Positions 1 through 32,909 of a stretch of DNA of 32,909 nt are shown in pieces. The DNA lies in the IMG/VR virus record IMGVR_UViG_3300042373_000318, positions 1 to 32,909 of that record. One strand, written 5' to 3'. Position 1 is the first letter of the stretch, and every line of letters starts with the position of its first letter. Both the position numbers and the translations under genes were made by a program. The notes beneath the pieces are model-generated. The model was given only the letters and a program-made list of their open reading frames with translations, was not told the origin of the DNA and ran no database searches. This DNA is from a virus.

Positions 1-243
1 GGCCAGCCAATGTGCCAGCCCATGCAGGGTGGCTATGGCCAATACGGCTACAGCAACAATCACGGCTTTAATGCCACAACCAATGGCATACCAAACCAGC
101 CATTTGGCGCCATGCCCAAGTGGACCAATCCAGAGCTAGACGAGTCTTGGACCCCTGGTCCACCACCAGACACGCCACCAGAACATCTTGAGGATGACCA
201 TGAGCGCGAGCAGCTGGCACAGGCAAGAAAAGAGGCTGAATAA
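1..243 (+). CDS. C-terminal part of holin-like membrane protein (5' truncated by window edge)
   Basis: The frame is open from base 1 to the TAA at 241-243 and encodes 80 residues: a Gly/Gln/Tyr/Asn-rich stretch, a Pro-rich segment with the motif ESWTPGPPPDTPPEHLEDD, and a charged end, QLAQARKEAE. It corresponds to the tail of the complete 178-aa protein at 32045-32581, about three quarters identical, with the differences concentrated in its first half. The membrane segments lie outside the window on this side. The stop overlaps the next start (TAATG), indicating translational coupling to the spanin gene. The function is inferred only from the full-length copy and the lysis neighbourhood. Confidence 0.8.
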   Translation, partial: GQPMCQPMQGGYGQYGYSNNHGFNATTNGIPNQPFGAMPKWTNPELDESWTPGPPPDTPPEHLEDDHEREQLAQARKEAE

Positions 244-571
244 TGTTTGGCATACCTTTACCCTATATCGCCCTAGCAATCGGCATTGCTTTGTTTGGCT
301 CTTACCGAGGTGGCTATCACTTTGGCTGGGAAGACAGGGACAATGACATGAAACTGGCCATTGCCCAAAAGAATGATGAAGCCAGAGCCAAAGAGAAAGA
401 GCTTGGCGAGAAACTGCAAGATCAGGAAACGAAACTCAGAAAGGCCCAAGATGATGTCAAGAAAAAGCAGTCTGCTATGCATGAGCTTGCTCGCACTGGT
501 CGGCTGCGCCTCCCAGCCCCAAGTTGTCCACAAGCCAATGCAAGTGCCACCATTAGCATTGGAAATCCACA
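1..571. repeat. Left copy of the contig-end overlap
   Basis: This segment recurs at the right end of the window with an offset of 32338. Positions 339-571 match 32677-32909 without a difference (233 bp). To the left the copies diverge: scattered substitutions in 243-338, then many substitutions and small length changes in 1-243, although the reading frame is kept. A packaged direct terminal repeat would be identical in both copies, so a circular genome joined through two strain variants is the better explanation. A true tandem duplication of the spanin region is not excluded. Confidence 0.9.
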
Positions 572-719
572 ACCCACAGATACCACTGAAACCGAACTTG
601 AGCGACAGACTATTGCAGCTCTTATCGATATCGCAGCAGATGGAGACAAAGCCATTGTCAAGCTCAACGCCTGCGCCAGCGCCTACGAAGAAGTAAGGAG
701 ATTAGTCAATGGTCAATAG
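243..719 (+). CDS. Rz: Rz-like inner-membrane spanin (i-spanin)
   Basis: A 158-aa protein with one N-terminal membrane segment (about residues 3-22), then a long charged coiled-coil region (about 35-85) and a periplasmic C-terminal part. This is the architecture of phage i-spanins, which span the periplasm with a lipoprotein partner and fuse inner and outer membranes at the end of lysis. The assignment rests on topology, on an Rz1-like lipoprotein frame nested inside it, and on the endolysin gene that follows with an 11-base overlap. The start overlaps the upstream stop (TAATG). A second, partial copy is at the right end of the window. Confidence 0.85.
   Translation: MFGIPLPYIALAIGIALFGSYRGGYHFGWEDRDNDMKLAIAQKNDEARAKEKELGEKLQDQETKLRKAQDDVKKKQSAMHELARTGRLRLPAPSCPQANASATISIGNPQPTDTTETELERQTIAALIDIAADGDKAIVKLNACASAYEEVRRLVNGQ
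451..696 (+). CDS. Rz1: Rz1-like outer-membrane lipoprotein spanin (o-spanin), nested in Rz
   Basis: The frame shifted by +1 inside the Rz gene encodes 81 aa from the ATG at 451, with an AAGG six bases upstream. The N-terminus has basic residues, a hydrophobic core and the lipobox LVGC, so Cys19 would be lipidated. The mature part is short and proline-rich (VPPLALEIHNPQIPLKP and a Pro/Ala end), typical of Rz1 proteins. It would sit in the outer membrane and bind the Rz C-terminus. The whole gene lies within Rz, as in lambda-type nested spanin pairs. ATG 454 is an alternative start. Confidence 0.82.
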   Translation: MMSRKSSLLCMSLLALVGCASQPQVVHKPMQVPPLALEIHNPQIPLKPNLSDRLLQLLSISQQMETKPLSSSTPAPAPTKK

Positions 720-1305
720 TCAGCAGCTCCAGCAACTGCACATTGGCCCAGAGTGGGTCGATGCGCTCAACGAAACATTCCAGCGCTTTGACATTTCAAC
801 GCCATTGCGCCAGGCTGCCTTTATCGGCCAGTGTGGCCATGAGTGTGGCAACTTCAAGGTACTGCAAGAAAACTTAAATTACAGGGCAGAGGCTTTGCAA
901 AAGCTCTGGCCCAAGCGCTTTGACGCTGCCAAGGCCCAAGCCTGCGCCCGTAATCCAAAGGCCATTGCCACGGCTGTTTACTCGAATCGGATGGGCAACC
1001 GAGATGAGGCTTCTGGGGATGCCTGGCGCTTCATTGGCCGAGGATGCATCCAGTTGACCGGCTCCAGCAATTATTTCCACGCTGGCAAAGCGCTAGGCGT
1101 GGACCTGATCATGCAGCCCGAACTGGTGGCCACGCCCCAGTATGCAGCCCTGACAGCCGGATGGTTTTGGGACACCCACAAGCTCAACCAGTACGCGGAT
1201 ATTCAAGACTATAAAAGCATGACGAAACGCATCAATGGCGGGTTCATAGGTTTAGACGACCGAATCCACCACATTGAAAAAGCAATCAAAGTCCTGACGT
1301 CTTAA
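709..1305 (+). CDS. Endolysin, glycoside hydrolase family 19 (chitinase/lysozyme-like)
   Basis: A 198-aa single-domain GH19-type enzyme that should cleave the glycan strands of peptidoglycan at lysis. It shows the family pattern: QCGHECGNF at about 41-49 with the likely general acid Glu45, a second acidic region ENLNYRAEAL at 54-63, and the FIGRGCIQLTG substrate-cleft motif at 108-118. There is no signal peptide or membrane anchor, so it needs a holin for release; the two-membrane-segment protein at 32045-32581 is the best candidate. It overlaps the end of Rz by 11 bases. Its TAA ends at 1305 and the convergent RecT gene's stop begins at 1306. Confidence 0.9.
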   Translation: MVNSQQLQQLHIGPEWVDALNETFQRFDISTPLRQAAFIGQCGHECGNFKVLQENLNYRAEALQKLWPKRFDAAKAQACARNPKAIATAVYSNRMGNRDEASGDAWRFIGRGCIQLTGSSNYFHAGKALGVDLIMQPELVATPQYAALTAGWFWDTHKLNQYADIQDYKSMTKRINGGFIGLDDRIHHIEKAIKVLTS

Positions 1306-2292
1306 TCACTGAGCTGCGCCAAGCGCGTTGATGCGCTTCTGGTAATTAGCCGTGTGCCTGACACGTTTCATGGTGTCTATGCGGCCAAGCGTTTCAGCGT
1401 TGCATTCTTTTAACTCTTTCAAGATTGTCATGCGCTCTCTGGCCGGGCGCTTGCCTGCCTTCGCGGTCTTCTCAGCCAGCTCTTCGTACGCATCTGCCCA
1501 GTCTTCCAGGGTGTCATGCACGCTGTAAGGCTGCTCTTTTCCTGGCACGCGCACAGCAAATCCGATGGAAGCCACCTCTTCGCCCAGGTCATTAATGTCA
1601 TCAGGCCGTTGGTCGACTAAGGTCTGGAGCTCAACGTGCTCGACCACCTCGGCTTGCTCTAGCACCTCTGGCTCAGCTAGCGCTGCCAACTCCACCGGCT
1701 TGGCCACTAGGTCAAGGGGGTTTGCAGGGGCTTGGCGGGGCGCTGGAGCGCTTTTCTGTTCAGCAGGGTAGTCATGTGCCTCCTCGGCTGTGATCAGCCC
1801 TGTAAGAACGTCTGCAAAGGCATCGCGCAGCGCAAACCCACGGGCACGCATCTGCATCATGCGCTTGGGGTATGCCGTCCATGGGCCTAACTTGCCCCAC
1901 AGGCCAGCACGCTTGGCATCCTCGACAGAGAACTTGAATGTCACCGGCGTGCGTCCCTTGCGCTTGGCCACGCAGACAGCCACGGGGTTGGGCGTGCCTT
2001 CGTTCTCAAAGTATTCCTCGATGTTCTCGCACGCGGGACTGGCCTGCACCAAAGCCATGAGCGAGTCGCCATACATGCTGGGCTTGCCGTTGATCACAGC
2101 AATGTTCTGCAGCGCTTGCATGGGTGCCATGCCCATCTCATAACCCCACTGCAAGCAAACCAGGACATCATTGGGTTTACCCTGATATGCCCTGGGCACC
2201 ATGCTGGAGCTGGCCAGCATCTCGCTGAACTGGATGGCCTCTGTGAGGGTGGTTGGCGCGAAGCCGCGCTGGTTAGTGGTTGTCAGTTGCAT
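1306..2292 (-). CDS. RecT-family single-strand annealing protein
   Basis: A 328-aa protein whose first about 180 residues match the RecT family (annealases that pair complementary single strands). Signs include PNDVLVCLQWGYEMGMAPMQALQNIAVINGKP-type sequence at 40-71 and a YPKRMMQMRARGFALRDAFADVLTG segment at about 142-166. The C-terminal third is acidic and poorly conserved. The gene ends a leftward operon with a YqaJ-type exonuclease, the usual partner of such annealases. A purine-rich ribosome site (GAGGA) precedes the ATG, and the start overlaps the end of the 61-aa ORF. It is probably used for double-strand break repair, genome circularisation and mosaic exchange. Confidence 0.88.
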   Translation of the reverse strand: MQLTTTNQRGFAPTTLTEAIQFSEMLASSSMVPRAYQGKPNDVLVCLQWGYEMGMAPMQALQNIAVINGKPSMYGDSLMALVQASPACENIEEYFENEGTPNPVAVCVAKRKGRTPVTFKFSVEDAKRAGLWGKLGPWTAYPKRMMQMRARGFALRDAFADVLTGLITAEEAHDYPAEQKSAPAPRQAPANPLDLVAKPVELAALAEPEVLEQAEVVEHVELQTLVDQRPDDINDLGEEVASIGFAVRVPGKEQPYSVHDTLEDWADAYEELAEKTAKAGKRPARERMTILKELKECNAETLGRIDTMKRVRHTANYQKRINALGAAQ

Positions 2293-2458
2293 TTTGATTT
2301 TCCTCTTCGATGTACTGTTTCATGGTTGTAAAAATGAGGTCGGCCATCGCATCGACAAACGCTTCGGCCTCCTCCTCGGTTGCGTCGCTCGCATTGAGCA
2401 GTGCCACGACAGCGCATTCGTATGCGTGCCGGATGGCTGGGCGGTCTGGTAGGTTCAT
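2273..2458 (-). CDS. Hypothetical 61-aa acidic protein
   Basis: I do not recognise a family. The ATG at 2458 is preferred because an AGGA lies eight bases upstream; a longer frame reaching 2515 would overlap the TM peptide gene. The product is helical and acidic, with an ATEEEAEAFVDAMADLIF stretch and a C-terminus rich in Glu, Asn and Gln. Its coding end overlaps the RecT start by about 20 bases, and it follows the 31-aa ORF with one base between them, so all are probably translated in one message. It might be an accessory of the exonuclease/annealase pair, but only position suggests this. Confidence 0.65.
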   Translation of the reverse strand: MNLPDRPAIRHAYECAVVALLNASDATEEEAEAFVDAMADLIFTTMKQYIEEENQNATDNH

Positions 2459-2459
2459 G

Positions 2460-2555
2460 TCAGTTGTCCTTTGCAATGAAGCACAGCGAAGCAACCAGCA
2501 GGCCGACGGTGCCACCGATCATCAGGCAGCCAATTGCAATGAGTGTGCAGATCAT
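2460..2555 (-). CDS. 31-aa single-span membrane peptide
   Basis: This short ORF has a strong ribosome site (AAGGAG, eight bases before the ATG). Its start overlaps the exonuclease stop (ATGA) and its stop lies one base before the next start. The peptide is almost entirely one hydrophobic, Gly-containing helix (CTLIAIGCLMIGGTVGLLVA), with a short KDN end. The tight overlaps and strong ribosome site argue that it is translated. Its function is unknown; small phage membrane peptides of this kind include host-exclusion factors and lysis modulators. Confidence 0.6.
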   Translation of the reverse strand: MICTLIAIGCLMIGGTVGLLVASLCFIAKDN

Positions 2556-3511
2556 GACTGCCACTCCTTAATTGACAGCGTGGATTGACGCACGCTGTAC
2601 GCTTCTTTAGCCGGCACTAAACGCTCGGCTGCTGCCTTGAAATTGCGCATTGGCCAGCTGATGACGTAGTGCCCTGCCCGGCCCTTCTCTGCCTGGCCCA
2701 GCTGCGCCTTTATCAGCTTCTCTGCTGTTTCGATGTGAGTCTCGGCTGCTCTGATGGCTGCCTTGTTTTCTAAGATGCCTTTGGCCAAGTCGGTGACGCT
2801 GCCTGGCAGCTCGATCTCTTCTTTGATGACAGCCTGTGGGTAGATGCGGTCAAGCTCCTTGCTGCTGGCCGGTGGATACCAGTCAATCTCAGCGCTGCGG
2901 CGGTACTTGTCCAGCTTACTCTCAAACTGCAGCACGGCCTTGACAATCTCTTTTTGGGTGTCGTAGTGCGGGCCGAACAGGAACACGCGCAGCTCGATGC
3001 CCTGGTACAGCACGCACACAGCGCCCCATTTGTGGCCGGTGACCAGCATCTGGCCTTGCAGCTGGATGGGGCCACGCGCCAGGTGAGGCACGTCCTCTGG
3101 CATGGTCTTGGTCAGCTTGGCTTCCAGCACGCCTGGGCCATCGAGCACAATAGAATCCTGGCCAACCACGAAGATGCCCTTATCGGGGTCGGTGGTGATC
3201 TCCTGGCCGGTGCCATTGCCAACGCCGTCCAGACTGCACGACAGCGCAACGCTGCTGTGGGTGTATGCCTGGTTGATCTCGGTGTTAAATTCGGTGATGC
3301 CCAGGCGCTTGGCTGCCTCAATCAGGATCACCGGCTCTAGGGTGTTGCCCCAGCCCATGGCTTCGTTGCCAATGTCGGGGCGTTCTTTGCCATCGATGGC
3401 GTTGATTGAGAACTGCAGCTCATCATTGGGCGTGCTGTACTTGCTAAAGCCCATCAAGCCCGGCAATCTGCTGGCGCTCATTGACTTGTCATCGGTTAAT
3501 TTTCCGGCCAT
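2552..3511 (-). CDS. YqaJ/lambda-exonuclease-type recombination nuclease
   Basis: A 319-aa protein with the motif order of YqaJ-like (PD-(D/E)XK) phage exonucleases: an N-terminal 'SASRLPGLMGFSKY' segment, WGNTLEP with Glu59, SLDG with Asp95, the LEAK catalytic strand with Glu130 and Lys132, and the downstream QLQGQM glutamines at 150-154. These enzymes resect double-stranded ends to leave 3' single strands for the annealase, here the RecT protein two genes on. An AAGGA lies seven bases before the ATG, and the gene follows the 98-aa ORF by three bases. The C-terminal region, about 240-319, is charged and helical. Confidence 0.85.
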   Translation of the reverse strand: MAGKLTDDKSMSASRLPGLMGFSKYSTPNDELQFSINAIDGKERPDIGNEAMGWGNTLEPVILIEAAKRLGITEFNTEINQAYTHSSVALSCSLDGVGNGTGQEITTDPDKGIFVVGQDSIVLDGPGVLEAKLTKTMPEDVPHLARGPIQLQGQMLVTGHKWGAVCVLYQGIELRVFLFGPHYDTQKEIVKAVLQFESKLDKYRRSAEIDWYPPASSKELDRIYPQAVIKEEIELPGSVTDLAKGILENKAAIRAAETHIETAEKLIKAQLGQAEKGRAGHYVISWPMRNFKAAAERLVPAKEAYSVRQSTLSIKEWQS

Positions 3512-3514
3512 GGT

Positions 3515-3811
3515 TTAATCCTTTGTTGTTGCGAGAGAATACACACGCACAATACGCGCATGTGCTTGAGGATGGACAGCTTCAGTAAAGCCGACCGTTG
3601 TAAATTGTTTGGTTCTAAATACGGCACCAAGCACCGATGGATGGACGCCTGATGGCACTTCAATGAATTGCCTGATGTCGTTGATGGAAACTTGGCCCTT
3701 CTGCTTGCACAGAACCACGGCCAGCGCCCTGCACCGTTCTAAGAACTGGTGGTCACGCTGCTCAAAGATGTCGAGCTGGCGCTGCTTAATGTCGCGGCCA
3801 GTTGCCTTCAT
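3515..3811 (-). CDS. Hypothetical 98-aa protein, possibly winged-helix
   Basis: A basic 98-aa protein with an N-terminal helix (KQRQLDIFEQRDHQFLERC), a segment resembling a helix-turn-helix (KGQVSINDIRQFIEVPSGVHPSVLGAVFR, about residues 38-66), and a short strand-rich end, IVRVYSL. This could be a winged-helix DNA-binding fold, but that is pattern reading only. The start overlaps the stop of the upstream 52-aa ORF (ATGA), and the stop is three bases before the exonuclease start, so it belongs to the leftward recombination operon. The ribosome site is weak, consistent with coupling to the gene before it. Confidence 0.7.
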   Translation of the reverse strand: MKATGRDIKQRQLDIFEQRDHQFLERCRALAVVLCKQKGQVSINDIRQFIEVPSGVHPSVLGAVFRTKQFTTVGFTEAVHPQAHARIVRVYSLATTKD

Positions 3812-3966
3812 AATTGAATTTTTTCAATCTGTTTAGCCATCAACCAATTGTCACCAAGCCGGCGAACAGATCGCACCCACTGGCGTTGATAAGAGCGGAT
3901 CGTGGCAGGCGGTGCATCGTAACCAGCAAAGATGCGGCGAACGTGAGTCAAAAATCTAGTATTCAT
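3808..3966 (-). CDS. Hypothetical 52-aa basic protein
   Basis: The ORF begins at the ATG ending at 3966, eight bases after a strong GGAGG, and stops with an ATGA overlap on the next gene. The product is rich in Arg and aromatic residues (HVRRIFAGYD, SYQRQWVRSVRRLGDNW) and ends in KQIEKIQL. The basic character suggests nucleic-acid or membrane-surface binding. I recognise no family. The ribosome site and tight packing between neighbours support real translation. Confidence 0.6.
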   Translation of the reverse strand: MNTRFLTHVRRIFAGYDAPPATIRSYQRQWVRSVRRLGDNWLMAKQIEKIQL

Positions 3967-3968
3967 AA

Positions 3969-4058
3969 TCAACCCCTCCACGCCAGCAATACACCCCAGC
4001 CACCAAAGACTAGGAACGTGCCCACAACGTAGGCTGCATTGATCAATTTTTCTTTCAT
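3969..4058 (-). CDS. 29-aa single-span membrane peptide
   Basis: A short ORF with an AAGGGG ribosome site before its ATG, starting 14 bases after the serine recombinase stop and ending just upstream of the 52-aa ORF. The peptide has a Lys/Glu N-terminus, one hydrophobic helix with aromatic and Gly residues (YVVGTFLVFGGWGVLLAW) and a positively charged RG end, which fits a single membrane span. Role unknown. With the 31-aa peptide at 2460-2555 it makes two membrane micro-proteins in one recombination operon. Confidence 0.55.
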   Translation of the reverse strand: MKEKLINAAYVVGTFLVFGGWGVLLAWRG

Positions 4059-4072
4059 GGTTTTCCCCTTAA

Positions 4073-4723
4073 TTAAGCTCTTGCGAGCAAGTTAGAAACC
4101 TGGCTTGCGTGCCAGACTGTGCCGCCCCTGGCGGTCTCAATGCCGCGAGCTGTGAGCTCGGCAGCAATGTCTCTGAGGGTGGCTGCACCCAGGCGTGCCT
4201 GGATGTCGCGCACCATTGGCAGCATGCGTGTTGCATAGGCGTCTGCCTTGGTTTTGATGCTGGCCACGCCAGCTGCGCTGCCAACTGTAGGGGTTGGGCA
4301 ACCCAAGCGTGTGCCACGGGCCTTGGCTTGTGCAAGGGCAGCCTTTGTGCGCTCGCTGATCTTACGTGCTTCCCACTCAGCAAACACTGCAGACATTTGC
4401 AAAAAGGTGCGGTCAGCTTCTGGCATGTCAGCACAGACAAAAGGTACGCCAGACTCAAGCAGGCCGGATATGAAGTGAACATTGCGTGCCAGGCGATCAA
4501 GTTTGGCAATCACCAGGACGGACTTTGTACGCTTGGCAAGGCTCATAGCCTGAGCCAGCTGCACACGATCTGTCTTGCGACCAGATTCGATCTCTGTAAA
4601 CTCAGCAACCAACTCTTGGTCACCGACGTGTTGAGCAACAGCCTGGCGCTGTGCATCTAAGCCAAGACCTGACTGGCCCTGGCGATCTGTTGACACTCGG
4701 AAGTAAGCTACAAATTTGATCAT
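4073..4723 (-). CDS. Small serine recombinase (resolvase/invertase type)
   Basis: A 216-aa protein with the serine-recombinase catalytic domain: YFRVSTDRQ with nucleophile Ser11, LDRLARN in the active-site region, and the E-helix segment ERTKAALAQAKARGTRLG. A C-terminal helix-turn-helix follows (TLRDIAAELTARGIETARGG). The length is that of resolvases and invertases, far below large serine integrases. The start was chosen because AAGGAG lies six bases upstream; a longer frame reaching 4816 would run through the promoter. It is the first gene of the leftward operon. It could resolve genome multimers, invert a segment, or act as a small integrase; no second crossover site was recognised, so this remains open. 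Confidence 0.88.
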   Translation of the reverse strand: MIKFVAYFRVSTDRQGQSGLGLDAQRQAVAQHVGDQELVAEFTEIESGRKTDRVQLAQAMSLAKRTKSVLVIAKLDRLARNVHFISGLLESGVPFVCADMPEADRTFLQMSAVFAEWEARKISERTKAALAQAKARGTRLGCPTPTVGSAAGVASIKTKADAYATRMLPMVRDIQARLGAATLRDIAAELTARGIETARGGTVWHASQVSNLLARA

Positions 4724-4765
4724 GTTGAACTCCTTGCACGTCATCTGTGCGTTGAACATGGAAGG

Positions 4766-4796
4766 ATTATAAACCCAAAGCGATATCGGTGTACAA
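4766..4796 (-). promoter_or_regulatory. Leftward early promoter
   Basis: Read on the minus strand, a perfect TATAAT (4766-4771) lies 19 bases from TTGTAC (4791-4796), with TGTACA as an 18-base alternative. The recombinase ATG is 42 bases further on. The spacer contains the palindrome CGATATCG (4781-4788), where a bound repressor would block RNA polymerase. It should drive the leftward recombinase and recombination genes. Confidence 0.6.
4779..4789. promoter_or_regulatory. Candidate operator O1 within the leftward promoter
   Basis: AGCGATATCGG contains the 8-bp palindrome CGATATCG between the -35 and -10 elements. It shares AGCGATAT and ATATCGG with the second site at 4870-4884. The likely ligand is the divergently encoded ribbon-helix-helix protein, or else the serine recombinase itself, since resolvases often bind sites in their own promoters. 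Confidence 0.5.
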
Positions 4797-4804
4797 CCCC
4801 CAAA

Positions 4805-4813
4805 CGGTAACCG
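4805..4813. promoter_or_regulatory. Short palindrome in the divergent control region
   Basis: CGGTAACCG is a perfect inverted repeat of four bases around a central A, midway between the two candidate operators. Its sequence is unrelated to theirs, and it is short enough to occur by chance. It is recorded because it lies in the 174-bp control region between divergent operons. Confidence 0.25.
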
Positions 4814-4869
4814 CACGTAAGGACTTACCCTAATGCAGCAATAAATCTTTCACTTAGGTGTTCTGTCCA

Positions 4870-4884
4870 ATATCGGAGCGATAT
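4870..4884. promoter_or_regulatory. Candidate operator O2 upstream of the RHH gene
   Basis: ATATCG-GAG-CGATAT is a perfect 6-3-6 inverted repeat ending 13 bases before the RHH start codon. It overlaps a possible -10 element, TATACA (4882-4887). Short palindromic sites next to their own gene are typical of autoregulating Arc/CopG-type proteins. The shared AGCGATAT and ATATCGG words with 4779-4789 suggest that one protein binds both promoters. No convincing -35 was found for the rightward promoter. Confidence 0.5.
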
Positions 4885-4897
4885 ACACTAATGCTCC

Positions 4898-5089
4898 ATG
4901 GATAACACACTCAAACCCTTCCTCACCAGGCTGCGCCCTGAGACTCGCCTGCTGCTTGACAAGGCAGCCGAAGACCAGCGCCGCTCTATCTCATCCCTAA
5001 TCGACCAGTGCGTGCGAGACCAGCTGCAGCCCCGCTACGGCACGCTCTCGCCCAGGCTTGAGCGCTTTCTGTCGGGTGTGAAGCAATGA
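4898..5089 (+). CDS. Ribbon-helix-helix (Arc/CopG-like) transcriptional regulator
   Basis: A 63-aa protein with the compact RHH pattern: a short basic strand (about residues 7-12, PFLTRL) that would enter the major groove as a dimer, then two helices (PETRLLLDKAAEDQ and SISSLIDQCVRDQLQ). It is the first gene of the rightward operon and is divergent from the serine recombinase, with candidate operators at both promoters. It probably represses one or both early promoters. It lacks a clear Shine-Dalgarno site, and a possible -10 lies about ten bases upstream, so a leaderless message is possible. No CI- or Cro-like repressor was seen elsewhere. Confidence 0.75.
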   Translation: MDNTLKPFLTRLRPETRLLLDKAAEDQRRSISSLIDQCVRDQLQPRYGTLSPRLERFLSGVKQ

Positions 5090-5262
5090 ACCACCAGGAA
5101 GCCAACAAGATTTTGGACATGGCCAAGGACGGCCAGCCAATACCGGAGGACGTATTGACCGAGGCGCTTTTCATGACGGGTGACGCTGGTTGCTGGCGCG
5201 ACATTCCTTGCCCTGACGTGCTGCAGTTTGTGCAAGACATGCGACAGGCCGGGCTGCTATGA
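5086..5262 (+). CDS. Hypothetical 58-aa protein
   Basis: The frame overlaps the RHH stop (ATGA at 5086) and the RusA start (5259), so it is embedded in a translationally coupled chain. The product is mixed acidic and helical, with GDAGCWRDIPCPDVLQFVQDM near its end. No family is recognised. The position between the regulator and RusA suggests an early accessory protein. Confidence 0.65.
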   Translation: MNHQEANKILDMAKDGQPIPEDVLTEALFMTGDAGCWRDIPCPDVLQFVQDMRQAGLL

Positions 5263-5681
5263 GCGCGGCCCTGTACTTTGTGGTGCCTGGCAACCCGGTT
5301 GGCAAAGGCCGGCCACGGGCCAGCACCAGAGGCGGCTTTGTGCGCATGTACACCGACGCAAAGACTGTGACGTATGAGCAGGCCATCGCGCACCAGGCCA
5401 CGTTTGCAATGCACGGCATGGATCTGTTTACCACGCCCATTAGCATGCGCATTTTGGCCTTCTACGGCATACCGCCAAGCTGGACAAAGCGCAAGCAAAT
5501 GCAGGCGCTGCGCGGTGAGTTAATACCAGGCAAGCCGGACATTGATAACGTCGCCAAGGCCGTGCTAGACGCATGCCATGTGGTCTACGTCGATGACAAA
5601 CAAGTAATTCGCTTAGTGATTGAAAAAGAATATTCCTATGACCCTCGCATCGAGGTCTACATCCACGAGATATTGAAATGA
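5259..5681 (+). CDS. rusA: RusA-family Holliday-junction resolvase
   Basis: A 140-aa protein of the usual RusA length. It has the N-terminal FVVPGNPVGKGRPR segment, the metal-binding KPDIDN motif at 92-97 (Asp94 and Asp96 likely catalytic), and the VVYVDDKQV segment with Asp112/Asp113. RusA dimers cut four-way junctions symmetrically. Here it would resolve intermediates made by the exonuclease/annealase pair or during replication, before packaging. It overlaps both neighbours by four bases (ATGA). Confidence 0.92.
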   Translation: MSAALYFVVPGNPVGKGRPRASTRGGFVRMYTDAKTVTYEQAIAHQATFAMHGMDLFTTPISMRILAFYGIPPSWTKRKQMQALRGELIPGKPDIDNVAKAVLDACHVVYVDDKQVIRLVIEKEYSYDPRIEVYIHEILK

Positions 5682-5851
5682 GTTTTGCAAGACACCAGGT
5701 CAGCCTTAAAGGCAGCAGCGTCAATGGCCAGCCGTTCAAGCTGTGCCACCGATGTGAAGAAAAGAAGCCGCCAGAAGGCGGCGTGCAGACCAGCCCACGT
5801 CGTTGGTACTGCGCTGTGTGCTGGGTGGACAAGATGAAGGGCAAGCGATGA
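5678..5851 (+). CDS. 57-aa putative zinc-ribbon protein
   Basis: Two CxxC pairs, CHRC at about residues 24-27 and CAVC at about 47-50, separated by a basic loop containing EEKKPPEGG, look like a small zinc ribbon. A basic end (KMKGKR) follows. The start and stop each overlap a neighbour by ATGA. Small zinc-ribbon proteins are frequent in phage early operons and usually bind nucleic acid or protein; the specific role is unknown. Confidence 0.65.
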   Translation: MSFARHQVSLKGSSVNGQPFKLCHRCEEKKPPEGGVQTSPRRWYCAVCWVDKMKGKR

Positions 5852-6072
5852 ACACACTGCCGAACAAGCTGCGCCAGCTGCTGCGGGGCCATGACGGCAT
5901 GACAACCAAGCAGCTGTCGCTATTGGTGGACTCATGCCCACGGGACATCACCAGGTCGCTCAAGACCATGCCCGATGCGTACGTTGACCGCTGGACAGGC
6001 CCAGAGCGTGGCCAGTGGGCTGCAGTGTGGTGCGTTGTTGATGTACCCGAAGACTGCCCCAAGCCAGAATGA
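5848..6072 (+). CDS. 74-aa putative winged-helix protein
   Basis: The start at 5848 (ATGA overlap with the zinc-ribbon gene) is preferred over a longer frame that would overlap it by 49 bases. The sequence MTTKQLSLLVDSCPRDITRSLKTM reads as a helix-turn-helix, followed by a strand-rich GQWAAVWCVVD wing, a compact winged-helix pattern. It may be a DNA-binding regulator or replication accessory. It ends with an ATGA overlap on the next gene. Confidence 0.6.
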   Translation: MNTLPNKLRQLLRGHDGMTTKQLSLLVDSCPRDITRSLKTMPDAYVDRWTGPERGQWAAVWCVVDVPEDCPKPE

Positions 6073-6302
6073 AGCGCGCATGGAAACCTCACTACCACAA
6101 GCACAAAGGCCCAGTGGAGCCGGACATGACGATCCTATTGATGGCAGTGGCCAGAGAGCTGCTGACGACCTGGGAAGTCTTGCGCGACAAACCCTTGGTG
6201 GACAGGCACCTGGCTGCAGTGGACAAGGTCTACGGCGCCGGCAGCGAGGCATCAGTGCGCCAGTACATGCACAGGATCAAGAGAGATGAACGCTGTGGCT
6301 GA
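6069..6302 (+). CDS. Hypothetical 77-aa protein
   Basis: A mostly helical, basic protein with His/Lys residues at the start (KPHYHKHKGP) and a helical middle (MTILLMAVARELLTTWEVL). It overlaps the winged-helix gene by four bases and the initiator gene by 17, so it is coupled within the rightward operon. No family is recognised. Its place immediately before the initiator could suggest a replication accessory role, but the sequence gives no motif for this. Confidence 0.6.
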   Translation: MKRAWKPHYHKHKGPVEPDMTILLMAVARELLTTWEVLRDKPLVDRHLAAVDKVYGAGSEASVRQYMHRIKRDERCG

Positions 6303-7242
6303 ACCGATTCACTTTGAGCTGCCCAAGCGGCCAAGGGTCAAACAGAAAGACCCACCACCCGATCAGCGCAAGGTCTGCGTGCTGCCGATCAGAGCTGTGT
6401 TTGACAAACGCATGAGCCACGGCGCCCTGCAAGCATTGGCAGCGCTGTGCGCGTACTGCAACCGGGCAGGCATCACATGGGTCAGCCAGACCAGGTTAGC
6501 CCAGGAGCTGGGCATCAGCCAGCAAGCGGTGGCCAAGCAGTTCAAGCAGCTAAGGGAATTGGGCTACCTGCAGACAGTACGCAAAGGGTTCAAGGGCGAG
6601 CGCACAGACACCCTGCGCGTTGTGTTCGATCCCAGCATCACAGCAGAGGAAGCCATCACCATGACATCAAACAAGGAGGATACACGCCCACCGGCAATCA
6701 TCCAGGAGCAGGCCAGACAGGCCGAGGAGATCGACAGAGAGGGCCAAGCAAGGATCGCCAGGCTCATCAGCAAAGCACTCAAGCAACCACTCAAACAGGA
6801 GAAAACCATGCCCGCATCAGGACAGACCAGGACGGTCAAGAAGATGAAGGAAGACATCCAAAAAGCTAAACAGAAGGGGTCACCAGGTACACCAAAACCT
6901 GTGGACAACCATGTGGACAAGCATGCTCACATTCACAACCCACAGGTTGTACATGAAGAGGGTCTACATTCACAACCTAATCACAACCTGGAGGTTGTAG
7001 ATAACACAAGAGAACACATAAGAGTAAACCTATATAAGGTTAATTCTTTAAATACAATAAGAGATAACCGGTTAGTTCTGCACAACCAAACAATCAAGCA
7101 GCTGCTCGATTTCGGACTGACCGACCAGGACATCGATGACGGCCTGACAACCCTGCTGGCCATCTACGCAGCCGAGGGAATCACCCCGAAAGAGCAGCAC
7201 CTGGTTGATGGATTGATGCAGATGAAGCGGGATGCGGCATGA
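6286..7242 (+). CDS. Winged-helix replication initiator (O-like)
   Basis: A 318-aa protein with a winged-helix domain at about 46-115 (GALQALAALCAYCNRAG, then WVSQTRLAQELGISQQAVAKQFKQLRELGYL and a basic wing). A charged linker follows, then a low-complexity His/Asn/Val-rich segment (about 205-240) and a compact helical C-terminal domain (about 265-318). The middle of the gene holds an iteron-like, AT-rich array (6900-7075), so the layout is that of lambda O, whose N-terminal domain binds iterons inside its own gene. No helicase or loader gene follows; the C-terminal domain may recruit the host helicase directly. Family-level function is inferred from fold and context. Confidence 0.7.
   Translation: MNAVAEPIHFELPKRPRVKQKDPPPDQRKVCVLPIRAVFDKRMSHGALQALAALCAYCNRAGITWVSQTRLAQELGISQQAVAKQFKQLRELGYLQTVRKGFKGERTDTLRVVFDPSITAEEAITMTSNKEDTRPPAIIQEQARQAEEIDREGQARIARLISKALKQPLKQEKTMPASGQTRTVKKMKEDIQKAKQKGSPGTPKPVDNHVDKHAHIHNPQVVHEEGLHSQPNHNLEVVDNTREHIRVNLYKVNSLNTIRDNRLVLHNQTIKQLLDFGLTDQDIDDGLTTLLAIYAAEGITPKEQHLVDGLMQMKRDAA
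6900..7075 (+). other. Candidate replication origin inside the initiator gene
   Basis: Two TGTGGACAA boxes 12 bp apart (6900-6908, 6912-6920) are one mismatch from the DnaA box in reverse orientation. Six ACAACC cores follow: 6905 (inside the first box), 6935, 6972 and 6983 forward, and 6945-6950 and 6993-6998 reversed. Several are spaced 10-11 bp apart. They form two inverted pairs, one being ACAACCT-GG-AGGTTGT. Beyond is an AT-rich tract (about 7003-7075) suited to strand opening. Iterons followed by AT-rich DNA inside an initiator gene match the lambda-type origin plan. Confidence 0.6.
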
Positions 7243-7586
7243 CCGAAGGCACCGCCAAGGCACCTAGATCGATCCATACGGCGCGATCACAGGCTGGTTG
7301 GCACATGGGTAGCATCACCTGCACTCAATCGCTTGTAGGCCGTTTAATCGATTCTGTACAAGCCTCAAACGAACGTATGGGTTTTGTACAACCAGGGGGG
7401 ATGCTGCGACGTGTGCCCTGGGAAGCGACCGCAACCTATATGCGCCAGCGCTATGCGCGCAATACCGGGCGCGTTGACGGGCGCGGTAAAAAGCGACCCT
7501 TCCCCCCTCCCCCTCACCGTAGCGATAGGGGGACTTCCCACAATTTTTCCCAGCATTCCGCTGGAATTTGTACACTCGCCATTTGA
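7239..7586 (+). CDS. Doubtful 115-aa ORF in the initiator-to-SSB-tail interval
   Basis: The frame starts with an ATGA overlap on the initiator stop, which favours translation. The product has no recognised family and ends in a Pro-rich stretch over a CT-rich tract (GKKRPFPPPPHR). The DNA also holds regulatory-looking elements: GTACAA at 7356-7361 and 7386-7391 (the latter in TTGTACAA), repeated GGGCGCG words near 7468-7488, and a short hairpin, CCAGC-ATTCC-GCTGG, at 7550-7564. The first about 85 codons may be real and the rest incidental, or the whole interval may be a control region for the packaging genes. Confidence 0.35.
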   Translation: MTEGTAKAPRSIHTARSQAGWHMGSITCTQSLVGRLIDSVQASNERMGFVQPGGMLRRVPWEATATYMRQRYARNTGRVDGRGKKRPFPPPPHRSDRGTSHNFSQHSAGICTLAI

Positions 7587-7598
7587 AAGGAATAATTT

Positions 7599-7850
7599 AT
7601 GGCATACGAACTGAAACCTGGACAGGGCAAAGCCTTTGTGAATAAAGACAAAAAAGAGGACTGGCATGCGCCGTACTCTGGTGAGGTGATATTGCCTGAT
7701 GGGTCGCTGCATTACCTGGAACTAACCCCTGGCAAAACGTCGGCTGGTGAATGGTGGTTTCGGGTGAAGGTTGGCAAGCCCAAGCAAGTTAAACCTGCGG
7801 TGGCTGATGTGGTGGCGCAGGTGTCTGAAGACAATGACATACCGTTCTGA
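7599..7850 (+). CDS. 83-aa protein with SSB-like acidic C-terminal tip
   Basis: A small protein with several strand-like segments (YSGEVILPDGSLHYLEL, GEWWFRVKVGKPK), a Val/Ala linker and the terminal residues SEDNDIPF. An acidic end closing in Asp-Ile-Pro-Phe is the signature by which bacterial SSB recruits replication and repair proteins, and phage ssDNA-binding proteins often carry similar tails. The body is shorter than a standard OB fold. It may be a minimal ssDNA-binding protein, or a decoy that docks host SSB partners. AAAGGA precedes the ATG. The stop overlaps the next start (TGATG). Confidence 0.7.
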   Translation: MAYELKPGQGKAFVNKDKKEDWHAPYSGEVILPDGSLHYLELTPGKTSAGEWWFRVKVGKPKQVKPAVADVVAQVSEDNDIPF

Positions 7851-8284
7851 TGGCAAGCCGTAAGCAGCCGACGCAGATACCCAGTGTTGCTGGCTGGGGT
7901 GGCACCAGGTCGATTGAGCGCAGGCTTGAGAGATCGTCCACCTTGGCCGGCAACCGGGAGGCTGTGGCGTATGCGCTCTTGTGTATGGCCAACACCAAGA
8001 TCAGCGACATCATGACTTGGGATGAGGGTGGCAATGTGACCGTTAAGGCCGCGCACCAGATACCCGAGCATGCGCTGACTGCGATCAAGTCGATCAAGCA
8101 GAAGGTTGACCGGGATGGCAACTCGACGCTTGAGATCGAGCTGTATGACAAGGTCGGGGTGCTGCGCATTCTGGCCAAGGCATCTGGCTTGCTGGACAAC
8201 CCGGATGAATCTGACAAGCCTTCGGTGATCGGGATCAATATCAAGTCACCGATCAGTGACATTGTGGATGTAAAGGGAGATTGA
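7850..8284 (+). CDS. Terminase small subunit (putative)
   Basis: A 144-aa protein just upstream of the large terminase. The C-terminal half has the pattern seen in many small terminases: a helix (HALTAIKSIKQKV), a short strand pair (NSTLEIELYDKVGVLRILAKASGLL, about 90-115) and an acidic tail. The basic N-terminus could bind DNA at the packaging site. Position and C-terminal pattern support the call; a classical helix-turn-helix is not obvious. It is coupled to the SSB-tail gene by TGATG. The packaging site was not identified. Confidence 0.7.
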   Translation: MASRKQPTQIPSVAGWGGTRSIERRLERSSTLAGNREAVAYALLCMANTKISDIMTWDEGGNVTVKAAHQIPEHALTAIKSIKQKVDRDGNSTLEIELYDKVGVLRILAKASGLLDNPDESDKPSVIGINIKSPISDIVDVKGD

Positions 8285-8285
8285 C

Positions 8286-8441
8286 ATGGATGAAATCTTT
8301 ATTGGCCGAATAATTAAGGTGCTTGAGCTTGAGCTTGATACGGACCTTGATGACAAAGAATGGGAAAACATTTGCGACGAAAAGCTGGACTTGTTGATAA
8401 TTCTTCGCGAAATCAAAAAAGGTATGCATGAGCCGCACTAA
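8286..8441 (+). CDS. Hypothetical 51-aa acidic protein
   Basis: The ORF lies between the small and large terminase genes, starting one base after the small-subunit stop and overlapping the large-subunit start by 14 bases. The product is strongly acidic and leucine/isoleucine-rich (VLELELDTDLDDKEWENI, then LDLLIILREIKKG), which suggests a small helical hairpin. It is less GC-rich than its neighbours. No family is recognised; it may be a packaging accessory. Confidence 0.6.
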   Translation: MDEIFIGRIIKVLELELDTDLDDKEWENICDEKLDLLIILREIKKGMHEPH

Positions 8442-9981
8442 AGAACAAAGCTCCAAGCAGATGCCCTCAACGGGGCTGAACCTGGACTTCAGCGCCAGCC
8501 CAGAGGTCTGGAATTTTTTACAAAGCAATGCGTTTGTGCGCGGCATGATGGGCCCGGTGGGGTCGGGTAAGTCCTACGCCTGCGCTGCCGAGATCATGAT
8601 GCGTGCTGTCAAGCAAAAGCCCTCGCCCATTGACGGCATCCGCTACTCGCGGTTTGCCATTGTGCGAAACAGCTACCCCATGCTGAAAACCACCACGATC
8701 AAAACGTGGATTGATCTGTTTCCAGAGTCCACGTTTGGGCCACTGCTTTGGACACCGCCTATCACGCACCACATCAAGCTGCCCAGCCGTGGGGATGCAG
8801 CCGGTATTGACTGCGAGGTGATCTTTCTAGCCCTTGACCAACCCAAAGACGTGCGCAAGCTGCTGTCATTGGAGCTGACTGGTGCCTGGGTCAACGAAGC
8901 GCGTGAGTTACCCAAGGCTGTGATTGACGGCTTGACCCACCGTGTTGGCCGGTACCCAACCAAACGTGATGGCGGTGCGACCTGGTCTGGGATCTGGATG
9001 GACACCAACCCAATGGATGACGACCACTGGTGGTACAAGCTGGCCGAGAAGGAAAAGCTCACCGGCCAGTTTGCCTGGAAGTTTTTTAAGCAGCCTGGTG
9101 GCGTGGTGCCGGTTGACTCAGAAGACTTACCCGAGATGCCCGAGGCCAACGACCACATCTTTGCGGCTGCCAAGTGGTGGCGGGTTAACCCTAAAGCCGA
9201 GAATCTGAACAACCTGCCTTCTGGCTACTACCTGCAAATGCTGGGCGGCAAGACGCTGGACTGGATTCGCTGCTATGCCGGCGGCGAATACGTCTATGTC
9301 CAGGAAGGCAGGCCCGTATGGCCTGAGTATGACGACTCTGTCATGTCTGGCGACACCGATATTGACCCCAATGTGCCCATCCAGGTGGGCCTGGACTTCG
9401 GTTTGACCCCTGCCGCCACCATTGGCCAGCGACTACCCAATGGCCGGTGGGTGATTCACCAGGAAATCGTCACGTTTGACATGGGCCTGGAGCGGTTTGG
9501 CACCCAGCTGCTGGCTGAATTGAACGCTCGCTACCCCAACCACCAGGTTCTGATCTGGGGCGACCCCGCCGGCATGGCCAGGGACGCCATCTATGAGGTC
9601 ACAGCGTTCGATTTTCTGCGAACACTGGGGCTCAAAGCCCAGCCAACAGCGTCCAATGACTTCAAAGTGCGCCGGGAAGCGTCAGCAGCCCCCATGCAGC
9701 GCCTGGTCATGGGCAAACCTGGCCTGATTATCAACCGCGAGTGCAAGCTGCTGCGCAAAGCGCTGGCTGGTGGCTACCACTTCAAGCGAGTTGCGGTGGG
9801 TGCCGGGCATGAGCGCTTCAAAGACGCGCCAAACAAGAACGAACACTCGCACATTGGCGACTCATTTGGCTACTTGATGCTGGGCGGTGGCGAATACAAC
9901 CGCATGACGCGCACGCACCAGCTGGGTGGCCGCGCTCCTGGCATGGCCACAGCTGTTTTGGACTTCGATATCTTTTCATGA
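8428..9981 (+). CDS. terL: Terminase large subunit
   Basis: A 517-aa packaging motor with both expected domains. The ATPase has the Walker A motif GPVGSGKS at 42-49, a Walker B-like stretch GAWVNEAREL at 152-161 whose Glu158 would be catalytic, and the MDTNP coupling segment at about 191-195. The nuclease has the three acidic sites of the RNase H-like fold: Asp323 (VGLDFGL), Asp379 (IWGDP) and Asp478 (HIGDSFGYLM). It pumps DNA into the prohead through the portal at 12416-14035 and cuts the concatemer. Length and motifs are complete. Confidence 0.96.
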   Translation: MSRTKEQSSKQMPSTGLNLDFSASPEVWNFLQSNAFVRGMMGPVGSGKSYACAAEIMMRAVKQKPSPIDGIRYSRFAIVRNSYPMLKTTTIKTWIDLFPESTFGPLLWTPPITHHIKLPSRGDAAGIDCEVIFLALDQPKDVRKLLSLELTGAWVNEARELPKAVIDGLTHRVGRYPTKRDGGATWSGIWMDTNPMDDDHWWYKLAEKEKLTGQFAWKFFKQPGGVVPVDSEDLPEMPEANDHIFAAAKWWRVNPKAENLNNLPSGYYLQMLGGKTLDWIRCYAGGEYVYVQEGRPVWPEYDDSVMSGDTDIDPNVPIQVGLDFGLTPAATIGQRLPNGRWVIHQEIVTFDMGLERFGTQLLAELNARYPNHQVLIWGDPAGMARDAIYEVTAFDFLRTLGLKAQPTASNDFKVRREASAAPMQRLVMGKPGLIINRECKLLRKALAGGYHFKRVAVGAGHERFKDAPNKNEHSHIGDSFGYLMLGGGEYNRMTRTHQLGGRAPGMATAVLDFDIFS

Positions 9982-10484
9982 CCGACCTGATTGACACCGT
10001 CAACGAAAAGCTGGCCTGCACGGGCATCTACTTTGAGCCGATTACCGATTGGCACATTGAGCGGCTGTCTGAATACGTCAGAACACCTTGGCCCATCGAT
10101 CCGCTAGACACCATTCACTTCAACATGGAGCGCGGCCCAAGTGGTGCCCTATACTTCAACGGCAAAATGCTTGGCATCATCGGTGTGGCTGTGCTTTGGA
10201 AGGGTGTCGGTGAAGTGTGGACGATCATCGACGACAGCATCAAGCACAAGTACAAGCGCCAGTTGGTTGTCGGTGTGAGAACTGCCCTTGATATCGCTCA
10301 GATATCACTTGCTTTGACCCGTGTACAAGTAGCAATAGAATCTAATGAAAATTATTCGCAGAGCTGGCCGCTGGCGCTGGGTTTCACCCTTGAAGGCGTG
10401 ATGCGCAACTTCGGTATGGACGGCTCAGATTACACACTTTATGGGAGGATCAGATCATGCCAGCACCAATCGTCGCAGCGTTGA
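9978..10484 (+). CDS. GNAT acetyltransferase-like phage protein
   Basis: A 168-aa protein overlapping the terminase stop by four bases. It has the segment order of GNAT-type proteins: an N-terminal helix after ITDWHIERLSEYV, strands around LYFNGKMLGIIGVAVLW, GEVWTIIDDS, the acceptor-loop region KHKYKRQLVVGVRTALDIAQ, then VQVAIESNENYSQSWPLALGFTLEGVMRNFG, typical of the C-terminal half. Such proteins sit near terminase and portal genes in many podoviruses, and their substrate is unknown. It may be a minor virion or host-modifying protein. Its last 28 bases overlap the next gene. Confidence 0.65.
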   Translation: MTDLIDTVNEKLACTGIYFEPITDWHIERLSEYVRTPWPIDPLDTIHFNMERGPSGALYFNGKMLGIIGVAVLWKGVGEVWTIIDDSIKHKYKRQLVVGVRTALDIAQISLALTRVQVAIESNENYSQSWPLALGFTLEGVMRNFGMDGSDYTLYGRIRSCQHQSSQR

Positions 10485-11188
10485 TCGGAGCGGGTGCCAC
10501 AGCCTACGCTGTGAACCGCTCAACAAGCGCACAAAACAAAGCCAGAGCGCAAGCTTCAGAAGCGTCTGCCGCAGCCATTGCGGCTGCAACCAAAGCGCGT
10601 GAAGAGGCTGCCTCACAAGCAGCTGCTGCACGCGCAGCAGCTGCTGCGGAAGCAGAAAAGACCAGAATTGCCGCTATGACCGAGGCTGAAAAGAACCGCG
10701 CAGCTGCTGCGGCACAGGCTGAAGCATCCAGGCTAACTGCAGCAGAACAAGCCAAGCTAACACGCGATCAGCAGACAGCATTAGCAGCCCAGCAAGGTCA
10801 ATTGACAATGGAGCAGATTGCAGCTCAAAGAGAGGCTTCAGCATCTGCCATGGCCCAAGCTCAACTTAGCGCTTCGCAGCAAGCGGAGATGATGAGGAGC
10901 TTGACGGCTCAACAAACTGCCTCTGCAGAAGCCGCCAAGGCTCAGCTTTTCCAGCAGCAAAAGCAGTATCAAGAGCAAAAAACCTCAATGGAGAAGCAGG
11001 CCAAAGACCAGGCTGCTTCGCTCGATGCTGAACGTCGCAAGATCGCTGAGCGCGAATCTGCGCAGATGACCGCACGACGCCGAGCTGGTCGCCGCTCCTT
11101 GCTATCAACCGCTAGGATTAACCCAGAGCTTGGCCTGGCACCAGCAGCCAATGACGAAAACCAGCTGAAGACGCTGCTGGGAGCTTGA
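10457..11188 (+). CDS. Ala-rich coiled-coil protein 1 (putative internal virion protein)
   Basis: A 243-aa protein with a Gly/Ala-rich hydrophobic N-terminal helix (PIVAALIGAGATAYAV), then about 180 residues of Ala/Gln/Glu/Lys coiled coil, and a basic end containing ARRRAGRRSLLSTAR. The next gene has the same plan and a similar RSLL motif, so the two are probably paralogues. The hydrophobic start and long helix resemble small ejection proteins of podoviruses, while the position between terminase and portal would also fit an assembly factor. I do not recognise a named family. Confidence 0.65.
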   Translation: MPAPIVAALIGAGATAYAVNRSTSAQNKARAQASEASAAAIAAATKAREEAASQAAAARAAAAAEAEKTRIAAMTEAEKNRAAAAAQAEASRLTAAEQAKLTRDQQTALAAQQGQLTMEQIAAQREASASAMAQAQLSASQQAEMMRSLTAQQTASAEAAKAQLFQQQKQYQEQKTSMEKQAKDQAASLDAERRKIAERESAQMTARRRAGRRSLLSTARINPELGLAPAANDENQLKTLLGA

Positions 11189-11189
11189 C

Positions 11190-11930
11190 ATGGCAGTCAT
11201 CAAGCCTGTCAACAGTGTTTTTGAAGAGATCGATGGCCAGCTGATCTCGCCCCTAAGTGACGGCAACTCAAACCCATTTGTTTCGACTGCCAGCGAAGGG
11301 GACAACGCTGCCGGATTTCAAGCAGAACTAGATCGACTTGCTGCTGAAAACGAGGCCAAGATTAGGGCGGAGGACGAAGCTGCTGCGGCCAAGCTGAAAG
11401 CTGAGAACGATGCAGCACTGGCCAAGCTCCTGGCTGACGAAGAAGCATTCAAGAAGCAACAATCTGATCTTGACGCATCGACTAAAGCGCAACTTGAAGC
11501 GCAGGCCAGAGCCGATGCCGACGCATTTGCAAGAGCGCAAGGTGAAATTGCCGCCATGGTTGCAGCTGAACAGCAACGAATGGACGAGACAGCAGCTGCA
11601 TACCAAGCCCAGCAAGCCGCTGCGCAAGCTGCTGCAGCTCAAGCAACCAGAGAGGCTGAAGCTGCTCAAGCAGAGATTGCTAGGCAGCTTGCCGAAACGC
11701 AGCGAATTTCTACGGAGATGGCCGCAAAGTCTAAGTCAGAAACGGAAGCCATACAGCGCACCTCTGCAGCCAAGATCGCGGGAAGCCGCAAAGCTGGCCG
11801 CTCAGCAGGTGATCGCTCATTGCTGGCAGGCTACGGCGCAGCTGACACTGGCGCGCCAACGCTTGGCGGTGGTGGCAGCCTTGGTGGCAAACGCGGTAGT
11901 TTAGGCATATCAGGAATACTAGGAGTATGA
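11190..11930 (+). CDS. Ala-rich coiled-coil protein 2 (paralogue of the preceding gene)
   Basis: A 246-aa protein starting one base after the previous stop. The first about 45 residues are non-helical (ISPLSDGNSNPFVSTASEG), followed by a coiled coil rich in Ala, Glu, Lys and Gln to about residue 190. The C-terminus has SRKAGRSAGDRSLLAGYG and a Gly-rich tail (LGGGGSLGGKRG). The AGR-RSLL element and the coiled coil resemble the preceding protein, suggesting tandem duplication and divergence. Probably a virion or assembly protein; function not established. Confidence 0.62.
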   Translation: MAVIKPVNSVFEEIDGQLISPLSDGNSNPFVSTASEGDNAAGFQAELDRLAAENEAKIRAEDEAAAAKLKAENDAALAKLLADEEAFKKQQSDLDASTKAQLEAQARADADAFARAQGEIAAMVAAEQQRMDETAAAYQAQQAAAQAAAAQATREAEAAQAEIARQLAETQRISTEMAAKSKSETEAIQRTSAAKIAGSRKAGRSAGDRSLLAGYGAADTGAPTLGGGGSLGGKRGSLGISGILGV

Positions 11931-11932
11931 CC

Positions 11933-12094
11933 ATGAAAAAAGAAGTGTGGGATAAACCGAGGCCCAAAGAGTTGGGAAAGTCAAAAGAGCTGTCTTCTTT
12001 GGAAAAGCGTAATGCCATGCGACGTGCAGCGAAAGCTGGCAGGCCGTACCCCAATTTGGTTGACAACATGGCTGCAGCCCGCGACAAAAAATGA
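11933..12094 (+). CDS. Hypothetical 53-aa basic protein
   Basis: The ATG at 11933 is preferred because AGGAG (11921-11925) then has a seven-base spacing; the in-frame ATG at 11927 would be only one base away. The product is rich in Lys and Arg (SLEKRNAMRRAAKAGRPYPN, then MAAARDKK). The stop overlaps the next start (ATGA). It may bind DNA or the acidic portal-proximal surface. No family is recognised. Confidence 0.65.
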   Translation: MKKEVWDKPRPKELGKSKELSSLEKRNAMRRAAKAGRPYPNLVDNMAAARDKK

Positions 12095-12414
12095 GCAAGT
12101 ACAAAGACCCCGAAGGCGGTCTGACCGAAGCCGGCAGGCGCAAGTTTGAATCGTCAGGCGAGAGCAAGAATCTCCAGCCAGGCGTGAAAGACAGCGCGCC
12201 AAGCGGTGAGCGTGCCAGGCGCAAGGGGTCATTCTTGACCAGGTTCTACACCAACCCAAGTGGGCCGCTGGTCAACGACAAGGGCGAGCCGACCAGGCTT
12301 GCGCTGGCAGCCAATGCATGGGGTGAGTCTGTGCCCCGCACTCAGGGAGCTGCCGCACGTCTGGCCGCTAAAGGTCGCAATTTGCTTGAAAAGTACAAGC
12401 TAGAAAAGGAATGA
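12091..12414 (+). CDS. Conserved-type small basic phage protein, 107 aa
   Basis: The sequence pattern GGLTEAGRRKFE near the N-terminus, then GSFLTRFYTNPSGPLVNDKGEPTRLALAANAWG, resembles a small uncharacterised protein type carried by many phages near structural genes (I recall DUF6321, from memory only). It is strongly basic, with a helical C-terminus (ARLAAKGRNLLEKYKLEKE). It overlaps the preceding gene by ATGA and ends one base before the portal start. Function unknown; a DNA- or virion-associated role is a guess. Confidence 0.65.
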   Translation: MSKYKDPEGGLTEAGRRKFESSGESKNLQPGVKDSAPSGERARRKGSFLTRFYTNPSGPLVNDKGEPTRLALAANAWGESVPRTQGAAARLAAKGRNLLEKYKLEKE

Positions 12415-12415
12415 C

Positions 12416-14035
12416 ATGGAATACGCAAACAACGCCAAGGGCGGCAAGCGTTTAACGCCCGAAGAGATCATCAAGCGCCAATCGCTGGCGCAGACAAAGA
12501 AAGATGAGTTTCAGCAGCTCTACCAGGATGCCTATGAGTTTGCTCTGCCCCAGCGCCAGCTGTATGGCGTTTGGGAAGGTGGTGCTGTTGGCGCCAAGAA
12601 GATGCAGCGCGTCTTCGACAGTACAGCAATCAATAGCACCCAACGGTTTGCTAACAGACTGCAGTCGGTGGTGTTCCCACCGCAGCGCCGCTGGTGCCGC
12701 TTGGAGCCGGGTCTTGATATTCCAATGGATCGCAAGCCACAAGCCCAGGCCATCCTTGAGCTGTACGGCGAGAAGATGTTTGCCATCTTGCGTCAGTCTA
12801 ACTTTGACATTGCCATGGGTGAGTTCTTGCTCGACCTGGCGGTGGGCACTGCTTGCATGATGGTGCAGCCAGGCGACGACGTGAACCCGATCAACTTCAT
12901 CCCCGTGCCGCTGTTCCTGGTGAGCTACGAGGAAGGCGCCAATGGCCAGGTGGACAACGTCTACCGCCGCATGCGCTTGAAGGGTGAAAGCATCCAGCGT
13001 CAGTGGCCAGATGCTGACATTCCACAAGAGATGCAGCGCCGCATCGCTGACAAACCAACTGATGACATTGAGCTGCTTGAGGCCACGATCTATGACGCAA
13101 CACGCGGTGACTACTGCTACCACGTCATTGACAAGGTCAGCAAGGCAGAGTTGGTCTACCGTCGCCGAAATGTCAGCCCCTGGGTAATCTCGCGTTACAT
13201 GAAGGTGGCCGGCGAAATCTACGGTCGCGGCCCGCTCATGACCGCTCTGCCCGACATCAAGACGCTAAACAAGACCATTGAGCTGCTGCTAAAAAACGCA
13301 TCGCTTGCAGTCTCTGGCGTCTACACCGCTGCCGATGACGGCGTGCTCAACCCCAACACGGTCAAGATCGTGCCAGGCGGCATCATCCCCGTTGCGCGCA
13401 ATGGGGGCCCACAAGGCCCATCGCTCATGGCCCTGCCCCGTTCTGGCGACTTTAATGTGTCGCAGCTGGTGATCAACGATCTGCGCGGTAACGTCAAGCG
13501 CATCTTGCTGGACGAATCCCTGCCCCCAGAGAACATGAGCGCCAGGTCTGCCACCGAGATTGTCGAGCGCATGAAGGAGCTGTCGCAGAACCTGGGCAGC
13601 GCGTTTGGCCGACTGATCAACGAAACCATGATCCCCGTGGTCACGAAGATTTTGGAAGTCATGGATGAGCGCGGCATGATCGATCTGCCTTTGCGGGTCA
13701 ATGGCCTGGAGGTCAAGGTGTCTCCCACCTCACCGCTGGCCAACGCCCAGGCAATGGACGAAGTCAACGCGGCGCTGCAGTTTGCCCAGATCACCCAGCA
13801 AATGGGTGCCGAAGGTCAAGTGGCCGTCAAGTTTGGCGACATGATCGACTACCTGGGCGACAAGCTGGGTGTGCCTGCTTCGCTTCGCAATAGCGCTGCA
13901 GAGCGTGCGTTTGCCATTGAGCAGCAGCAAGCTCAGCAGGCCCAGGCCATGGCAGCTCAAATGGCCATGCAGCAGCAGGGCATGGCACCGCCTGGTCAGC
14001 CTGCCTTGCCGGCACCGCAGGGAGCGCCCGCATGA
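12416..14035 (+). CDS. Portal (head-to-tail connector) protein
   Basis: A 539-aa protein of the T7/podovirus connector family. It has the N-terminal helix with DAYEFALPQRQLYG, FDSTAINSTQRFANRLQSVVFPPQRRW at about 63-89, the wing region around TACMMVQPGD, and a long C-terminal helical stem (SARSATEIVERMKELSQNLG onwards). It ends in a Gln/Ala/Met-rich, Pro-rich tail that is probably disordered. Twelve copies would form the DNA channel at one capsid vertex and dock terminase and the tail tube. The stop overlaps the next gene (ATGA). Confidence 0.94.
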   Translation: MEYANNAKGGKRLTPEEIIKRQSLAQTKKDEFQQLYQDAYEFALPQRQLYGVWEGGAVGAKKMQRVFDSTAINSTQRFANRLQSVVFPPQRRWCRLEPGLDIPMDRKPQAQAILELYGEKMFAILRQSNFDIAMGEFLLDLAVGTACMMVQPGDDVNPINFIPVPLFLVSYEEGANGQVDNVYRRMRLKGESIQRQWPDADIPQEMQRRIADKPTDDIELLEATIYDATRGDYCYHVIDKVSKAELVYRRRNVSPWVISRYMKVAGEIYGRGPLMTALPDIKTLNKTIELLLKNASLAVSGVYTAADDGVLNPNTVKIVPGGIIPVARNGGPQGPSLMALPRSGDFNVSQLVINDLRGNVKRILLDESLPPENMSARSATEIVERMKELSQNLGSAFGRLINETMIPVVTKILEVMDERGMIDLPLRVNGLEVKVSPTSPLANAQAMDEVNAALQFAQITQQMGAEGQVAVKFGDMIDYLGDKLGVPASLRNSAAERAFAIEQQQAQQAQAMAAQMAMQQQGMAPPGQPALPAPQGAPA

Positions 14036-14292
14036 GCTGGGACGAACTCGAAGCCATCGGCCAGGTCGATATTCGCGAAGCCAACCAGCAACGCGATGAC
14101 CTGGCGCGCCTAACACTTCGCGTGTTTTCGACCGAGGACGGCAACAAGCTGCTGACCTGGTTGCGCGACATGTATGTGAATGTGCCCATCGCCGTGCCGG
14201 GCACAGACCCGTCCCATGCGTTCTTTGCCGAAGGGCAGAGAAACGTGGTTCGGGACATCGAGGCGCGGATTAATCAAGCAAGGAAACTATGA
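14032..14292 (+). CDS. Bbp19-like small phage protein
   Basis: An 86-aa protein between portal and scaffold, overlapping both by four bases. The pattern LRVFSTEDGNKLLTWLRDMYVN followed by HAFFAEGQRNVVRDIEARIN resembles the small Bbp19-like protein type found at this place in BPP-1-like podoviruses (family recalled from memory). The role is unknown; the location suggests head assembly. It supports a BPP-1-like structural module. Confidence 0.7.
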   Translation: MSWDELEAIGQVDIREANQQRDDLARLTLRVFSTEDGNKLLTWLRDMYVNVPIAVPGTDPSHAFFAEGQRNVVRDIEARINQARKL

Positions 14293-15080
14293 CGACCGAA
14301 ACCGAAACCAATGTCGAGCCCAGTTCTGGCCTACTCGACAGCGTGCAGGTGGCAGACGAAAGCAAGACAGAGAACCCGCAAGCTGTTGAGATCGACCACA
14401 AAACGACCACAGCAATTGACTTGGCACCAGGCACCATTCCTGGCACGCCAAAAGAACGCCCGGAGTGGTTACCAGAGAACTTCTGGAACCAGGATAAGGG
14501 CGAAGCCAACATGGAGGCCATGGCCAAGTCCTATGCTGACTTGCGCAAAGTGGTCAGCCAGGGCAAGCACAAAGCCCCAGAAGGCGGCAAGTACGACACC
14601 AGCGTTTTTAAGACGCAAGATGTTGACAACGACCCATTGGCCAAAACGTATGTCGGCTGGGCTCAGAAGTACGGTATCAGCCAGGTGGCCTTTGATGAGC
14701 TTGCACAGAACGTCAACCAGATGGCTGATGAGATGGCTGGACCACCTATAGATACCCAAGCAGAAATGAAGTCTCTTGGCCCCAACGCCAACGCCGTGGT
14801 CAACGGCATGGTAGATTGGGCGCGAGGCTTGGTTAATAAGGGCGTGTGGAGCAAGGACGACTTTGAAGAATTTAAAATCATGGGCGGCACAGCTCGCGGC
14901 TTGGGCGCTTTGATGAAAGTGCGTTCAGCCTATGAAGGCCGGGTGCCAATTGAGGTTTCACCGATGGAAGGCGCTCCCAGCAAGGAAGAGTTGTACCAGA
15001 TGGTCAATGATCCCAAGTACAAAACCGATGCTGCTTACCGCCAGAAAGTGGAGCGAATGTTCCAGCAGCACATTTCCTGA
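14289..15080 (+). CDS. Scaffolding protein (putative)
   Basis: A 263-aa acidic protein directly before the capsid gene, the usual place for a scaffold. It has a disordered, Thr/Glu-rich N-terminus, a PEWLPENFW segment at about 58-66 as seen in podovirus scaffolds, helical blocks (EANMEAMAKSYADLRKVV, AFDELAQNVNQMADEM), and a C-terminal helix (YRQKVERMFQQHIS) that would contact capsid subunits. It would guide prohead assembly and then leave. A strong terminator lies 22 bases after its stop, separating it from the capsid transcript. Confidence 0.82.
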   Translation: MTTETETNVEPSSGLLDSVQVADESKTENPQAVEIDHKTTTAIDLAPGTIPGTPKERPEWLPENFWNQDKGEANMEAMAKSYADLRKVVSQGKHKAPEGGKYDTSVFKTQDVDNDPLAKTYVGWAQKYGISQVAFDELAQNVNQMADEMAGPPIDTQAEMKSLGPNANAVVNGMVDWARGLVNKGVWSKDDFEEFKIMGGTARGLGALMKVRSAYEGRVPIEVSPMEGAPSKEELYQMVNDPKYKTDAAYRQKVERMFQQHIS

Positions 15081-15101
15081 TCTCCTTGAGGTTGCCATTT
15101 T

Positions 15102-15127
15102 GACCCAGCTTCGGCTGGGTCTTTTTT
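15102..15127 (+). terminator. Rho-independent terminator before the capsid gene
   Basis: GACCCAGC-TTCG-GCTGGGTC is a perfect 8-bp stem closed by a stable UUCG tetraloop and followed at once by six T residues. It should end the packaging/portal/scaffold transcript and leave the capsid gene to its own promoter just downstream. Confidence 0.92.
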
Positions 15128-15143
15128 ATTTGTCAAGCACCAT

Positions 15144-15171
15144 TTGCATTTTGTACAAATAGTCATACAAT
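15144..15171 (+). promoter_or_regulatory. Sigma70-type promoter for the capsid operon
   Basis: TTGCAT (15144-15149) and TACAAT (15166-15171) are separated by 16 bases. An overlapping alternative is TTGTCA (15130-15135) with TACAAA (15154-15159), 18 bases apart. Sited between a strong terminator and the major capsid gene, it would give separate, high expression of capsid. The resulting leader would be about 140 bases. Confidence 0.65.
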
Positions 15172-15186
15172 CGCGACCAAGGCATA

Positions 15187-15264
15187 CCAGGTAACTGGCC
15201 CTTACCGCAGTGGATGCTGACGATTGGCTGCCGTAAACAGCAAGCATTCGGCCCAGGCAACTGG
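15187..15264 (+). promoter_or_regulatory. Structured 5' leader of the capsid mRNA
   Basis: Two matching stem-loops, CCAG-GTAA-CTGG (15187-15198) and CCAG-GCAA-CTGG (15253-15264), both have GNRA tetraloops. Between them is GCTG-CCGTAAA-CAGC (about 15228-15242). The stems are short, but the repeated design in an untranslated leader suggests mRNA stability or translation control. No tRNA or known riboswitch pattern was recognised in 15172-15315. A GAGGA ribosome site precedes the capsid ATG. Confidence 0.4.
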
Positions 15265-15315
15265 ATAACCGGCGCGAGAACCAAACCGTTTTTTTAAACA
15301 ACCGAGGAAAATATC

Positions 15316-16158
15316 ATGAGCATTTCATTAAGCAATGCCTTTGTTACTCTCTTCGATGCTGAGGTAAAGCAAGCCTACCAAGGTAAGGCAATGCTGGTTC
15401 CTGCCGTACGTCAGCGTCGTGGAGTCGAAGGCTCAACCGTTAAGTTTCCAAAAGTCGGCAAGGGTGTTGCAACCCCCCGCGTTGGTCAAACTGATGTCAC
15501 ACCATTGAACGTGGGTTTCAGCTCTGTCACTTTGACATTGTCTGATTTCAACGCAGCGGAGTACAGCGACATCTTCTCCCAAGCTAAGGTCAACTTTGAC
15601 GAGCGCCAAGAACTGGTGCAAGTCGTGGCCAGCGCCATGGGCCGTCGCCAAGATCAAATGATCTTGGATGCACTTGCAGCTTCCAGCACTGCGCTGACTG
15701 TTGCAAACAGTATTGGTGGTTCAAACACCAACTTGAATGTGGCTAAACTCCGCGCAGCTAAGCGTTTGCTCGATAAGAACAACGTGCCTGCTGACGGTCG
15801 TCACATCATCATCCATGCAAATGGTTTGGATAGCCTCTTGGGCGAGACAGCCGTGACCAGCTCTGACTTCAACACAGTCAAGGCTTTGGTTCAAGGCGAG
15901 ATCAACACCTTCTTGGGCTTCATGTTCCACACAATGGGTGACCGCAGCGAAGGTGGCTTGCCCATCGACGGTTCTTTGGATCGTACTTGCTACGCCTTTC
16001 ACTCTGCAGCCGTTGGCTACGGTGAAGGCATCGGCATGCGCACAGAGATCAACTACATCCCCGAGAAGACCAGCTGGTTGGTTAACGAAGTGTTTAGCGC
16101 TGGCGCCATCGCCATCGACGCTGAAGGCATCGTTCAACTCACTTGCCGCGAATCTTGA
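15316..16158 (+). CDS. Major capsid protein
   Basis: A 280-aa protein of the capsid type found in BPP-1-like podoviruses. It has an N-terminal arm (AFVTLFDAEVKQAYQ), the segment GSTVKFPKVGKG near residue 40, an extended middle with DERQELVQVVASAMGRRQDQMILDAL, then a P-domain-like ADGRHIIIHANGLDSLLG and a strand-rich end. The place after scaffold, the dedicated promoter and the leader fit the most abundant virion protein. Codon choice is more uniform than in neighbouring genes, consistent with high expression. No protease or delta domain is visible. Confidence 0.92.
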   Translation: MSISLSNAFVTLFDAEVKQAYQGKAMLVPAVRQRRGVEGSTVKFPKVGKGVATPRVGQTDVTPLNVGFSSVTLTLSDFNAAEYSDIFSQAKVNFDERQELVQVVASAMGRRQDQMILDALAASSTALTVANSIGGSNTNLNVAKLRAAKRLLDKNNVPADGRHIIIHANGLDSLLGETAVTSSDFNTVKALVQGEINTFLGFMFHTMGDRSEGGLPIDGSLDRTCYAFHSAAVGYGEGIGMRTEINYIPEKTSWLVNEVFSAGAIAIDAEGIVQLTCRES

Positions 16159-16178
16159 TCTTAAAAGGAGCATGAATC

Positions 16179-16460
16179 ATGGCTTATTCTTCTACCGGCT
16201 TCAACGCCATTGGCGGCCAGTCTAAATCTGGCAACGCTCCATCGATCTACACATACGCATCTGCTGACGCTCAGTCAGTGATTCGTGCGTCTGGATACTT
16301 TAACTCCATCTCGACCATCCTTAAAGTTGGCGACATCATTTTTTGCTACTCCGCAACGGGTGGCACTCCTGTGATGTCAACAGCCTATGTTGTCAGCAAC
16401 GCTTCTGGCGTGGTTGACATCACTGATGGCGTGACAGTGACAGCAACTGACACCGATTAA
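16179..16460 (+). CDS. Putative capsid decoration or head fibre protein
   Basis: A 93-aa Ser/Thr/Val/Gly-rich protein 20 bases after the capsid gene, with an AAAGGAG ribosome site. The sequence is strand-rich: SIYTYASADAQSVIRASGYFN, ILKVGDIIFCYSATGG, then TAYVVSNASGVVDIT. This looks like a small beta-sandwich or a strand-based surface protein. Genes in this place often encode decoration proteins that stabilise the shell. The family is not certain. It is followed by a hairpin that may reduce read-through to the tail genes. Confidence 0.65.
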   Translation: MAYSSTGFNAIGGQSKSGNAPSIYTYASADAQSVIRASGYFNSISTILKVGDIIFCYSATGGTPVMSTAYVVSNASGVVDITDGVTVTATDTD

Positions 16461-16479
16461 TCGGATCAGGTAACACGAC

Positions 16480-16511
16480 GGGCCAACTTCTGATCACTCG
16501 GAGGTTGGCCC
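16480..16511 (+). terminator. Stem-loop, possible partial terminator after capsid/decoration genes
   Basis: An 11-bp stem (one G-U pair) joins 16480-16490 and 16501-16511 around a 10-base loop, with arms GGGCCAACTTC and GAGGTTGGCCC. Only a weak T-rich stretch follows (TTCTC). It could act as a leaky terminator or an RNase barrier that sets the high capsid to tail protein ratio. Confidence 0.6.
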
Positions 16512-16532
16512 TTCTCACATTGAGAGGTTCAC

Positions 16533-17147
16533 ATGGCTTCTGGAGACACTGGCGTTTCAATCTGCTCTGATGCCCTGCTGATGCTGGGTGCAAAAGCAAT
16601 CACGTCATTTAATGATGGCACCGATGCGGCCAGCGTTTGTGACCGCCTATACCCCGACATCCGCGACTCGGTGTTGACCACTTACCCGTGGACATTTAAC
16701 ACAAAGAAAGTTCAGCTGGCTCAGCTGATCACCACCCCAAATTCTGTCTGGCGCTACGAATACCAGCTGCCAGGTGATCGGCTTGGCACCGTGCGAGCTG
16801 CTTATGCAACAGCAGCGCAAAACGCCTACCCAAACAAAGACTGGGAAATTCAGGGCGACAAGCTGCTGACCAACCTGCCGGCTGTTTACTTGGACTACCA
16901 GTACAGCCTGGGCGAGTTTGCAATGCCGCAATACTTTGTGCAGCTGCTCAAGTACATGATGTCCTGGCACTTGGCCATGCCGATCACAGAACAAAGCGAC
17001 CGTGCCCAATACTGGCAAGGCGTTGCTGTTGGTGGCCCTGCTGAAAATGGCCGTGGTGGCTACATGCGCACTGCGATGAACATCGATGGCCAGGGCACAC
17101 CAACCCGCGTCATTGAAGACTTCAGCCTGATTGCTGTGAGAAACTGA
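16533..17147 (+). CDS. Tail tubular protein A-like (adaptor, T7 gp11-type)
   Basis: A 204-aa protein with features of podovirus adaptor proteins: ICSDALLMLGAKAITSF at the start, LYPDIRDSVLTTYPWTF at about 40-56, and YFVQLLKYMMSWHLAMPITEQ in the helical part. In T7 the equivalent ring joins portal to nozzle. The gene order (before the large nozzle-like gene, with a TGATG overlap) is as expected. A GAGAGG ribosome site precedes the start. Confidence 0.85.
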   Translation: MASGDTGVSICSDALLMLGAKAITSFNDGTDAASVCDRLYPDIRDSVLTTYPWTFNTKKVQLAQLITTPNSVWRYEYQLPGDRLGTVRAAYATAAQNAYPNKDWEIQGDKLLTNLPAVYLDYQYSLGEFAMPQYFVQLLKYMMSWHLAMPITEQSDRAQYWQGVAVGGPAENGRGGYMRTAMNIDGQGTPTRVIEDFSLIAVRN

Positions 17148-19351
17148 TGCCGCGCTTTGTTGACATTCAAACCAACTTCAGCACGGGCGAGCTTGATCCG
17201 CTGCTGCGCTCGCGCATTGATCTGGCTCAGTACAACAACGCGCTGGCCAAGGCCACCAATGTTCTAGTGCAGCCACAAGGTGGCATTCGTCGCCGTCCTG
17301 GTCTGAAGCACATTGCTGAGCTGCCAAATTCTGCAGCCAACGGCGTGCGCCTGGTGCCATTTGAATTCAGCGTTGACGACAGCTACATGCTTTGCTTTGT
17401 CGATCAGCGCATGTATGTGTTTAAAGACGGCGTGCAAATTACAGCCATTAACGGTGGCGCCAACCCATATCTAACGACTAGCATTACCAGCGCGATGCTC
17501 AACCAGCTCAATTGGACGCAGTCGGCTGACACCATGTTTATCGTTCACCCAGACCTGGAGCCTGCCAAGCTGGTGCGCGGCGGTTCTGATTCGAGCTGGA
17601 CAATTAGCACAGTTACATTTGACAACGTCCCTAAGTACGCTTTTAATTTAGATTCGCACACCAACAACTCGGAAACGCTGACCCCGTCAGCTGTCAGCGG
17701 GAATATCACGCTGACTACCACCAGTTCAAAACACGACACTGGTACAGCCCAAGCTGGAGCTAGCACCACCATTACCCTCAAATCGTCATCCAGCTCCACG
17801 GACGATTACTACAACGGTTTATATATCACAATCACTGGTGGCACCGGCAGTGGTCAGATTCGAATCATTGAGGACTATGTTGGCTCGACCAAGGTGGCCA
17901 CCGTTGACAGGGCCTGGACGACAACGCCCAACAACACCAGCACATACAGCATCACCAGCTTCACAACTGAATCGGTCAACCAGTACATCAACGCGCAACC
18001 CCAAGGTCGCGCCCGCATTGTGCGGTATGTGTCTGCCACGGTGGTTGAGGCCGTGACCGAGTACCCGTTCTTCAGCGCCGCAGCAATTAACGCGGGGCGC
18101 TGGGAAATTGAACATGGATACGAGGATGCATGGTCAAGCACGAAAGGCTGGCCGCGCACAGTGACATTCCACGAAGGCCGCCTGTACTTTGGCGGCAGCA
18201 AGTCTAGGCCCAGCACTATCTGGGGCAGCAAGATCGGCATCTTTGATGCGTTTTTGCCAACCGAGGCATTTGATGACGATGCTGTTGAGGCGACTCTGGA
18301 CACCAGTTCACTCAACGTAATTGTTGACATGATCTCTGGCCGTGACCTGCAAGTGTTCACCACCGGCGCTGAGTTCTATGTGCCGCAGGCTGGCACAGAA
18401 CCGATCACACCGCTGACGCTAACATTCAAGGGCGTGAGCCGCAACGGAACCAAGACTGGAACCCGCGTGCAGTCGCTTGAGTCTGGCACGGTCTACATTC
18501 AGCGCCAGGGCAAGTCGATTAATGAGTTCCTGTTCTCTGACACGCAGCTGACGTATGTGACGCAGCGTATCTCATTGCTGTCTGGTCACTTGCTCAAAGC
18601 ACCGACCAGGATGGCCTTGCGCCGTGCGACCAGCACAGACGAGGGCGATCTGCTCCTGATGGTCAATGATACCGACGGCACAATGGCTGCGTTCAGCATC
18701 ATGCGTTCGCAGCAGATCACGGCGCCGTCCGAATTCATTAGTGATGGATTGTTCAAAGATGTCAGCGTTGACGTGACCGACATTTATGCGGTGGTCAAGC
18801 GCACATTCAGCAGCACTGACAAATACTTCGTTGAGCTGTTCAGCTTCGATCGGTTCACTGATTGCGCGTTTGTTGGTGGTGCAGCTGCTAGCGCCAGCAG
18901 CCTGCCACACATTGGCAAGTCACTCAATGTCATTTGTGATGGGGTGCCGCAGGGCAATGAAACTGTGAGCGGCGGTGGCTCTGTCACGTTTGATCGCGCC
19001 AGCACATCCAGCTACGAAGTTGGCTTGCCGTTTACTGTGTACGCTAAAACCATGCCTGTTGAAGTTAAGTTGCAAACCGGCACGCGCATCGGGTTTAAAA
19101 AGCGAATTGTTGAGATCAATGCGCTGGTGGACACCACTCAGCACCTGGCGCTCAACCAGAACCCTGTGCCATTCCGCACATTTGACAATCCATTGTTGAA
19201 CTTGCCGGAACCAACATTCACTGGCAGCAAGCGCGTCAATGGCGTGCTTGGCTACAGCCGCGAGGCAAGCGTTGAAATATCACAGAGCTTGCCACTCAAA
19301 ATGACCCTGCTTGGTCTTGAGTACAAGATCGCGGTGACTGGAGGAACATAA
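17147..19351 (+). CDS. Tail tubular protein B-like (nozzle)
   Basis: A 734-aa, mostly beta-strand protein. The start FVDIQTNFSTGELDPLLRSRIDLAQYNNA followed by PQGGIRRRPGLKHIAEL is characteristic of podovirus nozzle proteins. Later segments such as WPRTVTFHEGRLYFGGSKSRPSTIWGSKIG and DLQVFTTGAEFYVPQ form the repeated beta-propeller-like blades. Residues about 185-265 are Thr/Ser-rich (NITLTTTSSKHDTGTAQ), like an inserted surface domain. Six copies would make the tail nozzle below the adaptor. It is coupled to both neighbours (TGATG and TAATG). Confidence 0.88.
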   Translation: MPRFVDIQTNFSTGELDPLLRSRIDLAQYNNALAKATNVLVQPQGGIRRRPGLKHIAELPNSAANGVRLVPFEFSVDDSYMLCFVDQRMYVFKDGVQITAINGGANPYLTTSITSAMLNQLNWTQSADTMFIVHPDLEPAKLVRGGSDSSWTISTVTFDNVPKYAFNLDSHTNNSETLTPSAVSGNITLTTTSSKHDTGTAQAGASTTITLKSSSSSTDDYYNGLYITITGGTGSGQIRIIEDYVGSTKVATVDRAWTTTPNNTSTYSITSFTTESVNQYINAQPQGRARIVRYVSATVVEAVTEYPFFSAAAINAGRWEIEHGYEDAWSSTKGWPRTVTFHEGRLYFGGSKSRPSTIWGSKIGIFDAFLPTEAFDDDAVEATLDTSSLNVIVDMISGRDLQVFTTGAEFYVPQAGTEPITPLTLTFKGVSRNGTKTGTRVQSLESGTVYIQRQGKSINEFLFSDTQLTYVTQRISLLSGHLLKAPTRMALRRATSTDEGDLLLMVNDTDGTMAAFSIMRSQQITAPSEFISDGLFKDVSVDVTDIYAVVKRTFSSTDKYFVELFSFDRFTDCAFVGGAAASASSLPHIGKSLNVICDGVPQGNETVSGGGSVTFDRASTSSYEVGLPFTVYAKTMPVEVKLQTGTRIGFKKRIVEINALVDTTQHLALNQNPVPFRTFDNPLLNLPEPTFTGSKRVNGVLGYSREASVEISQSLPLKMTLLGLEYKIAVTGGT

Positions 19352-20304
19352 TGTTTGAGGGACTCAATTTCTCTGGAGTTGACTACAGTCTGAGCGGTGG
19401 CTTCTCTGCGCCGTCTGGCCTGGGCTTTAACGCCAGCAACATTACCTATGACTTGAACAGCGGATTCGGATCGACTGCCTCGCTGTCTGGCATTGATGCG
19501 TCTGCCTACGCATTCACTGACCCAAGCGCCTACAAGATCGGCAGCTTCGACTACAGCATCTTTTCTGGCCTAGACACATCGAGCGGCTTTGACTGGGCCA
19601 ACATCATCAACGCGGGCAGCAAATTCATCACGGCTGCAGGCAACGTGGCAAGCACGGCTGGCAGTTATCTTGGCCCCGCATTCAATGCTCTACAAACCGG
19701 CCTAAATTCTGCCGCTCCCTATTTGCAATTGGCTTCGGCCATCACCAGCGCGGGCGCCCAAAAAACTGCAGCCATCTATCAGCAAGGTCTGTACGAAGTG
19801 CAGGCGTTGGATACACTGCGCCTGGCGCAGATTCGCACCGACCAAGACCAGAAGTATGCAGCCATCCAAGCTGGACGCAAGCTGTTGTCAGCTGAGCGCC
19901 AGGCGCTGAACTACACAATTCAAGGCAACACACTGTTGCGGGGCATGGAGCGCTCTAACTCTGCCGTGCGTGCCCGTGCTGCAGCCAATGGCATTGTGTA
20001 CAACGAAGGATCAGCTGCCGCAGTCCAAGCAGCCAACGTGGGCGCAACCTACCGCGACGTTGGTATGTCAAACCTTAATGCTTTGACTGCTCGCATCTTG
20101 GGCTTTGAGGACGCAGGCGCAATGATCTTGGCATCCAAAGAACAAGCTGAACTGACCATGAGCGCAGCCGAAGCGCAAGCCAGCCAGATGCGTTTGGCCG
20201 GTCAATTTGCTGTGGACAGTGGCGGTTTGCTTTCTGGCGCCACATTGCTGCAAGGTGGTCTGAACTTCGCTCAGACTGTTCGCAATCCATTTACTCCTGG
20301 CTAA
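19351..20304 (+). CDS. Internal virion protein, T7 gp14-like (putative)
   Basis: A 317-aa protein. The first about 100 residues are Gly/Ser/Phe/Tyr-rich and low complexity (FSGVDYSLSGGFSAPSGLGFN). The rest is an Ala-rich helical region (SAGAQKTAAIYQQG, then QALNYTIQGNTLLRGMERSNSAVRARAAANGI) like that of gp14-type ejection proteins, which enter the outer membrane during infection. Its position after the nozzle gene and before larger internal proteins agrees. The Gly/Ser front is longer than in classical gp14, so it could carry an added domain. Confidence 0.7.
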   Translation: MFEGLNFSGVDYSLSGGFSAPSGLGFNASNITYDLNSGFGSTASLSGIDASAYAFTDPSAYKIGSFDYSIFSGLDTSSGFDWANIINAGSKFITAAGNVASTAGSYLGPAFNALQTGLNSAAPYLQLASAITSAGAQKTAAIYQQGLYEVQALDTLRLAQIRTDQDQKYAAIQAGRKLLSAERQALNYTIQGNTLLRGMERSNSAVRARAAANGIVYNEGSAAAVQAANVGATYRDVGMSNLNALTARILGFEDAGAMILASKEQAELTMSAAEAQASQMRLAGQFAVDSGGLLSGATLLQGGLNFAQTVRNPFTPG

Positions 20305-20307
20305 ACT

Positions 20308-22044
20308 ATGGCAGACCTTCCACTTCTCCAATCAGGCCGTGTTGAAGCGGCTGGCATTCCTGGCGCAGTGCTGCCAACGGTCAATGCACCGCAGGTTGAC
20401 TACGTCGGCTTGAAGGCTGGCGCTCAGTACCAGAACACTGTCTCGCAGACATTGGATCGCTTGAGCAACCAGCTGTTTGGCATTGCCAAGACGGCGGCCA
20501 CCGAGGCTGGGTTGCAGTACGCTGCTGACAATCCGCTGACAGATGAGCAGCTGCAGGCGGCAAAGATGGGCGACCTGGGCGCAATGAAGTCTGGTGGCGC
20601 TCTGAACATTTTTGACCAGGCGGTGCGCAAAGCCAGATCATTTGAGCTGTCTAGCACGTTTGAGATGGAAGCACGCAGCCAAATGACCGGCATGCTGACT
20701 GCCGTTGAAATGGGCAAAGCCACCACCGAGCAGGTTCAAAACAGGCTGTCCACCATGATGGATGGCTTTAGCCGCAGCTTGGCACAAGTCGATCCAGAAG
20801 CCTCGCTCAAGTTCCGCGCCACCAGCGCCACCATGGGCAACACCGTGTTGGCCAAAGCTGCCGAGTTTGAGATGAAGCGCGAGAAAGCCCAGCGCCTGGC
20901 TAGGTTCGACGCTGACTTTGACAATGTCACACGCTTGCTTGAATCAACCGTATCGCAGGGCTTTTGGGTTGATCCCAAGACCCAGCAAAAGCGCAGCATC
21001 GATGAGCTCGCAGACGTTTATCGCCAATCGATCACAACCAGCGCTCTGCTGCTTGGCGATGTCACGGTGCAAAAAAGCTATAGTGACAAGTTTGAAGCAG
21101 CGCTCAAGAATGCCAAGGTCAATGCTGTGACCAAGTTTTTGCTGACTGATGATGCCTCGATGGCAGACCCAGAGGCAACGCTCAAAAACATCCAGGTTGG
21201 TAACGTCGGCAGGATGTCAGACCTGGTCAAGGGCATGCTGATGACTGACTACGGTTCAATCGAAAAGGTTTCAGCCAACTACATGGTGGCCGTCAACGCA
21301 CGCAACACAGCTCTCAATCAGAAGCTCGCAGCTGACAAGCGTGCAGCTGTGGCCGAGTTTGTGCCGTTGTATGAGAAGGCCATTGCAGCGCCAGAAGGCA
21401 GCGCAGCGCGCAGGCAGTTTGCCAACGAGATCGCAACGCTTGCAAGAAAAGCACCAGATGCTGTGCCGTTGGGTGTCATTAAAGATTTGCTTGAGCCAAG
21501 CAAAGAAGGTAACCCGCTAGCTGAGTTCAATATTTTGAACGGCATCTTTAATGGCACTGTGACCAGCCCAGAGCAGATCATGGGTAACAATACATTAAAC
21601 GCCAAGCAAAAGGTCGGAGCGCTCAAGTTCTTTATGGGTGAAGATCGACGCGACGGGCAAGAGCTAAACACTGGATTGGCCAGATTGGCTGGCATTCCCA
21701 CCACGCCAGGTGCAGTGACCATCATTGATCCCAAAGGCCAAGAGTTTCAGCGCTTGCAGCAGCTTAAGTCAAAGGCCCAGGCAATTCAATCGCAGGCCAC
21801 AGCCGAAGGCAAGTTCTTGCAGCCCAAGGCAATCCTTGACCAGATATCAAAAGAGGTGGAGACAAGCCGCAATACTGAGCAGGCCAAGGCTGCAAAAAAA
21901 ACGCTGGAGACAGTCTGGGAAAAGAAGGCTGGCGGCCCAATTACACGCGAGACTTTGCCTGCTTTAGAGCAGAGCAAAAAGCTCAAGCCACAAGAAATCA
22001 CACAAATTAAGCGTCTGCTTGATCAGGCAGAAGGGAATCTGTAA
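20308..22044 (+). CDS. Internal virion protein, T7 gp15-like (putative)
   Basis: A 578-aa, almost wholly helical protein with no clear membrane segment. The start has a Pro/Val-rich arm (GIPGAVLPTVNAPQVDY), then long amphipathic helices (for example DRLSNQLFGIAKTAATEAGLQYAADNPL and FEMEARSQMTGMLTAVEMGKATTEQVQ). The C-terminal about 90 residues are Lys/Gln/Glu-rich (QLKSKAQAIQSQATAEGKF). This is the composition of gp15-type ejection proteins, which form the periplasmic channel. The call rests on position and composition, not on a recognised motif. Confidence 0.65.
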   Translation: MADLPLLQSGRVEAAGIPGAVLPTVNAPQVDYVGLKAGAQYQNTVSQTLDRLSNQLFGIAKTAATEAGLQYAADNPLTDEQLQAAKMGDLGAMKSGGALNIFDQAVRKARSFELSSTFEMEARSQMTGMLTAVEMGKATTEQVQNRLSTMMDGFSRSLAQVDPEASLKFRATSATMGNTVLAKAAEFEMKREKAQRLARFDADFDNVTRLLESTVSQGFWVDPKTQQKRSIDELADVYRQSITTSALLLGDVTVQKSYSDKFEAALKNAKVNAVTKFLLTDDASMADPEATLKNIQVGNVGRMSDLVKGMLMTDYGSIEKVSANYMVAVNARNTALNQKLAADKRAAVAEFVPLYEKAIAAPEGSAARRQFANEIATLARKAPDAVPLGVIKDLLEPSKEGNPLAEFNILNGIFNGTVTSPEQIMGNNTLNAKQKVGALKFFMGEDRRDGQELNTGLARLAGIPTTPGAVTIIDPKGQEFQRLQQLKSKAQAIQSQATAEGKFLQPKAILDQISKEVETSRNTEQAKAAKKTLETVWEKKAGGPITRETLPALEQSKKLKPQEITQIKRLLDQAEGNL

Positions 22045-24860
22045 TGGCCTTCAATGCAATTGAAAACAAATATCTGTCAGCTCTGACAGCAGTACAGTTT
22101 CCAACAGAGCCGATGGAGCCTAATACGGCAGCACAGACTGACAGACCAATGGCTCCTGGTCAACGACCTGGCGACATCCTGGTGGCCGAGGTTGGATCTA
22201 GGGGTTTGCCGGAAAGTGCGTACAGTGGCCGCTCACCTGACACTATGAAAGAGTACGACCCTACGGTGCGCGAGCGCTTGGCCAGCTTTTTACAGGCTGG
22301 GTTTGAAGGCATGGGCGTGGATCGCTTTAAAGCCCGTCAGAACGCGCAAACCCTTTTAGGCGGCCCTAGTAGCAACCTACCATTGAACCTCGGTTTTGCA
22401 GACGTTGTGCCCTTTTTAGGCACTGGTTTGCAAACACAGGAATCTGTGCGCATGGGAGAGGATGCAATCACATCTGCACAGCAAGGCAACTACGGCACAG
22501 CAGCCATGCAAACTGGTGGCGCTGTGCTAGGACTGATTCCAGGTGTGGCCAGCACGGTCAAAGCTGCCAAACCACTAATTCCAAAAGCAGCCGAGATGAC
22601 TATCAACGCGCTAGAAAGAAGCGGCATGCCTGCCCGAGGCTTGGGCATTGTTGAGTCTGGCCCAGGCAGCATGCAAGCCCCAGCGTTAAACCGACAAGAA
22701 AAAGCAATTATCAGCAGCGGTGCTGGCCGCAAGCAAGGTGTTAAGCAAGAAGCCACTGATGTGGCAACAAACCTTAAATCAAACTATCTAGAGGCTGATG
22801 GATGGGCCCCAATTGAAATTAACAAAGTACAGCCAAAATTTGACAAAGCAGGCAAATACATAAAAGTCGAAGTCGAACCAAAAGCAATACCGTATGACTT
22901 TCATATACCGCCAGCAGATGTGCCAGTTGAAGCATGGCAAGCCACAATGTCGTCGCGTGTTTTAGATGAAGTGCAGACCGTTGTTGACCGTGCTGGTGCC
23001 GGAGATAAAGCTGCGCTGGATATCTTGGCAGAAGCCAGCTGGTACAGAACTATGCGCGACAGATTGCGCTCTGAGTTTGGCGGCATTGGTGATGTGTTTG
23101 CGGATGTCTTGGGTACAACCTCAGCACAAACAGACGTTCGCCAAAACTTTAAAAACGCTGTAACAGTTCTTACTAAATTTAGCCGGGGTGATTACGATCA
23201 AACGCTAGCAGCCCTTGAGCAAAGGATTGCCAAAGGTCAGCCAGTAGATCCCGAAACTTTGACAGCTTTAGATAAAGCTGGTGATTTTGAATTGATCAAG
23301 AGTGATGCCGGCAAACTTTTTAATACAAACAGTCCGGCAACCATGGGCGCTTTGCTTGACATGTTCCGCTCAATTAAGGCTGGGGATTCACCTAAGACAC
23401 CTAACTTTACTGGCAATTTAATTGGCTTGACTAATGAGGCAACCATTGATGTCTGGGCAGCTAGGATGCTGCGCAGATTAGCTGACTTGCCAAGAATTCC
23501 ACCGCCAGCAGAAAAGGGTGTGGGTGGTGCTCACACTAAAGGTTCAACTTTGTTTGATCCAAAAGTTAGTGGCGAGTTTGGTTTTGGCCAGGATGTATTT
23601 CGAGAAGCAGCAGACGAAATCAACAAAAGCGGGATTATCAAAAATGTTGCACCAGACATTGGTGATCTTGGCCCAGATGATTTGCAAGCAGTTGCCTGGT
23701 TTATTGAAAAAGAAAAGTGGACAAACAACAACTGGACAACCAAAGCCGGTGAAGGTGGCTCGCTTGATTATGAAATGTCTCTTGCTGGTGCCACAGATCA
23801 GTCAAGAGTAAATGAATTACGCAAAGGTATCAACGCATCATTCCAGCCGCCCGGCAGGCGAAAGGGTGAAACGGTTATGGGCGAACAAGCGTATGAGTAC
23901 CGAGTCAGTCCATTGCGGGAACAGGATCTTGCAAACAAAGAGGCCATGCGAAAAGAGCTGATGGCATCCAAGGCCAATGTTGATCGGTATGCCCTGGGTG
24001 TATCTGGTGAGCGCCCTGGTAAACCCATGAGCAATTACGCGCAAGCCGAGTTGGCCGCGGAGTTTGATGATGTTGTGCGCAACGATAAGAGCGTGGTTAC
24101 ATACAACCTGGCTAACACATACGGCTCATTTATGGGCCAGACTGAGCGAGCTTTAAATGCTGAGTTTGTGGCCAGGCAGGACTTTAACCCTGCTGCGCTT
24201 GAGCGTCGCTTGGTTGAGCAAGGCAAGTCCTACGACCAAGACGCTGTGTTTATTTCCAAGGTTATGAACAGCGGCACCGGCCCCAACAGTAGACCAGGCG
24301 TTGAAATCTACTTTAAGCAAAAAATTACCCCAGCCGAAATGGCTGCAGTTACGGCCAAGCTGCGGGAATATGGCGTTGATGGGTTTACCTATGTGACAGA
24401 CATGAGGTTTGGCGACCGCGTCAACGTGCAGGCAAAGTCTGGTGGTGCAGAGACTGCTGGGCTAAATGGCTTGCGTTTCCAATATATCCCTGAGTTTGAT
24501 GATGCGTATACCGTGGGCAACAGGGCCGCAATAATGGCTGAAAAACAAAGGTTGTTTGATAAAGTAGTTACAGATATAATTGATAATGGAAACGTATCAG
24601 ATGCCAGAGTGCTGTGGTACGACACCAAAGTCTATTTTAGGAGTGACTACGATGCTTACCTTGGAAGAAATGTTGAAGGAACGGGAACAGCGCCTGGGCA
24701 GCAATCACCCAGCGGTGCAAATGTTGCGCAACCAAATACAAGCCGGGAAGTCAAGCCAAAGTCTAGAGGGCTTATATCTGACAGGCTCAGTCAAGAAGAC
24801 TCAGGAACAAGCAAACAAGTAACCGGGGGCCGTCGCGCTCCGCAGTCTGGAGCTAAGTGA
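22044..24860 (+). CDS. Large internal virion protein of polyvalent-like composition, 938 aa
   Basis: A large protein starting with a TAATG overlap. After a Pro-rich N-terminus there is a Gly/Ala-rich hydrophobic stretch (about 113-180, including GFADVVPFLGTGL and GGAVLGLIPGVASTVKAAK) that could insert in membrane. A mixed middle follows, then a globular region with KITPAEMAAVTAKLREYGVDGFTY near 750-775. The middle resembles domains of large polyvalent phage proteins delivered with DNA, but I cannot name the fold securely. From about 22740 the DNA is visibly AT-richer than neighbouring genes, suggesting acquisition. The last about 70 residues are low complexity where another ORF overlaps in the +1 frame. 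Confidence 0.7.
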   Translation: MAFNAIENKYLSALTAVQFPTEPMEPNTAAQTDRPMAPGQRPGDILVAEVGSRGLPESAYSGRSPDTMKEYDPTVRERLASFLQAGFEGMGVDRFKARQNAQTLLGGPSSNLPLNLGFADVVPFLGTGLQTQESVRMGEDAITSAQQGNYGTAAMQTGGAVLGLIPGVASTVKAAKPLIPKAAEMTINALERSGMPARGLGIVESGPGSMQAPALNRQEKAIISSGAGRKQGVKQEATDVATNLKSNYLEADGWAPIEINKVQPKFDKAGKYIKVEVEPKAIPYDFHIPPADVPVEAWQATMSSRVLDEVQTVVDRAGAGDKAALDILAEASWYRTMRDRLRSEFGGIGDVFADVLGTTSAQTDVRQNFKNAVTVLTKFSRGDYDQTLAALEQRIAKGQPVDPETLTALDKAGDFELIKSDAGKLFNTNSPATMGALLDMFRSIKAGDSPKTPNFTGNLIGLTNEATIDVWAARMLRRLADLPRIPPPAEKGVGGAHTKGSTLFDPKVSGEFGFGQDVFREAADEINKSGIIKNVAPDIGDLGPDDLQAVAWFIEKEKWTNNNWTTKAGEGGSLDYEMSLAGATDQSRVNELRKGINASFQPPGRRKGETVMGEQAYEYRVSPLREQDLANKEAMRKELMASKANVDRYALGVSGERPGKPMSNYAQAELAAEFDDVVRNDKSVVTYNLANTYGSFMGQTERALNAEFVARQDFNPAALERRLVEQGKSYDQDAVFISKVMNSGTGPNSRPGVEIYFKQKITPAEMAAVTAKLREYGVDGFTYVTDMRFGDRVNVQAKSGGAETAGLNGLRFQYIPEFDDAYTVGNRAAIMAEKQRLFDKVVTDIIDNGNVSDARVLWYDTKVYFRSDYDAYLGRNVEGTGTAPGQQSPSGANVAQPNTSREVKPKSRGLISDRLSQEDSGTSKQVTGGRRAPQSGAK
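24652..24822 (+). CDS. Overprinted 56-aa ORF inside the end of the 938-aa gene
   Basis: Read in the +1 frame relative to the host gene, this ORF has its own AGGAG (24639-24643) eight bases before the ATG. Its product looks like a normal soluble helical protein (LTLEEMLKEREQRLGSNHP, AVQMLRNQIQ, LYLTGSVKKTQEQANK). The host-gene frame over the same bases is Gly/Ser/Pro/Thr low complexity, as expected where the overlapping frame is the constrained one. It lies just before the next virion gene. It may be a small coupled virion or assembly protein; a +1 frameshift extension of the large protein is the other possibility. Confidence 0.6.
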   Translation: MLTLEEMLKEREQRLGSNHPAVQMLRNQIQAGKSSQSLEGLYLTGSVKKTQEQANK

Positions 24861-27703
24861 TGGCCATTCAACCACTTGATCAACGCCTAAGCAGCATCTT
24901 GCCTGCCGCTGCAGCAGCTGCAGCACCAGCCGATCCAACCAAGCTGGAACCCATGCCTGCCGACCCGGCACAAATGGACACCGAGATTCTTACCGCTGAC
25001 AAGCCTGGTACACCCAGCATGACTGAAGGCATCCAGGTTGCTGGCCCCATGGATGCAGCCATTCGCAAACTGGTTACACGCCAAGGCACCAAGGCCGAGC
25101 GCAACCTGGTGCCAGAAGCTGCGCGTGCAGCCGAAGGCACGCTGCCAGAAGCGTCAAAGGCTGGCCGTTACAAACTCATCCCAGAAGCAGATCAAACACT
25201 GACAGACACTGTCGGTGCAGCTGTCAGTCGCAGACAAACATTTGGGATTACTCAGGGTAAACCCGGTGGTTCACCTGATGAGCCTTTTAACTTGTCACGC
25301 TACCAGACCGAGGACGCTGCCGGCATAGTGGCTGGTGTGGCCGATGCACTGAACATCAGAACCAAGGCTGTGACGTTTGATGAGATCAAAGCCAAGGCTG
25401 CGGAGTCCGGCATTGGCGAATCGTTTTTAACTAGGTTGATTGGCGCTGACGGCAAAATGATGGCCAACGCTGTCGAGACCTATAAAGCTTTGGAAGTTCT
25501 GGAGTCGAGCGCCAAGGAGCTAGACAAGCTGTTCAAGCTGGTCAACTCTGGCATGGCCACCGACGCTGACAAGCTCATGCTGCGTCAGCAAGTGGCATTT
25601 CATGGCCTGATCCAAAAGGGTGTCAAGGGTATTCAGACCGAGACAGCTCGATCTCTAGCAGTGTTTCGCATACCCCGCGACGGCAACGCCCAGGTCATTC
25701 GTCAAGTCTTGGATGAGTATGGTGGTGAAGGTGCCTTGCAAGACATGGCCAAAAGCTACTTGTCGCTGGAGTCTCGCGCTGCCCAGAATGCCATGATTGA
25801 AAAGTCAATGATGTCGGGCTTAAAGGATGTCTGGTTTACCACCTATATCAACGGGCTGTTGTCTTCGGGTGTATCGCATGCCAAAAACATTGTGTCCAAT
25901 ACACTGTTTGGTGCCTATCAAATACCAGAGCGTATGGTGGCGGCCATGTACGGCAACGTGCTGCCACCTGGCGTGCGCAGTTTTAGGGCATTAGTGCCAG
26001 GTTCTGAGGCCGAAAAGATTGGTATGGATGAAGCCCTCACTATGGTGATGTCGCTTCGCAATGGAGTCATGGAAGGCATGGAGCTGGCAAGTACTGCCTG
26101 GAAGAACAACGCGCCCAGTGATCTAATGAGCAAAATTGAAATGCAGCGTGGCGGTAATGAACCCACGATCAGCTCTGGCGCGTTTGGCATTGAGCAAGAC
26201 AAGTGGTTTGCCAAAGCGATAGATTATTACGGCACAGCGGTAACCATTCCTGGCCGAGCGCTGCTAACAGAAGATGAGTTCTTCAAGGGTGTGCTGTACC
26301 GCATGGAGCTGAACACCCAGATTACACGCAGGGGTAAGGTTGTCTATCGCGAAGGCGTTGAGTCTGGCTTGTCTGAGACAGATGCTATGGCTAAGGCATC
26401 CCTTGAAGTTGAGGGTTTGTTTATGAACCCACCTCGAGATCTGGACGAAGCGGCCATGCTGTTTGCCCAAAAAGGCACATTTACTGCTGAGCTGCCACCA
26501 GCGCTAAAAGCTTTGCAAGAAGTGTTCAATCACCCAATATTAAAAATTGTGGTGCCGTTTTTTAAGACGCCAGCCAACATCGGCTTGCAAGTACTTGAGC
26601 GCACGCCCTTTGCCCCGCTGTCATCACAGTGGCGTGAAGAGGTGGCCAAGGGCGGCATCTACCGGGACATGGCCTTGGCTAAAGTTACGCTGGGATCGGC
26701 CTTTGTAGCCACCTATGCAGCCTTGGCAGCAGAGGGCCAGATCACTGGTCGCGGCCCTGAGCGCCAAGCAGACCGTGAGGCTTTGATGCGTGATGGCTGG
26801 ATGCCCTACTCTATCAAGGTTGGCGACACTTACTACAGCTACCAGGGCATGGAGCCAGTCTCCGCTTTGATGGCCATTGCTGCCGACTACGCAGAGTATG
26901 CCAAGTACGAACCCGATGCCAGCAAAGTAGAAGAAGTATTCCTGGGCGCTACCTATGGCCTGTACGAATACATCAAAGAGCAGCCCTATCTGCAGGGTGT
27001 GGCTGACGTGGCCAAGCTGATCGGCACCAACCAGCAGGGCGCTGTGGATGGCAAAAAAATTGTCGATGGCCTGGTCAAACAGTTCGGTGGTTTTGCCATT
27101 GGCGGCTCCCCTGCTGGTGTCTACAGCTCACTGGTGGCTGGTATATCGCGCCTGTCAGATCCAACCAGGAAGGACACACGCGCCGACCCCGAGCTACCCA
27201 TGGGTGTGCGCGGGTTTGTCGAGGCGTTCAACAAGTACAAATCACGCCTGCCCTACTTTAACTCCGATCTGCCCGAGGCATTGAACCTTTGGGGTGACCC
27301 GGTGCTGACATCGCGTGGCAACCCCATGGAGCTGGTGCTGCCGACCCGCGTCAGCCCTGCTCAGTTCAGCCTGGTTGACGACGCCCTGGTGCGCATTGGC
27401 TCACCCGTTGGCATGCCCGACAAGAAGGTTGACGGTGTCGAAATGACGGCTGAGCAGTACAACCGCCTGCTGACAATCTACGGCAAAGAGCTGCCATCCA
27501 AACAAGGCATCATGGACGTGATGATGTCCCCAGGGTTTACCCTTCTGTCATTGGATGACCAGCAAAAAACCGTGCAGTCGGTTCACAGCAAATACATGCA
27601 AGCAGCTCAAGGCCAACTCAAACAAGAAGACCCTGCATTGCAGGCGCGGATTGCTGAGCTGCAAGAGCTGCGCAAGGCCAATGGCCTCTATTACAAACCT
27701 TAA
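24860..27703 (+). CDS. Large internal virion protein, T7 gp16-like (putative)
   Basis: A 947-aa protein from the ATG at 24860 (TGATG overlap with the previous stop); a GTG one codon upstream is an alternative. It has a Pro/Ala-rich N-terminus and an extended helical region. The segment MSGLKDVWFTTYINGLLSSGVSHAKNIVSNTLFG (about 313-346) and the hydrophobic helix around residue 610-625 (KVTLGSAFVATYAALAAEG) suggest a membrane-active ejection protein. It is last of the internal proteins before the fibre, as in T7-like maps. No transglycosylase motif was recognised, unlike T7 gp16 itself. Confidence 0.7.
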   Translation: MAIQPLDQRLSSILPAAAAAAAPADPTKLEPMPADPAQMDTEILTADKPGTPSMTEGIQVAGPMDAAIRKLVTRQGTKAERNLVPEAARAAEGTLPEASKAGRYKLIPEADQTLTDTVGAAVSRRQTFGITQGKPGGSPDEPFNLSRYQTEDAAGIVAGVADALNIRTKAVTFDEIKAKAAESGIGESFLTRLIGADGKMMANAVETYKALEVLESSAKELDKLFKLVNSGMATDADKLMLRQQVAFHGLIQKGVKGIQTETARSLAVFRIPRDGNAQVIRQVLDEYGGEGALQDMAKSYLSLESRAAQNAMIEKSMMSGLKDVWFTTYINGLLSSGVSHAKNIVSNTLFGAYQIPERMVAAMYGNVLPPGVRSFRALVPGSEAEKIGMDEALTMVMSLRNGVMEGMELASTAWKNNAPSDLMSKIEMQRGGNEPTISSGAFGIEQDKWFAKAIDYYGTAVTIPGRALLTEDEFFKGVLYRMELNTQITRRGKVVYREGVESGLSETDAMAKASLEVEGLFMNPPRDLDEAAMLFAQKGTFTAELPPALKALQEVFNHPILKIVVPFFKTPANIGLQVLERTPFAPLSSQWREEVAKGGIYRDMALAKVTLGSAFVATYAALAAEGQITGRGPERQADREALMRDGWMPYSIKVGDTYYSYQGMEPVSALMAIAADYAEYAKYEPDASKVEEVFLGATYGLYEYIKEQPYLQGVADVAKLIGTNQQGAVDGKKIVDGLVKQFGGFAIGGSPAGVYSSLVAGISRLSDPTRKDTRADPELPMGVRGFVEAFNKYKSRLPYFNSDLPEALNLWGDPVLTSRGNPMELVLPTRVSPAQFSLVDDALVRIGSPVGMPDKKVDGVEMTAEQYNRLLTIYGKELPSKQGIMDVMMSPGFTLLSLDDQQKTVQSVHSKYMQAAQGQLKQEDPALQARIAELQELRKANGLYYKP

Positions 27704-27739
27704 AAAAATCGTACAATTTCCACTAGGAAGGATTGAGTT

Positions 27740-30202
27740 ATGCCGATTCCAATTTCAAACGTAACCCGCCGAGTTGTATACGCAGCCAGTGGCACTGGCC
27801 CGTATGCGTTCACCTTTGAAATTCTGGCGAACACCGACATCGCTGTTTTCCGGGATGACACGCTGTTGACACTGACCACCGACTACACGGTGACCATTGC
27901 CGCAAACGGCACCGGCTCAATCACCCTGGTGGCCACACCCACTGGTGCGACACAGATCGCCATTGTTGGCAACCGCACTATCCAGCGCACTACAGACTTT
28001 GTGACTGGTGGCGACTTCTTTGCCAACACGGTCAACGATGAGATGGATCAGCAGACCATCTTCGCGCAGCAGAATGCCGAGGGTTTGCAGCGTGCGCTAA
28101 GCGCACCGCAGACTGACCCCACCACCATCAACATGACATTGCCCCGTGCATCTGTGCGAGCTAGCAAGGTGCTGTCGTTTGATGCAACTGGCAACCCTGC
28201 AGCCACAGAGTTTATTGGATCTAACCGTGGCAACTGGGCAAGCGGCACGCTGTATTACGTCCGAGACATCATCAAGGACACAACCAACAGCAACATCTGG
28301 CAAGTTATTACGCAGCACACATCAAGCGGTTCATTGCCAATTGGCACCAACGCTGATGCGGCAAAGTTCACCTTGCTGGTTGACGCAGCTGCTGCTGGAA
28401 CGTCGGCCACAGCTGCTGCTGCTTCAGCATCGGCAGCCGCAACATCTGCAAGCAATGCATCCACATCGGCCACCAATGCGGCCAGCTCTGCCAGCACCGC
28501 GTCGACCCAAGCAAGCAACGCTTCGACCTCTGCCACCAACGCGGCAAACTCTGCCAGCGCTGCATCGAGTTCAGCCAGTACGGCTAGCACAGCAGCTACA
28601 AACGCTGGCACCAGCGCAACAGCTGCTGCAACAAGTGCAACAAATGCAAGCAACAGCGCAACCTCGGCCAGCACCTCGGCCAGCAACGCAAGCAGCTCAG
28701 CATCGGCAGCCAGCACGTCTGAATCCAATGCAAGCACATCTGCGACTAATGCCGCCAACTCAGCAAGCACTGCTACCACCCAGGCGACCAATGCGTCAAC
28801 CAGTGCAGGCACGGCCACCACGCAGGCGACAAACGCTGCCAGCTCTGCTACCGCTGCCGCTGCTTCTGCTGCTGCCGCTGCTGCCAGCTTTGACGCATTT
28901 GATGACATCTACCTGGGTGCCAAAGCAAGTAACCCAACCGTTGACAACGACGGCAACGCGCTAACCACTGGTGACCAGTACTTTAATACTGTGGCTAATG
29001 AACTGCGCGTGTGGAATGGTTCAGCCTGGCAGACTGCGTCTACTGTTGGCGGCACGGTGACCAGCATAAATGTCACTGGTTTGGCAACGCTAGCTACTGG
29101 TGCTATTTTAAATACACCCGCGTCTGTAACGCTAAGCAATGCAACTGGCCTACCCCTGACAACTGGAGTGACAGGAACTTTACCTACTGCAAATGGCGGT
29201 ACAAACCTAACATCATTTACATCAGGCGGTGTGGTTTACGCATCTAGTTCTAGTGCATTGGCTACTGGGTCTGCGCTTACTTTCAATGGCACAAACGAAT
29301 TTAAAGTTCTTGCGGCTACTGGAGTTGCGTATAACCGAACTGAAAGCACACAATATTCAACTTTTGCACAGCACTTTGCGGCTTCTGGTAATACAGGTGT
29401 TGAATACAAAACCGCTTATCGTTTTGTTGATACCGATGTTGGCGAAATAGGTCGATTCACCTCAACAGGGTTGGGTATTGGTACAAGTTCGCCCTCTAAC
29501 AAACTAGAAGTAAAAGGTGGAAACGGCAATCAACTTACACTTGACAATGCTGGTGAAGCCTATACCCAGATGACTTTTAAGTCAAACGGAACTAACAGAG
29601 GAGCAATCTGGTCAACAGCGTCTGATTTTAGTCTTTACACATACTCAACACAGTCCCTCATTTTTTACACAAACACCACAGAAAGAGCCAGATTTAATAC
29701 GACTGGCGCATTTGTCCTTGCGGGTGGCACAACTACCGCAGATGGAATTGGCATCACATTCCCCGCAACTCAATCAGCATCATCCAACGCAAACACGCTA
29801 GATGATTATGAGGAGGGGACTTTTACTCCTTCTTTTACATTTGGCGGTGGTTCAACAGGAATAACTTATTCTGCAACAAGACGAGTAGGGCAATATACAA
29901 AAATAGGAAATGTTGTTTATTACTACATTCATGTAGAACTTACTAGTAAAGGCTCATCAACAGGGGGGTTTTTAATTACAGGCTTACCGTTTGTAGTTGT
30001 TGGTAATGAAAATTATGTACCTGCTTCTTCGTTTTTAGCAGATATGGCATCAATAACAGGAATGTTAATGGTTCGTGCGTCTGTTGGTTCTACTTACTGT
30101 GATGCATATCAAGTAGTATCAAGCACTTATTCACAGATTACAGACTCAAACTTCACTAATACAACAGGTTTACAGGTTAGTGGCTTTTATAGAACAACTT
30201 AA
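27740..30202 (+). CDS. Tail fibre protein with T7-type N-terminus
   Basis: An 820-aa host-recognition fibre. Residues 1 to about 150 match the T7 gp17 attachment domain (ISNVTRRVVYAASGTG, FEILANTDIAVFRDD, GNRTIQRTTDF, FANTVNDEMDQQTIFAQQ). About 215-383 is a long Ala/Ser/Thr/Asn repeat shaft (units like SASNASTSATNAAS). The C-terminal part has GTSSPSNKLEVKGG and then DDYEEGTFTPSFTFGGG with GQYTKIGNVVYYY, typical of receptor-binding tips. From about 29060 the DNA is AT-richer than the shaft, suggesting an exchanged tip. AAGGA precedes the ATG; a weak TTACAA/TACAAT promoter lies at 27691-27717. Confidence 0.9.
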   Translation: MPIPISNVTRRVVYAASGTGPYAFTFEILANTDIAVFRDDTLLTLTTDYTVTIAANGTGSITLVATPTGATQIAIVGNRTIQRTTDFVTGGDFFANTVNDEMDQQTIFAQQNAEGLQRALSAPQTDPTTINMTLPRASVRASKVLSFDATGNPAATEFIGSNRGNWASGTLYYVRDIIKDTTNSNIWQVITQHTSSGSLPIGTNADAAKFTLLVDAAAAGTSATAAAASASAAATSASNASTSATNAASSASTASTQASNASTSATNAANSASAASSSASTASTAATNAGTSATAAATSATNASNSATSASTSASNASSSASAASTSESNASTSATNAANSASTATTQATNASTSAGTATTQATNAASSATAAAASAAAAAASFDAFDDIYLGAKASNPTVDNDGNALTTGDQYFNTVANELRVWNGSAWQTASTVGGTVTSINVTGLATLATGAILNTPASVTLSNATGLPLTTGVTGTLPTANGGTNLTSFTSGGVVYASSSSALATGSALTFNGTNEFKVLAATGVAYNRTESTQYSTFAQHFAASGNTGVEYKTAYRFVDTDVGEIGRFTSTGLGIGTSSPSNKLEVKGGNGNQLTLDNAGEAYTQMTFKSNGTNRGAIWSTASDFSLYTYSTQSLIFYTNTTERARFNTTGAFVLAGGTTTADGIGITFPATQSASSNANTLDDYEEGTFTPSFTFGGGSTGITYSATRRVGQYTKIGNVVYYYIHVELTSKGSSTGGFLITGLPFVVVGNENYVPASSFLADMASITGMLMVRASVGSTYCDAYQVVSSTYSQITDSNFTNTTGLQVSGFYRTT

Positions 30203-30215
30203 CCCAAAGTTCATT

Positions 30216-30238
30216 AGCCTGACTGGATTGGTCAGGCT
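30216..30238 (+). other. Hairpin after the tail fibre gene
   Basis: AGCCTGAC and GTCAGGCT form a perfect 8-bp stem around a 7-base loop, 14 bases after the fibre stop. No T tract follows, so it is not a classical terminator. It might protect the 3' end of the fibre mRNA or separate it from the downstream cassette. Confidence 0.5.
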
Positions 30239-30270
30239 GGACACAACGCCAACTTTAAGGAGAAACCCAA

Positions 30271-30540
30271 ATGGCAATCACGAAAGAAAAAGTAATCGAC
30301 CAAATCACCGTGACTGAGAACGGCATCGTTCTCTATCGTGAGGCAACTCGCATCATGGAAGACGGTGAGCAACTGAGCCAAACCTACCACCGCACAAGCC
30401 TGACACCAGCACAAGACCTCACGGGTGTTCCTGCCAACGTCGTGGCAATCTGCAACGTGGCTTGGACACCTGAAGTCGTTGCGGCGTATCAGGCTCAAGT
30501 AGCGGCTCAGGCGGCAAAGAACGCGCCCTCAGAGGCATAA
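30271..30540 (+). CDS. Hypothetical 89-aa protein after the fibre gene
   Basis: A small protein with an AAGGAG ribosome site. The N-terminal half is strand-like (VIDQITVTENGIVLYREATRIMEDGEQLSQTYHR), and the end is Ala-rich (YQAQVAAQAAKNAPSEA). Small proteins at this place in aquatic phages may be fibre accessories, but I do not recognise a family and the link is positional only. A terminator-like hairpin follows within 15 bases. Confidence 0.7.
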   Translation: MAITKEKVIDQITVTENGIVLYREATRIMEDGEQLSQTYHRTSLTPAQDLTGVPANVVAICNVAWTPEVVAAYQAQVAAQAAKNAPSEA

Positions 30541-30554
30541 TAAAAAGTGGCGAA

Positions 30555-30583
30555 CCGCTGGCCCATAACAGCGGAATTTTTTT
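30555..30583 (+). terminator. Rho-independent terminator
   Basis: CCGCTG (30555-30560) and CAGCGG (30569-30574) form a 6-bp GC-rich stem with an 8-base loop, followed by AA and seven T residues (30577-30583). The next gene's AGGAG ribosome site starts right after the T tract, so termination here may control expression of the lysis-side cassette. Confidence 0.75.
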
Positions 30584-30595
30584 AGGAGAATGGCA

Positions 30596-30760
30596 ATGAA
30601 CGAAAAACTGACACTATCAACGCAACTGGTCAACCAGATTCTTGGCTACTTGGGTTCACGCCCATACCAAGAGACTTTCCAAATTATCGAAGCCTTACAG
30701 AAGGAAGCCCAAGCAAGCATGGGTCAGCCTGAGAAGGTCGTTGCTGAACCTGTGAACTAA
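30596..30760 (+). CDS. Hypothetical 54-aa protein
   Basis: The ATG at 30596 has AGGAG seven bases upstream (30584-30588); an in-frame ATG at 30590 is too close to it. The product has helical segments (STQLVNQILGYLGSRPYQETFQIIEALQKEAQAS) and an acidic, Val-rich end (PEKVVAEPVN). No family is recognised. It is the first gene of the dense small-gene chain leading to lysis, directly after a terminator. Confidence 0.7.
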   Translation: MNEKLTLSTQLVNQILGYLGSRPYQETFQIIEALQKEAQASMGQPEKVVAEPVN

Positions 30761-30769
30761 GGGGGAAGC

Positions 30770-30985
30770 ATGGAAGCGGTTCATGAGTTAGCCACCGAGA
30801 CTGACAAGCGTCTAAGCGTCCACGAGGCGATTTGCGCTCAGAGGTACGAGGGTATTCAGGCCCGCTTCGATGATGGTTCCAAGCGCATGACCAAGATTGA
30901 ATATCTTCTTTATGCGGTGATCATTGCGGTGTTGTTTGGACCAGGGGTGGCTGCCGAATTCGTCAAGAAGATACTGGGGCTATGA
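30770..30985 (+). CDS. 71-aa small membrane protein
   Basis: A charged helical N-terminal part (about residues 1-45, HELATETDKRLSVHEAICAQRYEG) is followed by one membrane helix (LLYAVIIAVLFGPGVAAEFV) and a basic KKILGL end. A GGGGGAAG ribosome site lies nearby. It ends with an ATGA overlap on a 30-aa membrane peptide gene. Many phages carry such a coil-plus-membrane-anchor protein near holin genes. It could be a holin or holin regulator, but a specific call is not justified. Confidence 0.7.
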   Translation: MEAVHELATETDKRLSVHEAICAQRYEGIQARFDDGSKRMTKIEYLLYAVIIAVLFGPGVAAEFVKKILGL

Positions 30986-31074
30986 AAGACTGGGCCGTGG
31001 CAATCATTGCTGCGGTCTGCATCACTGCCTTTGTCATTTGGGGCAGTTTTGTCATCATTTTGTTTTGGCCATGA
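30982..31074 (+). CDS. 30-aa single-span membrane peptide
   Basis: The ORF overlaps both neighbours by ATGA. The peptide is a short charged start (MKDW) and one hydrophobic helix (AVAIIAAVCITAFVIWGSFV), ending in FWP. Coupling and composition support expression despite its size. Its function is unknown; it could modulate a holin. Confidence 0.6.
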   Translation: MKDWAVAIIAAVCITAFVIWGSFVIILFWP

Positions 31075-31196
31075 TTTATGCTCTGGTGCTATTAGCAGCT
31101 GCTGCCGAATATAGATGCACCAGGTGGACATGGACCGGTGATGTTTACAATCGGAGGGTTGTTTGCCTTGAGTGGAAAAAGGTAGAAAAGAAATGA
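31071..31196 (+). CDS. 41-aa small protein with hydrophobic N-terminus
   Basis: The product has a short hydrophobic start (MIYALVLLAAAAEY), then a Trp/Cys/Arg segment (CTRWTWTGDVYNRRVVCLEWKK) with two Cys residues that could form a disulfide if it is exported. It overlaps both neighbours (ATGA at each end). No family is assigned. The signal-like start suggests a periplasmic or membrane role in lysis or superinfection control. Confidence 0.6.
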   Translation: MIYALVLLAAAAEYRCTRWTWTGDVYNRRVVCLEWKKVEKK

Positions 31197-31696
31197 TTCC
31201 CATCGATCCTCTAACAGCCCTAGCAGGGATACAAAGCGCCATCAGCATGGTGAAGAAGGCCGCTGGCGTGGCCCAAGACCTTGGCTCACTCGCGCCAATG
31301 ATTGGCAAACTTTTCGATGCCAAGTCAACTGCCACAAAAGCCATGCTTCAAGCCAAGCAGTCTGGCAAGGGTTCCAACATGGGAACGGCCTTGCAGATCG
31401 AGATGGTTTTGGAGGAAGCACGAGCTTTTGAAGAATCGCTAAAACTCCTGTTTATGCAATCTGGCAAGATTGACGTGTGGCAGAAGATTAAAGCCCGTCA
31501 AGCAGAGATGGACTTGGCAGATGCCAAAGAAATAAGCGCATTAAAGAAGGCAGAGAAAGAAGCCAAACAAAAAGAGCAAGAAATGAATGAGCTGGCCATG
31601 ATCATTGGCGGTGTGGCTTTTGTTCTGTTTTTGGTGTTTGTCGGTGTGAATGAGCTGATGACATTCTGCGAGACAACTAGAAGGTGTGGTCGGTGA
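31193..31696 (+). CDS. 167-aa coiled-coil protein with C-terminal membrane anchor
   Basis: The start at 31193 (ATGA overlap) is preferred over an upstream in-frame ATG at 31172. The protein has an Ala/Gly-rich helical N-terminal part (LTALAGIQSAISMVKKAAGV), a charged coiled coil (about 95-133, DLADAKEISALKKAEKEAKQKEQEM), a membrane helix (LAMIIGGVAFVLFLVFVGV) and a basic Cys-containing end. It may be a virion or lysis-associated membrane protein. Not assigned to a named family. Confidence 0.68.
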   Translation: MIPIDPLTALAGIQSAISMVKKAAGVAQDLGSLAPMIGKLFDAKSTATKAMLQAKQSGKGSNMGTALQIEMVLEEARAFEESLKLLFMQSGKIDVWQKIKARQAEMDLADAKEISALKKAEKEAKQKEQEMNELAMIIGGVAFVLFLVFVGVNELMTFCETTRRCGR

Positions 31697-31848
31697 ATGA
31701 GTACCAGAAGACCTTTGACCTATGCCTCAAGATATTCGTTTACGGGTGTGTGGCTTTATGGTTTCTTGGTCTGCTCAAATTTTTGCCGGATGACTTGTCG
31801 GACCGGATCGTCAATTTACTGCTGGGTAGAATAGGACTAGGCAAATGA
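31693..31848 (+). CDS. 51-aa single-span membrane protein (GTG start)
   Basis: The frame starts at a GTG that overlaps the upstream stop (GTGA) and has AAGG about nine bases before it. It contains one membrane helix (KIFVYGCVALWFLGLLKFL) and an amphipathic end (DDLSDRIVNLLLGRIGLGK). Its stop overlaps the lipoprotein gene start (ATGA). The unusual start and gapless coupling suggest strict translational control. Function unknown; holin-like is possible. Confidence 0.6.
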   Translation: MNEYQKTFDLCLKIFVYGCVALWFLGLLKFLPDDLSDRIVNLLLGRIGLGK

Positions 31849-32048
31849 GATATCTACTGCTTCTTTTACTGCTCACTGGCTGTGACGAAAAATATCGCTA
31901 TAAGTGCCAGAACCCTGACAATTTTCACGCAACTGAGTGCCAGAAGCCTCGCTGTATGTTTACCCAGACTTGCCCAGAATACTTGGTAGCACCAATCTTG
32001 GAGAAAAAGGTCAATGATGTCCAACCACAAGAGGAAGTCAAAAAATGA
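31845..32048 (+). CDS. 67-aa Cys-rich lipoprotein
   Basis: A hydrophobic signal (YLLLLLLLTGC) ends in a lipobox whose Cys13 would be lipidated. The mature part carries four more Cys residues (KYKCQNP, TECQKPRC, QTCPEY), probably forming disulfides in the periplasm, and a Lys/Glu-rich tail. It may be a superinfection-exclusion or envelope-binding lipoprotein. It is separate from the Rz1-like o-spanin, so this phage encodes two lipoproteins. ATGA overlaps join it to both neighbours. Confidence 0.72.
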   Translation: MRYLLLLLLLTGCDEKYRYKCQNPDNFHATECQKPRCMFTQTCPEYLVAPILEKKVNDVQPQEEVKK

Positions 32049-32581
32049 AACTTTCTGAAGTTAAAAGCACAGAGGAAACTATTGAACTTATAAAAGTTTA
32101 TGCGTGGCTTTTTGCAGTGGTTGTTGTCATGCTTGTCTTTGGCTTCACAGTGTTTTCAATGCTCTATTCTGTCATTTTCATAACACAGCCAATCAAAACT
32201 ATGGCGCCAATAGACAGTGCTTTTACCAAGCTCTTGAACGACGTTGTGCTTTTATTGGTTGGAAGCATTAGCACATTGATCGGAATGTTTACCATTAACA
32301 AAGGTGCTAAATCGTTTGCTGAGAGAATGAATCCAACGCCACCCATGGGCCAGTGTGTGGGCCAGCAATACGGCCAGCAATACGGCTATAGCAACAATCA
32401 CGGCTTTAAATCAAACACTCACAATATTCCTGGTCAAGCCTTTGGTGCAATGCCTGTTTGGCAAAACCCAGAGCTAGATGAGTCTTGGACCCCTGGTCCA
32501 CCACCAGACACTCCACCGGACCATCTTGAGGATGACCATGAGCGCGAACAGCTGGCACAGGCAAGAAAAGAGGCTGAATAA
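32045..32581 (+). CDS. 178-aa two-span membrane protein, candidate holin
   Basis: Two membrane helices (about residues 19-47 with VYAWLFAVVVVMLVFGFTVF, and about 63-86 with LNDVVLLLVGSISTLIGMF) are followed by a Gln/Gly/Tyr-rich linker with a tandem GQQY repeat, a Pro-rich motif and a charged end (EREQLAQARKEAE). It directly precedes the spanin and endolysin genes, so it is the best holin candidate. The about 90-residue soluble tail is long for a holin. The tail is duplicated, in diverged form, at the left window end. Confidence 0.68.
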   Translation: MKLSEVKSTEETIELIKVYAWLFAVVVVMLVFGFTVFSMLYSVIFITQPIKTMAPIDSAFTKLLNDVVLLLVGSISTLIGMFTINKGAKSFAERMNPTPPMGQCVGQQYGQQYGYSNNHGFKSNTHNIPGQAFGAMPVWQNPELDESWTPGPPPDTPPDHLEDDHEREQLAQARKEAE

Positions 32582-32909
32582 TGTTTGGCATACCACTACC
32601 CTATATCGCCCTGGCAATCGGCATTGCCTTGTTTGGCTCTTACCGAGGTGGCTATCACTTTGGATGGGAAGACAGAGACAATGACATGAAACTGGCCATT
32701 GCCCAAAAGAATGATGAAGCCAGAGCCAAAGAGAAAGAGCTTGGCGAGAAACTGCAAGATCAGGAAACGAAACTCAGAAAGGCCCAAGATGATGTCAAGA
32801 AAAAGCAGTCTGCTATGCATGAGCTTGCTCGCACTGGTCGGCTGCGCCTCCCAGCCCCAAGTTGTCCACAAGCCAATGCAAGTGCCACCATTAGCATTGG
32901 AAATCCACA
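32581..32909 (+). CDS. Rz: Second partial copy of the Rz-like i-spanin (3' cut by window end)
   Basis: The first about 109 codons of the i-spanin appear again, matching 243-571. The start overlaps the holin-like gene's stop (TAATG). The membrane segment and coiled coil are present; the C-terminal part is cut off by the window end. If the genome is circular this is the same gene as 243-719 seen from a second strain. Confidence 0.85.
   Translation, partial: MFGIPLPYIALAIGIALFGSYRGGYHFGWEDRDNDMKLAIAQKNDEARAKEKELGEKLQDQETKLRKAQDDVKKKQSAMHELARTGRLRLPAPSCPQANASATISIGNP
32789..32909 (+). CDS. Rz1: Second partial copy of the nested Rz1-like lipoprotein
   Basis: The nested +1 frame is repeated with an identical start, ribosome site and lipobox; the equivalent start in the left copy is 451. 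The frame is cut off by the window end after about 40 codons. Confidence 0.75.
   Translation, partial: MMSRKSSLLCMSLLALVGCASQPQVVHKPMQVPPLALEIH

Follow-up and report, generated by a model that had tools for sequence, protein, structure and literature searches.

Short palindromes lie between the two divergent operons of the podophage genome studied here, and they raise the question of which protein reads them and what that protein controls. The window, i.e. the whole stretch of DNA that was analyzed, is a 32.9-kb virus record (32,909 nt), and its terminase shares 77% identity with the counterpart in Methylophilales phage MEP301. Its control region (4724-4897, 174 bp) separates a leftward recombinase/RecT-exonuclease operon from a rightward RHH/replication operon. 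An earlier note on this DNA had offered two candidate readers, the RHH protein and the recombinase, and had suggested that this could be a compact lysogeny or copy-control switch. The genes concerned are:

1306-2292, minus strand: RecT-like protein, leftward operon (Pfam RecT E 2.6e-4, below its cut-off)
2552-3511, minus strand: YqaJ-type exonuclease, leftward operon (Pfam YqaJ E 3e-8)
4073-4723, minus strand: small serine recombinase, 216 aa, first large gene of the leftward operon, with a Shine-Dalgarno AAGGAG ahead
4898-5089, plus strand: RHH regulator, 63 aa, Arc-like, first gene of the rightward operon
5259-5681, plus strand: RusA resolvase, rightward early gene (Pfam RusA E 1e-31)
6286-7242, plus strand: O-like replication protein, rightward early gene (PHROG replication initiation O-like E 1.7e-8)
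9978-10484, plus strand: acetyltransferase-like ORF, homologue of MEP301 gp44

The recombinase matches Pfam Resolvase (E 1e-27) and PHROG 125 "DNA invertase". Its match to PF07508 in the C-terminal part (178-214) is weak and sub-threshold, and the combination of Resolvase, full recombinase and zinc-ribbon domains of a large serine integrase was not found in the 216-aa protein. The acetyltransferase-like ORF, which gave no match in Pfam, is named after the "putative acetyltransferase" annotation of MEP301 gp44. An Rfam search of 4000-5200 returned no RNA element.

Divergent promoters and candidate operators

Inspection of the control region, with a consensus scan for the leftward promoter, gave the following elements:

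4766-4796, minus strand: leftward promoter PL, -35 TTGTAC (4796-4791) or TGTACA, -10 TATAAT (4771-4766)
4781-4788: predicted operator O1, CGATATCG, centered at about -25 of PL
4818-4833: central element TAAGGACTTACCCTAA (TAGGnnnnnnnCCCTAA; also written TAGGGACTTACCCTAA), about midway between PL and PR
4870-4884: predicted operator O2, ATATC-GGAGC-GATAT = ATATCGGAGCGATAT, overlapping the PR -10 and centered at about -19 of PR
4882-4889, plus strand: -10 region of the rightward promoter PR, TATACA / TACACT

The palindromes that the earlier note had placed at 4781-4788 and 4870-4884 are both present. O1 had been described as lying inside the promoter, which holds in that this GATATC-type site sits in the PL spacer, but the hexamers themselves are not overlapped. 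These hexamers, 18-19 nt apart, fit the consensus well and are kept in close relatives. O2 is better read as TATC-N5-GATA, with an exact core at 4871-4883. In the window PR has a poor -35; that of MEP301 is TTGACA. Since the RHH ATG lies 8 nt past the likely PR -10 and has no Shine-Dalgarno, the RHH mRNA is probably leaderless.

Within the window, AGCGATAT occurs four times against 0.38 expected, a count reached in none of 100 shuffles, and two of the copies are O1 and O2. ATATCGG (three copies, 1.1 expected) is weak taken alone, CGATAT is found 14 times (4.8 expected), and exact TATC-N5-GATA occurs only at 4871-4883 and 10292-10304. On these counts we take the enrichment to be real for AGCGATAT and modest for the other words, so relatives were needed to decide, and we regard conservation and covariation among them as the decisive evidence.

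Conservation of the sites and covariation with the RHH protein

Two scans of IMG/VR yielded 160 loci with 100 distinct intergenic regions, about 150 to 1100 nt long, in all of which the recombinase and RHH genes are divergent. The RHH-proximal stretch keeps a constant order: PL with GATATC in its spacer, TAGG...CCCTAA, and then ATATC...GATAT over the PR -10. In most classes the RHH gene starts within about 6-10 nt after the -10, with no visible ribosome site; one divergent class has AGGAG ahead of the start. The sites are thus conserved along with the genes, and the proposal, for which the earlier note had named unconserved sites beside conserved genes as grounds for refutation, is not refuted by the relatives.

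On the leftward side, PL lies anywhere from near zero to about 900 nt away from the recombinase gene among the 100 intergenic regions, apparently through small inserted genes, which are preceded by a conserved leader. This leader has two alternative forms, written on the plus strand as GTTGAACATG or GGTTGCGATG. We also weighed a leaderless leftward transcript, with its ATG 6 nt past TATAAT, but gave it up; the second leader type keeps AAGGAG without that ATG.

The RHH proteins of the relatives were grouped into 30 clusters, across which the predicted DNA-contacting strand and the sites co-vary. The strand KPFLTRL is mostly paired with CGATATCG and KPFLMRL mostly with GTATATC, while IPVLARL is paired with TGATATCA and IPFLVRL with forms of GATAGC or GATATC; the sites that accompany KPLVVRL or KPFMVRL are quite different. 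O1 and O2 resemble each other within genomes, with a mean longest common word of 6.32 vs 5.54 +/- 0.20 between genomes (1 of 5000 permutations). Among 27 cluster representatives, and read as sequence correlations between related, non-independent genomes whose relatedness permutations do not fully remove, the RHH DNA-binding strand correlates with O1 (rho 0.38, p 0.0015) and with O2 (rho 0.58, p 0.0005), and O1 with O2 (0.62). Less favorable to the RHH protein, O1 is a compact GATATC that lacks the spacing of O2, and its partial correlation with the strand, once the rest of the protein is removed, is weak (rho 0.15, p 0.09). This covariation favors the RHH protein, one of the two readers that the earlier note had proposed, as the one that likely regulates both divergent promoters.

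A predicted third operator at the probable structural-gene promoter

The second exact TATC-N5-GATA of the window lies inside the acetyltransferase-like ORF that follows the terminase, 5.4 kb from O2:

10290-10306: predicted operator OM, GATATCGCTCAGATATC, core TATC-N5-GATA at 10292-10304, centered at about -50 of PM
10314-10341, plus strand: structural-gene promoter PM, TTGACC - 16 nt - TAGAAT, kept across relatives

The earlier account was incomplete, having missed OM and PM at this distance as well as the central element. OM stands 9 bp ahead of PM, and its silent codon positions are kept while the encoded amino acids vary. Across 57 distinct gp44 genes, its four silent positions rank 1, 2, 6 and 8 in conservation among 163 codon columns, and the codon that precedes ATA has G at its third position throughout, whether it specifies E, Q, K, V, T or A. 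Freshwater relatives that lack gp44 carry OM 6-10 nt past the terminase stop codon, followed by the promoter. A coding coincidence was considered for the gp44 site and rejected, on the silent-codon conservation and on the occurrence of the site outside the gene in these relatives.

An exact TATC-N5-GATA is found at most 1.3 kb downstream of the terminase in 38 of 63 distinct TerL loci, against none of 63 for the reversed control; the other 25 have no exact match, and some gp44-bearing relatives lack the right half. The promoter is TTG(A/C)nn-16/17-TAGAAT in the freshwater type and TTTACA-17-TAGTAT or TAAAAT in marine gp44. Its geometry is nearly fixed, with OM 31, 30 or 29 nt from the -10 in 24, 12 and 4 of 40 distinct sequences. 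Within a genome, O2 and OM resemble each other more than chance allows (4 and 11 of 5000 permutations), even though 5.4 kb separates them in the window. The same AGATTGATAGCAT stands at both in L191/L193; the PL, PR and PM sites of L197 (ATGCTTTCACAGTG, ATGCTTTCAAAGTGATAGC, ATGCTTTCACAGTGATAGC) form a near-identical trio; and in the KPLVVRL class (L328, L329) O2 and OM are both altered, with GCGCC(A/G)TC in common. Physical linkage was weighed as a source of the correlation between RHH protein and sites and is unlikely: the central element, between the sites, ignores the RHH strand, and OM is kilobases away.

The PM spacer repeatedly holds TGTACAA / GTACAAA, which is also present at the PL -35 (GTGTACAAC, 4790-4797) and is perhaps a further shared signal.

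The RHH family and its marine relatives

Against Pfam Arc (PF03869), the window protein reaches E 0.08 and 13.2 bits. Because this is under the cut-off of 20.4, we call it Arc-like rather than a member of Arc. Among 25 relatives, 12 match Arc at E <= 1 (best 1.2e-4) and 19 match TacA1 weakly (best 0.0013). Fold matches, weak at E ~1, are mostly to Arc, CopG, TacA, PutA, AmrZ and other RHH proteins. A single-chain model has helices at 14-26 and 31-47 and draws the N-terminal strand as a short helix; the family conserves a P-F-L-x-R-L strand and an RS turn. The RHH gene, present in 27 of 28 records (resolvase in 25 of 28), is a core gene of this podophage group. A tblastn search of deposited phages found no RHH relatives, and none was found in the stretches searched of Hodr and BcepC6B.

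In MEP301, a cultured marine phage, a family profile search of the genome located an RHH relative at 32732-32902 on the minus strand (E 7e-11), over gp52, which is annotated as hypothetical. It is 38% identical to the window protein. Its operon promoter reads TTGACA-caatgTATCTATGAGA-TATACT with TATC-N5-GATA over the -10, and in the opposite promoter, which faces the recombinase operon, TTGCAT and TATACT flank a GATATC. Exact TATC-N5-GATA occurs exactly twice in MEP301, at the RHH-operon promoter and in gp44, the ORF after the terminase. The two phages are alike in synteny, in RHH protein (gp52) and resolvase, and in O1-, O2- and OM-like sites; they differ in that, in MEP301, about 1.8 kb with other genes separates the RHH gene from the leftward promoter. 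Of the 80 loci returned by a scan with the MEP301 protein, many have TATCnnnnnGATATACT at the start of the RHH operon, and in many marine relatives, as in MEP301, TATC-N5-GATA covers the -10 of its promoter. The arms of the marine sites are constant there, and the center varies (TATGA, TATAA, TTTCA, TTTTA, CCCTA). The MEP301 paper describes no regulator, its text containing neither "repressor" nor "promoter", and its analysis found no RNA polymerase gene (PMC8024684). The host of MEP301 (L162, MW452941.1) is given as FZCC2181 in GenBank and as HTCC2181 in the methods of the paper.

Proposed regulation of early and structural genes

We consider it quite probable, on this comparative evidence, that the RHH protein is an Arc-like regulator which binds O1, O2 and OM, represses PL and PR, and acts with either sign at PM. 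Arc, a dimer of dimers when bound, inserts beta-strand residues into the major groove (PMC12645479), and by analogy the two-arm geometry of the sites fits that mode; the RHH protein would bind ATATC-N5-GATAT-like sites, probably also as dimers of dimers. Repression of PL and PR is inferred because O1 (about -25) and O2 (about -19) overlap the space of RNA polymerase. Bound at O1 in the PL spacer, the protein would turn off the recombinase/RecT/exonuclease operon, and at O2 over the PR -10 its own replication operon. At OM, just upstream of the PM -35, it could repress or activate the structural genes. Made early from PR, it would thus exert negative feedback on early transcription, coupled to structural-gene expression. 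Such a protein would likely be a master switch of infection.

The RHH protein may also act as a single-protein early-to-late switch that represses both early promoters and activates PM from about -50, a reading which we offer tentatively and hold to be somewhat doubtful. A precedent is p4 of phi29, an early protein that acts at early promoters and at the late promoter (PMC3100819). The RHH protein would resemble p4 as one early protein at early and structural-gene promoters, and activation of PM by analogy with p4 is a possibility. In contrast to the RHH protein, p4 acts together with p6 on neighboring promoters, and it is not described as belonging to the RHH family. If true, the switch would be an Arc-like counterpart of p4, without lysogeny or a phage RNA polymerase, and its operator and promoter would be embedded in coding sequence and constrain it.

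Several known systems share parts of the regulation that we favor, i.e. Arc-like binding at all three sites. P22 Arc is likewise a small phage RHH protein, and its operator also has two inverted 4-bp arms (within a 21-bp TAGA-box operator), again 5 bp apart. Arc acts beside Mnt in the immI region of a temperate phage; here, in contrast, the arms are TATC/GATA, the protein belongs to an early replication operon, a third site stands at a promoter of structural genes, and no genes for lysogeny turned up. Plasmid autorepressors of the CopG / ParG type are also short RHH proteins, and CopG is among the fold matches; like them, the window protein probably represses its own replication operon, but it has three operators, including one at the structural genes, and a plasmid state is not supported. 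The lambda immunity region offers a similar layout, with divergent early operons, operators over both promoters (OL/OR), recombination to the left and replication to the right. Unlike lambda, the window phage has a single RHH regulator and the third site at the structural-gene promoter, and no CI/Cro-type protein or integrase was found.

Relatives of this podophage turn up often among aquatic viral contigs. For them, our result provides a likely master regulator, unannotated even in MEP301, together with its DNA code and three promoters, and opens the timing of transcription in this phage group to direct test. The naturally occurring RHH strands, with their altered operators, form a data set on DNA choice by RHH proteins, and OM and PM, kept at silent positions within coding sequence, are a clear example of overlapping information.

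Lifestyle

Three-promoter control could also serve lysogeny, in which case the RHH protein would be an immunity repressor that keeps PL, PR and PM shut in a prophage or a plasmid. A single regulator could silence the phage from its sites at the three promoters, and a small resolvase, an O-like initiator and an RHH protein would suit a plasmid prophage, but we consider this reading unlikely. Tyrosine integrase (PF00589) was found in none of 27 near-complete records (controls positive in 14 of 14), and HTH_3 repressors (PF01381) in none of 28 above the cut-off, with one sub-threshold match in G020; the absence of a CI/Cro-like repressor and of a tyrosine integrase, already remarked in the earlier note, agrees with these searches of 27-28 records. 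A terminase scan of 84,980 species genomes, which depends on exact peptide words, detected no prophage, its matches being two short phage-like MAG contigs and one 35% relative, and absence from collections is no proof of a virulent life. No partition genes occur among the ORFs examined. As far as visible, the RHH protein is expressed only from the promoter it covers, which suggests homeostasis rather than obvious bistability. Because no integrase, CI-type repressor or prophage was found, lysogeny is not supported for the window phage, and the compact lysogeny switch suggested earlier finds no backing. Short contigs of the phage group do occur in bins of Chloroflexi and Flavobacteriaceae genomes (L163, DOXE01000474; L164, CAKZOO010000001) and are likely mis-binned phage rather than prophage.

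The recombinase and the central element

Palindromic sites lie upstream of the resolvase gene in a res region. By the same layout, the serine recombinase could bind the palindromes here as resolvase subsites, control its own promoter and resolve multimers, as the earlier note had in part proposed; we judge this very unlikely. Neither O1 (0.02) nor O2 (0.00) correlates with the recombinase among the 27 representatives. In L004/L006 the sites are unchanged with a recombinase that is only 62% identical and an RHH protein 98% identical, whereas in L061 they are changed with a recombinase 96% and an RHH protein 75% identical. O1 and O2 moreover persist in related phages that have no detectable recombinase: the L197 and L200 records have no resolvase hit, and the RHH protein of L200 is the same as that of L193. 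In L193 and L197 the leftward operon starts with an ORF of 102-105 aa (MEFGTFWKKLVRRNAP.../MKFGTFWQTLVRRNAP...), with the exonuclease gene next, and this ORF may take the place of the recombinase.

The element that does track the recombinase, weakly (rho 0.28, p 0.02), is the central one. Its family form is TAGGgacttaCCCTAA, or TAGGnnnnnn(n)CCCTAA, about 66-70 bp upstream of both the PL and PR starts, and it was found in 24 of the 30 RHH-cluster representatives. It is uncorrelated with the RHH strand (-0.08) and does not follow O1/O2 either. As a recombinase site it is contradicted by L193, of the type without a resolvase hit, which retains it, and by L027 and L107, which lack it despite recombinases that are 81-85% identical. 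L027, L029, L052 and L107 have CGGGTATT... in its place. To our knowledge, the element has no convincing match among LexA, OxyR/LysR or DnaA motifs.

It is highly improbable that the RHH protein is instead the antitoxin of a TacAT-like pair with the acetyltransferase-like ORF after the terminase as toxin, as the weak TacA1 matches in 19 of 25 relatives, the gp44 annotation in MEP301 and the position of OM within gp44 might suggest, given that the two genes are 5 kb apart, gp44 is without a Pfam match, and many relatives without gp44 retain the RHH protein and the operators.

Other features of the window

The ends of the window (1 to about 570 and 32339-32909) are near-identical, at 93-97% in aligned blocks, with inexact matching and diverging outer parts; probably the genome is circular and was joined across two strain variants, or its terminal redundancy is imperfect. 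A coding array of 21-nt repeats, rich in Ala/Ser/Thr/Asn, occupies 28403-28848 inside a large ORF (27740-30202) that is a probable tail fiber.
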